From contig DUPN01000050.1 in NCBI GenBank assembly GCA_012838305.1, positions 19,962-83,961 of the forward strand: a DNA stretch of 64,000 nucleotides, read 5' to 3'. This stretch comes from Bacillota bacterium. GTDB taxonomy: Bacteria; Bacillota; Limnochordia; Darwinibacteriales; Darwinibacteriaceae. The notes under the pieces were generated by a model. It was not told the origin of the DNA and searched no databases. It worked only from the letters and a program-made list of their open reading frames with translations. Each line of letters opens with the position of its first letter. Position 1 is the stretch's first letter. Shown piece by piece: positions 1 to 64,000 of the stretch. The position numbers and the translations under genes were made by a program.

Positions 1-18
1 AGAAAAGGAGGAGGTGCC

Positions 19-897
19 ATGATCAATCCAGAATTTGCCCTAAGAGTTGTTATACTGCTAGGAGTCACAGGCCTAATCTCCCTTTTCTACTGGCGCTTAG
101 GAAACCGTGTCTTTCGTTTCCTCAAAATGAGGAGCCCCAGAGTCTGGCTGACCATTGTTTCCACCCTTTTGGGCGGGGCCACCATGTTCCTGCTCTTTAC
201 GGTCTGGGTATACCATGGATTTGGCTACCAACCTGATATTTACCGCGTAGGCGACCGAGGATCGAATAAGGTAGCCATCACCTTTGACGATGGGCCAAGC
301 GAGGAATTCACCATACCGATCCTAGATATCCTCAAGGAGCTGGACGTTCCGGCCACGTTTTTCATGGTGGGCAAACATGTGGAGAAATATCCCCACGTGG
401 CCCAAAGGATCGTGGAAGACGGACACGCAATTGGCAATCATACCCAGAACCACCGAAACCTACCCACGCTGTCCACAGGCGAGCTCCAGAAGGAGATCGT
501 GGAAGCAACAGCGATCATCACGGAGATAACTGGAGTGTACCCCACCTATGTGCGACCGCCCCGGGGCATGTATGATGACCGTTTTCGCCGCCTGGCCACG
601 CTCTTAGGCCAAGAGATCGTACTGTGGTCTATTTCCACTCGAGATTGGCGCTATGGGGTGACAGCCTCCTACATTGAGCGCCTTGTGGAGAGCAAAGTTC
701 GAGGCGGGGATATAATCCTCTTCCATGACAGCGGCTCCTTAATCAGGAGCGAAGGAGGAGACCGCAGAGCTACTGTCCTGTCCCTGGCCAATGTGATCGC
801 CATCATACGGAGCAAGGGGCTGGAGATCGTCCCCTTAGGTGAGCTGCTTCATAGCGCGCCAGCTGAGACCTTCCCCCAAATCGATCGTCCGGAGTAA
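19..897 (+). CDS. Membrane-anchored polysaccharide deacetylase (NodB fold)
   Basis: Predicted metal-dependent deacetylase acting on N-acetylated glycans of the envelope, in the PdaA/chitin-deacetylase group. Two hydrophobic segments (about residues 8-25 and 43-65) anchor it, placing the catalytic domain outside the cytoplasm. The NodB domain runs from about residue 85 to 275: 'TFDDGP' supplies the catalytic base and metal Asp (D90/D91), 'HTQNH' (141-145) the two metal His, followed by 'RPPRG' and 'LFHDSG' with the last catalytic His. All key residues are present, so it should be active. The ATG sits about 7 bases after AAAAGGAGGAGG. A GNAT gene follows after 9 bases, probably co-transcribed. 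The exact substrate (peptidoglycan or another glycan) cannot be told from sequence. Confidence 0.9.
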   Translation: MINPEFALRVVILLGVTGLISLFYWRLGNRVFRFLKMRSPRVWLTIVSTLLGGATMFLLFTVWVYHGFGYQPDIYRVGDRGSNKVAITFDDGPSEEFTIPILDILKELDVPATFFMVGKHVEKYPHVAQRIVEDGHAIGNHTQNHRNLPTLSTGELQKEIVEATAIITEITGVYPTYVRPPRGMYDDRFRRLATLLGQEIVLWSISTRDWRYGVTASYIERLVESKVRGGDIILFHDSGSLIRSEGGDRRATVLSLANVIAIIRSKGLEIVPLGELLHSAPAETFPQIDRPE

Positions 898-906
898 GGA
901 GGGAGA

Positions 907-1521
907 ATGATGTACATCGAGACGGCATCCCCGCAAGACGCTCGGGCCATTGCCAAGGTGTATCGAGAGGCCTTTCCAGACAGCGTCCGCTTTTTCTTTC
1001 CAAAAAAACCAGAGGAGCAACTCCTTGAACTCTTGGAGCTGACCTTCCTGGCAATTTTCCACCGAGGAGGACAAGCCGCCTTACTCAAGGACGAAGAAAG
1101 TGGAATCATCGGATACTGCTTTTACCTGAACTCTACCGATAAACCCGAGGGGCCAAGATGGGGCCAGCTGCTTAGAACGCTAGGCCAAATGGCCAGGAAA
1201 ATCACCCTGTGCGAAGCGGCGAGACTCCTTTATAACCAGCTTGTCATGGCTGCAGCTGCTCGGCGCACAGAAAAGACACCTAAACCCCAGGCACAGATAT
1301 TGTCTGTGGCCATTTCCCCAGTTTTTCAAGGACAGGGCCTTGGCACTAGGCTCTTGCGTCACGCCATAAAAGAACTAAGACCGCACAGCATAGGCTTGAA
1401 TGTCCGTATGGATAATCTCCCAGGCCGCCGCCTCTACGCATCAACTGGTTTTCTAACCATAGGGGCGACGCGGGACCTCACCGGGGAGTGGCTCATCTTA
1501 AGAAGGCCGTCAGATATCTGA
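907..1521 (+). CDS. GNAT family N-acetyltransferase
   Basis: Acetyl-CoA-dependent N-acetyltransferase of unknown substrate. The C-terminal half carries GNAT motif A, 'SVAISPVFQGQGLGTRLL' (about residues 133-150), with the QxxGxG pyrophosphate-binding loop, then 'GLNVRMDN' and 'LYASTGF', matching the motif B region. The first 120 residues are less conserved and may give specificity. The start is one of two adjacent ATGs after AAGGAGGG. It lies 9 bases downstream of the deacetylase and probably shares its transcript. A perfect 26-base palindrome overlapping the stop codon ends the unit. Confidence 0.85.
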   Translation: MMYIETASPQDARAIAKVYREAFPDSVRFFFPKKPEEQLLELLELTFLAIFHRGGQAALLKDEESGIIGYCFYLNSTDKPEGPRWGQLLRTLGQMARKITLCEAARLLYNQLVMAAAARRTEKTPKPQAQILSVAISPVFQGQGLGTRLLRHAIKELRPHSIGLNVRMDNLPGRRLYASTGFLTIGATRDLTGEWLILRRPSDI

Positions 1522-1528
1522 CGGCCTT
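1503..1528 (+). terminator. Palindromic terminator-like hairpin overlapping the GNAT stop codon
   Basis: AAGGCCGTCAGAT/ATCTGACGGCCTT is a perfect 26-base inverted repeat followed by TTTAA. The TGA of the GNAT gene lies inside it. The U-tract is short, so termination may be partial. The next genes are on the opposite strand. Confidence 0.6.
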
Positions 1529-1542
1529 TAACCTACCTACGG

Positions 1543-1824
1543 CTAATCCTTCCTCCTGCCGCGAGCCATGCGCTCAAGCAAGAGGGCACGTTTCTGCCTA
1601 ATTCGCTCCTGAACCTGCTCCGTTTGCTCCAAATCCAGATGGGCTTCCATCAGTTCGCCCCCCTCTACCCGCACCAGAAGCCAGACGCCCTCTCCACTTC
1701 CAACTGGCAGACTGCTGAGGGGGACCTGAAGCTGGGTTTGCTGCTCCCCTTCCACGAGAAGTACCGCTGTGATATTATCCACGAAACGATCGATAACAGC
1801 CGAAACGAACTGTTCGTTCTTAAT
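1543..1824 (-). CDS. DUF3006 domain protein (probable ATT start)
   Basis: Small acidic protein of the DUF3006 family, which commonly accompanies ComEC-like MBL proteins, as here. The ORF track begins at GTG 1782, but that cuts off the conserved family opening. Reading upstream in frame gives 'SAVIDRFVDN' before 'ITAVLLVEGE', the typical DUF3006 N-terminus. No ATG, GTG or TTG exists between that motif and the upstream stop region. The best start is ATT at 1824, whose last T overlaps the TAA of the MBL gene, about 9 bases after AAAGGAG. Length would be about 93 residues. The C-terminal third is a charged helix. Function unknown; translational coupling to the upstream gene is likely. Confidence 0.75.
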   Translation of the reverse strand: MKNEQFVSAVIDRFVDNITAVLLVEGEQQTQLQVPLSSLPVGSGEGVWLLVRVEGGELMEAHLDLEQTEQVQERIRQKRALLLERMARGRRKD

Positions 1825-2914
1825 CCTCCTCCACTCCTTTAATGTAGGCCAGACCCTGCTGCTTAATCTCTTCTATCCTCTGGGGCCCTAATCCAGAGAC
1901 CCACTTTAAGTCATCGACACTCCGAAGGGGAAAGGACTCCCGCAGGGCCAGAATCTCCCGGGCCCGCGCCGGCCCTATGTGCACGATGCGCTGCAAATCC
2001 AGGAAGGAGGCTGTATTCAGCTCCACACGCCCCTGGGTGTCCATATCCTTTTGATAGCCACTGCCGAGGGGAAGAGGCGACTCGCCGCTGGCAAACGAGA
2101 CAAGGTCATAACTGGTTCCATTGGTTGACACGACTATGGTCCCGTTTTGGTCCGTGCCATAAAGGTACACGCCTAGGATCTTCAGGCGATTGACAACCTC
2201 CTCATGGGGGTGGCCAAAACTGTTTTGCCGGCCCGCCGAATAGATGGCCGCCTCGGGACGAACAGCCAACAAGAACTCTAACGATGATGAGGTACGTGAA
2301 CCGTGGTGACCGAGCTGCAAAATTTGCGCCTTGAGGGGTTGACTTCCTTGGAGCATGCGAGTCTCTGCCCTCCGTTCGGCGTCACCGGTAAAGAGCAATG
2401 CGATCTGGCCGTATACAGCACGCACCACAATATTCGAGTCATGGAGGTTGGTGCCAACTTCTGCCGGATTCAGCACTTCCAACGTGAGTGGACCGAACTG
2501 AAAGAGCTCCCCGGCACGGGGTTCGTAATAGTAGGCGTCACTTTCCAAAATCGCATCAACGACATCCTCAAACAGCATGGTACTATGCTCATAACCGGAC
2601 ATCCAGACTTCCGAGACCTCAAAGGTGCGCAGAACCTCCGGTGCCTGGCCGATATGATCGGCGTGGGGATGGGTGATGATGAAGAGGTCGATGGTCTCCA
2701 CACCAAGATCATGCAGAAAGTCCAGCACATCGCGGCTGTCCCTGTTCCCTGCATCGATCAGGATAGTAAACCCGGGCCCCCTAAGCAGAGTGGACTCCGC
2801 CTGACCTACGTCGAGATAAAATACCTGCATTTCTTGTAGCGCCAGAGAAGTGCCTGCGACTGCACTCACTAAGAGCAGAGTCACCAAACAGACACTTAAC
2901 CATTTTCTACCCAC
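1820..2914 (-). CDS. Exported ComEC-like MBL-fold hydrolase with C-terminal ComEA-type helix-hairpin-helix
   Basis: Metallo-beta-lactamase-fold protein of the ComEC/Rec2 hydrolase type (COG2333-like), joined to a ComEA-like DNA-binding helix-hairpin-helix repeat. It has the metal site 'HPHADH', then 'LFTGDAE' and 'LGHHGS'. The C-terminal 60 residues ('VELNTASFLDLQRIVHIGP', 'WVSGLGPQRI') hold two HhH units. The ORF track starts at TTG 2983, which has no Shine-Dalgarno. GTG 2914 lies downstream of AGGAGAAGGCGGGG and gives a clean Sec signal peptide (GRKWLSVCLVTLLLVSAVAG, cleavage after SLA), so I prefer it. Probably a secreted or periplasmic nuclease/phosphodiesterase; a role in DNA uptake is possible but there is no transmembrane channel domain. 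It follows the PBP gene closely and is coupled to the DUF3006 gene. Confidence 0.8.
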   Translation of the reverse strand: MGRKWLSVCLVTLLLVSAVAGTSLALQEMQVFYLDVGQAESTLLRGPGFTILIDAGNRDSRDVLDFLHDLGVETIDLFIITHPHADHIGQAPEVLRTFEVSEVWMSGYEHSTMLFEDVVDAILESDAYYYEPRAGELFQFGPLTLEVLNPAEVGTNLHDSNIVVRAVYGQIALLFTGDAERRAETRMLQGSQPLKAQILQLGHHGSRTSSSLEFLLAVRPEAAIYSAGRQNSFGHPHEEVVNRLKILGVYLYGTDQNGTIVVSTNGTSYDLVSFASGESPLPLGSGYQKDMDTQGRVELNTASFLDLQRIVHIGPARAREILALRESFPLRSVDDLKWVSGLGPQRIEEIKQQGLAYIKGVEED

Positions 2915-2993
2915 AGAACAACCCCGCCTTCTCCTGGTAAATTCTGTCTTCGCCAGAGATGTCCCCGTCTCCTTCCGAGCCAAAGCATATTGG

Positions 2994-4958
2994 TTATTGC
3001 ATCAAGGCTCGCAGGAAGTCTCGGGCTAGGGGAGCTGCGGTTTGACCTCCAACTCCACCTTCTTCCACCAGAACCGCAAAGGCGATCCTTTGACCACTAG
3101 GTAGCTCCGTATGTCCGGCAAACCAGGCATGCATTCCTCCACCCACCACTTCAGCCGTCCCCGTCTTTCCAAAGACACTAAGACCAGCATCTCTTAAGAT
3201 CGTCCCTGTGCCCGTCAAGACCACATCTTGCAGCATTCCATTCATTTGAACCACCGTTTCTGGCTTCAAGGCAGCACTGGGCGGATCCAGCTCTCTGCCG
3301 CTGATGAGATGAACCGGGGGGACATGCCCGTCATTGGCGAACACGCTAAAGATCTGAGCAAGGTGCAACGGGGTTAGCAAGACCTGGTCCTGGCCAATGG
3401 AGGACCAGGCTAGGGCCACTCGGCTGCGCTGCGGCGTACCCACCTGTCCTGGAACCATGGGCAGCCCGAGCTGAAAGCTTTGATCCAAACCGAGGCGGGA
3501 AAAATATTCTTGCAATTTGGCCGCACCCAGATTCAAGCCCACCTGGGCCACGGTGGTATTAATCGACTCTACCACCGCTAGATGCAGATTATGTTCGCCA
3601 AAGACCTGTCTTTGATAATTGCGTACGATGTTACCCTCCACCACCAGTTCCCCAGAATCGGTGAAACTGCTTTCCGGTTCATAGAGCCCCTGGTCCAAAG
3701 CTGCAGCCACCGTTACCACCTTAAAGACAGAACCCGGCGGGTACAGTCCCTGCACAGCCCGGTTAAACATGGGGCGGCGCAAATCACCACTGAGCTCCTG
3801 CCAGCGCTCGGTACTGATCCCGCCCACGAAGTCATTGCCATCGTAGCTTGGCGTAGAGGCCAGGGCCAAAATGGCTCCGGTTTGGGCGTCCAAGACCACG
3901 AAGGCTCCAATGCGATCGCCTAAAGTGTCATGCGCCAGCCCTTGCAGGCGGCTGTCGATGGTGGTTACCACATCTTCCCCATCCAGCACCGGTTTTTCCG
4001 CCAGAAGGGTGCGGGAATCTCCCGTTATTACATGGAAACGGTAACCAGGGCGTCCCCGCAGCTGATCGTCTTGACTCTGTTCCAAGCCTGAACGTCCCAC
4101 GATCTCTCCACTCATGTATTCCCGCTCGGGATAGGCGTCCAACATAGCGGCGGTCACCTCACCAGGATAGCCAGTAATATGGGTGGCGTAGGCGCCCTGT
4201 GGGTAGCTTCGGGCCTCGACTCTTCGGAAAAAGATGCCTGGAATGGGCCGCAATACGGGATCGACCCGATGATACTCTGCCTCCCTGATGCGAATCAGGG
4301 GGACAAACCAGTGCCCCTGTACGCCGGGTGCTTGGTACTGTCTCTGTACATAGTCAGGATCAAGACCTAGTTCAGTCTGTAAAGCTGCCAACAGCCTGTC
4401 GGGATCCGTAATGCGATCAGGTTGGACACCCACGGCTACAAGACTTCCCTCCCCAGCCAGGATTTGGCCATCGCGATCCAGAATCTGTCCGCGTTTTGGC
4501 TCGAGGCGTTCCCTCATGTAGTCGGCTTGAAGTCCATAGGCAGGTAAGGGCAGGTTGTTCTCCCACTGCACCTTCCACTGATCGAAGATGGTCTGCCGTT
4601 TCAGGTGCAGGTTGGCCGTTACCACCATGGGTTCAAAATAACGGCTTTCATAGCGCAGCGCGAAGGTATAGACGGCATCTGTGTTCTCCTTGGAAAGGAG
4701 CGCAAAATCGCTCAGTTCCATCGACGACAGGCCGAAGGCTTGACCAAACTGACGATAGGCCTGTCCCAACTCGCCTGCGGGATAGGGCTCCCCTTGGTAG
4801 TACAGCTCTAGGCCATCAAGGTCTTCTGCCACAATCTGCTCCAGAAACGCTTCCGCCGTATCAGCCGGATCCTTTTGCAAATAATACCAGACCACAAACC
4901 CTCCTACAGCTCCTGCAACAAGGAGAATAACTACAGCTGCCAGCACAGACTTTTTCAT
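2994..4958 (-). CDS. Class B penicillin-binding protein with MecA-like N-terminal domain
   Basis: DD-transpeptidase that cross-links peptidoglycan outside the membrane. Order: one TM segment (about residues 4-26), an NTF2-like MecA_N domain (about 30-140), a PBP dimerisation domain (about 150-310) and a penicillin-binding transpeptidase domain (about 335 to the end). The three active-site motifs are present: SxxK in 'PPGSVFKVV', SxN in 'VESINTT' and KTG in 'FGKTGTAEV'. About 654 residues, normal for PBP2a/PbpC-like proteins. The track starts at GTG 4973, but that codon lies in the ribosome-binding stretch; ATG 4958 is 7 bases after GAGGAG. The MBL/HhH gene follows on the same strand. Confidence 0.92.
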   Translation of the reverse strand: MKKSVLAAVVILLVAGAVGGFVVWYYLQKDPADTAEAFLEQIVAEDLDGLELYYQGEPYPAGELGQAYRQFGQAFGLSSMELSDFALLSKENTDAVYTFALRYESRYFEPMVVTANLHLKRQTIFDQWKVQWENNLPLPAYGLQADYMRERLEPKRGQILDRDGQILAGEGSLVAVGVQPDRITDPDRLLAALQTELGLDPDYVQRQYQAPGVQGHWFVPLIRIREAEYHRVDPVLRPIPGIFFRRVEARSYPQGAYATHITGYPGEVTAAMLDAYPEREYMSGEIVGRSGLEQSQDDQLRGRPGYRFHVITGDSRTLLAEKPVLDGEDVVTTIDSRLQGLAHDTLGDRIGAFVVLDAQTGAILALASTPSYDGNDFVGGISTERWQELSGDLRRPMFNRAVQGLYPPGSVFKVVTVAAALDQGLYEPESSFTDSGELVVEGNIVRNYQRQVFGEHNLHLAVVESINTTVAQVGLNLGAAKLQEYFSRLGLDQSFQLGLPMVPGQVGTPQRSRVALAWSSIGQDQVLLTPLHLAQIFSVFANDGHVPPVHLISGRELDPPSAALKPETVVQMNGMLQDVVLTGTGTILRDAGLSVFGKTGTAEVVGGGMHAWFAGHTELPSGQRIAFAVLVEEGGVGGQTAAPLARDFLRALMQ

Positions 4959-5102
4959 AATGTCTCTCCTCACGTTTCAATCTTAAGGTATCGATCACAT
5001 CCTTCGAAGACAGGATCTGATTCCTGCCTTACGGACTCAAAAAACTCCATCATCCATGCTTAAAAGCGTTTTACCAACACTTCTCCTTGTCAACCCTTTT
5101 AC

Positions 5103-5132
5103 TTGACAGAATCCAAAGTAATATGCTATACT
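5103..5132 (+). promoter_or_regulatory. Sigma-A type promoter for the riboswitch-veg transcript
   Basis: TTGACA (5103-5108), an 18-base spacer, then TATACT (5127-5132) with an extended -10 (TGC before TATACT). It lies just upstream of the c-di-AMP aptamer and points to veg. Confidence 0.75.
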
Positions 5133-5159
5133 ATAGATACACCATTGCAGTGCGCCTAA

Positions 5160-5365
5160 GCGTTCGTATTGCGATGCTACGATCTCCGAATATCATGGAT
5201 ATGGATGTTTCACAATGTGAGACATCAGTGCCGGCCATATGGCACAGCTTGCAGAGCAAGCAAAATGACAGCGGGGGAACCAATTTTGTGGGGTGAATCT
5301 TGCTTCGGCAGGAAGGGCAACTTGGATGCCCTAATCCGTCAGCTAACCTCGTAGGAGTATGCCAA
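5160..5365 (+). promoter_or_regulatory. ydaO/yuaA-type cyclic di-AMP riboswitch
   Basis: The leader carries the most conserved blocks of the ydaO-yuaA aptamer: 'CTCCGAAT', then 'ACAGCGGGGGAACCAATTTT', 'GGGGTGAATC', a variable hairpin 'AGGGCAACTTGGATGCCCT' and 'CCGTCAGCTAACCTCGTAGG'. Spacing fits the family. It is preceded by a good promoter and followed directly by a rho-independent terminator before veg, so ligand binding would be expected to reduce veg expression, as for known members. The 5' boundary is approximate; CTACGA near 5180 can pair with TCGTAG near 5350. Confidence 0.9.
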
Positions 5366-5409
5366 GCGCGATCACTGAGACTGAGGTCTCAGCGACTAGC
5401 GCTTTTTTT
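5365..5409 (+). terminator. Riboswitch expression-platform terminator
   Basis: Nested hairpin AGCGC...CTGAGAC-TGAG-GTCTCAG...AGCGCT followed by seven T. It lies between the c-di-AMP aptamer and veg and is the likely ligand-controlled terminator. Confidence 0.85.
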
Positions 5410-5469
5410 GTCCCCGGGATCAAATCCCGCTCCGATAGACGAGAACTAACTAGAAGGGGTTGAAGATCA

Positions 5470-5730
5470 ATGGCTGTAGAAAAGCAAACTACCATCGAAG
5501 ACATCAAACACCATCTAGAATCCAATCTGGGTAAGAAGGTGTTCATTCGCGCCAGCAAAGGCCGCCGTCGATTCCTAGAGTCCGAAGGTACACTCGTAGA
5601 AACCTATCCAAAACTCTTCGTCGTTGACCTAGATGAAACAGCGGTACGCCGACGCTCCTATACTTATGCAGACGTCCTAACCGCAAATGTTGAAGTAACC
5701 ATCGACAACAAGAGGGTCGGTTCACACTAG
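5470..5730 (+). CDS. veg: Veg family protein
   Basis: 86-residue Veg protein, full length for the family. It has the conserved opening and core 'IKHHLESNLGKKVFIRASKG' and 'RRRSYTYADVLT'. In Bacillus subtilis, Veg is abundant and affects biofilm matrix expression; its biochemical role is unsettled. The ATG lies after AGAAGGGGTTGAAG. Its leader contains a strong promoter, a c-di-AMP riboswitch and a terminator, so expression is probably set by c-di-AMP, tying it to cell-wall and osmotic signalling. A strong bidirectional hairpin follows. Confidence 0.93.
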   Translation: MAVEKQTTIEDIKHHLESNLGKKVFIRASKGRRRFLESEGTLVETYPKLFVVDLDETAVRRRSYTYADVLTANVEVTIDNKRVGSH

Positions 5731-5754
5731 GACTGTTCTTTCGGTTACCTCCCA

Positions 5755-5786
5755 CAAAAAACCAAGGGCCCATCCCTTGGTTTTTT
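5755..5786. terminator. Bidirectional terminator between veg and the HD hydrolase
   Basis: CAAAAAACCAAGGG-CCCAT-CCCTTGGTTTTTTCT: A-rich on one side, T-rich on the other, so it can end both convergent genes. Confidence 0.85.
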
Positions 5787-5790
5787 CTCG

Positions 5791-6399
5791 TTATCCGAAA
5801 AGTTCTCCTGCACTTTCCCTACGGAAACGCTCGACAAAATCCTGAACAAAGCGGTCTTTCTCGTCAAAAAACTCCAGCGACTCTCTGTAATTTAGGAGTT
5901 TCCGAACCCTTTGCGCCTGTTCGACGTAATGGTCTCGGTAAAACTGCAGTGAATGCTCCACGGTTTCTCTGCGATAAGCGCTGTGCCAGAAGTTGAGCCA
6001 AATCTCCTGGCTACCGAAGTGGTCAAGAATGTCCGCATCCTGCACAAGCCGCACATAGTCGGGGTACTCTCGGGTCTTACGGAGAGTATGTGCGCCCACG
6101 ATCTCCACAATCAAATCCAGTTTGCATGGGGGTACATGATCACGCAAGAGTTCTCGGCAAATGAGTGCTCCATACTCCCAGTGCGGTTCAATGCCCTTTC
6201 CCACGTCATGAAACCAAGCACCTAAGAGGATGATCGGATCGTAGCTGTCCTGATCTGGCAAAATTTTTTCTCGAAGCCGTAGGGCAATTTGGCCAACCCT
6301 TTGTCCATGGTAATAAGCATAGCCGGGCTCACGGTCTGGATGTGACTGCCTCTTACCCATGCTTTCCCAGGCTTTTTCCTTCAGCATAACGAAATCCAT
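5791..6399 (-). CDS. HD domain phosphohydrolase
   Basis: Metal-dependent phosphohydrolase of the HD superfamily, substrate unknown. Visible metal ligands are H in 'YHGQRVGQIAL', HD in 'GAWFHDVGKG', H in 'VGAHTLRKT' and D in 'VQDADILDHFG', so the site is complete. The C-terminal 60 residues form charged helices. About 202 residues. The track start (GTG 6417) lies in the ribosome-binding region; ATG 6399 follows GAAGGAG by 9 bases. It stands alone between veg and feoA. Similar small HD proteins act on nucleotides or are linked to tRNA and stress metabolism; nothing here decides. Confidence 0.82.
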   Translation of the reverse strand: MDFVMLKEKAWESMGKRQSHPDREPGYAYYHGQRVGQIALRLREKILPDQDSYDPIILLGAWFHDVGKGIEPHWEYGALICRELLRDHVPPCKLDLIVEIVGAHTLRKTREYPDYVRLVQDADILDHFGSQEIWLNFWHSAYRRETVEHSLQFYRDHYVEQAQRVRKLLNYRESLEFFDEKDRFVQDFVERFRRESAGELFG

Positions 6400-6542
6400 A
6401 TACCTTTGCTCCTTCACATCAGTCTGTTCTAGCTATTCGCACCTCCAGCCCCAAACCCTGTCGAAATTCTAAGTCAACGGCACCAATCGCTGCCTCTTAC
6501 ATAGTCTAGTACGATGAATCCCTTGAAAGGAAGTGCTCCTTC

Positions 6543-6797
6543 ATGGTCTTGGCTGATCTAAAGCCTGGTGAATCAGGGATCATCCAGAGTATCAAAGCCG
6601 AAGACCTCTTACTGCGTCGGCTCTTGGATTTGGGTTTTGTACCCGGAACTTTGATTCAGGTCTGCTTCAGCAGCCGCCGGGGGGATCCCATCGCCTACCG
6701 GGTGCGCGGCACGGTTTTAGCCCTGCGACGCTCTACAGCTGACAAAATCATCATTCGTTATCTAGGAGGGTCGGCTCTGTGTCCCCACGAAACCTAA
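6543..6797 (+). CDS. feoA: FeoA ferrous iron transport accessory protein
   Basis: 84-residue SH3-like FeoA, cytoplasmic partner of the FeoB iron transporter. Conserved features are 'LKPGESGIIQSI', 'RRLLDLGFVPGT' and the C-terminal beta segment 'YRVRGTVLALRR'. The ATG follows AAAGGAAG. It overlaps feoB by 19 bases, so the two are translationally linked. I see no FeoC gene. Confidence 0.93.
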   Translation: MVLADLKPGESGIIQSIKAEDLLLRRLLDLGFVPGTLIQVCFSSRRGDPIAYRVRGTVLALRRSTADKIIIRYLGGSALCPHET

Positions 6798-8620
6798 TCG
6801 CCCTGGCAGGTAATCCCAACACGGGGAAGAGCACTTTGTTTAACAAACTTACCGGACTGAAGCAGCACACGGGCAACTGGCCCGGGAAAACTGTTCTCTT
6901 GGCCCGAGGAAGCTACACCTATAGGGGACAAACCTATGATATCACAGATCTTCCCGGTACCTACTCCCTTCTTGCCTCGTCGCCAGAGGAGGAGGTAGCT
7001 CGGGATTTTATCTGTTCTGGGCAGCCCCAAGTCACAGTGGTTGTGGTGGATGCCACGGCCCTGGAGCGCAACCTGAACCTGGTGCTGCAGATTACACAGC
7101 TCACCGAGGACGTAATCGTCTGCCTCAACCTCATGGACGAAGCGGAGCGCCAAAATATAACGCTTGATCTTAATCGACTACAAGCAGAACTGGGCGTGCC
7201 CGTCGTACCCACCACCGCCACGACAGGAGCCGGTCTGACAACACTAAAGGAAACCATTGCCCGGATGATCAAAAGAGAGTTAAGACCGCAGCCCAAGTCA
7301 TTGGAGCTCGATCCAAAACACCCTGCTGCCTCCCTCTATTCCCACGCTGAGAAGATCACGCAACAGGTGATCAAAAGTTCTAGGCCAGGTCCCGATCGCA
7401 CCGAGCGCCTAGATAAGCTGGTTACGTCTCCCCACTGGGGCGTTCCCTTGATGCTGAATCTATTAGCTCTCATTCTTTGGCTCACAATTGTAGGAGCCAA
7501 TCATCCTTCTGAACTTCTAGCTCAGATTTTCTCCTGGCTGGAAGACGTCTTAACCCTGCTCTTTCTCAGACTAGGCAGTCCGGCCTGGCTCCATGGTGCC
7601 CTCATCTTAGGGATGTATCGCGGCTTAGCCTGGGTCGTGGCTGTAATGCTGCCTCCCATGGCCATCTTCTTCCCCCTGTTTACCCTGCTGGAGGACTTCG
7701 GTTATCTTCCCCGCCTGGCCTTCAACTTAGATGGCCTCTTTCATAGGGCGGGGGCCCATGGAAAACAGTCACTGACCATGGCCATGGGCCTAGGCTGTAA
7801 CGCGGCCGGTGTGACCGCGGCCCGGATTATTGATTCGCCTCGCGAGCGCCTGGTCGCTATCCTCACAAACAATCTCGTCCCCTGTAATGGACGCTTCCCC
7901 ATGCTCATTGTCATGGGAACGATTATGGCGGCTTCGGTGGCGAATATCCAAGGTGATGGATTCTTGGCAACGCTCGTGGTTCTGATCGCCCTGATCATCA
8001 GTGTCCTGGTAACACTGGCGGTCTCCAAACTCCTCACCTCCACCATTCTCAGGGGCGAATCGTCCTTCTTCATCTTGGAACTCCCCCCTTACCGTCGTCC
8101 CCAGATCGGTACCGTACTGATCCGCTCCTTTCTCGATCGGACCTTAGCTGTGCTCTGGCGGGCCCTGATCGTGGCAGCCCCCTGCGGTCTCTTAATCTGG
8201 ATTCTTGCCAACACCACTCTGGCCGACAGCACCTTGCTGGTCCACTTAGCTAAGTGGCTGCAGCCTCTCGGGAGGGCCATGGGTCTTGACGGAATGATCC
8301 TCCTGGCCTTCCTGCTTGGACTGCCCGCCAATGAAATTGTTATTCCCATCATCTTCATGGGTTACCTGTCCGAAGGAGCCCTGATGGAAGTTCAAGGACT
8401 CGCCACAATTGAACACATCTTGGTGGCCAATGGGTGGACCTGGCTCACCGCCCTAAATTTCTTGATCTTTACCCTGTTTCACTGGCCCTGCGCCACCACC
8501 CTCTTAACCATAAGAAAAGAGACAGGAAGCCTGCGCTGGACACTCCTATCCGCCTTCTTACCAACAGCTCTGGGCACTTGCCTCTGCCTGATTGTCACTG
8601 CCATGGCCTCTTTGATCTGA
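6779..8620 (+). CDS. feoB: FeoB ferrous iron transporter
   Basis: Fe(II) transporter of the inner membrane. The N-terminal GTPase domain (about 1-165) has G1 'GNPNTGKST', G3 'DLPGTYS' and G4 'NLMDE'. A short helical GDI region follows, then a polytopic domain with two gate-type repeats (about 220-600), including 'MGLGCNAAGVTAARII' and 'LLGLPANEIVIPIIF'. At 613 residues it is a short FeoB, as in many Firmicutes. The start is GTG, 8 bases after TAGGAGGG. It sits with feoA, as expected for anaerobes that take up ferrous iron. I did not find a clear Fur or DtxR operator upstream of feoA. Confidence 0.95.
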   Translation: MSPRNLIALAGNPNTGKSTLFNKLTGLKQHTGNWPGKTVLLARGSYTYRGQTYDITDLPGTYSLLASSPEEEVARDFICSGQPQVTVVVVDATALERNLNLVLQITQLTEDVIVCLNLMDEAERQNITLDLNRLQAELGVPVVPTTATTGAGLTTLKETIARMIKRELRPQPKSLELDPKHPAASLYSHAEKITQQVIKSSRPGPDRTERLDKLVTSPHWGVPLMLNLLALILWLTIVGANHPSELLAQIFSWLEDVLTLLFLRLGSPAWLHGALILGMYRGLAWVVAVMLPPMAIFFPLFTLLEDFGYLPRLAFNLDGLFHRAGAHGKQSLTMAMGLGCNAAGVTAARIIDSPRERLVAILTNNLVPCNGRFPMLIVMGTIMAASVANIQGDGFLATLVVLIALIISVLVTLAVSKLLTSTILRGESSFFILELPPYRRPQIGTVLIRSFLDRTLAVLWRALIVAAPCGLLIWILANTTLADSTLLVHLAKWLQPLGRAMGLDGMILLAFLLGLPANEIVIPIIFMGYLSEGALMEVQGLATIEHILVANGWTWLTALNFLIFTLFHWPCATTLLTIRKETGSLRWTLLSAFLPTALGTCLCLIVTAMASLI

Positions 8621-8677
8621 GGGATAGACTTGGCGAAGGGGGCCTTTTCCTTTGGACCTTGTCATTCCGTTAAATAT

Positions 8678-8707
8678 TTGACGCAAGCCTATAGAAAGAT
8701 ATATAAT
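8678..8707 (+). promoter_or_regulatory. Strong sigma-A type promoter for PFOR
   Basis: TTGACG (8678-8683), 18-base spacer, perfect TATAAT (8702-8707). The transcript would carry a leader of about 160 bases before the PFOR start, containing a small hairpin (GTGAC-GCCA-GTCAC near 8768) but no riboswitch I recognise. Confidence 0.8.
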
Positions 8708-8815
8708 TGGGAAGGAATCCATGAGCGAATCGAGAAATGAGTTCCATGGAAAAAATGCCTGTCCTTGTGACGCCAGTCACTATTTGTTCGTTCTTTGGCC
8801 AGGGCCGATCTATAG

Positions 8816-12394
<3,579 letters not shown>

Positions 12395-12416
12395 GTCCAT
12401 CTGTTCGAAAAAGCGA

Positions 12417-12440
12417 AGCAGCCCTCAGGGGCTGCTTTTT
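12417..12440 (+). terminator. Rho-independent terminator after PFOR
   Basis: AGCAGCCC-TCA-GGGGCTGCT followed by TTTTT, about 20 bases after the PFOR stop. Confidence 0.88.
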
Positions 12441-12443
12441 CCT

Positions 12444-13049
12444 TTAGGCAAAGACATGGTTGCCAATCTGCAGCCGTACAGTCTGGGTCCATACCCAACT
12501 GGACGGGGCAACTTTGCGAGGATTCCAGAAGAAAACGGAACCATGGGTGGGATCCACCCCTTTGCGCGCTTCCAATACAGCCAAATAGGCTAGATTGTTG
12601 GGTGTTTGGTTGATGGTTCCATTGGACACCACTTCAAACTGGCGAGGTTGATAGACGGCCGCCCTAACGCTATCGGGAAATCCAGGGTGTTGAAGGCGGT
12701 TGAGCAAGACAGCGGCAACAGCAATCTGCCCGGTAAACGGTTCACCTCTGGCCTCAGCATACACCAAACGAGCCAAAAGACCAATATCGTCCAGATCCTC
12801 CTGGGAGTAATAATCCTCCGGCAGGACAAATCCGCCCTCCAGGGAAGGTAGAATTGGTGTGCTTAGAACCGGTTCTTCCTTCTCCCCTGCCTCCTTCTCC
12901 GATGCTACAGGAATCAGCAACTCTTGACCCGGCACAATGCGATCACCGGCGCTGGGATTGACCGCTAACAGATCCTCAAGACGAACGCTATACCTCTTGG
13001 CCAGAGCCCATAAGGTATCACCGGGCTGCACCACATGGATGAGGGCCAC
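12444..13049 (-). CDS. LysM-SleB type cell wall hydrolase
   Basis: Peptidoglycan hydrolase of the SleB/CwlJ family (lytic activity on spore cortex or vegetative wall). An N-terminal LysM (about residues 4-48, 'HVVQPGDTLWALAKRY') binds glycan; a linker leads to the hydrolase_2 domain (about 88-200, 'ARLVYAEARGEPFTGQIAVAAV', 'FWNPRK'). The catalytic Glu in 'YAEARGE' is present. No signal peptide is visible ahead of the LysM, unlike vegetative secreted enzymes; such proteins in spore formers can be placed on the forespore or coat side. The start is GTG after GGGGGGAG. Monocistronic, convergent with PFOR. Confidence 0.88.
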   Translation of the reverse strand: MALIHVVQPGDTLWALAKRYSVRLEDLLAVNPSAGDRIVPGQELLIPVASEKEAGEKEEPVLSTPILPSLEGGFVLPEDYYSQEDLDDIGLLARLVYAEARGEPFTGQIAVAAVLLNRLQHPGFPDSVRAAVYQPRQFEVVSNGTINQTPNNLAYLAVLEARKGVDPTHGSVFFWNPRKVAPSSWVWTQTVRLQIGNHVFA

Positions 13050-13197
13050 AGCGCTCCCCCCTTTCCTTTAGAATTGTCTCTAACGATAAGCTATGCAAAC
13101 ATGCCCTTCCCGGCGACAGCTCCCATGACCTAGAAGGAAGAATAGGTCTCCCTGTCAAATTAGGGATAGACAGAAGGATACTTAAAGGAGGACAACC

Positions 13198-13902
13198 ATG
13201 ACTACACCGCATAATGCTGCTAAGCCCGGTGATATCGCCAAGACCGTTTTGATGCCGGGCGATCCGCTCAGGGCCAAATTTGTGGCCGAGACCTATCTTT
13301 CCGATGTAAAATGTTATAATGAGGTCCGGGGGATGTATGGCTTTACAGGGCTCTACCAAGGTAAACCCGTATCCGTGCAGGGTCACGGTATGGGAATGCC
13401 TTCCATTGGAATTTATACGTACGAACTGTATAATATGTATGATGTGGACAACATCATCCGGATCGGTTCCGCCGGAGCCATTCGTGAGGACGTCAAGATC
13501 ATGGACCTAGTCTTGGGCATGGGCGCCTGCACCGATTCGAATTACGCCTATCAGTACGGCATGCCCGGGACCTACGCTCCCATTGCCACCTATGACCTCT
13601 TGGAGAAAGCGGTGGAGATTGCCAAAGAAAAGGAACAGAAATACTTTGTAGGCAATGTCCTTTCCGCCGACATTTTCTACAACCCACTTGGCCACGGACC
13701 ATGGAAAGAGATGGGTGTGCTAGCTGTGGAAATGGAAGCGGCAGCCCTGTACCTAAACGCAGCAAAGGCCAAGAAAAACGCCCTGTGCATGCTGACCATT
13801 TCCGATGAAATCCACAGCGGCCAGGAACTGCCGGCCCATGATCGCCAGGTGAGTTTTACCAAGATGATGGAAATCGCCCTAGAGTTGGCCATCAGCCTGT
13901 AA
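13198..13902 (+). CDS. deoD: Purine nucleoside phosphorylase, DeoD type
   Basis: Phosphorolysis of purine (deoxy)nucleosides in salvage. A full-length 234-residue hexameric-type enzyme of the NP-II family. Landmarks are '[18 protein letters not shown]' (phosphate site, Arg24 region), '[16 protein letters not shown]', 'RIGSAGAI' and '[13 protein letters not shown]' (nucleoside site). The Asp near the end, '[10 protein letters not shown]', is the general acid. ATG after AAGGAGG. It ends at a GC-rich hairpin and is probably monocistronic. Confidence 0.95.
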
Positions 13903-13918
13903 AGGGCGCAGCAACAGC

Positions 13919-13948
13919 AAACCCAACCCCCTTGGGTTGGGTTATTTT
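13919..13948 (+). terminator. Terminator after deoD
   Basis: AACCCAACCC-CCTT-GGGTTGGGTT followed by ATTTT, 17 bases after the deoD stop. Confidence 0.75.
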
Positions 13949-13968
13949 AGGTACTTTTGGAGGTTCCC

Positions 13969-15228
13969 ATGAAAAGACCATTCGTAGATGCCCAGACATT
14001 GCGCAGCATTGCTTCTGAATATCCCACACCTTTCCACCTCTATGATGAGCGGGGTATCCGTGAAAACGCCCGCCGACTGCACCAAGCCTTTGCCTGGAAC
14101 CCAGGATTCAAGGAGTATTTTGCGGTCAAAGCCACGCCCAATCCTGCGATTTTGGAAATCCTGCGGGAGGAAGGCTGCGGAGTAGACTGCGCCACACTGA
14201 CCGAGCTTATGCTGGCTGAGGCCGTAGGATTTGCAGGGCATGAAATCATGTTTTCATCGAACATGACACCCTTTGAGGACTTCCAGTTAGCGCATAAACT
14301 TGGGGCCATCATTAACCTTGACGATCTCACCGATGTGGAGTATTTTCAAAGGCTCCCTAGTATCCCCGAGACGGTCTGTTTACGGTATAACCCGGGGGGG
14401 AATTTCCGATTGACCAACGAGATCATGGACACCCCTGGCGAGGCCAAGTATGGCTTGACCAGAACCCAACTCACTGAAGCCGTGACCCAATTGCTTCAGC
14501 TCGGGGTGGGAAAATTCGGCCTTCACGCTTTCTTAGCCAGCAATGTGACGAGCAACGACTACTATCCCACCCTAGCGAAAATGCTCTTCGAGGTCGTCCG
14601 CGATCTCCAGGCCGAAACGGGAGCAAGGTTTACCTTTGTGAACCTCTCTGGCGGAATCGGCGTGCCTTATCTTCCCGGCCAGGAGCCAGCGGACATTTCC
14701 AGAATTGGAGCCGGTGTGGAGCAAGCCTTCCAGGACATCCTCGTTCCTGAAGGTCTGGGCCATCTGGCCATCATGACTGAGCTGGGCCGCTTTATGCTCG
14801 CTCCTTACGGGCATCTGATCGCCACGGCGATCCGCCACAAAAACATCCATAAGAACTACATTGGTCTGGATGCATGTGCGGCTAACCTCATGCGCCCGGC
14901 CATGTATGGATCCTACCACCACATTACGGTGGCAGGGAAAGAAGACCATCCCTGCGATCACATCTACGATGTTGTGGGCGGCCTCTGCGAAAACAACGAT
15001 AAATTCGCTATCAACAGGCATCTGCCCCGAATTGAGCAAGGAGACCTGGTGGTTATCCACGATACGGGCGCCCATGGTTTTTCCATGGGCTATAATTACA
15101 ATGGCAAGCTACGTTCAGCAGAAGTGCTGCTGAGAATGGACGGAAGCACCAAGCTTATTCGCCGCGCTGAGACTCCCGCAGACTATTTTGCCACCCTAGA
15201 GCTGCCCATACCCTCATCTAGAACGTAG
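13969..15228 (+). CDS. Diaminopimelate decarboxylase-like PLP enzyme (fold III)
   Basis: PLP-dependent decarboxylase of the LysA/Orn-DAP-Arg family, probably meso-diaminopimelate to lysine. The PLP Lys lies in 'EYFAVKATPNPAIL', the phosphate-binding Gly run in 'NLSGGIGVPY', and the C-terminal barrel holds 'CAANLMRPAMYGSYHH' and 'GGLCENNDKFA'. The usual 'CESxD' substrate-site motif is 'CENND', and the strand usually read GxHxHIGS is 'GLHAFLASN', marking a divergent LysA clade I associate with clostridia; another diamine or amino-acid substrate cannot be excluded. The track's TTG 13957 lies in the ribosome-binding site; ATG 13969 follows TTTTGGAGG. 419 residues. It overlaps convergent msrA by 15 bases. 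Confidence 0.82.
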   Translation: MKRPFVDAQTLRSIASEYPTPFHLYDERGIRENARRLHQAFAWNPGFKEYFAVKATPNPAILEILREEGCGVDCATLTELMLAEAVGFAGHEIMFSSNMTPFEDFQLAHKLGAIINLDDLTDVEYFQRLPSIPETVCLRYNPGGNFRLTNEIMDTPGEAKYGLTRTQLTEAVTQLLQLGVGKFGLHAFLASNVTSNDYYPTLAKMLFEVVRDLQAETGARFTFVNLSGGIGVPYLPGQEPADISRIGAGVEQAFQDILVPEGLGHLAIMTELGRFMLAPYGHLIATAIRHKNIHKNYIGLDACAANLMRPAMYGSYHHITVAGKEDHPCDHIYDVVGGLCENNDKFAINRHLPRIEQGDLVVIHDTGAHGFSMGYNYNGKLRSAEVLLRMDGSTKLIRRAETPADYFATLELPIPSSRT

Positions 15229-15747
15229 CCTATCCTGGAACTGTTTGCGGAATTTGGCCACCTTAGGGGCGATGACCATTTGGCAGTAAGCCTGCTCGGG
15301 GTTTTGGGCGAAATAATTGCGATGATAGGGCTCTGCGGGATAAAAGGCCTGCAGCTCTGTGACTTCCGTAACGATGGGATCGTCCCACAGTTCAGCCATG
15401 GCAGCCATTACCTCTTGAGCCGCGTCTCTCTCGGACGGGTCTTCATAGAAGATCACGGAACGGTATTGGCTTCCGACATCGGCCCCCTGCCGATTCAGCG
15501 TTGTGGGGTCATGGGTGCTGAAAAAGACCTGCAAGAGCTGCTTGTAACTGATAATACTCCGATCATAGGTGATCTGCACCACCTCGGCATGACCCGTCTC
15601 GCCGGTGCATACCTGTTGATAACTTGGATTTTCTACATGTCCTCCGCTGTAACCTGAAACAACCTTTACAACGCCGGCCAAATCACTGAAAATGGCTTCT
15701 AAACACCAAAAACAGCCTCCACCAAAGGTGGCCCTCGCTTGATCCAT
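15214..15747 (-). CDS. msrA: Peptide methionine-S-sulfoxide reductase MsrA
   Basis: Reduces methionine-S-sulfoxide in proteins. Catalytic motif 'FGGGCFWCLEAIF' with the nucleophilic Cys (C12), then 'GYSGGHVENPSYQQVC' and 'YRSVIFY', and a C-terminal 'YCQMVIAPK' with the likely resolving Cys. 177 residues, normal length. The ORF track's 401-residue frame is mostly antisense to the methyltransferase; the true start is ATG 15747 after GGAGGGACGAG. Its start lies only 42 bases from the divergent methyltransferase start, so the promoters overlap. No MsrB is fused or adjacent. Confidence 0.95.
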   Translation of the reverse strand: MDQARATFGGGCFWCLEAIFSDLAGVVKVVSGYSGGHVENPSYQQVCTGETGHAEVVQITYDRSIISYKQLLQVFFSTHDPTTLNRQGADVGSQYRSVIFYEDPSERDAAQEVMAAMAELWDDPIVTEVTELQAFYPAEPYHRNYFAQNPEQAYCQMVIAPKVAKFRKQFQDRLRSR

Positions 15748-15789
15748 AGGTCTCGTCCCTCCAAATTCATCGTAAGAAAAGGTGATCAC

Positions 15790-16554
15790 TTGGAATCCAT
15801 ATACGGGTTTCCTCAATACTATGAAATTGCGTTTTCGTACCGGGATATCGCCTCTGAAGTGGATGTGATGGAAGAGGCTATCCGCAGGTACTCGAAAATT
15901 CCCGTCCACAACGTGTTGGAGTTGGCCTGCGGCAACAGCCCCCATATGCTGGAGTTCTCTTCCCGGGGTTATCAATACTCTGGACTGGATTTGAGCCCAA
16001 CTATGGTCGAGTTTGCCAAAGAGAAGGCCAAAAACGAAAACCTCGACGTCCAGTTTTACCTGGCCAACTTTGTTGATTTTCGCCTCAAGGAACCGGTGGA
16101 CTTTATCTACATTATGCTCGGTTCGCTCTATGTCAATAACACCGAGGAGCTCCTGAGCCACTTCAGTGCGGTGGAGCAAGCCCTCAAGCCCGGTGGGCTC
16201 TATTTTCTGGACTGGTGCATTGACTTCTCTCCCCTGGATAACACCCAAGACAGCTGGGTGATGCGCAAAGATGGCATCACGGTCACCACCCTTTATACGA
16301 CCCGCCTCTTCCATGCCGCAGAACAGCTCTACGAAGAGAATATCCTCTTTACGGTTAAGGATCACGGTATCCAAAAGACATTGGCACATAGGGGATCCAG
16401 GAGAGCGATCTTTCCCCAAGAGTTCGTGCTGGCCACAACCAAACTACACCACTTTGAGCTTCTCGGTTGGTGGAATGACTGGAACTGGAAAAGGCCCCTC
16501 GGGGAAGGACGGACCGAAATCATCCGCCCCATCACCATTTTACGACGTCTTTAA
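15790..16554 (+). CDS. Class I SAM-dependent methyltransferase
   Basis: Rossmann-fold methyltransferase of unknown substrate, about 254 residues. Motif I 'VLELACGNSPHMLEF' and the acidic loop 'YSGLDLSPTMVEFAKE' bind SAM; 'PVDFIYIMLGSLYV' matches motif IV. The ORF track start (TTG 15739) runs into the divergent msrA start; TTG 15790 follows AAAAGGTGATC and leads straight into the conserved opening. The stop overlaps that of the convergent alcohol dehydrogenase by three bases. No neighbour suggests a pathway. Confidence 0.8.
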   Translation: MESIYGFPQYYEIAFSYRDIASEVDVMEEAIRRYSKIPVHNVLELACGNSPHMLEFSSRGYQYSGLDLSPTMVEFAKEKAKNENLDVQFYLANFVDFRLKEPVDFIYIMLGSLYVNNTEELLSHFSAVEQALKPGGLYFLDWCIDFSPLDNTQDSWVMRKDGITVTTLYTTRLFHAAEQLYEENILFTVKDHGIQKTLAHRGSRRAIFPQEFVLATTKLHHFELLGWWNDWNWKRPLGEGRTEIIRPITILRRL

Positions 16555-17723
16555 CCCTGACAGAGGCGGTAGATGCCCAAGACATCACTTTGCCCGAGGG
16601 GCAGGAAACTGCCGAGTCTTTTCGTATCGCCCGCTGTAGCCATTTCGGCCATGTCCTCCAGCCGATCAGCGGGGATGTTGGCGTCAGACAAGGTTGTGGG
16701 CAGGCCAATACGGCGGAAAAAGTCCTCTAGACGCCGGATTCCTTCCAGAATTGTCTGTTCTGGATGATGGAAATTCTGTTCCACACCGAAGACGCGGACC
16801 GCAAACTGCACAAAACGCTCTGGATCCTGTCGGTATACATACTTCATCCAAGCAGGAAACACAATGGCTAATCCCGCACCATGGGCCAGATCATACATTG
16901 CGCTCAGCTCATGCTCAATGGCATGGGAAGCCCAGTCCTCGCTGCGGCCCACACCCAACAGACCGTTATGGGCCACCGTTCCAGCCCACATAATATTCGC
17001 CCTTGCCCCGTAATTCTCCGGTTCGGCAATCGCCTGAGGAGCTTCCTGGATAATGCTGCGCATGGCTCCCTCGCAGAGATGATCGCCCAAACCCACATGG
17101 TCTTCCCTGGTGAAATAGCGTTCTAAGATATGGGCAAACATATCAGCCACGCCGCAGGCGGTCTGATACGCAGGCAAGGTGTAGGTGAGTTCCGGATTCA
17201 TCAAGGCGAATTTCGGACGCATGAGAACAGAACCATATCCGACTTTCCGCCAACCATCCTCGTTGGTCACAACAGCACTGGTACTGGATTCGCTCCCCGC
17301 GGCAGGAATGGTCAAGACCACACCCACGGGTAAGGTCTCCCTCGCTTTGGCCTTTCCTGCATAAAAATCCCAGACATCTCCCTCATACGGAACGCCGATG
17401 GCGATGGATTTGGCGGAATCGATCACACTTCCCCCGCCCACGGCCAAGATCAGATCCACCCGCTCCTCACGTGCCAACGCAATGCCTTGACGAACAAGGC
17501 TCAACCGCGGATTGGGCTGAACACCGCCGAGCTCCACGATCTCCAAACCTGCCTCTTGGAGCGAGGCTGTCACCCGGTCCTTGAGACCCGTACGTACAAT
17601 GTGCCCGCCGCCATAGTGTAGCAAAACCTTCTTACCCCATGCTGCCGCCTCTTTACCTGCGTGTTCCTCCGCTCCCCGTCCGAAGACAATCTTTGTGATG
17701 TTAGAATACGTAAAGTCAAGCAT
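16551..17723 (-). CDS. Iron-containing alcohol dehydrogenase (BDH/YugJ type)
   Basis: NAD(P)H-dependent group III alcohol dehydrogenase, likely reducing aldehydes such as butyraldehyde. The N-terminal dinucleotide domain has 'LAVGGGSVIDSAKSIA'. The C-terminal metal domain has D in 'GVADMFAHILE' and the His of 'SHAIEHELSAMYDLAHGAGLA', the normal Fe/Zn ligands. 390 residues, full length. The ATG follows AGGAGGAGG. It lies 17 bases downstream of the GH130 gene on the same strand and may be co-transcribed. Coenzyme preference and natural substrate are not evident. Confidence 0.92.
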   Translation of the reverse strand: MLDFTYSNITKIVFGRGAEEHAGKEAAAWGKKVLLHYGGGHIVRTGLKDRVTASLQEAGLEIVELGGVQPNPRLSLVRQGIALAREERVDLILAVGGGSVIDSAKSIAIGVPYEGDVWDFYAGKAKARETLPVGVVLTIPAAGSESSTSAVVTNEDGWRKVGYGSVLMRPKFALMNPELTYTLPAYQTACGVADMFAHILERYFTREDHVGLGDHLCEGAMRSIIQEAPQAIAEPENYGARANIMWAGTVAHNGLLGVGRSEDWASHAIEHELSAMYDLAHGAGLAIVFPAWMKYVYRQDPERFVQFAVRVFGVEQNFHHPEQTILEGIRRLEDFFRRIGLPTTLSDANIPADRLEDMAEMATAGDTKRLGSFLPLGQSDVLGIYRLCQG

Positions 17724-17740
17724 ACTCTTCCTCCTCCTGA

Positions 17741-18727
17741 TTAAGAGATCATAGAATTATCCTTCGTGAACTGAACCAATTCCTGCACATAGCCAAAAGC
17801 AATCGCAGTTACTGTATCCGCGCCTCCATAGTACAAAGCCATGCGCCCCGTTGCACTATCCACCAGAGCGGCACAGGGGAAAGCCACATTGGGAACATCA
17901 CCGACGCACTCATAGTACGTTTGCGGTGATAAGATATAGGGATGGGTCCGGGCAAGCACTTTCCAAGGCTGATCAAGATCCAGCAGGGCAGCACCGACAC
18001 TGTAGACGAAACCGTTACAGGATGTGAGGACACCATGGTAGATCAGGAGCCAGCCTTCGGACGTTTCAATGGGGATGGGACCTGCCCCGATTTTCGTAGA
18101 CTGCCACCCAAGGGTGGTGCCCATGACATGGCGATGCCGGCCCCAATAGGTCAGGTCAGGGCTCTCACTGTAAAAAATGTCCCCGAAGGGAGTGTGTCCA
18201 TTGTCGCTCGGCCGAGAGAGCATGGCGAAGTTGCCCTTAATCTTGCGCGGGAAGAGCACCCCATTGCGGTTAAAGGGCAAAAAGGCGTTCTCCAACTGAT
18301 AAAATGTCGCAAAATCCTTCGTATAGGCCACACCAATAGTTGGGCCGTGGTAGCCATTGCACCAGGTGATGTAGTAGCGGTCCTCGATCCGGACCACTCG
18401 GGGATCATAACCGTAGACAAAATCTCCAATGTCTGGATCATAACAGACAAAGGAGATGGGGTCATGCTCAATGGTCCAGTTCAGGGCATCCTTACTGCGT
18501 CCAGAATGGATGCGCATCTCTCGGGCTCTATTGTCCACCCGAAATACACCGCGAAATTCTTCACCGAAAGGTACCACAGCGCTGTTAAATATGCTGTTGG
18601 CGCAGGGGATTAGATCCCGGGGAATCACCGGGTTTTGAGAAAAGCGCCATAAAACATCACTACTTCCAGCCGGCCGCTCCTCCCAGGGAATATGGGGAAG
18701 TCTCTCACCAACGATCCTTACACTCAT
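17741..18727 (-). CDS. GH130 family beta-mannoside phosphorylase-like protein
   Basis: Five-bladed beta-propeller enzyme of family GH130. Known members phosphorolyse beta-mannosides such as mannosyl-glucose, mannobiose or mannosylated N-glycan cores. Signs are '[20 protein letters not shown]', '[16 protein letters not shown]', '[21 protein letters not shown]' and the terminal '[17 protein letters not shown]'. Cytoplasmic, no signal peptide, about 328 residues. Two ATGs lie close together; 18727 has the better distance (6 bases) from AAGGAGG. No sugar transporter or mannose isomerase is adjacent, so the substrate is open. It sits between an exported cyclophilin and the Fe-dehydrogenase. Confidence 0.88.
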
Positions 18728-18751
18728 GGTCATCCTCCTTGATGCTTTCTG

Positions 18752-19360
18752 CTAGATCGTATCGGGCTCGGGATACTCAACTCCGAACGTTTCTACCGTA
18801 AGCTTCTCCATGCGCTGCTCCGCAAGGGGTTTATCCATTCTATCCCGGGGTGCCGATACAATGGCATCGGCCACGTCCATGCCCTTCACCACCTGGCCAA
18901 AGGCCGCGTAGGCACCGTCTAGATGGGGAGCATCAGCCACCATCAGGAAAAACTGGGAGCCTGCTGAATCGGGCCTGTTTGTGCGGGCCATGGAAATAAC
19001 GCCCCGCTGGTGCTGGAGGGTATTGGCAAAACCATTCTGTTCAAATTCTCCCTTAATGCTATAGCCGGGACCGCCTGTGCCTGTACCTGTTGGATCTCCA
19101 CCCTGGATCATGAAACCTGGAATGATACGGTGAAAGATCAGTCCATCATAATATCCCTTTTGTACCAGAGAAATAAAGTTGTGCACGGTGTTAGGGGCAA
19201 CCTCGGGGAACAGTTCAATTTCCATCACCCCAAGTTCACCACAGTCTACTGTAACCACAGGGTTTTTCGCCTGCGCATCCTCCGCATGAGCGGGATTTGC
19301 TGCAGCAATAACCATGGCCACAACTCCAAATATCAGCCCTGCCGTCCGCACATAATCCAC
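18752..19360 (-). CDS. Exported cyclophilin-type peptidyl-prolyl cis-trans isomerase
   Basis: Cyclophilin PPIase with a Sec signal peptide, so it acts outside the cytoplasm. Signal: hydrophobic 'GLIFGVVAMVIAAA' and a probable cleavage after 'PAHA'. The catalytic core has 'FHRIIPGFMIQGGDPTGTGTGG' (with the active Arg), 'GVISMARTNRPDSAGSQFF' and 'LDGAYAAFGQVVKGMD'. GTG 19360, 8 bases after GGAGG, is preferred over ATG 19375, which lies in the Shine-Dalgarno region. It follows the beta-barrel gene by about 33 bases and may belong to the ABC-LolA-barrel operon, where a periplasmic folding helper would make sense. Confidence 0.9.
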   Translation of the reverse strand: MDYVRTAGLIFGVVAMVIAAANPAHAEDAQAKNPVVTVDCGELGVMEIELFPEVAPNTVHNFISLVQKGYYDGLIFHRIIPGFMIQGGDPTGTGTGGPGYSIKGEFEQNGFANTLQHQRGVISMARTNRPDSAGSQFFLMVADAPHLDGAYAAFGQVVKGMDVADAIVSAPRDRMDKPLAEQRMEKLTVETFGVEYPEPDTI

Positions 19361-19393
19361 TGCGCCAACCTCCATCTGTATGATTTTCTTTGC

Positions 19394-20713
19394 TTAAAAG
19401 GACCCACTGCCCAACGTTACGCTGGCAAAGACCGTGGTACTCTTGGCCAAGCCTCCAAACTCTGTTGCTTCCCCACCATAATTGAAGGCCACCCCTATGC
19501 TGGGCGAAATTTTGCTGATGGGGGGAAGGCTCAAGGTTGCGCTCACAGTGCCCGATTGATCCGACAAGTTGCTATTGAGAAAGATAGAAACGGACAGCTT
19601 CGTGTTCAGCAGTTTGTTCCATCCCACCATGGCCCCGAGGTAATGCCTGCCGGTGGAACCCAGATCAGTTAGCCGGATTTTGGCCGCTTCCGCAGGATTT
19701 GTGATCAGCAGCAAGCCATAGTACTTACGGAGATTCTGCACCTCCTCCTGTTTTCGGTACCCTTCACCATTGAAGTAATACTGCGCTGCTGCAGTCAAAT
19801 TAAACAGCCCTTCGGGGTCATCATGACTATACCTGGCCCCAACCGTGGTATGGAAGAAAAGCTGATCCTTTTTGTAAACCGGATAGTGGAAGGGCAGATC
19901 TCCGGCGAAGGCCTTGTCCGAGCCCTTACTCAGAACCGCTTCCCCGAAGATGGCAAAATCACCCAGGGAAGACGAGAACGTCAGCATACCCCGGGGAGCC
20001 TTGTCCTTTTGGTAAAAACCACCCAGGCCGATCTCGGTCCCCCCTACCACAAATTCCATCTTGGGAGCGAGGGCCACCTTGGATATGACATCCACGTCGT
20101 CCAAGAGGGTGTAGAGGTAATAGTTGGTGCTGCCTCTGGGGTAGTGCACTTTCAAAGCCACGGGACCTTCCCGTTCTGCTCCTGGGTCGAGGGGATCAAG
20201 GCGCCCGATATTGATCACATCGGCTGGACTAAAGAAATAGCCCACGCCCCATTTCACGTTTTGCTTTCCAGCCCGGAAGAACACTTTGTTCTCATAGTTA
20301 AAATCGGAGAATAGCTCTTGGAGGCTGATCTCCAGTGGATCCTGGGCGTTTGCTCTTCCGCCGCGCTGCTTGTTAACTGCAGAGCTGAGGCCCAGCTTGC
20401 CAAAGACTCTAAAGTTAGGATCGGGCCTCGCATCGAGGTAGAGTTGACCGCCCAAGGATACCCCCAGATTATCCAAGGGATCAGCCCCTTCCACCAAGGT
20501 TCTGGAAGCATTGGCCGAAAACCGGTAGTTTCCCCCGTAATCCCAGCCGTCCTGGACTAAAAGGGCTTCCTCCGGCGGCAGAGTCCCTTGCTCTTCCTCG
20601 AGTTCCACAAATAAATCGCCGCCAAAAAGGTCATCGAAATCTGTGGCCCAGGCTGTACCCCTTACACCTAGGGAAAAAAACAGTACAGCCAGGAGGATTA
20701 CCTTATTGCGCAT
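19394..20713 (-). CDS. Predicted beta-barrel (outer-membrane-like) protein
   Basis: Exported 439-residue protein with a Sec signal (about residues 1-23, 'VILLAVLFFSLGVRGTAWA') and no later TM helix. The rest is a run of amphipathic strands of 8-12 residues with alternating aromatics, for example 'GGNYRFSANASRTLVE', 'KVFFRAGKQNVKWGVGYFF' and 'QLFFHTTVGARYS', ending 'STTVFASVTLGSGSF' with a C-terminal Phe, the usual outer-membrane barrel signature. The 'GKQNVKWGVG..FSPADVIN' stretch resembles DUF1302/alginate-export-type barrels of Gram-negatives. It lies 11 bases after a LolA-like gene and downstream of a LolCDE/MacB-type ABC transporter, suggesting a shared job in moving lipid or lipoprotein to an outer membrane. 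Family name not certain. Confidence 0.7.
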   Translation of the reverse strand: MRNKVILLAVLFFSLGVRGTAWATDFDDLFGGDLFVELEEEQGTLPPEEALLVQDGWDYGGNYRFSANASRTLVEGADPLDNLGVSLGGQLYLDARPDPNFRVFGKLGLSSAVNKQRGGRANAQDPLEISLQELFSDFNYENKVFFRAGKQNVKWGVGYFFSPADVINIGRLDPLDPGAEREGPVALKVHYPRGSTNYYLYTLLDDVDVISKVALAPKMEFVVGGTEIGLGGFYQKDKAPRGMLTFSSSLGDFAIFGEAVLSKGSDKAFAGDLPFHYPVYKKDQLFFHTTVGARYSHDDPEGLFNLTAAAQYYFNGEGYRKQEEVQNLRKYYGLLLITNPAEAAKIRLTDLGSTGRHYLGAMVGWNKLLNTKLSVSIFLNSNLSDQSGTVSATLSLPPISKISPSIGVAFNYGGEATEFGGLAKSTTVFASVTLGSGSF

Positions 20714-20724
20714 GTTCTTCCCTC

Positions 20725-21492
20725 CTAACGGTTCACTCTCTCAATATATGCTTTGGTAAAAACATGATCAGGTATGTCGCTGACTGAGATCTCGCTTACA
20801 CTGATCTGTGTCTTCTGCCCTTCCACCAGCTCGTCAAGGAAGATCAGCTGTACCGGAATGAACACGTCACCCACCTTAGTGTACTTGGGGAAGAGACTTG
20901 TACGCATCAGTCGATAGGTCAAGCTGTACTCTTCAGCCTTCAGCACTAACTCACTGTCCTTGGTCACCCAGATCTTGGCATAGGGAAAGGGAACGGTATC
21001 ATCCACCGCCTTAAGATCAATGATGTACACGTCAAAACTACCCAGAACGCCTTCCATGTACCCCTCCACCTCATAGGAGTCGGAGTAGCTCGTAGAGCCG
21101 AAGTCTGCGTTCCTGGCGTCGGAACCCTGGAAGGTTTCTTTCAGGGAGGTGTGGGCAAACTGGCGGCTGGAGGGATCATAGAACCACAGATTGTCACCTT
21201 CCAAGAGATACCCCTGCCCCTTTTCGGTTATGGGTTCCTGAATGAGGAGCAAAAAGCGCTCACCATCATCCCGTCGAAACTGCCGTACCACCATTTTTTC
21301 GATCCCGGATTCGGGATTCTCCACAATCATGGTCAGTAAGGCGGAAAAGTCGGTACGATCAAAGCGGGATTGTTCATCAAGGCGTTTGAGAATGGCCTCA
21401 ATGTGAGTAAAATCTTTATCTTGCGCCCCAACGGCCAACGCTGCGGCTAGGACAAGGAGCAACAGCACAAAAATGCGTGTGATTTTCTTCAT
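20725..21492 (-). CDS. LolA-like outer membrane lipoprotein-sorting protein (COG2834 type)
   Basis: Exported protein with a LolA/LolB-like fold, related to the TP0789 group of 'outer membrane lipoprotein-sorting' proteins. Signal peptide at residues 1-23 ('FVLLLLVLAAALAVGAQ'). The body fits the family: 'DFSALLTMIVENPESG', 'RDDGERFLLLIQEPITEKGQGYLLEGDNLWFYDP', 'RDA..DFGSTSYSD' and 'AKIWVTKDSELVLKAE'. Proteins of this fold carry hydrophobic cargo in a half-barrel. It is placed between two FtsX-type permeases and a beta-barrel gene, spaced 11 bases on both sides. The cargo is not known; monoderm Firmicutes also carry members, so its presence alone does not prove an outer membrane. Confidence 0.82.
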   Translation of the reverse strand: MKKITRIFVLLLLVLAAALAVGAQDKDFTHIEAILKRLDEQSRFDRTDFSALLTMIVENPESGIEKMVVRQFRRDDGERFLLLIQEPITEKGQGYLLEGDNLWFYDPSSRQFAHTSLKETFQGSDARNADFGSTSYSDSYEVEGYMEGVLGSFDVYIIDLKAVDDTVPFPYAKIWVTKDSELVLKAEEYSLTYRLMRTSLFPKYTKVGDVFIPVQLIFLDELVEGQKTQISVSEISVSDIPDHVFTKAYIERVNR

Positions 21493-21503
21493 CGAAAACC
21501 CTC

Positions 21504-22841
21504 CTAAGTATGGGAACTGAGTGCCTTCATCGGAGACAATTTGGCGGCGGCCCTTGCTGGCCAGTAGGCCGCAATCAGACTAGTGAAAACGACTAAGGCT
21601 GTGTTCAGAATCGTCTCTGGCAGAGATAAAGCGAAGCTGATCCTCCCGTCATCCAGGAAAAACTGCATGGACGGTGCAGCATTAAAGCGGATGCTCCCCA
21701 CCACTAAGGTAACAACGGCTGAAAGCACCAGCCCGGCCAGGCAGCCCAATAGGCCAAGGAAGACGGCTTCCCAGAGGAAAATATGCTTAACTTGCTTCTG
21801 GTGCATGCCAAAGGCACGCATAGTACCAATTTCCTTCGTCCGTTCAATCATCATCATCCTAAATGTGTTGGTGATCCCAACCATGGTCACCACGAGCAGA
21901 ATCAGAAAGATCACCAAACCGACGCGATTCAAAACACCCACGACCAGTTCTACAGCCTCCATAATCTGGTTAATATTCATGACCTGATACCTTGTACCTT
22001 CCCAGCGTGTGACTTCTTCCTGCTGGGGCAGGGGATCAATGGGCATGCCTCCCACCGTTACGGACACCTCGGGCTCCGCTTCTGCTTCGACTTCTTCTTG
22101 CTCGTCGGGATTTCTGAGAGCCTCTCTGAAGGTGCGGGCGAAGATCTCTACCCCGTCCAAATCGGTGACAAACATATTCAACAGCTGGTACTCATGGGGA
22201 TCCATGCCCAAGAGGGCATTCAGATAGGAGCGACTGATATACGAGGCTGACAGACCGAGCTGCTCTTGATCCTCAATCAATGCCGCCACCTTGACCTCTC
22301 CCACGTTTTGTTGACCTGTGAGGGTCTCCAAGCGGATCAGGAGGGTCTCGCCCACCAAGACCCCCAATCGTTCCGCCACCGGTTGGGGCAGGATAATCAC
22401 GTCATCCTGGGTAAGAACCTCGTTCAGAGAACCCTCCGTAACAGCGAGGCTGCCGAGGAGTTTATCTTCTTCCTCAAAGTCAACACCATAGAGAAGGTGC
22501 ATGGTTTGTTTGGAACCAAAAATCAAGGAGGGCATGGCCTGGCTGCGACGGGTGAAGCCCTCAATCTGCGCTGCATTTTCTTCTAGCAGGCGATCTAAAC
22601 GCCCATCGGGGCGAATTTTCATGATCATCTGCCCAGCATCCGTCCACTCCCGCCCCATAATAAAGACGTGACCGCCCAAGGCATGGGAAAAATTGTCACG
22701 AATATTGCCCACCACGCCACCGGTGAGCGCGTTAATCAGGGTGATCACCAACATGCCGAAGGCGATGGCTCCGGCCAGGAGGAAACTGCGCTTTTTCTGT
22801 CGAGAGATATTGCGAAACGCTACCTTCATCGTTAGGAACAT
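21504..22841 (-). CDS. ABC transporter permease, FtsX/MacB/LolC-E type (second permease)
   Basis: Four-TM permease with a large extracytoplasmic MacB_PCD domain. TM1 near residue 20 ('FLLAGAIAFGMLVITLINA'), periplasmic domain to about 310, then the FtsX domain with three TM segments ('GLVIFLILLVVTMVGITN', 'FLGLLGCLAGLVLSAVVT', 'TALVVFTSLIAAYWPARAA') and the characteristic 'TKEIGTMRAFGMHQKQV' coupling segment. An acidic, glutamate-rich insertion ('PDEQEEVEAEAEPE') interrupts the periplasmic domain. ATG 22841 lies 6 bases after GAGGTG; GTG 22850 overlapping the upstream stop is the alternative. Paired with the next gene to form a heterodimeric membrane part. Confidence 0.88.
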   Translation of the reverse strand: MFLTMKVAFRNISRQKKRSFLLAGAIAFGMLVITLINALTGGVVGNIRDNFSHALGGHVFIMGREWTDAGQMIMKIRPDGRLDRLLEENAAQIEGFTRRSQAMPSLIFGSKQTMHLLYGVDFEEEDKLLGSLAVTEGSLNEVLTQDDVIILPQPVAERLGVLVGETLLIRLETLTGQQNVGEVKVAALIEDQEQLGLSASYISRSYLNALLGMDPHEYQLLNMFVTDLDGVEIFARTFREALRNPDEQEEVEAEAEPEVSVTVGGMPIDPLPQQEEVTRWEGTRYQVMNINQIMEAVELVVGVLNRVGLVIFLILLVVTMVGITNTFRMMMIERTKEIGTMRAFGMHQKQVKHIFLWEAVFLGLLGCLAGLVLSAVVTLVVGSIRFNAAPSMQFFLDDGRISFALSLPETILNTALVVFTSLIAAYWPARAAAKLSPMKALSSHT

Positions 22842-22846
22842 CCAGA

Positions 22847-24328
22847 TCACCTCGAACTTTCCATGGCCTTCAAAGGCGACGTTCTCATGACAATAGCGGT
22901 GGGATAGGTGCTGGCGACAACACCCACGATAAGGATCACCACGAAGGACATGATCACCGACGACAGCGATAAAACGGGACGAAGCACCGGGCCGCCGTAG
23001 ATGATCTCAAAAAAGACATTGCTGGCCTTTAGCCCCACCCGATTAAGGATAAAGAGTACCAGAGCTCCACAAAGCACGCCGATTGTACCTGCAACTCCTG
23101 AAAGGAGTAAAGTTTCCCAGACAACCATGCGTCGTACGAAGCGCTTCTGGGCACCGATGGCCCGCATCGTCCCGATTTCTGCCATGCGTTCCGTCACCGA
23201 GATGACTAAGGTATTCATGATAATGATAATGGCCACGATGGCGATGACAAAGACAACACCGTTAAAAATGCTCTTGATACCATAGGACAGCTCGGCCATG
23301 GCCCCGGCTCCCTGCAGCCACGTTCTAGTCTGGGCCGCAATGCCTTGATCAGCAAAGAACCTGGCGAAGTCTGCCTCTGCCTGCCTTAGGTAGCGCTCGT
23401 CAGTCAAACGAACCAAGAGGTACTGCCAGGCTCCCAGATCCTCCACATTGGATTCGTCCCTGCCCGTGGTATCGCCGAGCAGGGAGAACCAGTAATCATC
23501 TCCAACGTTCCCCTCTTCCACCTCGACCGGGGCAAAAAGGGAATCAAAGGAAGCAAAAATGTCGTCTTCATCAATCGTTCCAAGAAAAGCACGTTCATCC
23601 TCGTTCAGGTCTACCGCTGTGGTGTGACCCACCACCATTCCGGCCAGGGCTCTCACATTGGAAATGTCCATCAAGGAAACCATGTCCAGCTGCACATTGG
23701 ATTGCTTGAACTGAAAGATCCCGGTGATCTGCACTTCACGAATTCGCATCCCCGTGAGGGTGCTCGCTGAAGTAAACAAAAGCTTATCTCCTGGTCGGAA
23801 CGTAAAACCAACGCGCCTCTCCAAGAGTTCGGCTACCGTCTTGTTTAGGAGGACTCCCTGCTCACCTGGCTGCCAGAACTCTCCTTCCAAGAGTTCTACA
23901 TTGTCGGGAAACATAGCTTGGTACTGCCCAGGAATGACGCCAAAGAGCTGCGTCGCGCCGAGCATGGTCTCCCCCCTGGAGATCATCGCTGCCCCTGACA
24001 CCTGGGGATTGATGTACTCTACATAGGGAAGTGAATTGGCAAACTCTACAATCTCTGCATAGTCGGGAATTCTAGGGACGGCCTGTTCGATGGCGGTAAC
24101 GTCCTGGTATCCAAATAGAGTCAGATTACCCCGACTTTGCCCTGTGATCATGAGGTGTCCTGTGTAATTCTTGATATAATAGCGTTCGATGCCCGCGGCC
24201 GCGGAATCCATAAAGGAGTTGCCCACCACCAAGACCATGATGCCAATCACCATGATCACACCGATGATGGTCGTCTTAACCTTGTGTTCGCGAATATTAC
24301 GCCAGGCAATGGTGAGGATGATTCTCAT
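22847..24328 (-). CDS. ABC transporter permease, FtsX/MacB/LolC-E type (first permease)
   Basis: 493-residue partner permease with the same layout: TM1 ('TIIGVIMVIGIMVLVVGNSF'), a long MacB_PCD periplasmic domain (about 40-370) and a C-terminal FtsX domain with 'ERMAEIGTMRAIGAQKRFV' and three TM segments. The start ATG overlaps the TGA of the ATPase gene (ATGA), so the two are coupled. Permeases of this group work by mechanotransmission rather than by forming a channel, and in LolCDE they hand lipoproteins to LolA. The LolA-like gene two places downstream supports such a handover, though sequence similarity alone does not separate Lol from MacB-like function. Confidence 0.88.
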   Translation of the reverse strand: MRIILTIAWRNIREHKVKTTIIGVIMVIGIMVLVVGNSFMDSAAAGIERYYIKNYTGHLMITGQSRGNLTLFGYQDVTAIEQAVPRIPDYAEIVEFANSLPYVEYINPQVSGAAMISRGETMLGATQLFGVIPGQYQAMFPDNVELLEGEFWQPGEQGVLLNKTVAELLERRVGFTFRPGDKLLFTSASTLTGMRIREVQITGIFQFKQSNVQLDMVSLMDISNVRALAGMVVGHTTAVDLNEDERAFLGTIDEDDIFASFDSLFAPVEVEEGNVGDDYWFSLLGDTTGRDESNVEDLGAWQYLLVRLTDERYLRQAEADFARFFADQGIAAQTRTWLQGAGAMAELSYGIKSIFNGVVFVIAIVAIIIIMNTLVISVTERMAEIGTMRAIGAQKRFVRRMVVWETLLLSGVAGTIGVLCGALVLFILNRVGLKASNVFFEIIYGGPVLRPVLSLSSVIMSFVVILIVGVVASTYPTAIVMRTSPLKAMESSR

Positions 24329-25038
24329 AATAGGTTCCCTGCCTTAGCCCCAGTCTTACTGTCCTCGACGACGAGGCCATCGAGGAGCTGAATCACGTGA
24401 TCGGCGATCTCCATAATGGTTCGGTCGTGGGTGGAGAAGATAAAGGTCGTGTTGAGCTCAGCGTTCATTTTCTTCATCAGTTCGATAATGCTTTGACCGG
24501 TCTTGGAGTCCAGATTCGCCGTGGGCTCATCGGCCAAGACGATCTCCGGTTTGGTGGCAAGGGCTCTGGCAATGGCCACCCTCTGCCTTTGCCCTCCGGA
24601 CAGTTCGTTCGATTTGTGGTGCATATGGTCGGCAAGTCCCACCGCCTCCACTAAGAACTCGATCCACTCTTTGATCTCCTTCTTGCTGGGGCGATTCTTA
24701 CCTAAGAGCAGGGGAAACTCAATATTCTCGTACACATTGAGCACAGGAATCAGGTTAAAGGATTGGAAAATGAAGCCCAGCGTTTCATGGCGCAGCGTGG
24801 TGAGGCCTTTATCCTTCAAGCCCTCGGTGATCGTGCCATCAATACGCACAACGCCCTCTGTGGGCTGGTCAATACAGCCGATAAGATTGAGAATGGTCGA
24901 TTTCCCCGACCCTGACGGCCCCACAATCGAGGCAAAGTCTCCCTTGTCTATGGCAAAGGTTACACCCCTCAAGGCATGGACTTCTGCCTTCCCGAGTGTA
25001 TAGACCTTCTTAACGTTCTCCAGTTCAACTATGGCCAT
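24325..25038 (-). CDS. ABC transporter ATP-binding protein, LolD/MacB type
   Basis: 237-residue ATPase that energises the two permeases. Walker A 'GPSGSGKST', Q-loop 'FQSFNLIPVL', signature 'LSGGQRQRVAIARAL', Walker B 'IVLADEPTANLD' and H-loop 'STHD' are intact. 'FNLIPVLNVYENIEFPLLL' is typical of the LolD/FtsE/MacB branch. First gene of the minus-strand envelope operon, with a good promoter 33-61 bases upstream. ATG follows AAGGGGACG. Confidence 0.95.
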   Translation of the reverse strand: MAIVELENVKKVYTLGKAEVHALRGVTFAIDKGDFASIVGPSGSGKSTILNLIGCIDQPTEGVVRIDGTITEGLKDKGLTTLRHETLGFIFQSFNLIPVLNVYENIEFPLLLGKNRPSKKEIKEWIEFLVEAVGLADHMHHKSNELSGGQRQRVAIARALATKPEIVLADEPTANLDSKTGQSIIELMKKMNAELNTTFIFSTHDRTIMEIADHVIQLLDGLVVEDSKTGAKAGNLL

Positions 25039-25070
25039 CGGATCGTCCCCTTTTTTGCCCTAATATAATC

Positions 25071-25099
25071 AGTATACCCCAGTGGGTGTGTCTATTCAA
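25071..25099 (-). promoter_or_regulatory. Promoter of the ABC-LolA-barrel operon
   Basis: On the minus strand TTGAAT (25099-25094), 17-base spacer, TATACT (25076-25071), about 33 bases ahead of the ATPase start. Confidence 0.7.
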
Positions 25100-25174
25100 T
25101 GTTTCCCCTTCCCGGTGGCAAATTCCTGGATGCACATAGTAATTCGCCCCTGGCTGGCCTTGGGCTGTCCGTAA

Positions 25175-25215
25175 CAAAAAAGCCGGGTGGTCCCTGCAGG
25201 CCCCAACGCGGCTCT
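25175..25215 (-). terminator. Terminator after the antiporter-like gene
   Basis: Minus strand: AGCCGCGTTGGGG, a CCTGCAGG-containing loop, CCACCCGGCT, then six T. It separates the antiporter gene from the ABC operon promoter. Confidence 0.75.
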
Positions 25216-25232
25216 TTTCTTCCTAGCTCATC

Positions 25233-26924
25233 TCACTGTCCCTCTTTCTGCTTGGCATCCTTTCTGCCCCTCCAAGCCTTCCAGGCTCCCTCAAAGCTGA
25301 GCCAGGCCGGAAGTTCGTAATGAAAGAGGTTTGTCTTCATGCCCACTGCGAACAGGACAAAGCCCGCGGCAAGGGTCAGAAGCATATCCCTAATAGCAGG
25401 CCACTCCCAAAAATCGATATGCCGCAGCACCTCAACGCCCCTGATCCCACAGCTCCGAGCGGCCGGACTGACCAGAAGACCCAGGATCCATTCGGGTTTG
25501 CGGCCAATAACGAGCATAGCAAGGGAGAGCAAAAGCATGGCCACAGCCAGCGGACGTCCTTCTCCGAGTTGATCCCGGACAGGGGTTTTCTGTTTACCAA
25601 AAAAGGTCAAGCCAATGAGCTTCACAAAGGAAGCTGTGGTGCCCACGCCAACGAGGACAAAAAGTCTCTCCGCCCAAACCATAACTGGGCTCCCCAGAGC
25701 GGCCGCATCCAAAATGCTGTGGTGCAGTAGAGTCTTGCTGATGTAGCCGTTGAGGCCAGGAGTGCCGGTGATCCCAAGTGCAGCAACGAACATCATCAGG
25801 GCTGTCAAAGGGAATTTGTTCCACAGCCCCCCTAGTTTGTACAGATCAACTTCGCCTGTGCCCAGAATGATAATACCCACGCCGAAAAAGAGAGCGGACT
25901 TGAACAAAGCGTGGTTGAGGGAGTGGAAGATGGCACCTGTTATGCCCACTGCTCCGCTCTGTCTTAACACTAAGGCGGACCCGATACCGACCACAATATA
26001 ACCCATTTGACTAATGCTGTGATAGGCCAAAAGCCGCTTGGCATTACCCTGCAGCAAGGCAAGGCAGACCCCGACGAGCATGGTCAGAACGCCGATCACC
26101 ACCAAGAGAGTGCCCACCCAGGGAACAAGGTCCGTCTGACCCCAATTCAGAAGCTGGCCCGTTCGAATCAGTCCGTATGCCCCCGTCTTAATTAGGATTC
26201 CCGATAGCAGGGCACTGCCAGGGGTGGGTGCGACGGGATGTGCCTGGGGGAGCCAGATGTGCAAGGGCACCAGGCCGGCTTTGATGCCAAAACCGCCAAT
26301 GAGCAGAAGAATGGCCATGGTAAAAGCAAGGCGATATGCTGTGTTTGTGGCTGCCACTCCGATGCGCAAATCTATCCCCGCTACGTAAAGTAAGATAATG
26401 GCGATCCCGATGAATACACCTGCTGCCAACCCAAGATGATGGTATAAGGAACCGGCCTCCTGGGCTTTAGCATCGTCTTGATGATGGGTTACCCAGGCCT
26501 GTGAGGTCATGGTCATCAACTCAAAAAACACCAGCAAAACGAGGAAGTTGCCGGCTAAGAATATGCCTTGAGTTGCTCCTAAGGTGATCAGATAATAACG
26601 GTAAAAATCCTTACTCTGCTCCTCATATTTCATATAACTGTGCATATAAATCCCAGCAGTAAACCACACGAAGGCGGAAAAAAGACTGAACAAAGCAGAC
26701 ACCGAGTCCACTCGTAAGATGGATTGCAGCAAACTAAAGGAGCTGAATCCAAAGGTGAAGACTCCCCCGCTGCGAGCCAAGGTCATGGTCACGATGCTAG
26801 CTAGGAGAGTGGCTGCAGCAGCCCCCATGGCCACTGCAGAATAACCCCGCTGGGAATTTGTTTTTCTTAAGAAAATTGCACCAATCATCGGAACCAGAAT
26901 CAATGCCAGAATCAAGAACGTCAT
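25233..26924 (-). CDS. Orphan complex I/Mrp-type proton-translocating antiporter subunit
   Basis: 563-residue polytopic protein of the NuoL/M/N-MrpA/D-HyfB family, with about 14-15 TM helices. The conserved Glu of TM5 is in 'LVFFELMTMTSQAWV', the TM7 Lys and broken helix in 'GFGIKAGLVPLHIWLPQAHPVAPTPGSALLSG', and a later channel His/Lys region in 'RLLAYHSISQMGYI' and 'HSLNHALFKSALFF'. These residues imply a working proton pathway. Normally such subunits come with many partners (Nuo, Mrp, Ech/Hyf); none is encoded nearby, and the gene has its own promoter and terminator. It may work with subunits elsewhere or act as a stand-alone antiporter. The start follows AGGCTGAA; no strong Shine-Dalgarno. 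Confidence 0.88.
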   Translation of the reverse strand: MTFLILALILVPMIGAIFLRKTNSQRGYSAVAMGAAAATLLASIVTMTLARSGGVFTFGFSSFSLLQSILRVDSVSALFSLFSAFVWFTAGIYMHSYMKYEEQSKDFYRYYLITLGATQGIFLAGNFLVLLVFFELMTMTSQAWVTHHQDDAKAQEAGSLYHHLGLAAGVFIGIAIILLYVAGIDLRIGVAATNTAYRLAFTMAILLLIGGFGIKAGLVPLHIWLPQAHPVAPTPGSALLSGILIKTGAYGLIRTGQLLNWGQTDLVPWVGTLLVVIGVLTMLVGVCLALLQGNAKRLLAYHSISQMGYIVVGIGSALVLRQSGAVGITGAIFHSLNHALFKSALFFGVGIIILGTGEVDLYKLGGLWNKFPLTALMMFVAALGITGTPGLNGYISKTLLHHSILDAAALGSPVMVWAERLFVLVGVGTTASFVKLIGLTFFGKQKTPVRDQLGEGRPLAVAMLLLSLAMLVIGRKPEWILGLLVSPAARSCGIRGVEVLRHIDFWEWPAIRDMLLTLAAGFVLFAVGMKTNLFHYELPAWLSFEGAWKAWRGRKDAKQKEGQ

Positions 26925-27032
26925 GTTTCAGCCTCCACTACCACAAATGATCATCCATGAGATCAAAAACACCCACCATCCAAACCGTCCGGCCACAGAA
27001 AATGGGTCCTTGGTCTTCCGCTCACAGCTACT

Positions 27033-27061
27033 ACTATACTATTTTGTGAAACATTAATCAA
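27033..27061 (-). promoter_or_regulatory. Promoter for the antiporter-like gene
   Basis: Minus strand TTGATT (27061-27056), 17-base spacer, TATAGT (27038-27033), about 110 bases before the start. The 290-base gap 26925-27214 otherwise shows no recognised element; a weak plus-strand TATACT at 27035 overlaps it. Confidence 0.5.
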
Positions 27062-27214
27062 GATCAATCCTCTACCATCCGCCAAAATTAAGCTTCCAGC
27101 TAGCGGTACAGATCCTCTGCAACCCGAATACGCAGAAGGAGACCACCGCCTCAAGGAGAATTCACCCAAAAGAGACTTCGCTGGGCCTAGACCCACTACG
27201 AAGGAGGAATACGG

Positions 27215-28522
27215 ATGTGTGATACCATGGTCGCTTTGGGAAATTCGACCAAGGATGGTCATGTTATTTTCGCCAAGAACAGCGACCGTCAGCCAAATGA
27301 GCCCCTGCTCATGCTAGACATTCCCCGTCAGCAGCATGCACCGGGCAGCCAGGTGCACTGTACCTACATCAGCGTCGATCAGGTCAGGGAAACGTATCGT
27401 GTGCTGCTGTTTAAACCCTCCTGGATGTGGGGAGCCGAAATGGGAGCCAATGAGTTCGGCCTGAACATCGGCAACGAGGCCGTATTTACCAAAGTCAGAC
27501 AAGGCCCTAACAGCCTTTTGGGAATGGACTTAGTGCGGCTGGCTCTAGAACGCTGCAAAACCAGCACAGAGGCCCTGCACTTGATGACCGATCTCTTGGC
27601 CAAGCATGGTCAGGGAGGGAACTGCGGATATGAGAAGCGCTTTGTTTACCATAACTCTTTTTTAATCGCAGATCGCAACTCCGCTTGGGTCTTGGAGACC
27701 GCCGGCCCCTATTGGGCCGCTCAAAAAGTTCATGACGTGCGGGCTATCTCCAATCGGCTCAGCATAGGCCGTGACTTCGATCTGGCCCACCCTGAACTCG
27801 TTGACTATGCCGTTTCCAAGAAGTGGTGTCGGAATGCGAATGATTTCGATTTTGCCCGCTGCTACTCCAACCATCTTGTCACCAGGTTCAGCGGCTCGCA
27901 AAGCCGCCAGGGGGCCTGCTCCCTTCGTTTACACCAGGAAAAGGGACAGATCACCGTAGAAACGATGATGGAGATTCTTCGGTCCCATGAGCAGAAACTC
28001 GGTCACCAAGGACCCTTCCGTCGTTCCTCCCTCGGGAGCGTCTGCATGCACGGGGGAGGCTTGGTGGGAGATCACACAACGGGGAGCTACATCGCCTCCC
28101 TAAGCAGCACCTTGGATACCTACTGGGTCACAGGGAGCTCCACTCCCTGCATTTCCGTCTTCAAGCCCTACTGGATGACAGAAAACGAGATCCTCTTTGA
28201 TCGAGAGCAAGGAGAAGCCCTGCATTATTGGCTATTCAGGGAAGAATTCCATCGTCTTGTACTGCAAAACAAGGTGGACAACCTAGACAATCATCTCCGC
28301 CAAGGAGCGGATCTGGAACGCAAAGCCCTGGATCAAGCAGCTTCCCTGGGCGCGGAGGCGGAGCCAGGCAAGCTTAACGCCATCATGGCAGAGTTCTGGC
28401 AGGTCGAAGAGAAGCTGGTGCAGACCACGGTGGAGGAGAGCCGATGGAATCAAGGGAACATGAAGGGCAGCCCCTACTTTCGGCATTACTGGAAGAAACA
28501 GACGAAAAAACTCGGTTTCTAG
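27215..28522 (+). CDS. C69 family dipeptidase / secernin-like Ntn hydrolase
   Basis: Ntn-type hydrolase of peptidase family C69. Cys2 right after the initiator Met ('MCDTMVALGNSTKDG') is the expected N-terminal nucleophile once Met is removed. Further family marks are 'VIFAKNSDRQPNEPL', 'WMWGAEMGANEFGLNIGNEAV' and 'RNSAWVLETAGPYWAA'. About 435 residues, with a C-terminal helical part as in secernins. No signal peptide, so cytoplasmic. ATG after AAGGAGGAATACGG. It is convergent with aroB, stops four bases apart. The true substrate of bacterial secernin-like members is mostly unknown. Confidence 0.87.
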   Translation: MCDTMVALGNSTKDGHVIFAKNSDRQPNEPLLMLDIPRQQHAPGSQVHCTYISVDQVRETYRVLLFKPSWMWGAEMGANEFGLNIGNEAVFTKVRQGPNSLLGMDLVRLALERCKTSTEALHLMTDLLAKHGQGGNCGYEKRFVYHNSFLIADRNSAWVLETAGPYWAAQKVHDVRAISNRLSIGRDFDLAHPELVDYAVSKKWCRNANDFDFARCYSNHLVTRFSGSQSRQGACSLRLHQEKGQITVETMMEILRSHEQKLGHQGPFRRSSLGSVCMHGGGLVGDHTTGSYIASLSSTLDTYWVTGSSTPCISVFKPYWMTENEILFDREQGEALHYWLFREEFHRLVLQNKVDNLDNHLRQGADLERKALDQAASLGAEAEPGKLNAIMAEFWQVEEKLVQTTVEESRWNQGNMKGSPYFRHYWKKQTKKLGF

Positions 28523-28526
28523 ACCT

Positions 28527-29588
28527 TCACTGTGTGGCGATTGTCTCCAAAAGCTCCATCACTTCCTCGGCGATCAGGAGAACTTCAGTGACCCTTCCCG
28601 GCCCTGCCGGCAGCATAAAAGATATTTTCCCGCTGCGATTCTTCTTATCCGCCAGCATAGCCCGGATCAACTTCGTCCAGAGTCCCTCCTTTAGGGTCAG
28701 CCCAGCGCCTGTCCTTCCCAGGAGGGTCAGGATCGCCTGGCTCTGGGCTGAATCGATCAAGCCCAGGCCCTCCGCCATACGGGTTTCTAGATAGAGACCA
28801 ACAAAGACCGCTTCTCCATGTGTGTATTGCTTGTAGAACGTTACTGCTTCCAGAGCATGGCCTATGGTGTGACCACAGTTGAGGACTTTACGCACGCCAT
28901 GTTCCTTTTCGTCCTGGGCCACCACCTCTGCCTTGATTTCACAGCAGCGTTTGATGACTTCTGTGAGGATCTCCTCCTCCAGCGCAAGCAGCTGGGAGAG
29001 GTGCTCCTGCAGATAACAGAAGAAGGCGTAATCCCAAGCCAGTCCATATTTGATCACTTCAGCGAGACCACTGATAAAATGACGTTGGGGCAGGGTCTGA
29101 AGGGTTCTAGGGTCAATGAACACCCCTTGGGGCTGATAAAAACTCCCCACCATATTCTTACCCCCTGGCAAATTGACCCCCGTTTTTCCGCCTACTGCAC
29201 TGTCTACCTGGGCCAGCAAGGTGGTGGGCACCTGGATATAGGGAATGCCCCGCATATAGACGGAGGCGCAAAAGCCTGCCAGATCGCCTACCACACCTCC
29301 GCCTAAAGCCACCACAATAGAATGCCTGGTCAGCCCGGATTTTTGCATTCTGTCAAGAATCGCTGCCGCAGTCTGGAGATTTTTTTCTTCTTCACCCGGT
29401 GCAATCACGATTTTGTGCATCGTCAGGTCCCAAGCAGGACTGCGACCATAGAGAGCATCCACCGCCTCGTCTGTGATTACGACCCCACCCTCCGCTGGGG
29501 GCAAAAGGTCTTGGAGGTCATCTAGTAGACCTGGGGTAATCTGCAGGGAATAGCTGGAGGGTCCTAAATTGACTTGTACCGTCTGCAT
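28527..29588 (-). CDS. aroB: 3-dehydroquinate synthase
   Basis: Second shikimate-pathway step, converting DAHP to 3-dehydroquinate with NAD and a divalent metal. Landmarks are 'VVALGGGVVGDLAGFCASVYMRGI', 'QVPTTLLAQVDSAVGGKTGVNLPGGKN', 'EVIKYGLAWD' and 'VLNCGHTIGHALE' (metal His). 353 residues. The ORF track's start overlaps aroA; ATG 29588 follows GAGGAAGGTG and gives the normal N-terminus ('MQTVQVNLG'). It lies 13 bases after aroA in a two-gene operon. Confidence 0.96.
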   Translation of the reverse strand: MQTVQVNLGPSSYSLQITPGLLDDLQDLLPPAEGGVVITDEAVDALYGRSPAWDLTMHKIVIAPGEEEKNLQTAAAILDRMQKSGLTRHSIVVALGGGVVGDLAGFCASVYMRGIPYIQVPTTLLAQVDSAVGGKTGVNLPGGKNMVGSFYQPQGVFIDPRTLQTLPQRHFISGLAEVIKYGLAWDYAFFCYLQEHLSQLLALEEEILTEVIKRCCEIKAEVVAQDEKEHGVRKVLNCGHTIGHALEAVTFYKQYTHGEAVFVGLYLETRMAEGLGLIDSAQSQAILTLLGRTGAGLTLKEGLWTKLIRAMLADKKNRSGKISFMLPAGPGRVTEVLLIAEEVMELLETIATQ

Positions 29589-29601
29589 GAAAACACCTTC
29601 C

Positions 29602-30891
29602 TCATTTAACAACCTTCTGCAGCACCCGCTTAAACCCTGGAAAAGAAATGTCGATGCAGGCACTGTCCTGGATTCGCACAGAACTAGGGGCAAACAAGCC
29701 AGCCACCGCCAAGGCCATGGCCATGCGATGATCACCATAGCTTGCCAACTCCACTCCCCCGCGGATCCTGCTGGGTCCTTGGATCACTAAACCATCGGGG
29801 AGTTCTTCGATGCGAACGCCCAGTTTGCCAAGCTCCGCAACGAGTGCAGCGATGCGATTCGATTCCTTCACTCGCAGCTCCTCGGCCCCAGTGATGGTGG
29901 TTGTTCCTTCAGCCATTGCTGCAATCACCGCCAGAATGGGAATTTCGTCCACCAGGACCGGGACAAGCTCCCTTGTTATGGTTGTTCCATGAAGCATCCT
30001 ACCCCTGACCACAAGATCGCCCACCTTCTCCCCGGCCCAATTCTTTTGGTTCTCCACCGCGATGGCGGCTCCCATCTTCCCTAGTACATCAATGATCCCG
30101 GTGCGGGTGGGATTAAGCCCAACATTGCGAATAACCAGATGGGAACCTGGCATGGCTGCCGCGGCGCAAAGGAAAAAGGCCGCTGACGAGATATCTCCGG
30201 GTACCCGTATCTCTTGGGCCTGCAGTTCGGAACAAGCCAACCGGATCGTACCATCGTCCACCTGGATTCTCGCCCCTAACGAGGCCAGCATGATCTCTGT
30301 GTGATCGCGCGCAGGAAACACTTCCCTAACAAGGGTCTCGCCCTCAGCGTACAGACCAGCTAGAAGAATGGAGGACTTCACCTGAGCACTTGGAATTGGC
30401 AGGGTATAATCAATGCCCCGCAGTTTCCTTCCCTCAATTGTGAGAGGCGGCCGGTCGGTTCCATCTACCCCACATAGAGCAGCACCCATCTGCCGCAGCG
30501 GTCCGATGATTCTGTCCATGGGTCGCCTCTGCAGAGAAGCATCTCCGGTAATGGTGCAAGAAAAGCCTTGAGCCGCTAATATGCCGCAGATTAAGCGCAT
30601 CGTGGTTCCAGAGTTCCCCGCGTCCAACACCTTTTCGGGAGCCCGAAGTCCCCTGAGACCACGCCCACTGATGACCACGCCCTGCCCTGCGTGCTCAATC
30701 TCCACCCCCAACTGCCGAAAGCAGCCTATGGTGTTCTGGCAGTCCAAAGCGGGCAGAAAGCCGCGAATCCTCCCTTTCCCCTTGCTGATGGAAAGGAGCA
30801 TCACGGCTCGATGCGAAATGGATTTATCCCCTGGAACAGTGATCTGCCCCTCTATGCGGCTGATCGTTTGCGTTTTTAGCAACTTGATCAC
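29602..30891 (-). CDS. aroA: 3-phosphoshikimate 1-carboxyvinyltransferase (EPSP synthase)
   Basis: Joins PEP to shikimate-3-phosphate. Family signatures are 'VPGDKSISHRAVML' near the N-terminus, 'LDAGNSGTTMRLICG' and 'LRVKESNRIAALVAEL', with 'SYGDHRMAMALAVA' near the end. About 430 residues, full length. The start is GTG 30891 or TTG 30882; the latter has better spacing from GAGGTG. First gene of aroA-aroB. The other shikimate genes are not in this window. Confidence 0.96.
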   Translation of the reverse strand: MIKLLKTQTISRIEGQITVPGDKSISHRAVMLLSISKGKGRIRGFLPALDCQNTIGCFRQLGVEIEHAGQGVVISGRGLRGLRAPEKVLDAGNSGTTMRLICGILAAQGFSCTITGDASLQRRPMDRIIGPLRQMGAALCGVDGTDRPPLTIEGRKLRGIDYTLPIPSAQVKSSILLAGLYAEGETLVREVFPARDHTEIMLASLGARIQVDDGTIRLACSELQAQEIRVPGDISSAAFFLCAAAAMPGSHLVIRNVGLNPTRTGIIDVLGKMGAAIAVENQKNWAGEKVGDLVVRGRMLHGTTITRELVPVLVDEIPILAVIAAMAEGTTTITGAEELRVKESNRIAALVAELGKLGVRIEELPDGLVIQGPSRIRGGVELASYGDHRMAMALAVAGLFAPSSVRIQDSACIDISFPGFKRVLQKVVK

Positions 30892-30899
30892 CTCACCTA

Positions 30900-30929
30900 A
30901 TTAAAGGGACGGCTGCATACATTTGTCAA
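30900..30929 (-). promoter_or_regulatory. Possible promoter for aroA-aroB
   Basis: Minus strand TTGACA (30929-30924), 18-base spacer, TTTAAT (30905-30900). The implied start point is only a few bases before the ribosome-binding site, giving a very short leader. The arms AAGGGAC/GTCCCTT (30904-30942) flank the -35. Confidence 0.45.
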
Positions 30930-30970
30930 GCCTTTTCTGTCCCTTGTGCCCAGCCAGCGTCAAAATGTCC

Positions 30971-30999
30971 TTGACAAAGTGGAGAAAGGGTTTTATCCT
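30971..30999 (+). promoter_or_regulatory. Promoter for the thrS T-box transcript
   Basis: TTGACA (30971-30976), 17-base spacer, TATCCT (30994-30999), immediately before the T-box leader. Confidence 0.7.
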
Positions 31000-31004
31000 T
31001 AGGA

Positions 31005-31301
31005 CAATAGATAAAGATGATGAATAGGAAGAGTAACCATCATTAACCTGACAGAAAAGGGAGTGTTGGTGAAAGCAGAAGCTTTGTTTTCGCCAAGCTG
31101 AGAGCTCCCCCAGGGGCGTTTTGGCGAAAACCACCTAGGAGTTGCCAGCCGAACTTGGACAGAGTCCGTCTGAAAGTAAGCGAGGCCGGGAGCACCGTTA
31201 CATGCAAGCAAGGAGTGGACTTGTCTTTGGCGATCAGGCCGGAGACAGTCAATTTGGGTGGAACCGCGACAGCCTCGTCCCATGTGGATGAAGGTTTTTT
31301 T
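31005..31301 (+). promoter_or_regulatory. T-box leader controlling thrS
   Basis: tRNA-sensing leader. The 5' part has the stem I base 'GATGATGAATAGGAAGAGTA' and distal element 'AGGGAGTGTTGGTGAAAGC'; the 3' part has the T-box antiterminator 'TTGGGTGGAACCGCG' (31254-31268), then a terminator CCTCGTCC-loop-GGATGAAGG followed by seven T (31273-31301). Uncharged tRNA-Thr should favour antitermination. Two ACC (Thr) triplets at 31130-31135 are specifier candidates, but I could not fold stem I well enough to fix the specifier. Confidence 0.9.
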
Positions 31302-31328
31302 ATTTCCCAACAGAAAGGAGCGATAGTC

Positions 31329-33062
31329 GTGGATGAAAACATTGGAATGATAAATAAAGAGGAGGTCATGCGTCATACTGCTGCCCACATTATGGCCCAA
31401 GCGGTCTTGAGGCTGTGGCCCGAGACGAAAATCGCCATCGGACCTGTGATCAAGAACGGTTTTTACTATGACTTTGACCTAGAACACAGGTTTTCTCCTG
31501 AGGATCTGGAGACGATTGAAGCGGAAATGGAGAAGATCATTGCAGAAGATCTGCCCATTGTCCGAGAAGAGCTCACCCGGGATGAAGCTGTGGAAATGTT
31601 TGCAGCCCAGAAGCAAGATTACAAACTGGAGCTATTGGAGGGACTGGATGAGGGGATCAGCATCTACCGCCAGGGCGAGTTTGTGGATCTCTGTCGAGGA
31701 CCGCACCTAGAATCCACTGCAAAGGTCAAGCATTTCAAGCTGCAGAATGTGGCCGGTGCATATTGGCGCGGTGATTCCAAACGACCGATGCTGCAGAGGA
31801 TCTATGGTTTGGCCTTCCAGAACGGCAAGGACCTCAGGGCCCATCTGCGCATGCTAGAAGAAGCGGCCAAGCGGGACCACCGAGTGCTGGGACGTCAATT
31901 GGATTTGTTCAGCATCCAAGACGAGGGACCTGGTTTCCCCTTCTTCCACCCCAAGGGAATGGTACTGCGCAACTGTCTCGAGGAGTATTGGCGTGAGGAA
32001 CATCGCAAGCATGGATATGTGGAAATCAAGACTCCCATCATGCTTCACGAAGATCTCTGGCATCGTTCAGGGCACTGGGACAACTACAAGGACAATATGT
32101 ACTTCTCCACCATTGACGAGCAGACATTCGCCATCAAACCCATGAACTGTCCCGGTGCTATGTTGCTGTACAAACGTAAGCTGCACTCCTATCGGGATCT
32201 GCCGATTCGAATGGCGGAAATGGGCTTGGTGCACCGCCACGAGTTGTCAGGAACGCTGCACGGTCTGATGCGAGTTCGCGCCTTTACCCAGGATGATGCG
32301 CACATCTTTATGCTCCCCAGCCAAATCCAGGAGGAGATCGAAGGGGTGATTGACTTTGTGGATGAGGTCTACAAAGCCTTCGGGTTTAAGTACCACGTGG
32401 AGCTGTCCACCAAGCCCGAAAACGCCATTGGTGATGACCAGATGTGGGATACCGCCATCGAAGCCCTGCGACAGTCTCTGGAGTCCAAAAGGCTCGACTA
32501 TGTAGTCAATGAAGGTGATGGCGCTTTTTATGGACCGAAGATCGATTTCCATCTTGAAGACAGCATTGGACGGACCTGGCAATGCGCCACAATTCAACTG
32601 GACTTTGCCATGCCGGAGCGCTTCGACCTCACCTACATCGATGAGGACAACGAGCGCAAACGCCCTGTGATGATCCATCGAGTGCTTTACGGTGCTTTGG
32701 AACGCTTCATGGCGATTCTGGTGGAGCACACAGCAGGGGCTTTCCCCACTTGGCTTGCTCCCGTGCAGGTGCAGGTGATCCCCGTAGGCGATGATTATCT
32801 CCACTACGCTCATGAAGTAGAGAACATCCTCTTCAAGGAAGGAATACGTGTAGAAGTAGACGGCAGAGGGGAAAAACTAGGCAAGAAGATTCGCGAAGCC
32901 CAGCTGCAGCAGATCCCCTACATGCTCATCGTAGGGCAAAAGGAGCAGGAAGCCCAAAAAGTAGCTGTACGGCATCGCCGAGGCGGCGATCTAGGAACGC
33001 TGGACACCCTTGAGTTCATCAACAGAGTTAAGGAAGAGATTGCTCAAAAGAAACAGGACTGA
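31329..33062 (+). CDS. thrS: Threonine-tRNA ligase lacking the TGS domain
   Basis: Charges tRNA-Thr and edits Ser-tRNA. The ORF track's long start lies inside the T-box leader, so its first 58 residues are not real. GTG 31329 lies 8 bases after AAGGAG and gives about 577 residues beginning just before the editing (N2) domain, 'MRHTAAHIMAQAVLRLWPE' with the HxxxH zinc-like pair. The class II core follows with 'VAGAYWRGDSKRPMLQRIYG' (editing), motif 2 region 'MGLVHRHELSGTLHGLMRVRAFTQDDAHIF' and motif 3 'GALERFMAIL', and the anticodon domain 'VQVIPVGDDYLHYAHEVE'. The usual N-terminal TGS domain (about 60 residues) is absent. Expression is T-box controlled. Confidence 0.94.
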   Translation: MDENIGMINKEEVMRHTAAHIMAQAVLRLWPETKIAIGPVIKNGFYYDFDLEHRFSPEDLETIEAEMEKIIAEDLPIVREELTRDEAVEMFAAQKQDYKLELLEGLDEGISIYRQGEFVDLCRGPHLESTAKVKHFKLQNVAGAYWRGDSKRPMLQRIYGLAFQNGKDLRAHLRMLEEAAKRDHRVLGRQLDLFSIQDEGPGFPFFHPKGMVLRNCLEEYWREEHRKHGYVEIKTPIMLHEDLWHRSGHWDNYKDNMYFSTIDEQTFAIKPMNCPGAMLLYKRKLHSYRDLPIRMAEMGLVHRHELSGTLHGLMRVRAFTQDDAHIFMLPSQIQEEIEGVIDFVDEVYKAFGFKYHVELSTKPENAIGDDQMWDTAIEALRQSLESKRLDYVVNEGDGAFYGPKIDFHLEDSIGRTWQCATIQLDFAMPERFDLTYIDEDNERKRPVMIHRVLYGALERFMAILVEHTAGAFPTWLAPVQVQVIPVGDDYLHYAHEVENILFKEGIRVEVDGRGEKLGKKIREAQLQQIPYMLIVGQKEQEAQKVAVRHRRGGDLGTLDTLEFINRVKEEIAQKKQD

Positions 33063-33075
33063 TAAGAGGAGCGTA

Positions 33076-33118
33076 AAGGGCAGAGTCACTGGTCCGATGA
33101 CCAATTGACTCTGCCCTT
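33076..33118 (+). terminator. Long hairpin after thrS
   Basis: AAGGGCAGAGTCA (33076-33088) and TGACTCTGCCCTT (33106-33118) are perfectly complementary, with an inner TGGTC-CGAT-GACCA helix. There is no T-run (CGCCT follows), so termination is likely only if assisted; it may also protect the 3' end. Confidence 0.55.
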
Positions 33119-33130
33119 CGCCTACTCATC

Positions 33131-33613
33131 TCACCAAGTGTGTTTCAGAGAATAGGTTCTGAAGTCATTATGTGTGCCGGCCAATAGCAATCCAAGTGCC
33201 AGCAGCACCCGCAGATCCTTCAGCAGAGGATGGGGATCCTGAACCCCTTCAGCCATCAGAAAGGGCACCTTACGAACATGCTCCAAGAACTCCAATTGCT
33301 CATCTGTGAAGCCCGTCAACAGCTTCAGATCCCCTTCCGGCACCAAACTCCGCAATTCTTGGGGTATCCGTTCCAGATCGCCTTCCTGGAAATTGCCATA
33401 GAATGTTCTCCATTGGTCAGTGCTTAAGCCAAGAAACTCTGCAATTTGGGCATTGTTGGCGTATCCCTTTTGCGCGCAGTCAACGGCAATCTTCACCCTC
33501 AACTGAGGATGTCCCTCACACGCCTTCTGCAGGAAGTCCAAAGATGCCTGGACATACGAAGATTCTGAACGAAGAATATTTACCTTCCTCCCGTTTACCC
33601 TCCCTGGTGCCAT
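33131..33613 (-). CDS. Hypothetical protein with a helix-turn-helix-like segment
   Basis: 160-residue soluble, mostly helical protein I do not recognise. 'YANNAQIAEFLGLSTDQW' resembles a helix-turn-helix, preceded by helices ('ASLDFLQKACEGHPQLRVKIAVDCAQ'). The C-terminus has a hydrophobic helix 'DLRVLLALGLLLAGT'. No signal peptide. The start is uncertain: ATG 33613 has no good Shine-Dalgarno. It lies convergent to thrS and upstream of nothing obvious on its strand; the JAMM-LysM gene 70 bases away ends just ahead of it. Function unknown. Confidence 0.6.
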   Translation of the reverse strand: MAPGRVNGRKVNILRSESSYVQASLDFLQKACEGHPQLRVKIAVDCAQKGYANNAQIAEFLGLSTDQWRTFYGNFQEGDLERIPQELRSLVPEGDLKLLTGFTDEQLEFLEHVRKVPFLMAEGVQDPHPLLKDLRVLLALGLLLAGTHNDFRTYSLKHTW

Positions 33614-33684
33614 TACTATTCTAGGCCGTTCTCAAAAATCCTGCTTGTTTTTTTAATTTTTTATCACTATGTCTGATAATTGTA

Positions 33685-34677
33685 TTATTGTACACTTGGA
33701 TCGGTGGGAACACGTAACAGATCGCCAACTTGGAGGCTGTTAGGATTGGAAATACCATTCTCCTCGGCAATCAGCCGATACAGACTGGGGTCCCCCAACA
33801 ACTCTCCCGCAATGGACCACAAATTGTCCCCGCGCTTCACAACATATTCCACATAGCGAGGTACCGTTGGCGGCGGAGCAATGGTGGTTGTTTCCCGCGC
33901 TGGGGCTGCGGTCTCAGAATCCTCAGTTCCTGGTGCAGGAGATTCCCTGCGAGGAGCGCTTTCCGGCTGCACAGGCTGCATGGTAACCACAGGATCTGGC
34001 TCCATGGCGGTCTGGGTCAGCGGCTGCGGCGGAGGTTCCGGCTGGAAGTACATGTCCCGAATAATGGAGTAGCCTGCTGTACCGCCCAGGATCAGCAAGA
34101 ACACAATCAACACCGCCACGACCATTCTCAGCCAAGGACTGGGTCGATCCAGGGCAATACCCACTTCATTTTCGGCCATATCCCTCAGCACATAATAGCC
34201 GTCTAAACGGCTCCACTCGCCATCGACCACACGATAGGCCGCCCTTTCACTTCCCTGCGTGTCCATGACATAAGCGACTTGCCAGGGTTTGGGGAAGAAA
34301 CGTTGGTGTTGCTCCCGATCGAGCTTGGACAGGAAGACGCCGAATCCTGGATGGGTATGGACCCAGCCAAGGATCTCCTCCCCCGCCTTCAAGGCCATTT
34401 GCACAGTCCTGTAATGATCCTGGTTAATCACCAGGCGCGAAGCATCACTTTTTTGAGGAATGGGCACAAAACGCTCCACCATGAGTTCGTATTGCTCAGC
34501 TGACTTGAGCTCTTGCTTTCTTCCAACCAAAAACCCGCCGTGTTCACCGAGGGAATGGAGATGCGAAAATTGATCGATGGCCAGCATGACTTCCTCGCGA
34601 AAAACCAGGCGCGGAAAAGGACCGGCCTTACCCACTAAGAATCGTCTGGTGGAAAAGGTTATGCGTTCTTTACCCAA
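33685..34677 (-). CDS. JAMM (MPN) metalloprotease-like domain, TM segment and C-terminal LysM
   Basis: 330-residue protein of unusual architecture. Residues about 25-160 form a JAB/MPN domain with a complete JAMM zinc motif, 'GWVHTHPGFGVFLSKLD' (HxHx7SxxD), and an upstream Glu in 'GEEILGW', so metalloprotease or deubiquitinase-like activity is possible. There is no signal peptide. A single TM helix ('MVVAVLIVFLLILGGTAGYS', about 185-204) is followed by a Pro/Glu/Thr-rich linker and a LysM ('EYVVKRGDNLWSIAGELLG') at the end. The topology implies a cytoplasmic protease domain and a LysM outside, bound to the wall. TTG start after GGGGGGAG. Glutaminase lies 11 bases upstream on the same strand. 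Substrate unknown. Confidence 0.85.
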   Translation of the reverse strand: MGKERITFSTRRFLVGKAGPFPRLVFREEVMLAIDQFSHLHSLGEHGGFLVGRKQELKSAEQYELMVERFVPIPQKSDASRLVINQDHYRTVQMALKAGEEILGWVHTHPGFGVFLSKLDREQHQRFFPKPWQVAYVMDTQGSERAAYRVVDGEWSRLDGYYVLRDMAENEVGIALDRPSPWLRMVVAVLIVFLLILGGTAGYSIIRDMYFQPEPPPQPLTQTAMEPDPVVTMQPVQPESAPRRESPAPGTEDSETAAPARETTTIAPPPTVPRYVEYVVKRGDNLWSIAGELLGDPSLYRLIAEENGISNPNSLQVGDLLRVPTDPSVQ

Positions 34678-34688
34678 GGCACTCCCCC

Positions 34689-35612
34689 CTAAAATATGCT
34701 GAAGTCGAGAACGTCTGACAAACGTCGCAACATGCTGATGCCCACCACGCTATTGCCCTTACGATCCAGGGCAGGTCCATAGGTGGCCAGGCCGTACTGT
34801 CCGGGAACCACGCCCAAAATCCCACCGGAAATTCCACTCTTGGCGGGAATCCCCACCTGGATGGCGAACTCCCCGGACCCATTATACATACCGCAAGTGA
34901 CCATAAAGGTAGACACTAGACGAACGGCATTGGCAGAGACAATGGGGGTACCGGCTCCATTTATACCTTTCGCAGCCAAGAACATGCCTATGCGGGCAAG
35001 GTCCGCACAATTTACTAAAATGGAGCATTGGCGAAAGTACAGATCAAGGACTTCTTCTACATCACCTTCCAGGCCGTTGATATCTTTCAGGAAGTAGGCT
35101 AACGCACGATTGCGATGGCCCGTCTCCTTTTCTGACAAATAAACCGCTTCGTCAATTTCTATCGGCCGATCAAGGATGCTTTCCAGGAGCCCAGAAATCA
35201 GAGAGAAGCGCTCCTCCACGGAAGCGCCTGGAATGAGAGAGCAAACGGCAATCGCCCCCGCGTTAATCATGGGATTCAGGGGCTTCTGCTCCGACGTCTC
35301 CAGCTTGACAATGCTGTTAAAGGAGTCCCCGGTTGGTTCAGAACCAACTTTGGCAAAGACCACCTCGACGCCGCGCCGCTCCAAGGCCACCAACAGGCTA
35401 AAGACCTTAGAGATACTCTGGAGCGTAAAATTCTGTCGCGTATCCCCAGCTTCAAAAAGCCCCCTCGCGGTCATCATGGCTACTCCTGCCATCTGGGGGT
35501 CAGCCTTCTTCAACTCCGGTATATAGCTGGGTAATTGACCGCGCTCTGCATGCTTGCGGCATTCCTGCACTACCTCATTCAAAAGCCCGCTGTAGTCAAA
35601 GACAGAACTCAC
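34689..35612 (-). CDS. glsA: Glutaminase
   Basis: Hydrolyses glutamine to glutamate and ammonia; serine-dependent beta-lactamase-fold glutaminase. The catalytic SxxK is in 'FTLQSISKVFSLL'. Other family signatures are 'KPLNPMINAGAIAVCSL' and 'MYNGSGEFAIQVGIPAKSGISGGI'. The ORF track start is 54 residues too early; GTG 35612 lies after GGAGGTAGAGAC and gives 307 residues, the family length. It lies 49 bases after the diguanylate cyclase gene and 11 bases before the JAMM-LysM gene. Confidence 0.95.
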   Translation of the reverse strand: MSSVFDYSGLLNEVVQECRKHAERGQLPSYIPELKKADPQMAGVAMMTARGLFEAGDTRQNFTLQSISKVFSLLVALERRGVEVVFAKVGSEPTGDSFNSIVKLETSEQKPLNPMINAGAIAVCSLIPGASVEERFSLISGLLESILDRPIEIDEAVYLSEKETGHRNRALAYFLKDINGLEGDVEEVLDLYFRQCSILVNCADLARIGMFLAAKGINGAGTPIVSANAVRLVSTFMVTCGMYNGSGEFAIQVGIPAKSGISGGILGVVPGQYGLATYGPALDRKGNSVVGISMLRRLSDVLDFSIF

Positions 35613-35661
35613 GTCTCTACCTCCAATACAGAACCCATGAGAATCGGCAAAGAGATAGACC

Positions 35662-36858
35662 CTAGGCAGGGTCGTTAAGGGCGCTCCAGACACGAATGGT
35701 ATCCTTCCCTGCCTCCTTTGCTTGATACATGGCCTGGTCTGCAAACAAGAGCAGTTGGTGCTTATCTTTGGCATCTTGAGGCGCCGAAGAAATACCGATC
35801 GATACGGTAATAGGCTTAGTCCAAACGGTCCCCTGGAGGGATTCTAGATTAGTCACGATCCGCTGGGCTACGCGCTGTGCACCGTCACCGGACATATCCC
35901 TGAGCAGCACAACAAACTCGTCACCGCCGTAGCGAATGACCCTATCACCCGATCGGATGCTACTATTAACTGTTTCTACCAACTTCTTAAGGACTTTATC
36001 GCCTTCGCAATGCCCATAGGTATTGTTGTAATCAGAAAAATCGTCAACATCAATGAAAAGCAGGGATGTCGCCTCCTGGGACGGTTCCCCCAGCCAACTG
36101 GTTAAGTAGCGGAAATTGTAGGCTCCAGTCATCTCGTCAACAACCAGTTCTTCCTCCAGTTCCTGCCGGCGGGCCCGCTCACTGCTGACTTCCGCCGCAG
36201 CCTTGAGCAGTCCCGACAGATTCAGTAGTAACAGAGAAAAGGCCAAAATACCCCAAAGTCCATAGCTGATGCCAAAAAACGTGAAGATGACCCCAATGAA
36301 TGCGTTACTCAAATTGCTGTAGAAATTGGGCCACCCCAGCTCTCGGATCTGGTCAAACCAGGTGACTCCCCTCCAGATGGAAACCAGGAGGCAGACTAGG
36401 GCTATGTTGGCAAAAATATAGGCTAAGATACCCCCTGACAGAGCCAGAACGAAGCCCAACCCTGTCGTGCCAAACGTCCTGCTAAAAAGTTGAAGGGTAA
36501 TGGAACCCAAGAAGGTGCACAGGGCAAATTGGGCGGCGTTAAACATCGTCCGCTGCCACTCCTTTTTATGCCTGACACCGTCATAGATACCCCCCAGCAC
36601 CGAAATGGCCATGGCCGGAGTTGGACCGCAGAAATACATGAGGGGCAGCACAGCAGCGGTACTCAAAGAATATTCAATACGATCTCCTATCCGCACCACA
36701 ACGGTCTGCAGATAGAGCATCAAAGCACCAAGTATAAGCATAAAGGGCCAGTTGGCCCAATCCGGGTTTTGATAAAAGGCAATCCCCACAACAACGGTGA
36801 TAACTGCTATCACATAGATGGCCGCGTAAAATAACCTTTCTGATCCTTTAGGCTCCAA
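35662..36858 (-). CDS. Membrane-bound GGDEF diguanylate cyclase
   Basis: Makes cyclic di-GMP from two GTP. The N-terminal 215 residues hold about seven TM helices, a membrane sensor of MASE-like type I cannot name. A short linker ('EVSSERARRQELEEELVVDEMTGAYN') leads to the GGDEF domain (about 235-395). The active site 'YGGDEFVVLL' is intact, and 'RSGD' five residues upstream is an I-site for product inhibition, so the enzyme should be active and feedback-controlled. TTG start after GGGGGGG. No EAL, HD-GYP or PilZ gene is nearby. Confidence 0.92.
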   Translation of the reverse strand: MEPKGSERLFYAAIYVIAVITVVVGIAFYQNPDWANWPFMLILGALMLYLQTVVVRIGDRIEYSLSTAAVLPLMYFCGPTPAMAISVLGGIYDGVRHKKEWQRTMFNAAQFALCTFLGSITLQLFSRTFGTTGLGFVLALSGGILAYIFANIALVCLLVSIWRGVTWFDQIRELGWPNFYSNLSNAFIGVIFTFFGISYGLWGILAFSLLLLNLSGLLKAAAEVSSERARRQELEEELVVDEMTGAYNFRYLTSWLGEPSQEATSLLFIDVDDFSDYNNTYGHCEGDKVLKKLVETVNSSIRSGDRVIRYGGDEFVVLLRDMSGDGAQRVAQRIVTNLESLQGTVWTKPITVSIGISSAPQDAKDKHQLLLFADQAMYQAKEAGKDTIRVWSALNDPA

Positions 36859-36934
36859 GTAAGCACCCCCCCGGGCAACGCTTTACTAATTATGGTATTT
36901 CTGTGTTAATCAGCAATGTCCTGCCAGATCTGGT

Positions 36935-37543
36935 TTACTTCGTTAAAAAAGGCTTTTTCTGCGAGGAGTCATCAACAAATTGGAGGATTGACTGTAAGAT
37001 CTCGCCTCTTCCCTGACCTGTTTGTGCGGAAAACAAAAGTGGTGCTGTGCCCAGCGAGTCACGGATGATCTTGGTCTGGCGTCCATACTGCCCCCGGCTG
37101 ATCTTGTCCAGCTTCGTGGCAATCAGGACATAGGGCATGTCCATGGTCTGCAGCCACTGGCTCATGGTCTGATCATCTGCGGTGGGCGTATGTCGCACAT
37201 CAACTAGGTGCAAGACGCCAACCAAATTGGGGCGGCCCATGAGGTAGGTCTCAATCATGGGTCTCCATTTTTTGCGGACCGACTCGGGCACCTTAGCAAA
37301 CCCGTAACCGGGCAGATCGACCAAACAAATCGTGTCCACCCGGTAAAAGTTCAAGGTCTGGGTGCGTCCAGGCTGATTGGATGTACGGGCAAACTTCTTT
37401 CTGTTAACGAGAGTATTAATGAGAGATGACTTGCCAACGTTGGAACGACCCACCAGAGCGATTTCCTTGCGATCATGGACGGGATAGCCCTTAGGGTCCA
37501 CTGCGCTGGTGAGAAACTCGGCGTTATGCAGATTCAAGCTCAT
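36935..37543 (-). CDS. ysxC: Ribosome biogenesis GTPase YsxC/EngB
   Basis: Essential GTPase for large-subunit assembly. G1 '[14 protein letters not shown]', G2/switch I '[14 protein letters not shown]', G3 '[12 protein letters not shown]', G4 'IATKLDKI' and G5 'FSAQTG' are all present. ATG 37543 overlaps the lon stop (ATGA); the track's start six codons earlier lies in the ribosome-binding site. 202 residues. The lon-ysxC order is conserved in Bacillus, so this is probably the end of the protease operon. Confidence 0.96.
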
Positions 37544-39948
37544 GTCCTCTCTCCCATCCACGGTTCACCCCCGGCGGGAAGATTCGGTAGCATGAAGGGC
37601 AAAGGACCCTCGCTCTCCGCGACCGGATACAAGGCATGACCGAGGACCTCATCCATGTGTTCAACCAAGGAGATCTGCAACTTGCCCAACACAGAACTTG
37701 GGATTTCTTCCAAGTCTTTTTCGTTATCCACAGGAAGCAGAACATGGGTGATGCCCGCGCGGTGAGCGGCCAAAAGCTTTTCCTTTACACCGCCGATGGG
37801 CAGCACTCTGCCGCGCAGCGTGATCTCGCCTGTCATGGACAATTCATGTCGTACGGGGCGATTGGTGAGCGCGCTGGCTAAGGCTGTGGCTATGGTGATC
37901 CCAGCAGAGGGGCCGTCTTTTGGAATAGCACCCTCAGGAATGTGCATGTGGATATCACATCTCTCATGGAACTTGGGATCGATACCCAGTTCCGCAGCCC
38001 TAGACCTGAGGTAGCTCAGGGCGGCCTGGGCCGATTCACGCATCACTTCACCGAGTTTTCCGGTGAGAGTCAACTTCCCTTTACCATCGACCACTGTCAC
38101 CTCAATAGAGAGGATCTCCCCACCCACCGTGGTAAAGGCCAGACCTGTGGCGACTCCCACCTTGTCTTCCGTATTGGCTTGGCTCTGATGGTAGCGGGGG
38201 ATGCCCAGGTACTTGTGCACGTTGCTCACAGTAACGCGGGCACTTTGGGTTTGTCCCTTCACAATTTCTGTAGCCACCTTACGGCATACAGTGCCCAAAC
38301 GCCGCTCTAAGGTGCGAACCCCGGCTTCTTTGGTGTATTCATGAATAATCCTGTAAATGGTGTTATCGGAGATTTGCAGCTGCTCCGGTGTCAAACCATT
38401 GCTCTTAAGCTGTTTAGGCCAGAGATGCCGCCTGGCGATCTCAAACTTCTCATATTCGGTGTAACCGGGAATCTCGATCACTTCCATTCTGTCCCGCAAG
38501 GGAGGGGGAATGGAGTGCAAGACATTGGCTGTGGTGATGAAGAGGATCTCGGAAAGATCAAAGGGAACCTCGAGATAATGATCGCCGAAGCGATGATTCT
38601 GCTCCGGATCAAGCACCTCTAAGAGGGCGGAGGCAGGATCACCCCGGAAATCGGATGCCAGTTTGTCCACTTCGTCCAGGACAATGACGGGGTTAAGGCT
38701 GCCCACAGTCTTCAGAGTCTGGATGATTCGACCAGGCATCGATCCAATGTAGGTGCGGCGATGCCCTCGGATCTCCGCCTCGTCCCGCACACCCCCCAAT
38801 GACAGACGGGAGAAATTGCGGTTCAAAGCAGTGCCCACAGACTGGGCCAGCGATGTCTTGCCCACTCCAGGGGGACCAACAAGACACAGAATCGGTCCCT
38901 TCGAGGACTTCGTCAGTTGCCGAACAGCCAAAAACTCCAGGATTCGCTCCTTCACCTTGTCCAAGCCAAAGTGATCCCGATCGAGAAGTTCCTCCGCGAC
39001 ATTAAGATCCAATCGATCCTTGGTCCGTTTGGACCAGGGCAATGCGAGCATCCAATCGATATAATTGCGGACAACAGTGGCCTCCGCGGCCATGGGAGCC
39101 ATACGTTCTAGCCGATGGATCTCATGAAGAACCTTAGCTTTAGCCTCTTTCGGAAGTTTGGCCTTTTCCAATTTATCTTTTAGTTCATCAATCTCGGTGG
39201 AGCCCCGTTCGTCCCGCTCACCGAGCTCCATTTGGATGGCTTTGATCTGCTCCCGCAGGTAGTACTCCCGTTGCGCCTTCTCCATCTGTTTACGCACGCG
39301 CTGCTGAATATTTTTCTCCATGCTCAGGATTTCACCCTCGCGGTAGAGCAAACCTAAAATAGCCTCCAGCCGTTTATCGACGGGAAATATCTCCAGCAGC
39401 CGTTGTTTCTCCTTGAAAGCTACGTTCAACTGGCTGGCAATTGTATCCGCGAAACGGTGAACATCCTCAATACTGCTCACCGTCAATAATACCTCGGCCG
39501 GTATTTTCTTGCCAAGGCGCACATACTTTTCAAACTCCTCACGCACAATGCGCATTAACGCCTCGCGCTCGTAACGATCCATCTCTCCGACTGTTTCAGG
39601 AACAGGTGTTACAAAGGCCTCGTAATAGCCTTCAGCATCATCAATATGCTCCAAGTTTACTCTGGAGATACCCTCCACTAAAACCCGGATCTGACCTTCT
39701 GGCACTTTGAGCAGCTGTTTCACCTCGCACAAAGTACCGACATCATAAATATCTTCAGGCTGCGGATCCTCCGTAGCCACCAGATGCTGAGCCGCCAAAA
39801 CAATACGGCCGTCCCTGAGCATAGTCTGCTCAACGGCTTCGATGGAGCGGACACGCCCCACCTCAAGCGGCGTTACCATGTAGGGAAACACCAGAGTTCC
39901 ACGGAGAGGTAGCAACGGATAAGTTTGGGACTTAATTGGTTGTACCAT
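37540..39948 (-). CDS. lon: ATP-dependent protease Lon
   Basis: Cytoplasmic AAA+ protease for misfolded and regulatory proteins. N-terminal LON domain ('[23 protein letters not shown]'), coiled middle region, AAA+ module with Walker A '[12 protein letters not shown]' and Walker B '[11 protein letters not shown]', and a C-terminal S16 protease domain with catalytic Ser in '[15 protein letters not shown]' and Lys in '[18 protein letters not shown]'. ATG 39948 lies after GGGGGTG; the earlier ATG 39981 has no Shine-Dalgarno. About 802 residues. Between lonB and ysxC. Confidence 0.96.
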
Positions 39949-40000
39949 TTCTACACCCCCATAGTATCGTTCTATGTCCATTGTATCATAGTTTGGAAAA

Positions 40001-41704
40001 TCAGGGAATTATCCCCGAAGAGATTTTAGGAGACGCTCCCAATAAGCCATGAGTGTTGAGGGCTGTGAAGGGAACGTGACTTTGCCCCTCGCCGGCCTCC
40101 AAAAGTGCATGCTCCAGCACTTCAGAGATCTTCTTCACGGGCACAATCTCGATCCCGGGTATCGTGGCCAAAATGTCCTGCCAGTTCGCTGCGGGAATGA
40201 GCACCTTGGTGATCCCCTCTTCCGCTGCAGCTCTGACCTTAGGTACAATCCCACCAACAGCCTTAACCCAGCCATGAATCGTCACTTCCCCCGTCATGGC
40301 CACATGACTGGTGACCGGCCGGTTGGTTAAAGCCGACGTTACAGCTGTGACCATGCTAACTCCTGCCGAAGGACCGTCAACGGGAACTCCGCCTGGGAAA
40401 TTAATATGGATGTCATAGTCTTGGGGATTCAGCCCCAGACAGGCTTTGAGCACCGTAAAGACATTGTCGACTGAGCAGCGAGCCTGGGAGCGGCGGCGCA
40501 TCGTGCGTCCCTGCCTTCCGAACTCCTCTTCTTCCATCACCCCCGTCACCTGCATACGTCCCTGGTTTGGTCCAACCAGGATGGCGGTGGCTTCTACCTC
40601 GATCACGGTTCCAATATTCGGTCCGTACATGGCCAGACCATTGACCACCCCTACTGTGGGATCCTGGCGAATTTCGCTCTGCGGTCGAGGCGCATACTGC
40701 CCGCAGTTGAGTACCCATTCAATATCGGCTTTGGCAATACTGCTGCGACCATCCGTGGTCACCACTCCGGCAGCGATTTGGACAATGTTCACCGCGTCAC
40801 GGCCATTGCTGGCAAAACGCTTGATTTCGCCCAGGGCCTCAGGATCCAGGGGGTATTGGATCCTCTTGGCGGCATTGTCAGCGATAACTCCAATCTCTTC
40901 GGGACTTAGATTGCGAAAGAATACCTCCAGGCAACGGGAGCGCAGTGCTGGCGGAAGATCTGAGGCCAGACGGGTTGTGGCACCTATCAGCCGAAAGTCC
41001 GCAGGCAAGCCATGTTCGAAAATCTCACGAATGTGTGCCGGGATATTATGATCTTCCGAGGAGTAGTAGGCGCTGTCCAGGAACACTTTGCGATCTTCCA
41101 GCACCTTCAGGAGCTTATTGAGCTGAATGGGATGGAGTTCCCCGATTTCATCAATGAAGAGCACTCCGCCATGGGCCTTGGTCACCGCTCCAGGCTTTGG
41201 TTGAGGGATTCCGGCCACCCCTAAGGGGCCTGCCCCCTGGTAAATGGGATCATGAACCGAACCCAGTAGAGGATCTGCGATGCCGCGCTCGTCAAAACGG
41301 GCGGTTGTTGCGTCGACTTCGACAAAGACCGCATCACGTTGAAAAGGAGACAAGGGATTGGACTTGGCCTCCTCCAGCACAACCCGGGCCGCGGCAGTCT
41401 TGCCCACACCTGGAGGGCCGTAAACAATGACGTGCTGGGGATTGGGTCCGCACAAGGCAGCCCTTAACGCCTTCAGCCCATCGTCCTGCCCAATGATCTC
41501 CTGAAAATCCCTGGGTCTTGTTAATTCTGACAGCGGCTCGGTAAGGCGAATGGCCTTCAGCCTTGCCAGCTTATCCATCTCCTTTCTGGACTCCCGATCA
41601 ACAGCAGATTTCGTACCTTGCTGCTGCCGTAGGAGATTCCAGAAATAGAGGCCAATGACGATAGCAAAAAACAGATTGATCAATCCGAGGATACCCATGA
41701 TCAC
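40001..41704 (-). CDS. lonB: Membrane-anchored ATP-dependent protease LonB
   Basis: Lon-like protease of the sporulation-associated LonB type: an N-terminal TM helix ('[19 protein letters not shown]'), no LON substrate domain, an AAA+ module (Walker A '[14 protein letters not shown]', Walker B '[11 protein letters not shown]') and an S16 protease domain with Ser in '[15 protein letters not shown]' and Lys in '[15 protein letters not shown]'. About 565 residues. In B. subtilis it is forespore-expressed and lies between clpX and lon, the same order as here. The start is GTG 41704 or ATG 41698. A terminator separates it from clpX, so it probably has its own promoter, which I could not define. 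Confidence 0.94.
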
Positions 41705-41749
41705 TTCACTCCTCTCCGAGACTCACACTCTATTATGCCCGGGGAGAAG

Positions 41750-41784
41750 AAAAAGGATAAGCCGGAACAAATCCGACTTATCCT
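41750..41784 (-). terminator. Terminator after clpX
   Basis: Minus strand GGATAAGTCGGA-TTTGT-TCCGGCTTATCC followed by TTTTTCTTCT. It ends the tig-clpP-clpX transcript before lonB. Confidence 0.85.
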
Positions 41785-41808
41785 GAAGTTGACCATTTGG
41801 TTTGCACC

Positions 41809-43071
41809 TTAGGCGCTCTCTTCTTTGCCTTTGCCCTTTGCTTTGCTGCGAACAATCAAGGGCTGTTCTGCTTTCTCCACCGAGGCCAGGGTAATCACGC
41901 ACTTGGACACATGTTCTTCGGTAGGTACATTATACATCACATCGAGCATAATTCCCTCCACAACCGTGCGTAGACCCCGAGCTCCGGTCTTTTGTTCCAA
42001 AGCCTTATCTGCAATCATACGCAACGCTTCGGGTTCAAACTCCAGCGCCACCCCATCCATATGCAAAAGCTTCTGGAATTGCTTGACCAGAGCGTTCTTG
42101 GGTTCGGTCAAAATCCGCACTAAGGCATCGGCATCTAGGGCATCTAGAGTGCACACCACGGGCACACGACCAATGAACTCCGGGATGAGACCGTAGCGCA
42201 GCAGATCTTCCGGCATGGTCTGGCGCAAAATGTCGCCAAGCTTTTTCTCTTCCCGGGTAAGAACTTCGGCACCAAAACCAATGTTCTTGTGCCCAATTCT
42301 TCTCTCAATAATCTTCTCCAACCCGTCAAAGGCACCACCGCAAATGAACAGAATGTTCGTGGTGTCGATCTGGATAAATTCTTGATGGGGGTGCTTGCGT
42401 CCACCCTGAGGGGGAACAGAGGCCACTGTGCCTTCTAGGATTTTTAGCAGCGCCTGCTGCACGCCTTCTCCAGATACGTCCCTGGTGATGGATGGATTTT
42501 CCGATTTGCGGGCGATTTTGTCAATCTCATCGACATAGATGATGCCCCGCTCGGCGCGTTCCACATCATAGTCCGCGGCCTGAATCAGCTTCAGCAAAAT
42601 GTTCTCCACGTCTTCTCCCACATAGCCTGCCTCCGTTAGACTCGTGGCATCGGCGATGGCAAAAGGTACGTTGAGAATGCGAGCCAAGGTCTGCGCCAAG
42701 AAGGTCTTGCCGCTCCCGGTGGGCCCCAGCATGAGGATGTTACTTTTTTGAAGCTCAACATCATCCGCTTTTTCATTGCTGTTGATCCGTTTATAGTGAT
42801 TATAGACGGCCACAGCCAAGGCCTTTTTGGCCTCGTCCTGGCCAATCACGTACTCATCTAAAGCTTCCCGAATTTCCTTGGGCTTGGGAACGCTGTCCAG
42901 TTCAATATCATGTTCTTCGGTGAACTCTTCCTCGATGATTTCGTTGCAGAGCTCTATACATTCATCACAAATGTAGACCCCTGGTCCGGCGATGAGCTTC
43001 TTTACCTGCTCCTGCATTTTCCCGCAAAAGGAACATTTCAACTGTCCTTTTTCATCGCCAAATTTGAACAT
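41809..43071 (-). CDS. clpX: ATP-dependent Clp protease ATP-binding subunit ClpX
   Basis: Unfoldase of the ClpXP protease. N-terminal zinc-binding domain ('[11 protein letters not shown]...CDECIELC'), AAA+ domain with Walker A 'GPTGSGKT', Walker B '[12 protein letters not shown]', pore loop 'GYVGED' and the ClpP-binding 'IGF' loop ('NIGFGAEVL'). 420 residues. ATG follows GAGGTGATTGG. It lies 20 bases after clpP. Confidence 0.98.
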
Positions 43072-43091
43072 CCAATCACCTCACTCGTCGC

Positions 43092-43697
43092 TTACGACTG
43101 TTCGTCTTTGCTCCCGCTCTTCGTGAGCACGCCATCGATCAACCCGTACTCCCTGGCGCTCTGCGCTGACATATAATAATCTCGATCTGTGTCCTGTTCG
43201 ATCCTCTCTAGAGGTTGGCCTGTATGGTGTTGCAGGATCTTGTTGGCCTTGTTTTTCAAGAGCAGGATCTCTTTCGCCTGAATTTCGATTTGGCTGGCCT
43301 GCCCCTGTGCACCACCTAAGGGCTGGTGAATCATGATGCGCGAATTGGGCAACGCAAAGCGTTTGCCCTCAGCCCCGGCGGCCAGGAGTAAGGCGGCCAT
43401 ACTAGCGGCCATACCAACACAAATTGTGGAGACATCCGCCTTGATGTACTGCATCGTGTCGTAAATCGCCAATCCCGAATAGATTACCCCTCCAGGGCTG
43501 TTGATATACAGGTTAATGTCTTTGTCAGGATCCTCTGACTCTAAGAACAGAAGTTGGGCAATGATCAGATTGGCCACATGATCGTCAATGGGACCGCCAA
43601 TGAAAATAATGCGATCCTTAAGGAGCCGGGAGTAAATGTCAAAAGCCCGTTCTCCTCTATTTGTCTGCTCTACAACCATTGGGATTAAAACACTCAA
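43092..43697 (-). CDS. clpP: ATP-dependent Clp protease proteolytic subunit ClpP
   Basis: Serine protease tetradecamer partner of ClpX. Catalytic Ser in '[15 protein letters not shown]', His in '[14 protein letters not shown]' and Asp in 'TDRDYYMSA'. The ORF track begins 53 codons early, inside the tig coding region. TTG 43697, about 10 bases after GGAAAGG, gives '[19 protein letters not shown]', the usual N-terminus, and 201 residues. Substrates likely include SsrA-tagged proteins, given smpB and tmRNA in this window. Confidence 0.96.
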
Positions 43698-43725
43698 TCC
43701 TCTCCCGCCTTTCCGTATCCAAGTT

Positions 43726-45057
43726 TTATTCTTGCTCTGCCGCCTCCGAAGGAGCGTCCACTTCGGTAATCTCGGCGTGATCAACGATAAGCTGGATCGT
43801 CTTTGTTCTGCCGATGGTATGCTCAATAGCTTCCCGTTGGCTTTCCCAGTATTCACGCATTCTTCCCTCTACTTCAGGGGTGAGCTCACCGCCGTGACTC
43901 AGATATTCCTGAATCTTCTCATTCACTTCTTCACCACTGACAGTAATACCTTCTTGTTCCCGGATGGCCTCGAGGATTAGGTCATGCATGATCCAGGTCT
44001 TGGCCACGGGCTCAAAGGACGCCCTGATTTCCTCCCGGCTCTGACCGGTCATTTCCAGATACATCTCTTCACTAACCCCGCGCCTGGCCATGCTGGCAAG
44101 GTAATCCTCCATGATGTGCTCTGCTTGATGATCAATCATGGATTGGGGAATCTCACAAGGACTATCCTCAGCAATAAGCTCTAATAGTCTATTCTCCACT
44201 TTGGCAGTGGTTCTGCGGGTAGCCTCGTCCTCTAAGTTTTTCCGAATGACCGCCTTCAATTCATCCAGCGTTTCATATTCGCTAATGTCCTTGACAAATT
44301 CGTCATCAATCTCCGGAAGGGACTTCTCCTTCAACTCTTTGACCGTGACGGTAAAGGTGGCCTCTTGGCCCGCCAATTGCTCCGCATGATATTCCTCGGG
44401 AAACGTGACCTGGATATCTCCGGTCACACCCACTTCAAAACCCACTAACTGCTCTTCAAATCCAGGAATGAAGGTTCCGGCGCCAACTTCCAAGGTGTGA
44501 TTCTCCCCAGCGCCACCGCTAAAGGGCTTTCCGTCCACATAACCGACAAAATCAATTACAGCAAAATCGCCTTCCTGCACGGTGGTGCGATCCGCCACGA
44601 CAAGTTGAGAGTTGCGATCCTGTTCCTGCCTAAGAACGTCGTCAACACTTTCATCGGTAATCTTGACGATCTCTCGCTCCACCTGGAGACCCTTGTATTG
44701 ACCCAGCTCAAGCTGTGGATAAACATCAACGGTATAGGTAAAGGTGGCGCCCTCTGCAGGGTCGATTTGCTCAACATCCACATCCGGCTGCGCCACTGGC
44801 TGGATCTCGGTTTCTGCCAGAGCATCCTGGTATAGCCGGAGCAGCAAAATGTCCACCGCATCTTCCAGGAAGACATTGGGACCGTAATTCAGCTCGATGA
44901 TCTTGCGAGGCGCTTTGCCTTTGCGGAAGCCTGGAATGTTGATCTTTTTCACGTTCTTCCGATACGCTTCCTCCATAGCTTTTTCCAAAACATCCGCCTC
45001 TATGTCCACGGTCAGCTTGGCCCTGCTCTTCTCCAATTTCTCTACTTTAACCTGCAT
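43726..45057 (-). CDS. tig: Trigger factor
   Basis: Ribosome-bound chaperone and prolyl isomerase. The N-terminal ribosome-binding domain has the signature '[13 protein letters not shown]'; the middle FKBP-like PPIase domain starts near '[20 protein letters not shown]'; the C-terminal helical domain follows. 443 residues, full length, with an acidic tail. ATG after AAAGGAG. First gene of tig-clpP-clpX. It begins only about 30 bases after the terminator of the tRNA-Leu transcript, which leaves little room for a separate promoter. Confidence 0.96.
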
Positions 45058-45088
45058 ATGATAGAATCTCCTTTCTTTCCCTTAACGC

Positions 45089-45112
45089 AAAAAAAGTACA
45101 CTTGAGAGTGTA
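45089..45112 (-). terminator. Terminator after tRNA-Leu
   Basis: Minus strand TACACT-CTCA-AGTGTA followed by CTTTTTTT. A short six-pair stem, so read-through into tig is plausible. Confidence 0.65.
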
Positions 45113-45137
45113 ACTAGACTATGTACATGAAAATGAA

Positions 45138-45223
45138 TGGTGCAGGCGGAGAGAGTCGAACTCTCACGGGGGTTGCCCACTAGATCCTAAGTCTAGCGCG
45201 TCTGCCAATTCCGCCACGCCTGC
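45138..45223 (-). tRNA. tRNA-Leu (anticodon TAG)
   Basis: Minus strand begins GCAGGCGTGGCGGAATTGGC; the anticodon stem-loop CTAGA-CTTAGGA-TCTAG gives TAG. It has a class II variable arm, T-arm GAGAGTTCGACTCTC, acceptor CGCCTGC, discriminator A and an encoded CCA. Confidence 0.96.
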
Positions 45224-45236
45224 ACATCATGGTAGA

Positions 45237-45312
45237 TGGTGAGCCATCCGCGACTCGAACGCGGGACACCCGGATTAAAAGTCCGGTGCTCTACCGACTG
45301 AGCTAATGGCTC
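45237..45312 (-). tRNA. tRNA-Lys (anticodon TTT)
   Basis: Minus strand GAGCCATTAGCTCAGTCGG..., anticodon stem-loop CCGGA-CTTTTAA-TCCGG gives TTT. T-arm CGCGTTCGAGTCGCG, acceptor ATGGCTC, discriminator A, encoded CCA. First in the tRNA-Lys-tRNA-Leu transcript. Confidence 0.97.
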
Positions 45313-45331
45313 ATCATAATCACGCTACTTG

Positions 45332-45360
45332 ATTATAACAGAGAGGAAAATGAGGGTCAA
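45332..45360 (-). promoter_or_regulatory. Strong promoter for tRNA-Lys/tRNA-Leu
   Basis: Minus strand TTGACC (45360-45355), 17-base spacer, perfect TATAAT (45337-45332). It may also feed tig by read-through of the weak terminator. Confidence 0.85.
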
Positions 45361-45405
45361 CTCCTTTTGGACTAGTTTAGACTAGTTCGTGGGGGAAAAA
45401 ACCTG

Positions 45406-45411
45406 TATAAT
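45406..45411 (+). promoter_or_regulatory. Probable -10 element for rodA
   Basis: TATAAT 47 bases before the rodA ATG. There is no good -35 at 16-18 bases; two copies of ACTAGTT (45371 and 45381) lie in that place and could be an operator or a chance repeat. Confidence 0.4.
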
Positions 45412-45457
45412 AGGAACGGAAGAGCCCAACAGTCTTCAAGGTGCAAGGAGAACAACC

Positions 45458-46594
45458 ATGAGAATTCCTCGACGTTATTGGCGTAATTTGGATTGGCCTC
45501 TCATTCTTTCCGTCTTGGCCCTAACCGTGATCGGTCTAGTGGTCATCTATTCCGCGTCCTACACCCAGCTCGTTACGGCGGGCATGAGCCCCTTGCACTA
45601 TGTTCGCAGCCAAGTTGTGGCCTTCAGCATTGGACTGGCCATTGCCATTATCATTGTATCCATCGATTATAGAGCCTGGAAACGCTGGACTCGATTGATC
45701 TATCTGGGCACGATGGCCTTGTTGACTGCTGTACTTGTCCTGGGTCAAACCGTCTTCGGCTCCCAGCGCTGGGTTCGCCTGGGACCCATGAACCTTCAAC
45801 CATCCGAGTTGGCCAAAGTCGCCCTGGTTCTTGCACTCGCCCAGGTATTTGAGGACGAGCACAATGCGCAGAATCCCAAGAGTTTCATGGGAGCCCTGGT
45901 ACTGGTCCTGCTCCCCGTGGTTCTCATCCTCCAACAGCCCGATCTGGGCACCGCGGCCATTTATGTAGGACTCTTCTTCACCATGTGGTACGTGGGAAAT
46001 GCCAAGACCAAACACATTATCATCGCTGGTGGAGTTCTAGTTGCGGGAACCCTTGGGGCTATCACTGTTTCTCTGCGGGGATGGCTAAGCATCATCAAGC
46101 CCTATCAGCTCACCCGGATTTTGGTCTTCCTCGATCCCTATTCCGACCGCAATGGAGCAGGCTGGAACATCATTCAGTCCATGATTGCCATTGGATCAGG
46201 CGGATTCTTAGGGAAGGGCGTTCTCAACGGCACCCAAAGCTCTCTCCACTTTTTGCCCGCCAATCACACGGACTTCGTTTTTTCCGTGATCGCCGAAGAA
46301 TTCGGTTTTTTGGGATCTGTGATCGTCCTAACTCTGTTTGTGATCGTAATTTGGCGCGGTCTGCGCATCGCCGCCATTGCCAAGGACACCTACGGCACAC
46401 TCTTAGCCACTGGAGCAACCAGTGTTTTCTTCTTCCACCTGGTCATCAATGTTGGCATGACCCTTGGGTTTATGCCCATCACAGGACTTCCCCTACCCTT
46501 CATCACCGCCGGGGGAAGCATTATGCTCACAAGTATGATCGCGGTGGCCATCATCCTCAATGTGGGCCTACGCAGGAGCAAAATAATGTTTTAG
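45458..46594 (+). CDS. rodA: RodA-type SEDS peptidoglycan polymerase
   Basis: Ten-TM SEDS glycosyltransferase that polymerises lipid II during wall elongation, usually with a class B PBP. Family marks are 'LGPMNLQPSELAKVALVL', 'LQQPDLGTA', 'HFLPANHTDFVFSVIAEEFG' (with the catalytic Asp) and 'FMPITGLPLPFITAGGS'. 378 residues. The ORF track start is 23 codons early; ATG 45458 follows AAGGAGAAC. The end overlaps the convergent AlkP-like membrane gene by 27 bases. Its natural PBP partner is not adjacent; the MecA-like PBP at 3-5 kb is one candidate. Confidence 0.92.
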   Translation: MRIPRRYWRNLDWPLILSVLALTVIGLVVIYSASYTQLVTAGMSPLHYVRSQVVAFSIGLAIAIIIVSIDYRAWKRWTRLIYLGTMALLTAVLVLGQTVFGSQRWVRLGPMNLQPSELAKVALVLALAQVFEDEHNAQNPKSFMGALVLVLLPVVLILQQPDLGTAAIYVGLFFTMWYVGNAKTKHIIIAGGVLVAGTLGAITVSLRGWLSIIKPYQLTRILVFLDPYSDRNGAGWNIIQSMIAIGSGGFLGKGVLNGTQSSLHFLPANHTDFVFSVIAEEFGFLGSVIVLTLFVIVIWRGLRIAAIAKDTYGTLLATGATSVFFFHLVINVGMTLGFMPITGLPLPFITAGGSIMLTSMIAVAIILNVGLRRSKIMF

Positions 46595-48688
46595 CTCCAA
46601 TGCCAAAAGGAGCATAGTAGACGATCCGAAACTCAAGCATGTGGCTGCGGCCACGACCCCAGAGTCGTTAAAGAAAAAGGCGGCCGTGGATCCGATAACC
46701 ACCCCCACAATGGCTTTCGCAGTGAGGGGGTGATTTTCTTTTAGCCAAAAAATGAACCGGGAGGGCCAAATAAAGCTCGCTCCTACTCCTACCAAAGCCA
46801 CAATGAGGGCATTGCTCCACTGGCTGTAACGGAGCAGCTTGATGTTCATGGCCACTTTGCGTGTGATAATCATCCACAGCGCGGCGGCGCCGTCACGCCG
46901 TACAAGCTCGACCGTCTGCCCGATGTGGGACTGCGTGCCTTGTGCATTGGAGCCGTCCACCACCATCAAGAGGCTCAAGACCGCTGCCATTGCCAGTACC
47001 AAGCATAAAATGGTACCTAGCCCCACCCTTCGCTCGGTCAAAGCCGTCCAGGTAGCTCCGAAACCAAAGACTGCACTGATTGCACCGCCCACATTTGTCC
47101 CCAGGGAAGGGACGGCAATTGTAAACAGCAAAGTCCCGAAGTAGAAAAGGCCCAGGACATTCCGCCAATGCCTTGGCCATGCGACCTTTTCCGCCAAAGT
47201 CGCCCAACCCATAATGGCCGAACCAACCAGAATCCCCATAAACTCGTTCCCTAGACCATAAAAGCGAGCACCGCCCAGGGGGTCGTACCCCAGAAAGGAG
47301 TAACGCATCAGCCAGCTGTCAAAGACTACATCAAAGCTGATCGTGACCGTGACAGCTAAAGATAGAAATCCAACTAAGACCAGTGACTGTACTCTGCGAA
47401 CGGACAAGATCACTACCCCAACAATCACGGCCAGGGCAGCCCAAGGATGACTGTTCCACAAAAGGAGGAACAAGGGTGCAGCCAGTAGGAGCAGCAGGCC
47501 AAGCTGCAGGAAGCGGACCGCCTTCGCTGGTAAGGAGGAAGCTACCACCAAAGATAACAACACTGCGGTGTAGATCAGAATCTGGGCAATCACCATCATC
47601 CGCAGAACCAAACCGCGGTACTGGGCCAGAAACCCTATTTTCTCCGCCATCTCACTGAGCCAGAGCTGCGCTTCCTTGTGCCCAAGAGGCTCTACAGAGG
47701 CCGGCCGCCCTATAAAGGACTGGTCATGGTCCACCCCCAGAAGCTCCAAAATGGTTGGGGCCAGATCCATATTGCAGATCAGGCCCGGCCAGCGTGTGGT
47801 GGCAGAGGTCAAGAGGCCCTCCTCTAATCCCCAGCACAGCACAGGAGTCAACGAATATCCCCGGTTCAACAAAGCCTGTGAGGGATAGGCACTTACCACC
47901 ATGACCGCTGTCCCTGGCCTGCGCCCTGCCAAGAGCCCCTGTACTAAGCCATAGGCCTCTCGAACCATGCGCTCTCGCAGCCTAGTTCTTTGTTCGGGAA
48001 GCAATTGGTCCTGGTACTGCTCGAAGCGGAAAGGATCCCCTAGGTCAACCACGACAAAAGGTTCCTCAGCCTGCTGTACTTCTCGGCCAAGTCGAGCATA
48101 GTCGGTACGGATACCATAGGGGTAAGCAGAATCGGCGAGGGTGAACTCCGACCCCACACTACCATGCCAGACCCTGCCCCAGGTATCCATGGCCACTAAG
48201 GCAGCCCAGCCGTGGGGGTCCAGTCCATCGCTGTTGCCCATTACCCTTACAGCCATGCCCGCCTCGCTCAAGGCCGATCCCAGAGCACCAGGCTCCACAA
48301 CATAGTTAGCAGGTTGCACAGCACGGATTTCAGCAATCCTAGGTTGAACTATGGAACTAGGCTCCAGACCGGTATGGCGGCTAAATAGCTGGTATCCCGG
48401 CTCCCCTTGGTAGAAGGCGGCAGCACCGGCTAGACCATTTGCTCTGGCACCAGCTCCTATGCTCAGATAGGCAGCGGTTAGGGCCTCCCCGCCAGCGGAG
48501 CGAGTATTGAGCCATGCCCACGCCGCAGGGCCATCTAACTGCATGCCTTGGATGTCCTCCCACGAGAGACCATGCCACAAGAGCAAAATGACTTGGTCCA
48601 CGCCTTCAGCACCAAAGACCGGTACCGCTTGGTTAAGGCAGGCGGCAAGTGTCAGACAAAGAAGCGCAACAAGAGGCCGCGACTTCAT
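46568..48688 (-). CDS. AlkP-superfamily-like extracytoplasmic domain fused to a polytopic membrane domain
   Basis: 706-residue protein with a Sec signal ('LVALLCLTLAACLNQAVPVFG'), an extracytoplasmic domain (about 28-345) and about ten TM helices (about 365-705). The soluble part resembles alkaline-phosphatase/sulfatase-fold proteins: 'VDQVILLLWHGLSWEDIQ' at the start, 'PGTAVMVVSAYPSQ' and 'NMDLAPTILELLGV' at the end. The usual nucleophile and full metal ligand set (DxDG, DHG) are not evident, so it may be inactive or divergent. The membrane part has a striking 'GARFYGLGNEFMGILVG'. Its ATG overlaps the stop of the GT4 glycosyltransferase gene, so the two probably work together on an envelope glycan. 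I do not know a characterised homologue. Confidence 0.75.
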   Translation of the reverse strand: MKSRPLVALLCLTLAACLNQAVPVFGAEGVDQVILLLWHGLSWEDIQGMQLDGPAAWAWLNTRSAGGEALTAAYLSIGAGARANGLAGAAAFYQGEPGYQLFSRHTGLEPSSIVQPRIAEIRAVQPANYVVEPGALGSALSEAGMAVRVMGNSDGLDPHGWAALVAMDTWGRVWHGSVGSEFTLADSAYPYGIRTDYARLGREVQQAEEPFVVVDLGDPFRFEQYQDQLLPEQRTRLRERMVREAYGLVQGLLAGRRPGTAVMVVSAYPSQALLNRGYSLTPVLCWGLEEGLLTSATTRWPGLICNMDLAPTILELLGVDHDQSFIGRPASVEPLGHKEAQLWLSEMAEKIGFLAQYRGLVLRMMVIAQILIYTAVLLSLVVASSLPAKAVRFLQLGLLLLLAAPLFLLLWNSHPWAALAVIVGVVILSVRRVQSLVLVGFLSLAVTVTISFDVVFDSWLMRYSFLGYDPLGGARFYGLGNEFMGILVGSAIMGWATLAEKVAWPRHWRNVLGLFYFGTLLFTIAVPSLGTNVGGAISAVFGFGATWTALTERRVGLGTILCLVLAMAAVLSLLMVVDGSNAQGTQSHIGQTVELVRRDGAAALWMIITRKVAMNIKLLRYSQWSNALIVALVGVGASFIWPSRFIFWLKENHPLTAKAIVGVVIGSTAAFFFNDSGVVAAATCLSFGSSTMLLLALELKHYFAPA

Positions 48689-49779
48689 GTCATCATTCCT
48701 TCATAGAGAGCCCTTGTGCAGCGAACCATACGGTCCTCGCCAAAAAAAGCGTCGACGCGCTCCCGGTTGTATTTGCCCATAGCCCTGGCCTTTTCTGGTT
48801 CTTTGAGTACATGGAGCAATGCCGCGGCCAATTCCGGGGCGCTTCCTGGCAACACCATGATGCCGCCACGACCAGGCACCACCGCCTCCCGCAGGGCGGG
48901 TAAGTCCGAGGCCACCACGGGCAGACGGCTGGCCATGGCTTCCAGCACACTGACATTAAACCCCTCGCTCAAACTCGGTAGAGCATAACAGTCCCAACCG
49001 GCCATTAAACTTGGCACATCATCGCGCCACCCCAAAAACAGGGCCCTGCCTTGCAGCCCCAGTCTTTGAGCATACTGCTCCAGTCTAGGGCGCTCGGGAC
49101 CATCTCCGACCACGACTAGGTGCAGTTTGGGCACGATTTTGGCAATCAACGAGACCGCTTCAAGGAGGGTGGCTATGCCCTTTCCCGGAATGAGACGGGC
49201 TACCGTTCCAACCACCTGATCATCGGGCTCGAGCCCTAACGGCAAACGTGATGCATCCATAGAAACGTTGCCGAACTCCTTGGAAGAGATTCCGTTATGA
49301 ATCGTGAGAACTTTATTTTCCGGCACAAAGGGAGTGATCTGCGAACGAACCGAATCGGAAACACTAATGATGGTGTTCATACCCCTAAACATCCAGCGTT
49401 GGACAAGGTTGGTTCCCCATTGGGCAAGGCGCGATGAACTTTGGGGTAAGGAATTATGAGCGGTGAACAAAAAGCAGGGATGCCGCATGGGCGCTAAGGC
49501 TGCGGCGGTAACCAAGGCCGCTTTGAGACCATGGGCATGCACAATATTGGCCTGCTCCTGTCTTAAGAGTCGTCTGAGGATCCTGCTGGCCGCGATGTCC
49601 CGCCGAAGGTGCAAACCATCTGCCAAATCCAGGGAGATAAACCGCCGGTCGCCAGCCCATTCCCGTAATGCGGCCGGCGCCACCACCACGATCTCCAGGT
49701 CGGGAATTCCGTTGAGCAGCTGCTTCAGATGATGCAGAATTCCCCCCTCCGCAGGACGAACCACCCAGATTATCTTCAT
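48685..49779 (-). CDS. GT4 family glycosyltransferase
   Basis: Retaining GT-B glycosyltransferase. The N-terminal Rossmann domain starts 'MKIIWVVRPAEGGILHHLKQLL'; the donor-binding half has 'VGTVARLIPGKGIATLLEA' and the EX7E motif in 'SEGFNVSVLEAMASRLPVVAS'. About 364 residues, cytoplasmic or membrane-associated. ATG 49779 after GGGGG is better than the ORF track start. It overlaps the AlkP-like membrane gene by ATGA, forming a two-gene unit, perhaps for a surface glycan or glycolipid. Confidence 0.88.
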   Translation of the reverse strand: MKIIWVVRPAEGGILHHLKQLLNGIPDLEIVVVAPAALREWAGDRRFISLDLADGLHLRRDIAASRILRRLLRQEQANIVHAHGLKAALVTAAALAPMRHPCFLFTAHNSLPQSSSRLAQWGTNLVQRWMFRGMNTIISVSDSVRSQITPFVPENKVLTIHNGISSKEFGNVSMDASRLPLGLEPDDQVVGTVARLIPGKGIATLLEAVSLIAKIVPKLHLVVVGDGPERPRLEQYAQRLGLQGRALFLGWRDDVPSLMAGWDCYALPSLSEGFNVSVLEAMASRLPVVASDLPALREAVVPGRGGIMVLPGSAPELAAALLHVLKEPEKARAMGKYNRERVDAFFGEDRMVRCTRALYEGMMT

Positions 49780-49864
49780 CAACTCGGCCCCCTTTGTCTC
49801 ATTTATTTTGGGCAAAATTTATGAATCAATACGGGGCATGCTACAGATAGAAGGGAGGGATCGG

Positions 49865-50287
49865 ATGCGCCGAGCAACGTTTATCACCCTTGTTGCAGTG
49901 GGTATCTTGGTGCTAGGTGCGAGGCTTTTGGTCAGCGACAGACTCCCCAGTGAGAATCCTCCAGGGACGGAGATACAGTTTGTGGAATACGGTCCATTCC
50001 ATAGGTTAAGTACGTCCAACTCACCCTTGTCTCCCATGCAAAGCGCTATTGACCGTGTTTCGGAAGCGGCTGTGCAAGGGCAATGGACAGAAGCGGCTCG
50101 AGCCGCAAGGGAGCTGGAGCAAGACTGGCGGGGACTGATTGTGCGGGGTGCGGCGAATCTCCAAACGGAGCAGGACATGGAGGCAGCCATGGAAAACCTC
50201 TACCTGAATGTGTGGAGCCAAGATGAGCAGGGCGTTCTGGCGGCGGCCCAGAAACTCACAGCCCTCCTGGGCCAGCTGGCGGAGTAA
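49865..50287 (+). CDS. DUF4363-like membrane-anchored small protein
   Basis: 140-residue protein with one N-terminal TM helix ('ATFITLVAVGILVLGARLL') and an extracytoplasmic helical domain ('AIDRVSEAAVQGQWTEAARAARELEQDW', 'AAMENLYLNVWSQDEQGVLAAAQKLTALL'). The layout resembles the DUF4363 family of Firmicutes, function unknown. ATG 49865 follows AAGGGAGGG; the track's longer start crosses the divergent GT gene. A strong hairpin ends it. Confidence 0.65.
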   Translation: MRRATFITLVAVGILVLGARLLVSDRLPSENPPGTEIQFVEYGPFHRLSTSNSPLSPMQSAIDRVSEAAVQGQWTEAARAARELEQDWRGLIVRGAANLQTEQDMEAAMENLYLNVWSQDEQGVLAAAQKLTALLGQLAE

Positions 50288-50315
50288 GAAAAGGGAGCAG
50301 CGGCTCCCTTTTAAT
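50288..50315. terminator. Terminator after the DUF4363-like gene
   Basis: AAAAGGGAGC-AGC-GGCTCCCTTTT, A- and T-flanked, usable on both strands between convergent genes. Confidence 0.85.
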
Positions 50316-50318
50316 CTA

Positions 50319-50537
50319 TCAGTTCTGTTCTGGGTTCTCTGGATTCTGTTTGCTTTGACGTTTCTCCCGCTCACTCTGCTGCTGAGCCTGCTGCTGCTGT
50401 CTTTTGTGCACCTCTAGATGGCGATTCGCCAGCTCTTCGGCAGTCTCATAAAAATGGTTAGCGTTGACTAAGCCAGCCGCCTTTTGATTGTGGGGTCGAT
50501 TCTGTGGATTTTTCTTCTTCTTTTTGTCTGGCGACAC
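50319..50537 (-). CDS. Small Lys/Gln-rich hypothetical protein
   Basis: About 72 residues, very hydrophilic: a Lys-rich N-terminus ('DKKKKKNPQNRPHNQ'), a short conserved-looking core ('AAGLVNANHFYETAEELANRHLEVHK') and a Gln/Glu-rich tail. No TM or signal. GTG 50537 lies about 11 bases after AAGGAGG; the track's GTG 50549 is inside the Shine-Dalgarno. It might be a small nucleic-acid-binding or spore protein, but I see no motif that decides. The clear ribosome-binding site and flanking terminator support a real gene. Confidence 0.5.
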   Translation of the reverse strand: MSPDKKKKKNPQNRPHNQKAAGLVNANHFYETAEELANRHLEVHKRQQQQAQQQSEREKRQSKQNPENPEQN

Positions 50538-50633
50538 TTCTTCGAGCACCTCCTTCTTCCCTAGTATGGACGAAGGAGTTTTGATTTATGATGCCGAATT
50601 TCAGGTGTAGACCATCATGGAGGAGGCACGGAA

Positions 50634-51521
50634 ATGAGCGTAGCCATCGTCGCTAATCCCCTAGCGGGCAGAGGTCGGGGCGCAAAAATTGCACAGGCAA
50701 CCAAAGAGCTCCTGACCGCTCAAAAGGTGGATTTTCAGCTACTCTTCACAGAACACCCCGGACATGCCATCGAGTTGGCACACGAGGCCAGCAAGAACCA
50801 CGAACTGGTTGCCGCTTTGGGAGGAGACGGAACTTGCAGAGAAGTTCTGGAGGGAATCTGGACCAGTTCCGCTACATTAGGCATTATCCCGGGAGGCACA
50901 GGCAATGACTACGCCAGAGGCTTGGGCGTGCCCAGACAGATTGAACCTGCCCTTGAGGCCTTGCTGCAGGGCCAAGAGGTCGCACTTGACGTAGGACTAG
51001 AAAATGAAACCGTCTTTGGACAAATGGCCTCCATCGGATTTTCCGCCGACGTCTTGGAACATGTGAACAACAACCGCGATGGGTTCTGGAAAGGATCCGC
51101 CGCATTCTTGGCGGGGGTTGTGGCCACCCTGCGAAATTTGCGCACATATGCTGTGAAAATTAACTTGGACGGGACTGTTCTGGAAAAAGAAGTGATCGCC
51201 CTCTTTGCGTTGAACATGCCCTATGGAGGAGGGGGCATGAACTTCGCCCCGGAAGCCCGCTATGACAGCGGCCATTTCCACCTGCTGTTCATCGAAAAGA
51301 TTTCCAAAATGGAGTTCGCCGTCACGCTGCCGAAGATCTATCCAGGGAAGCACATTACACACCCTGCTGTTACCATCTTAACAGGAAAGGAGATCACCAT
51401 TGAAGGCGATCCCCTGCCCATCATGATTGATGGAGACATTTTTCCAGCCAGGCCCTTTCATGCCAAGATCGTACCTCAGGCGGTAAGGGTGCGAATCCCA
51501 ATAGCAACCCCAGCTCTTTAG
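50634..51521 (+). CDS. Diacylglycerol/lipid kinase family protein (DagK/YegS-like)
   Basis: Lipid kinase of the DAGK catalytic family. The N-terminal nucleotide domain has 'VAIVANPLAGRGRGAKIAQ' and the GGDGT motif in 'AALGGDGTCREVLEG', then 'GIIPGGTGNDYARGL'. The C-terminal beta domain includes 'NMPYGGGGMNFAPEA' and 'IDGDIFPARPF'. 295 residues, cytosolic. Likely phosphorylates diacylglycerol or a related lipid, recycling it to phosphatidate. ATG after GGAGGCACGGAA. Monocistronic with a strong terminator. Confidence 0.9.
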   Translation: MSVAIVANPLAGRGRGAKIAQATKELLTAQKVDFQLLFTEHPGHAIELAHEASKNHELVAALGGDGTCREVLEGIWTSSATLGIIPGGTGNDYARGLGVPRQIEPALEALLQGQEVALDVGLENETVFGQMASIGFSADVLEHVNNNRDGFWKGSAAFLAGVVATLRNLRTYAVKINLDGTVLEKEVIALFALNMPYGGGGMNFAPEARYDSGHFHLLFIEKISKMEFAVTLPKIYPGKHITHPAVTILTGKEITIEGDPLPIMIDGDIFPARPFHAKIVPQAVRVRIPIATPAL

Positions 51522-51534
51522 GCTGGGGTTTTTT
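51506..51534. terminator. Terminator between the lipid kinase and kbl
   Basis: AACCCCAGC-TCTTTAG-GCTGGGGTT followed by TTTT; the kinase stop codon lies in the loop. Also A-flanked for the convergent kbl. Confidence 0.88.
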
Positions 51535-51537
51535 ATA

Positions 51538-52710
51538 CTAGATGATTCCCAACTTCCTTCCCACCTTGGCAAAGGTATCCAGTGCGAACTGCAGGTCATC
51601 TTTGTTGTGCGCTGCGGTCACTATGGTACGTACCCGCGCCTTGCCTCTGGGTACTGTGGGGAAGGCCAATCCCTGAGCAAACACTCCGCCCTCAAAGAGG
51701 TCATCGGCCAACTGCATCGCCTTACGCTCGTCGCCTACGATCACTGGGATAATCGGCGTTGCACTCACTCCGGTATCGAATCCAAGGGCACTTAGCCCCT
51801 CACGGAAAAACTCGGCATTATTCCAGAGCGCCTCAATAAGCTCTGGTTTTTCGATCAGGAGATCAACGGCGGCCATTCCTGCGGCAGTCACTGCAGGTGT
51901 AAGGGAGGTGCTGAAAAGCACGGGTCTTGCCCTTTGAACCAGATAGTCGATGAGCTTCTGGGGCCCGGCCACATAGCCGCCTAACACTCCAATGGCTTTG
52001 GACAAAGTACCCACTTGAATGTCCACCTGACCGTGGAGATCATAGTGATCGACTGTGCCTCTTCCGTTCCGGCCTAAAACCCCACTGGCATGCGCATCAT
52101 CCACCATGACAATGGCGCCGAACTCCTTGGCCAACTTGACCAGTTCATCCAGTGGTGCGATATCGCCATCCATGGAAAACACACCGTCTGTCACTACGAT
52201 GGTGCGACGTCCTTCCGCTTCTTGGAGAACAGCTCGCAGTCCATCCATGTCAGCATGGGGAAAAACCTTAATCTGGGCGCGGCTGAGGCGAGAACCATCG
52301 ATAATGCTGGCATGGTTGAGCTCGTCGCTAACGATGACATCCTCACGACCCATAATACAACTGACCGTACCTGAGTTTGCAGTAAATCCCGATTGGAAGA
52401 TCAAGCATGCCTCCACGTTCTTGAACTTGGCCAGTTTATGTTCAAATTCTTTGTGTAGATCCATTTGCCCAGCAATGGTACGAACTGCACCTGACCCTAC
52501 CCCTAGTTTCTCCGTCGCTTTAATCGCTGCTTCGATTAAGCGGGGATGATTTGCCAGCCCAAGGTAGTTATTGGAGGACAGGTTGACCACGGATTTTCCA
52601 TCATAGACACAGCGGGGCTTCTGCTCACCGGTGAGGGTGCGCGGTTGGCGATACAAACCTTGATCCTTCAGATTTTGAAGCTCTTCTTCCAAGAAACGCA
52701 GTGCATCCAC
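51538..52710 (-). CDS. kbl: Glycine C-acetyltransferase (2-amino-3-ketobutyrate CoA ligase)
   Basis: PLP enzyme that cleaves 2-amino-3-ketobutyrate with CoA to glycine and acetyl-CoA. Alpha-oxoamine synthase fold with 'NLSSNNYLGLANHPRL', 'GSGAVRTIAGQMDLHKEFE', 'VDDAHASGVLG' and the PLP Lys in 'VGTLSKAIGVLGGYV'. 390 residues. GTG 52710 shares one base with the tdh stop (TAGTG) and lies 9 bases after GGGAG. With tdh it makes the complete two-step threonine-to-glycine route; 8-amino-7-oxononanoate synthase is a related family but the tdh link makes Kbl the clear call. Confidence 0.96.
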   Translation of the reverse strand: MDALRFLEEELQNLKDQGLYRQPRTLTGEQKPRCVYDGKSVVNLSSNNYLGLANHPRLIEAAIKATEKLGVGSGAVRTIAGQMDLHKEFEHKLAKFKNVEACLIFQSGFTANSGTVSCIMGREDVIVSDELNHASIIDGSRLSRAQIKVFPHADMDGLRAVLQEAEGRRTIVVTDGVFSMDGDIAPLDELVKLAKEFGAIVMVDDAHASGVLGRNGRGTVDHYDLHGQVDIQVGTLSKAIGVLGGYVAGPQKLIDYLVQRARPVLFSTSLTPAVTAAGMAAVDLLIEKPELIEALWNNAEFFREGLSALGFDTGVSATPIIPVIVGDERKAMQLADDLFEGGVFAQGLAFPTVPRGKARVRTIVTAAHNKDDLQFALDTFAKVGRKLGII

Positions 52711-53762
52711 TACAATTCACTCCCATCTGGATAAATGACAACCTTTCCGCACTGACCAGCCTTCATCAGCTCAAAACCCTCTCCAATACGTTCGAAGGGT
52801 AGACGATGGGTGATCAATGGGGTGAGGTCCAGCCCGCTTTCGAGGAGGGCCTGACCCTGGTACCAGGTTTCAAACATTTTTCGGCCATTGATGCCAAGTA
52901 CGGTAGCACCCTTAAACACAATAGCGGTGGCAAGATCCATCGTAATTGGCTTCGATGGAATGCCCAAAAGCGATGCGGTTCCTCCATTGGCCAAGCACTT
53001 GAAAGCATCATTGATGGCCGTTTCACTGCCAGACATCTCCAAAAGAACGTCAATACCGGCGCCCTTGGTGATGGCGAAAACCTCCGAACAGAGATCCTCG
53101 GTACGAACATCAATGGTTGCATCGGCTCCGAATTGTCGGGCCAAATCCAGGCGATAACCGCTCACGTCCGAGCAGATTACCCTCTTGGCCCCTGCCTTTT
53201 TGGCAATGGGAATAGACGCCAAACCAATGGGTCCAACGCCGGTAATTAAGACCTCCGCACCCACCAAATCGCAGGCCAAAGCTGTATGGACTGCGTTCCC
53301 GTAAGGATCCTGAATAGCGGCAACTTCGGGATTGACATCATAGTCCCACACCCATAGGTTTTCGTACGGAACGGTGACGTATTCGGCAAAACAACCGTCT
53401 CGATCGACACCAACAATCTTGACTTGCTGACAAATGTGTCCCCGGCCAGTGCGGCAGAAACGGCACACTCCACAGGTGAAATGGGTTTCAACGGAGACAA
53501 AGTCGCCCTCTTTGACGCCCTTCACTCCGGTCCCCAGCGCTACTACATCCCCGCAGAATTCGTGGCCGAAAATCAGAGGCGGAGTAATACGGTTCTGTGC
53601 CCACTGATCCCAAGAGTAGATGTGCACATCCGTACCGCAAATTGCGCTAACCCGCACTTTCACCAACACTTCGCCCGCCTGTGGCGTTGGTATGGGGGCT
53701 TCAATCAGCTTGAAACCTGCGGCAGCCTCGGTTTTGGCCACAGCCTTCATCGTCTTTGACAT
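52710..53762 (-). CDS. tdh: L-threonine 3-dehydrogenase
   Basis: Zinc- and NAD-dependent oxidation of threonine to 2-amino-3-ketobutyrate. Medium-chain dehydrogenase with the catalytic Zn site 'SAICGTDVHIYSWDQWAQ' and 'GHEFCGDVVALG', structural Zn cysteines in 'CGVCRFCRTGRGHICQ' and the NAD fold 'VLITGVGPIGLASIPIA'. About 350 residues. The ORF track start is 45 codons early; ATG 53762 follows GGAGGGG. The 'HIYSWDQWAQ' string is characteristic of Tdh. Co-transcribed with kbl. Confidence 0.97.
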   Translation of the reverse strand: MSKTMKAVAKTEAAAGFKLIEAPIPTPQAGEVLVKVRVSAICGTDVHIYSWDQWAQNRITPPLIFGHEFCGDVVALGTGVKGVKEGDFVSVETHFTCGVCRFCRTGRGHICQQVKIVGVDRDGCFAEYVTVPYENLWVWDYDVNPEVAAIQDPYGNAVHTALACDLVGAEVLITGVGPIGLASIPIAKKAGAKRVICSDVSGYRLDLARQFGADATIDVRTEDLCSEVFAITKGAGIDVLLEMSGSETAINDAFKCLANGGTASLLGIPSKPITMDLATAIVFKGATVLGINGRKMFETWYQGQALLESGLDLTPLITHRLPFERIGEGFELMKAGQCGKVVIYPDGSEL

Positions 53763-53894
53763 AGATGCTACCCCTCCAAAATGAGACAATTTCCCCTTCG
53801 TGCATTTCTTCCATTCCTGCTCCGATTTATCCTGCCAATCCCTAAAGGAATTGTCTGCTATCCGCTCTTTTTCGCCAACAGAAAAGGAGGCGAT

Positions 53895-53918
53895 CAAAAA
53901 AGCAGCCCCTCGGCTGCT
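53895..53918 (-). terminator. Terminator of the four-tRNA transcript
   Basis: Minus strand AGCAGCC-GAGG-GGCTGCT followed by TTTTTT, just after tRNA-His. Confidence 0.88.
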
Positions 53919-53929
53919 CCAGTTTCAAA

Positions 53930-54007
53930 TGGGGTGAGTAACCGGATTCGAACCGGCGACCTCCAGGGCCACAACCTGGCGCTCTAACCAACTGAGCTAT
54001 ACCCACC
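53930..54007 (-). tRNA. tRNA-His (anticodon GTG)
   Basis: Minus strand GGTGGGTATAGCTCAGTTGG..., anticodon stem-loop CCAGG-TTGTGGC-CCTGG gives GTG. The extra 5' G (position -1) opposite the discriminator C is typical of tRNA-His. Encoded CCA. Last of four tRNAs. Confidence 0.97.
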
Positions 54008-54015
54008 GTTTTGCT

Positions 54016-54091
54016 TGGTGCGCCTGGCAGGAATCGAACCTGCGGCACTCGGATTAGAAGTCCGATGCTCTATCCCCTGAGCTACAGGCGC
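54016..54091 (-). tRNA. tRNA-Arg (anticodon TCT)
   Basis: Minus strand GCGCCTGTAGCTCAGGGG..., anticodon stem-loop CGGA-CTTCTAA-TCCG gives TCT. T-arm CAGGTTCGATTCCTG, acceptor CAGGCGC, discriminator A, encoded CCA. Confidence 0.97.
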
Positions 54092-54108
54092 CTCTTGTTA
54101 GCTAGGAA

Positions 54109-54182
54109 TGGAGCGGGTGATGAGAATCGAACTCACATAGCCGGCTTGGAAGGCCGGTGCTCTACCATTGAGCTACACCCGC
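54109..54182 (-). tRNA. tRNA-Gly (anticodon TCC)
   Basis: Minus strand GCGGGTGTAGCTCAATGG..., anticodon stem-loop CCGGC-CTTCCAA-GCCGG gives TCC. T-arm TGAGTTCGATTCTCA, acceptor CACCCGC, discriminator T, encoded CCA. Confidence 0.97.
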
Positions 54183-54190
54183 ACGATACA

Positions 54191-54268
54191 TGGTCGGGGC
54201 GAGAGGATTTGAACCTCCGGCCTCCTGCTCCCAAGGCAGGCGCGCTAGCCAAACTGCGCCACGCCCCG
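54191..54268 (-). tRNA. tRNA-Pro (anticodon TGG)
   Basis: Minus strand CGGGGCGTGGCGCAGTTTGG..., anticodon stem-loop CCTGC-CTTGGGA-GCAGG gives TGG. T-arm GGAGGTTCAAATCCTC, acceptor CGCCCCG, discriminator A, encoded CCA. First of the four. Confidence 0.97.
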
Positions 54269-54281
54269 ACTGACAATGTCA

Positions 54282-54311
54282 ATCTTACCATACAAATCTA
54301 ATCTGTGTCAA
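54282..54311 (-). promoter_or_regulatory. Promoter of the tRNA-Pro-Gly-Arg-His operon
   Basis: Minus strand TTGACA (54311-54306), 18-base spacer, TAAGAT (54287-54282), 14 bases before tRNA-Pro. Confidence 0.7.
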
Positions 54312-54332
54312 CTGCAATTCTGTGAATGGGAA

Positions 54333-54372
54333 GGGGTCGTACCCCCTGGAAGAAAATGGGGGGTACGACCCC
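54333..54372. repeat. Perfect 14-base inverted repeat after rdgB
   Basis: GGGGTCGTACCCCC and GGGGGTACGACCCC around a 12-base A-rich loop. Each arm is itself nearly palindromic (GGGGTCGTACCCC). It begins four bases after the rdgB stop, has no T-run on either strand, and could be a REP-like dispersed hairpin or a transcript 3' end. Confidence 0.7.
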
Positions 54373-54376
54373 CATT

Positions 54377-54979
54377 TCAAACTAACCTGCGAATCGGTTC
54401 GAGTATGCCCCGCATGGCGCGGTAGCGATGGCTGATCGTGTTTTTCACCTCGGGTTGAAGTTCAGCCATGGTCTGCCCCAGCTCCGGTAGGAAAAATAGG
54501 GGATCATAGCCGAAACCCCCGCGGCCCCTGGGCTCAAAGAGGATCACACCGCGGCAAATCCCCTCTGAAAACTGTACCTCTCCTTGTGGTGCGGCTAGAG
54601 CAATCACACAGCGAAACTGCGCCCCCCGCTCCGCGAGGGGTAGGCCCGCGAGCTTGTGCAAGAGCAGCTCATTGTTGCGCCCATCGCTCACCGGTTCCCC
54701 GGCGAAACGCGCCGAATATACCCCTGGCGCTCCCCCGAGGGCATCTACCTCCAGTCCTGAATCATCGGCCAGGACAAGCTCCCCCGTTAGCCCAGCGATT
54801 TCCAGCGCCTTTTTCTTCGCATTGTCTTGAAAGGTCTCGCCGTCTTCGAGCACCGGGGGATAGTCTCCCATCTCAGGCAAGCCCAGAACCTGCAAATTCA
54901 GATGGGCTGTTATCGCTTTAATTTCCTCAATTTTATGCTGATTGTGGCTGGCGACCACCAAACGTCTTGTGACCATCAC
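54377..54979 (-). CDS. rdgB: XTP/dITP diphosphatase (RdgB/HAM1)
   Basis: Removes non-canonical purine triphosphates. Family signatures are '[16 protein letters not shown]', '[25 protein letters not shown]' and '[15 protein letters not shown]', ending with '[13 protein letters not shown]'. 200 residues. GTG 54979 overlaps the rph stop; ATG 54976 is adjacent. The gerM-rph-rdgB linkage is also seen in B. subtilis. Last gene of the murI-murD operon. Confidence 0.96.
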
Positions 54980-55713
54980 TTGTTACCGAACTTCTTGGCC
55001 AGGTCCTCCATGAGAAGACTCTTTTGCTTATCCAACAACACCGAGATACCCTTTTCCGCCAAATCCATCATCTGTCCCATTTGTTCACGGGTGAAGGGGG
55101 CGCCTTCTGCGGTACCTTGTACTTCCACAATCTTACCACTCTGGGTCATGACCACATTGAAGTCCACTTCCGCCGCGAAATCCTCGGCATAGTCCAAGTC
55201 CAAAACAGGTTCACCATTGACGATGCCTACACTCACTGCTGCTAGGTAGTCCTTCACTCCCACATTTCCATCGAGCTTGCGAAGGGCGTCCGCCAACGCA
55301 ATACAAGCACCTGTGATGGAAGCGGTCCTTGTTCCTCCATCGGCCTGGATTACATCGCAGTCGATCCAAATGGTACGTTCCCCAAGGGCTTTCAAGTCTA
55401 CCATTGATCGGAGAGAACGGCCGATGAGACGCTGAATCTCATGGGTACGGCCCCCTATCTTGCCCCTGGATGCCTCTCGTTGGTTGCGAACCGAGGTGGC
55501 CCGGGGTAACATGGAGTACTCACCGGTAATCCATCCCTCACCCTGCCCGCGCAGAAAGGGAGGTACTTTATCCTCTATTGAGGCGGTGCAAATCACCTTG
55601 GTGTTTCCAATTTCCATGAGAACCGAACCTTCTGCGTACATATTGATATTGCGCGTAATGGTAACTGGCCGCAGTTCATCCCGGCGCCGACCGTCAGCCC
55701 TGGTGTAATTCAT
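54976..55713 (-). CDS. rph: Ribonuclease PH
   Basis: Phosphorolytic 3' exoribonuclease that trims tRNA. Landmarks are '[17 protein letters not shown]', '[19 protein letters not shown]', '[10 protein letters not shown]', '[15 protein letters not shown]' and '[16 protein letters not shown]'. ATG 55713 shares a base with the upstream stop (TAATG) and follows GGAAGGAG, so the track's start is eight codons early. 245 residues. Confidence 0.97.
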
Positions 55714-56276
55714 TATTCCGCTCCTTCCGCTCGCCAATCTCGATACTTGGCGACACCCTGTTCGTACAGATTATTTCCTTGACTATCGATGGCCACAATC
55801 ACGGGGAAATCTTCCACCACCATTCGGTGTACAGCCTCTGCCCCTAGATCAGGATAGGCTATAGCTTCCACTTCCTTGATACTCTGTGCAATCAGAGCGG
55901 CAGCCCCACCGATGGCCGCGAAGTATACTGCACCATGCTCTTTCATTGCTTCAATTACTACGCTGCTGCGACCGCCTTTACCGATCATCCCCTTGATACC
56001 CTGCTGCAAAAGGGGGATCGTCAAACCATCCATACGCATGGACGTAGTGGGTCCCGCTGAGCCAATGGCCTCACCTGGTTTTGCAGGGCTTGGTCCCACA
56101 TAGTAGATGATGGCTCCCTTAGGATCAAAGGGCAAAGGCTTTCCTTCAGCGATCAGTTTGACCAGGCGCTGATGTGCAGCATCTCTTGCGGTGTAAATGA
56201 CTCCAGAAATCGCCACTTCATCGCCGGCACGCAAAGCCTCCACATTCTCTAGCGGGGTTGTAAGAACTCGCTTCAT
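55713..56276 (-). CDS. fumB: Fe-S type fumarate hydratase, beta (C-terminal) subunit
   Basis: Beta subunit of class I, two-subunit fumarase or tartrate dehydratase. Features are '[23 protein letters not shown]', '[28 protein letters not shown]', '[34 protein letters not shown]' and '[14 protein letters not shown]'. 187 residues, full length. The alpha subunit, which carries the iron-sulfur cluster, is not in this window although it usually lies directly upstream; here murD does, overlapping by ATGA. The downstream rph overlaps by one base. The reaction (fumarate-malate versus another hydroxy acid) cannot be fixed from this subunit; the symbol is by family only. Confidence 0.9.
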
Positions 56277-57670
56277 TTTTTTCTCCCTTCTGGCTCATAC
56301 TCTACCTTGAGATTCTGTACCAAGGCACGGAAATGCTCGCCCCTGGCCATGAAGTTGGCATACTGATCATAGCTGGCGCTGGCGGGTGACAGCAAGACGA
56401 TGTCGCCTGCTTCACCCCTACCGCGGGCCACAGTCAGGGCTTCTCCTAGGTCTTCGACTACCGTAAAAGGAACACCTCCCGCCTCCCCCACGGCCTGGCG
56501 TATTTTCGGTCCAGTCACCCCCAGGAGTATGAGGTGCTTGACTCGGCTGCAAATAACTTCACCTAACTGCGTAAAGGATAGCTTTTTGTCTGAGCCGCCG
56601 GCAATAAGAATGATGGGCGCCTCAAAAGCCTGCAAGGCTGCGATGGTGCGATCCGGCGTCGTGGCGATTGAATCATTGTAATAGCGGACACCCTGGACCT
56701 CATCCACGAGCTCTAGACGATGTGCTACCCCCGCAAAGGTGCGGCCCACCTCAGCTATGGCCTGCCAATTGGCACCGGATAGCTGGCTGAACAGGGCAGC
56801 GGCCAAAAAGTTGGCTGCATTGTGTCTACCGGGCAGAACTAATTCTGAACGCCTGGCAAACGCCAAGCGACTCCCTTGATCCAAATAGATCAGATCATCA
56901 CCATCCAGATAAACGCCTGGATTAACCTTGGAGACTAGACTAAAGAAGTAGACTCTCCCCCTCGCCTCTGCAGCCATGGCTCGGGTCAGGGGATCATCGT
57001 AATTTAGGACCAAGAAATCCTGTTGACCCTGATGCCGATAGATATTCTGCTTTGCTCTAATGTAATTATCCATAGTGTGGTGCACATCTAAGTGATTTTG
57101 GGCGATATTGGTGATCAATGCACCATGTGGACTTTGATCCAAGCCCTCCAGCTGAAAACTGGACAGCTCGAGCAGCACATGATCCTGTGGGCCAATTTGC
57201 TCTAGTTCCAAAATCAGCGGTCTGCCGATATTGCCTCCCACATAGGTAGACAGGCCGCTTCGTTTGAGCATTTCAGCCACGAGACTTGTGGTCGTTGTCT
57301 TTCCGCTGCTGCCAGTGATGCCGTAGATTGGGGCGCGGCTGTAACGAAACACGAGGCCGATCTCGCTTTCCAATCGACCGAGTCTTGCCGCTTGCTGCAG
57401 TTCAGGCAGGTGTTTGGGAACACCGGGACTGACCACGACCGTATCAAAACTCTGCAATCCCTGCAAATAGTGGGAACCCAGGATCAACTCAATACCCAGC
57501 GACTCCAACTCGTCCAGGCCCTCACCGAATTCATGCCCTTGTTTTTGATCCCTTCCACTAAGCTCGGCACCGGCCCGCTTAAGAAAACGAATCAGGGCCA
57601 CATTGCTGATCCCCAGACCAATCACGGCCACCCGCCTGCCAGACCAGTCCCTCCCAAATTGTGTGTCCAT
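56273..57670 (-). CDS. murD: UDP-N-acetylmuramoylalanine-D-glutamate ligase
   Basis: Adds D-Glu to UDP-MurNAc-L-Ala in the cytoplasm. N-terminal UDP-binding fold 'VAVIGLGISNVALIRFLK', ATP loop 'YGITGSSGKTTTTSLVAEML', 'NIGRPL', 'SSFQLEGLDQ', 'NIAQNHLDVH' and C-terminal 'RYYNDSIATTPDRTIAAL'. About 465 residues. ATG 57670 shares a base with the murI stop (TAATG). Its substrate D-glutamate is the product of MurI encoded just upstream. Confidence 0.97.
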   Translation of the reverse strand: MDTQFGRDWSGRRVAVIGLGISNVALIRFLKRAGAELSGRDQKQGHEFGEGLDELESLGIELILGSHYLQGLQSFDTVVVSPGVPKHLPELQQAARLGRLESEIGLVFRYSRAPIYGITGSSGKTTTTSLVAEMLKRSGLSTYVGGNIGRPLILELEQIGPQDHVLLELSSFQLEGLDQSPHGALITNIAQNHLDVHHTMDNYIRAKQNIYRHQGQQDFLVLNYDDPLTRAMAAEARGRVYFFSLVSKVNPGVYLDGDDLIYLDQGSRLAFARRSELVLPGRHNAANFLAAALFSQLSGANWQAIAEVGRTFAGVAHRLELVDEVQGVRYYNDSIATTPDRTIAALQAFEAPIILIAGGSDKKLSFTQLGEVICSRVKHLILLGVTGPKIRQAVGEAGGVPFTVVEDLGEALTVARGRGEAGDIVLLSPASASYDQYANFMARGEHFRALVQNLKVEYEPEGRKK

Positions 57671-58464
57671 TAGGCCCTCTCTCCCGACATAGGATGACAT
57701 TGTACCGTTGGCAATTTTTCTTGGAGCAAGCGCTCTGCGGTCTCTTGAAACGTGGTCGGATCACCGCTGACCCAAAAACCTGTCCCAGCTCCCCTGGGGC
57801 CCATCTCCGCCGGCTCAAGAGGGAGCTCCTCCGTCACGTGCAGTGCCAGTGAGGGGGCCGGATCCACAATCCGCACATCGGGGCCCAGTAAGTCGACTAA
57901 GAGCTCCTGCAGAAACGGATAATGTGTGCAGCCAAGTACAAGGGTATCCACGCCTCGCCCCACCAGGGGAGCTAAGTACTCTTTTAACGCATCTCGGGTC
58001 ACCTGCGCTGTAATCTGGCCTGCCTCAATCAGAGGGACCAGGCGGGGAGCGCTTTGCACAAACACCTGCCCCTGGGGATAGATCGTGCGGAACATAGTTT
58101 GATATACTCCACTTTCTGCCGTTCCACGCGTGGCCAACACTCCCACGCGGCCTCCACTTACCGCCACAGCCGCCTGCACCGCACTCTCAATAATGCCAAA
58201 AACAGGGATTCCCACCCTATCCCTGACACGCGGCAGGACTAGCGCACTCGATGTGTTGCACGCCACCACTACACTTTGGCATCCCTGTGTCTGGAAAAAA
58301 CCTACAATTTCCCAGAAGTAAGTTTCTAACTGTTCTGGACTCTTTTCACCATACGGAACATGACAAGTGTCACCAAAATAGAGGAGCCGTGCGTTTGTGT
58401 ACCGCCGCAGCTCACGCCATACAGAAAGCCCTCCCACACCGGAGTCATAGATACCTATTACCAA
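57670..58464 (-). CDS. murI: Glutamate racemase
   Basis: Converts L- to D-glutamate for peptidoglycan. Both catalytic Cys are present: 'VVACNTSSALVLP' and 'LGCTHYPFLQELL'; Asp in 'IGIYDSGVGGLSVW' and 'YFGDTCHVPYG' also match. 264 residues. TTG start 7 bases after GGGGG. It feeds murD directly downstream and lies after gerM-like, an order resembling the B. subtilis racE-gerM-rph region. Confidence 0.97.
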   Translation of the reverse strand: MVIGIYDSGVGGLSVWRELRRYTNARLLYFGDTCHVPYGEKSPEQLETYFWEIVGFFQTQGCQSVVVACNTSSALVLPRVRDRVGIPVFGIIESAVQAAVAVSGGRVGVLATRGTAESGVYQTMFRTIYPQGQVFVQSAPRLVPLIEAGQITAQVTRDALKEYLAPLVGRGVDTLVLGCTHYPFLQELLVDLLGPDVRIVDPAPSLALHVTEELPLEPAEMGPRGAGTGFWVSGDPTTFQETAERLLQEKLPTVQCHPMSGERA

Positions 58465-58489
58465 GAAAATTCCCCCAAAAGTATCAACA

Positions 58490-59023
58490 TCATAGATGGG
58501 AACTGCCTATCAGCTCATAGTCCTTGCTCAGAGGTTCCCTAAGATCGAGATGGCCGGCGAGGGTGGTGATCAGCCGGTTTTCCACCAAGATCTGCACCTT
58601 CTGCACGCCTTGGACTCCACTAAGAGTATTGACAATGCCATAGACGGTCAAAATCTCAGATGAACTTCCCCCCGGATGGTTGGTGATCAGATGATGGCTG
58701 AAATTTAGGAACAAGGTCCCGTCCCGTTGGCTATACCCCAAAAACCTCACATCTTTGGGAAGGACCCCAACACTGCCTGAGAGGCGAGGGCCCTCCAGGA
58801 GACTGGCTACGCGTTCGTCAATCGTTCCTTCCCCTTGACGAAACTCAGGGATGAGACCATCGCCATCGGGCGAGCCAAAATACACGGCATAGAAAGGCTG
58901 CTTCACATCGACGGACACCGGCAGCGTCTGCCTCTTTTCCCAGGCAAGATGGAATACCCCACCGACTACCAGCGCCAGGAGCAGAACACCGCTTAACATG
59001 GCTACGCCGCGCTTTAGTCTCAT
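58490..59023 (-). CDS. GerMN domain lipoprotein-like/exported protein
   Basis: Exported protein with an N-terminal hydrophobic segment ('AMLSGVLLLALVVGGVFHLAW') and one GerMN domain (about 45-175). Domain features are 'AVYFGSPDGDGLIPEFR', 'ASLLEGPRLSG', 'FLNFSHHLITNHPGGSSSEILTVYGIVNTL' and 'VQILVENRLITTLAGHLDLREPL'. GerM in B. subtilis has two such domains and supports spore engulfment and germination; this one has a single copy and lacks a lipobox Cys. ATG 59023 (or GTG 59026) after GGGGG. Between the amidase and murI. Confidence 0.88.
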   Translation of the reverse strand: MRLKRGVAMLSGVLLLALVVGGVFHLAWEKRQTLPVSVDVKQPFYAVYFGSPDGDGLIPEFRQGEGTIDERVASLLEGPRLSGSVGVLPKDVRFLGYSQRDGTLFLNFSHHLITNHPGGSSSEILTVYGIVNTLSGVQGVQKVQILVENRLITTLAGHLDLREPLSKDYELIGSSHL

Positions 59024-59035
59024 CACGGTCGCCCC

Positions 59036-60862
59036 CTACTTCTTGTTCTCCAGGTAAAACCGCTTGATCCCGTTATAGATGCCCTGAGCAGCTGCCTCTT
59101 GAAAACCCGGAGCCCGAAGAAGCACCTCTTCATCAGGATGATCCAAGAATCCCACTTCCACCATGATGGCAGGCATACGGGTATTGTTAAAAACAGCCAG
59201 ATCATCCCTGCCCCAAATTCGCCGATTAGCCAAAGTAATGGAGTTCACTAACTCCTCCTGGACTGTCCGGGCAAAGACTTCCGAAACAGGATCTTTTGCC
59301 CTGTACAGGGTCTCGGTTCCTCTGACGCTACCCTTGTTCAAGCTCGCATTGGCATGCACCGAAACATAGAGATCGGCATTGGCTTTAGCGGCGATCTCGG
59401 GGCGTTCGAAAATGGAGACATAGACATCTGTATTCCTAGTATACACAACTCGAGCTCCCGCCTGACTCAAAAACTCCCCCAAAAAAAGGGCAATGGCCAA
59501 GTTGACATCCTTCTCAAAGGTACCCTGATAGCCTATTGTCCCTGGATCAGACCCTCCATGACCAGGGTCGACCACGATGGTCAAGCCTGTCAAAACCCCG
59601 TCCGCGGTGGGGATTTCCTCGGTCAAAGCCGTCGTCGACGGCGTATGCTGTGCAGCCATATAAGCATGGACCTCGCGGGCTGTTCCAGCAAACAGAGGAA
59701 GGACAAAACCTCCGTCGTCCAACTTTTCCAAGGGGAGTGGAGCCACGGGCTCCGTGACCTGCAAAACAACCCTCGTCACAGAGGACGTATGCTGGCTAAC
59801 CCTGAAGCGGGCGATTCGCCCCTGATTAATCACCCGGTCAAAGGAATTGATCATCAATGTGGTTTCCTGAAGGTCCATTACCAGTCGGAGCGGCTCCTCT
59901 AGATACACTGTTTCAATAACCGGGGCCGCCGAGGCCTGAAACCGAATGCGGAAACTATCGCCGTCTGCTTCCAGTTCAATGCTGTTGAGCTGAAAGTTAA
60001 ACTCGATTTCTAGACCTCCATCGGGCCAGGGCGTCAGGGCATAGCCCGTTGACGCCTTCAAATCAACCACAACCCGCATGGTCTGATCATCGAAGCGGCT
60101 CGATCGAATGGAGCGAATCACAGGATCGTCGTTGACCTGAATTGGAGGCAGGGCATCGCCTTCCACTCCGTAGAGATCGATCACCAGTCGGTCCGGTTCC
60201 GTTAAAAGGTGGGTCTGGTAATCAGTATATGAATCGAGGTCAAGAAAAACCCTCGACCTTGGCCCCCCCATGTAAAGGATCTCTCGCAGCCCCTGCTCTT
60301 CATCGGGATGGTACAAAACGATCGGTTCACTCCGATCCCCGTCGGGCTGGATAACCACGGTAACAGAGTCATCAGACGGGATTTCCGCCTCTACAATAGG
60401 TTCTTCGGAGAGCATTGCGATCAAAGAAGTAAGCCGCGGCGCCGGTCTCTGGGAGAGTTCTAGACGTAGGCCCATGATGTTTTGATCAAAGAGAAGACTC
60501 CAACTCCGTTGGTTGGCAATAAAAAGTAGGGGTATCACGATTTCCCCTTCAATCAACTGCGGAGCAACCTTCAAATGGTGCGTTTTCCCATCCACCTGTG
60601 CACTTTCACTGCCTACCTGCATAAGAATGTTTTGATCCCCAAACGTCATATGTATATCCCCATTGGTGATCCTTACCTCGGCCCCCAGGTACTCTTGGAA
60701 TACCCAGGTGGGGATCATAAAACTACCATTCATCAAAACCAGAGGTTGTTTGAGCTCCACTTCGTTCTCGCCAACGAAAAGTCGCATCGAAGCATGGGAA
60801 AGATTCGGGTAAAAAATGGATACTAAAATTAGGAAAAATGCAATGAGGGCAACACGCTTCAT
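59036..60862 (-). CDS. N-acetylmuramoyl-L-alanine amidase with AMIN domains
   Basis: Secreted zinc amidase that cuts the glycan-peptide bond. Order: signal peptide ('VALIAFFLILVSIFYPNLSHA'), a copper-amine-oxidase-N-like stalk domain (about 25-140), two AMIN-like beta modules (about 195-390) that bind septal wall, and an Amidase_3 domain (about 415-605). Zinc and catalytic residues are seen in 'VVDPGHGGSDPG', 'GTFEKDVNLAIAL', 'DLYVSVHANAS' and 'MVEVGFLDHPDEE'. About 608 residues. ATG 60862 follows GGAGGTAAG; the track's earlier start lacks a site. Head of the amidase-gerM-murI-murD operon. Confidence 0.93.
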   Translation of the reverse strand: MKRVALIAFFLILVSIFYPNLSHASMRLFVGENEVELKQPLVLMNGSFMIPTWVFQEYLGAEVRITNGDIHMTFGDQNILMQVGSESAQVDGKTHHLKVAPQLIEGEIVIPLLFIANQRSWSLLFDQNIMGLRLELSQRPAPRLTSLIAMLSEEPIVEAEIPSDDSVTVVIQPDGDRSEPIVLYHPDEEQGLREILYMGGPRSRVFLDLDSYTDYQTHLLTEPDRLVIDLYGVEGDALPPIQVNDDPVIRSIRSSRFDDQTMRVVVDLKASTGYALTPWPDGGLEIEFNFQLNSIELEADGDSFRIRFQASAAPVIETVYLEEPLRLVMDLQETTLMINSFDRVINQGRIARFRVSQHTSSVTRVVLQVTEPVAPLPLEKLDDGGFVLPLFAGTAREVHAYMAAQHTPSTTALTEEIPTADGVLTGLTIVVDPGHGGSDPGTIGYQGTFEKDVNLAIALFLGEFLSQAGARVVYTRNTDVYVSIFERPEIAAKANADLYVSVHANASLNKGSVRGTETLYRAKDPVSEVFARTVQEELVNSITLANRRIWGRDDLAVFNNTRMPAIMVEVGFLDHPDEEVLLRAPGFQEAAAQGIYNGIKRFYLENKK

Positions 60863-60922
60863 ATTCTTACCTCCAGCTGTACTTATTACCATCACTTCTC
60901 CCTAGAAAGGAGGAATCCTCTT

Positions 60923-61741
60923 ATGGCATCGCGCTTTTGGCTGCGCTTAGGCAAACTCGGCTTGCTCTGTCTGTTAGCCTATTTGCTCCTGGCCTATACG
61001 ATTGTGGTCACCATTATACTTCGTGCAGAACTGTCCATTGTCGAGGCTACCAAGGTAATTTCTGTCTTTCAGACCCCCCAGCAGCAGAGCATCCTAGAAG
61101 CGCAAGTTCGCAACGTATTCGGGGATCCCATTCCCCACGCCGTCGTGATCGTAGGAGATCATCTGGTACAAGCCGACAACACGGGGGTTTTTCAAGTCGC
61201 CGACCTCAAGCCCGGCCGCCATACCCTCGAGATCTTTGCAGGGGACTACGCCAAGTATACAAGGGAAATACAGGTGGAAGAGGGAACCAATAGCCCCACC
61301 ATCAAGTACGAAACAGGCCTCTGGCCCCAAGTTTTTCTGGTCGATTTCCATATTTTCTACAAGGACAACGATGCGATCTTTGGTATGATCGGCTTCGCTA
61401 ATGGTACCACAGACCCCATCTACATCGAGCGGGCCACCCTGTTGAGCCCAAGGGGCGACGTGATCTGCGACCTGCTCCATGATCATAATGGATTTGCTTA
61501 CTACACGGATCGTTCCAGCAAACTTGAGGTGGTGCACGAACCGCAGGAGGCCTTAAAGTGGGCTCCCCGCATGGTCCAAGGCGGTGAGTTCCCTCCCCTT
61601 TCGGGATACTTCCCCCCCGGCCTCTACAGCCTGGAGGTGCACTACGCCTTCCAAGAGGGTCATGATCTTGGTCAATACCAGGTGCTCACCATAAAAGACC
61701 ACCTCAATCTGGACAACAACTGGGATCCCCATCTTCCGTAG
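60923..61741 (+). CDS. Membrane-anchored carboxypeptidase-regulatory-like domain protein
   Basis: 272-residue protein with one N-terminal TM helix ('[22 protein letters not shown]') and an extracytoplasmic part. Residues about 55-130 form a CarboxypepD_reg-like beta sandwich ('[24 protein letters not shown]', '[22 protein letters not shown]'). The rest is a beta-rich region I do not recognise ('[25 protein letters not shown]'). No enzyme motif is visible. ATG after AAAGGAGGAATCC. Divergent from the amidase with 60 bases between starts, and just upstream of smpB. Confidence 0.7.
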
Positions 61742-61756
61742 CAAGCCCAATTCTGT

Positions 61757-61762
61757 TATAAT
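61757..61762 (+). promoter_or_regulatory. Extended -10 element for smpB
   Basis: TGTTATAAT (extended -10, TGn-TATAAT) 25 bases before the smpB start; no good -35 is visible. Confidence 0.5.
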
Positions 61763-61787
61763 GATGTCTGAAGGAGGGGTGCTGGCA

Positions 61788-62243
61788 ATGTCTCAGATCA
61801 AGACCATTGCGGAAAACCGCCGCGCTCGTCATGATTACTTCATCGAAGATACTATGGAAGTGGGTATCGTTCTACAGGGTACCGAGGTTAAATCCCTCCG
61901 CGCGGGACGGGTCAATCTTCGGGACAGTTTTGCCCGGGTTGAGAACGGCGAGGTCTTTCTCTACGGCACGCACATTAGCCCTTATGAGCAAGGGAACCGC
62001 TTTAACCATGATCCCACCAGGCCGCGCAAACTCTTGCTCCACAAACGAGAAATTCGCCGCCTGATTGGCAAGACCAAAGAAGAGGGCTACACCCTCGTTC
62101 CCATCCGTCTTTACTTCCTGCGAGGCCGCTGCAAGGTGGAACTAGCCCTGGCCAAAGGGAAAAAACTCTATGACAAGCGGGATGCGGCAGCGAAAAGAGA
62201 CGCCACCAGACGGGCTCAGCAGGCCATGGGCAGAGAGCAGTAA
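61788..62243 (+). CDS. smpB: SsrA-binding protein SmpB
   Basis: Partner of tmRNA in rescue of stalled ribosomes. OB-fold protein with '[37 protein letters not shown]', '[44 protein letters not shown]' and a basic C-terminal tail ('[23 protein letters not shown]'). 151 residues. ATG 61788 follows AAGGAGGGG; the track start is nine codons early. The tmRNA gene lies immediately downstream. Confidence 0.97.
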
Positions 62244-62255
62244 TCCTCTGGAATC

Positions 62256-62284
62256 TTGACATAGCGGCGCATATTTGCTATGCT
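62256..62284 (+). promoter_or_regulatory. Promoter for tmRNA
   Basis: TTGACA (62256-62261), 17-base spacer, TATGCT (62279-62284), 12 bases before the mature 5' end, consistent with RNase P processing. Confidence 0.75.
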
Positions 62285-62295
62285 ATAGCTACCAC

Positions 62296-62644
62296 GGGGG
62301 TGAATCAGTTTCGACGTGGGTAGGAAGAGCATCAGAAGCGAGCCGAGGTCCCCAATGCCGCGTTAAAAGTGGGAAAGCATTAACTGCAAACAATAATTAC
62401 GCCTTAGCTGCTTAGTTCAGCTAACGTCCCTTGTTTCTCTGTCTGTTAGAAACAAGACCGACGCCAACTTACAGACTACCCTTTAGGCCTTGCCCGGAGC
62501 CCGAAGGGGAACTTTACGGGCTGGTTCGTCCTTTGGCTGGCCACAAGGCAGAAGGATGAACGAGAACTAACTTTGTGGCTGCGCTCGGAGATGCTGGTGT
62601 AATTTCACTTGCGGACAGCGGTGCAACTCCGCTCACCTCCACCA
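62296..62644 (+). ncRNA. ssrA: tmRNA (SsrA)
   Basis: Transfer-messenger RNA of 349 bases. 5' end GGGGGTGAATCAGTTTCGACG; 3' end GACAGCGGTGCAACTCCGCTCACCTCCACCA, whose T-arm (GGTGCAACTCC) and acceptor CACCTCC pair with GGGGGTG (one G-U); CCA is encoded. The tag ORF starts at GCA 62386 and reads ANNYALAA before TAG 62413, so the added peptide is (A)ANNYALAA, with the canonical C-terminal ALAA recognised by ClpXP. Directly downstream of smpB, with its own promoter and terminator. Confidence 0.96.
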
Positions 62645-62661
62645 AAACATATTGTTCTTGG

Positions 62662-62686
62662 GAGTCTGCCTGCAGACTCTTTTTTT
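62662..62686 (+). terminator. Terminator after tmRNA
   Basis: GAGTCTG-CCTG-CAGACTC followed by seven T. Confidence 0.92.
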
Positions 62687-62697
62687 GTCCCTACAAC

Positions 62698-62730
62698 GAA
62701 AAATCCTCTGCCCGCATCAGGACAGAGGAT
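62698..62730 (-). terminator. Terminator after secG
   Basis: Minus strand ATCCTCTG-TCCTGATGCGGG-CAGAGGAT followed by TTTTCG, 16 bases after the secG stop. Confidence 0.75.
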
Positions 62731-62745
62731 GTGCTTCGCATCAGC

Positions 62746-62967
62746 TTAGAACCACACCGATAATACGACAGAAAGGACCAGGAAACCAACGGCTAGATAC
62801 GTGGTGGCCGTTGAGAGAATTTCTTCGCTTCCCTTGCGCTGATTGAAAAACATCCGGCTTCCTCCACCGATGGAGCCCAATCCCTCACCCTTGCTTTCCT
62901 GCAAGACTACAGCGACAATCAAAGCGATACACACGATAAACTGGATAATCATCAAAAAGGTTCCCAT
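62746..62967 (-). CDS. secG: Protein translocase subunit SecG
   Basis: 73-residue SecYEG subunit with two TM helices ('LMIIQFIVCIALIVAVVLQ' and 'YLAVGFLVLSVVLSVWF') joined by the conserved loop 'ESKGEGLGSIGGGSRMFF', which contains the SecG glycine-rich motif. Full length. ATG after GGGAGGTG. Monocistronic, convergent with tmRNA. Confidence 0.95.
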   Translation of the reverse strand: MGTFLMIIQFIVCIALIVAVVLQESKGEGLGSIGGGSRMFFNQRKGSEEILSTATTYLAVGFLVLSVVLSVWF

Positions 62968-63080
62968 AGTTAAATGACACCTCCCTGCCCCTTTTTCAGC
63001 ATGCTACTAGGTTATTTTACCACAGTGGAACCCTGTGAGCAAGTGTAAAAAGGCAATAGCGCTCTATGCAGTGTCCAAAG

Positions 63081-63842
63081 CTAAGGTCCGTTTTGGTCCT
63101 TACCGGCGGACTCCAAAATGAAATGGGAAATGGCATGGGCCACCCCATGATCGTTCTCGCTTAAGGTAACCACATCGGAGACGTTTTTGATCAGCTCCTC
63201 GGCATTGCCCATGGCCACCGCCAAACCCGTAGACTGCATTAAGTGCAGATCATTATGGCTGTCCCCAATGGACGCAACATCCCCCATGGTGAAACCAAAG
63301 TGCTGGCAGAGCCGGGCAATTCCAGACGCCTTCGTGACTCCCCTGGCGGTAACCTCCAGGGTGTTGGGGGCCGCGTAGGTAACCTCAGCTGTCTCCCAGG
63401 AACGTACAATCTCACGGAGCTGTGCGATCAACCTGCGATCGTCATGGCGAAGACCGAATTTGAGCCACTCCTCTGCGAACAGAGAGTGGATCCAATCCCG
63501 GCGGCGGACTAACCGATCAACACTATACCCCCAATAATGCGCCCCATGTTCTTCGGCTAACCCATGCAAAGCCCTGACAACCTCCTCAGATAGGAGCTGC
63601 CTTGCTAAGAGCTGCTGTGAATTGGCCCACACCTCGGCGCCATTGGCCAAAACAAGGGGCAGGTCCAGGCCGAGTTCGTCCAAGTAGGACTGGACCTTGG
63701 GCATGCCTCTGCCTGTGGCCAAGGCTACTACTAGACCTGCATCGACGGCTCTTCTCAACCAGTGCTGATTGCGGGAACTCATCGTCTTATCTTCCGACAG
63801 CAGTGTTCCATCTAAATCTATAGCAAGCAGTTTGTATTTCAT
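63081..63842 (-). CDS. Cof-type HAD family phosphatase
   Basis: HAD hydrolase of the Cof/type IIB group, usually acting on sugar phosphates or related metabolites. Motif I 'AIDLDGTLLSEDKTM', motif II 'ALATGR', motif III Lys in 'TKASGIARL' and motif IV 'ASIGDSHNDLHLMQ' are intact; a C2B cap lies between. 253 residues. It follows the sugar ABC permease gene by 31 bases, so the substrate may be a phosphorylated form of the imported sugar. Confidence 0.92.
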   Translation of the reverse strand: MKYKLLAIDLDGTLLSEDKTMSSRNQHWLRRAVDAGLVVALATGRGMPKVQSYLDELGLDLPLVLANGAEVWANSQQLLARQLLSEEVVRALHGLAEEHGAHYWGYSVDRLVRRRDWIHSLFAEEWLKFGLRHDDRRLIAQLREIVRSWETAEVTYAAPNTLEVTARGVTKASGIARLCQHFGFTMGDVASIGDSHNDLHLMQSTGLAVAMGNAEELIKNVSDVVTLSENDHGVAHAISHFILESAGKDQNGP

Positions 63843-63873
63843 AATCTCAATCCTTGTCGCACCCAGGCCCTTT

Positions 63874-64000
63874 CTACTTCATGGCCGCCTTGCTCATTCC
63901 CGTCATGATGTACTTCTGCAGGACTAAGAAGAGCAGGACAATGGGGATAATGGCCATGACAGCACCAGCCATAATTTCGTTGTAGTTGGCCGTTTCCATA
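63874..64000 (-). CDS. Carbohydrate ABC transporter permease, MalG-like (C-terminal end only)
   Basis: Only the last 41 residues are inside the window; the gene continues past 64000. They read 'ETANYNEIMAGAVMAIIPIVLLFLVLQKYIMTGMSKAAMK', ending in TAG. The form 'QKYIMTGM' at the C-terminus, after a last TM helix, is typical of the second permease of sugar ABC importers (CUT1, MalG/LacG type). Confidence 0.88.
   Translation of the reverse strand, partial: METANYNEIMAGAVMAIIPIVLLFLVLQKYIMTGMSKAAMK

Follow-up and report, generated by a model that had tools for sequence, protein, structure and literature searches.

The c-di-AMP riboswitches treated in PMC9337991 and PMC7857571 are OFF switches. 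White et al. have predicted that a riboswitch whose aptamer overlaps its terminator acts as an ON switch and have demonstrated this in vitro for Na+, whereas the c-di-AMP aptamer of Dehalobacter, which lies apart from its terminator, is predicted and has been shown in vitro to act as an OFF switch (PMC9337991). At the protein level, c-di-AMP acts on K+ transport in B. subtilis with an inhibitory effect on importers and a stimulatory one on exporters (PMC7857571). The locus described here lies in the window, that is, the whole 64-kb stretch of DNA analysed, and carries a lineage-specific Veg paralogue gene (veg2) under a c-di-AMP riboswitch of a probable ON-type subclass, ligand binding and switch direction being predicted from sequence. 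Its features are collected in Table 1.

Table 1. Features of the veg2 locus (window coordinates)
Feature	Position	Strand	Basis
Sigma-70-type promoter: TTGACA (5103–5108), 18-nt spacer, TATACT (5127–5132), TG before the –10	5103–5132	+	Sequence match, 11 of 12
5' leader hairpin of 12 bp, preceding the aptamer	5143–5176	+	Folding
c-di-AMP (ydaO/yuaA) aptamer RF00379; P1 5184–5187/5354–5357	5182–5373	+	69.6 bits, gathering cut-off 38
P2-loop expansion, 72 nt, lineage-specific; tandem mini-hairpins 5204–5226, 5228–5245, 5247–5261	5196–5267	+	Covariance alignment, folding
Pseudoknot 5' strand CUUGG, P6 loop	5321–5325	+	Partner strand changes in step outside the order
Pseudoknot 3' strand CCAAG, 3' tail; AAG common to the terminator left arm	5362–5366	+	Pairing with CUUGG
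Intrinsic terminator, –21.6 kcal/mol as folded; hairpin 5364–5404, U-tract 5403–5409	5364–5409	+	Folding
Ribosome-binding site AAGGGG	5454–5459	+	Read in sequence
veg2, 86-aa VEG paralogue	5470–5730	+	PF06257, 86.9 bits
Terminator hairpin closing the unit after veg2, 13 bp and T-run	5756–5786	+	Sequence, folding

The RF00379 aptamer is real and ends 96 nt upstream of the veg2 open reading frame. A covariance search of the leader alone aligns model positions 9–134 with an E-value of 1.9e-16, and a default scan of the 64 kb finds the core alone (model positions 30–114, 67.3 bits, E-value 1.9e-13) because of the 72-nt hairpin-rich insert in the P2 loop. Since the same loop is expanded by different hairpin inserts in the congeners G001, G006 and G007 and is 16–21 nt long in most other relatives, the insert is a peripheral expansion. 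The promoter, which looks constitutive, would start transcription at about 5139–5141, and the same –35/–10 arrangement can be read in the sequences of the g1 and g4 relatives. At the position of the 5' hairpin, most relatives of family f1 fold a hairpin of different sequence. The fold of the leader has a z score of –3.6, and no shuffled sequence reaches the native value. A 6-bp alternative pairing in the minimum free energy fold of the leader, CUACGA/UCGUAG, was dropped since it seemed unconserved by eye. The first-pass annotation had described a full promoter, a clear ydaO–yuaA aptamer, an attached terminator and a strong terminator past veg, and all four are found in the positions given in Table 1; that the attached terminator also overlaps a pseudoknot strand had not been recognized.

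The second CCGAA motif, which is common in RF00379 and not strictly conserved, reads CCUAA in the window aptamer, and the same reading is found in 38 of 45 elements within the order as against 2 of 46 outside it. Its P1 stem shows a GGAG variant. Since CCUAA is a single-base change in a motif that does not strictly define the family, membership of RF00379 by score stands. The change bears, however, on the predicted ligand binding by the window aptamer and so counts against the ON reading given below. The loss of the conserved G of this motif in most elements of the order, together with the GGAG variant, raises the alternative that the aptamer senses c-di-AMP weakly or binds a related ligand. 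This alternative is improbable, because the scores lie far above the gathering cut-off, the remaining conserved aptamer motifs are kept, the antiporter genes behind other such leaders fit c-di-AMP, and elements with an unchanged CCGAA motif share the overlap between pseudoknot and terminator (L120, L122, L124, L132, L167 and L191). The ligand of the window aptamer is presumably c-di-AMP.

The gene behind the riboswitch had been annotated as veg. The encoded protein does belong to the VEG family, matching PF06257 over positions 2–72 of the 73-position profile with a score far above the cut-off of 25, and PDB entry 3fb9 is a solved relative (E-value 1.2e-05), but the gene is a paralogue and the canonical veg lies elsewhere in the same genome. 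This second copy (contig C81 of G000) scores 100 bits as against about 86 bits for the window copy, has no aptamer, and has ksgA-like and spore-coat SipL-like genes as neighbours, as named from their sequences. The window copy is therefore neither at the conserved veg locus nor the top-scoring copy of its genome, and the veg2 proteins of family f1 form a separate clade (support 85/99), the copies of f3 being divergent. Canonical veg as the riboswitch target was accordingly ruled out. By sequence, Veg2 is a Veg-type small protein and veg2 is a divergent second veg restricted to one order.

A survey of 37 genomes of the order, counting each veg gene preceded by a same-strand RF00379 element, found veg2 behind the aptamer in 21 genomes, of which 17 belong to family f1 and 4 to f3; the named relatives are uncultured Bacillota MAGs. 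Every veg2 in these genomes sits behind RF00379, so the survey of relatives proposed by the first-pass annotation shows the aptamer to be retained in all 21 carrier genomes. Twenty of these also hold a canonical veg without an aptamer, G020 showing the riboswitch copy alone, and three f1 genera (G011, G012/G018 and G013) hold canonical veg alone. No aptamer lies upstream of canonical veg in any of the 37 genomes. Outside the order, no veg with an upstream aptamer was found among the RF00379 matches listed (at least about 80 bits, coordinates compared by eye) for 150 genomes of the phylum, 107 of which include veg, and a phylum-wide link between veg and the riboswitch was dropped for this reason. 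In the distant genome G134 (C149, 12443–12670), canonical veg is followed on its own strand, after about 180 nt, by an RF00379 element that presumably serves the next gene. The earlier claim of a link between c-di-AMP and Veg thus holds as an association of the aptamer with veg2, but it cannot be extended to ordinary Veg, because the target is the divergent, order-restricted second gene and no aptamer was found upstream of the canonical gene in the 37 genomes of the order or among the matches listed for the genomes sampled elsewhere. The first-pass annotation had doubted that veg is a known member of the ydaO regulon. In agreement with this, a search of open-access text found no naming of veg as a c-di-AMP riboswitch target, and it is within this literature that the target is new.

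The outer stem of the intrinsic terminator, AAGCGC/GCGCUU, begins within the 3' strand of the pseudoknot that joins the P6 loop to the 3' tail. Outside the order, both strands of this pseudoknot change together (for example, CUCUUUC/GAAAGAG). The left arm of the terminator starts inside CCAAG in all 21 veg2 leaders, with a 3-nt overlap in 20 of them, and all 19 other terminator-bearing riboswitches of f1 and f4 are overlapped as well. Among terminator-bearing elements outside the order, there is no overlap in 27 of 29 of the phylum sample and 8 of 10 of the class sample (35 of 39 in total). The window terminator does not stand apart from the aptamer and pseudoknot as the separated platform of an OFF switch does. 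When CCAAG is blocked in the fold, the terminator weakens from –21.6 to –15.5 kcal/mol; this cost of 6.1 kcal/mol is the same in most relatives, and the block leaves 2–3 unpaired nucleotides before the U-tract.

Since the terminator and the pseudoknot overlap, an ON switch is predicted by the rule of PMC9337991. The promoter would transcribe the c-di-AMP aptamer, with the intrinsic terminator as the expression platform. Without ligand, the nascent AAGCGC would pair with GCGCUU, leading to termination before veg2. When c-di-AMP is bound, P1 and the CUUGG/CCAAG pseudoknot would be held, withdrawing AAG from the base of the terminator, and what is left of the stem, being less stable and ending short of the U-tract, would allow the polymerase to read through into veg2. 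We assign a probability of roughly 0.6 to this reading, in which c-di-AMP would turn veg2 on through competition between terminator and pseudoknot; such a direction would be unusual for a c-di-AMP riboswitch. The overlap is, however, limited to AAG, and the blocked terminator remains at –9 to –20 kcal/mol in the leaders for which the right hairpin was taken, so that it might still work. The survival of this inner stem is compatible with an ordinary OFF switch, in which bound c-di-AMP would break up an unseen antiterminator and so favour termination, and veg2 would be made at low c-di-AMP (K+). The ydaO riboswitches of PMC9337991 and PMC7857571 are OFF switches, and veg2 is divergent from the K+ uptake genes trkH–trkA in most f1 relatives. 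Such an arrangement seems rather unlikely here, since the overlapping layout is the one that predicts ON (PMC9337991), and since no upstream pairing of the terminator left arm that would form a conserved antiterminator is consistently above shuffled sequences, in a test of low power that likewise does not distinguish the separated OFF-type control leaders.

The genes behind the two kinds of leader also speak against an OFF switch, because leaders with the layout of the window precede antiporter genes and not importer genes. Within the order, overlapped leaders precede Na+/H+ exchanger genes, an assignment that comes from Pfam for L116 and from sequence inspection for the rest, and their targets include a Na+/H+ exchanger together with a P-II protein. 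Outside the order, they precede Mrp-type (L197) and SulP (L196 and L200) genes, two further SulP cases being adjacent or ambiguous (L198 and L199). All 13 separated leaders that were checked precede genes for TrkH/KtrB, a KimA-like permease, lysine 2,3-aminomutase, octopine dehydrogenase or a histidine kinase. The split between antiporters behind overlapped elements and K+ uptake and beta-lysine/compatible-solute synthesis behind separated ones fits the ON/OFF rule, although the segregation is partly phylogenetic since the Na+/H+ exchanger cases all come from one order. These observations lead us to lean slightly towards a structurally defined subclass of c-di-AMP riboswitches that act as ON switches through direct competition of the pseudoknot with the terminator and complement the OFF type, the overlapped elements governing ion antiporters and a tiny-protein regulon that includes a Veg paralogue, and the separated ones governing K+ uptake and compatible-solute synthesis.

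The other three aptamers of the window's genome precede an operon of a Na+/H+ exchanger and P-II, a Zn-ribbon mini-protein gene and an 'HPRQK' mini-protein gene. If the ON reading is correct, this antiporter operon and the two small-protein genes, which have the same leader type, would be switched on together with veg2. At L116 (1487–3101, minus strand), a Na+/H+ exchanger gene with a P-II-like gene lies behind a c-di-AMP riboswitch. DarA, a PII-superfamily protein of B. subtilis, binds c-di-AMP. Counting in favour of the reading given above, the window's genome encodes two diadenylate cyclases. In many f1 genomes, the gene that immediately follows a c-di-AMP riboswitch encodes a conserved protein of about 50–70 residues that contains an LExHPRQK motif and matches no Pfam family (L114, L118, L120, L122, L125, L126 and L129; contig C9 in the window's genome). 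In g1 and G010, a separate c-di-AMP riboswitch precedes the gene for a tiny Zn-ribbon-like protein (MKVCPDC...; L115, L117 and L127).

Extra small genes lie between the riboswitch and veg2 in G008, G009, G014, G015, G016 and G033. All six operons contain a gene for a beta-sandwich protein of about 105 residues, and four (G008, G014, G015 and G016) contain a gene for a 59-residue CxxC protein, which is similar to the Zn-ribbon protein and is the first gene of the operon. In sister genera, the same riboswitch stands ahead of a small operon of Zn-ribbon, CnaB-like and veg2 genes. The beta-sandwich protein (LPDPKPGN...GLETVYDVCY) has no Pfam family; its AlphaFold model has a pLDDT of 79, and the nearest folds are CnaB/pilin-type domains. 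All seven copies in 61 genomes lie behind RF00379 (L048, L050, L054, L056, L058, L073 and L131), including that of G025, which lacks veg2.

In most f1 relatives, the riboswitch–veg2 unit is divergent from trkA–trkH, followed by an HD-domain gene and feoA–feoB. In the window, a penicillin-binding-protein gene (2994–4973) replaces the trkA–trkH side, and the HD-domain gene, feoA and feoB are retained. This replacement and the 72-nt P2 insert might be taken as signs of a decaying leader, in which the switch would be vestigial and veg2 effectively constitutive or silent. Decay is very improbable, because the core motifs, pseudoknot, terminator and promoter are all intact, the insert lies in a peripheral loop that varies in functional-looking relatives too, and the Veg2 protein is conserved. 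Elsewhere in the window there are a tmRNA gene (RF00023, 172.9 bits; 62296–62644) and several tRNA genes on the minus strand (45141–45312 and 53933–54268).

To our knowledge, the role of the Veg family is unsettled. A duplicated Veg under a riboswitch, beside K+ transport genes in most relatives, offers a testable K+/osmotic setting for the family, and the neighbours and the switch suggest that Veg2 may have a role in K+/osmotic adaptation. If c-di-AMP riboswitches do turn genes on, import and export would be controlled reciprocally at the RNA level, as they are at the protein level. The aptamer–veg link of the first-pass annotation has thus come through the covariance and conservation analyses, but its gene proves to be an order-restricted paralogue and the overlapping layout that predicts ON had escaped it.

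Among known systems, the VEG family (PF06257; canonical Veg, PDB 3fb9) accommodates the whole 86-residue Veg2, but Veg2 forms a separate paralogous clade at another locus behind a riboswitch, whereas the canonical gene, found near ksgA, has no aptamer. In the tandem Na+/c-di-AMP riboswitch of Dehalobacter, the c-di-AMP aptamer likewise has an intrinsic terminator of its own, but there the two are separated and form an OFF switch (PMC9337991). The window leader shares with the ydaO/yuaA leader (RF00379) the P1 stem, the multi-junction core, the CCGAA-type motifs, the pseudoknot between the P6 loop and the 3' tail and a downstream intrinsic terminator; it differs in the CCUAA and GGAG variants, the expanded P2, the VEG-paralogue target, and a pseudoknot 3' strand that also serves as the terminator base, the arrangement from which an ON switch is predicted.
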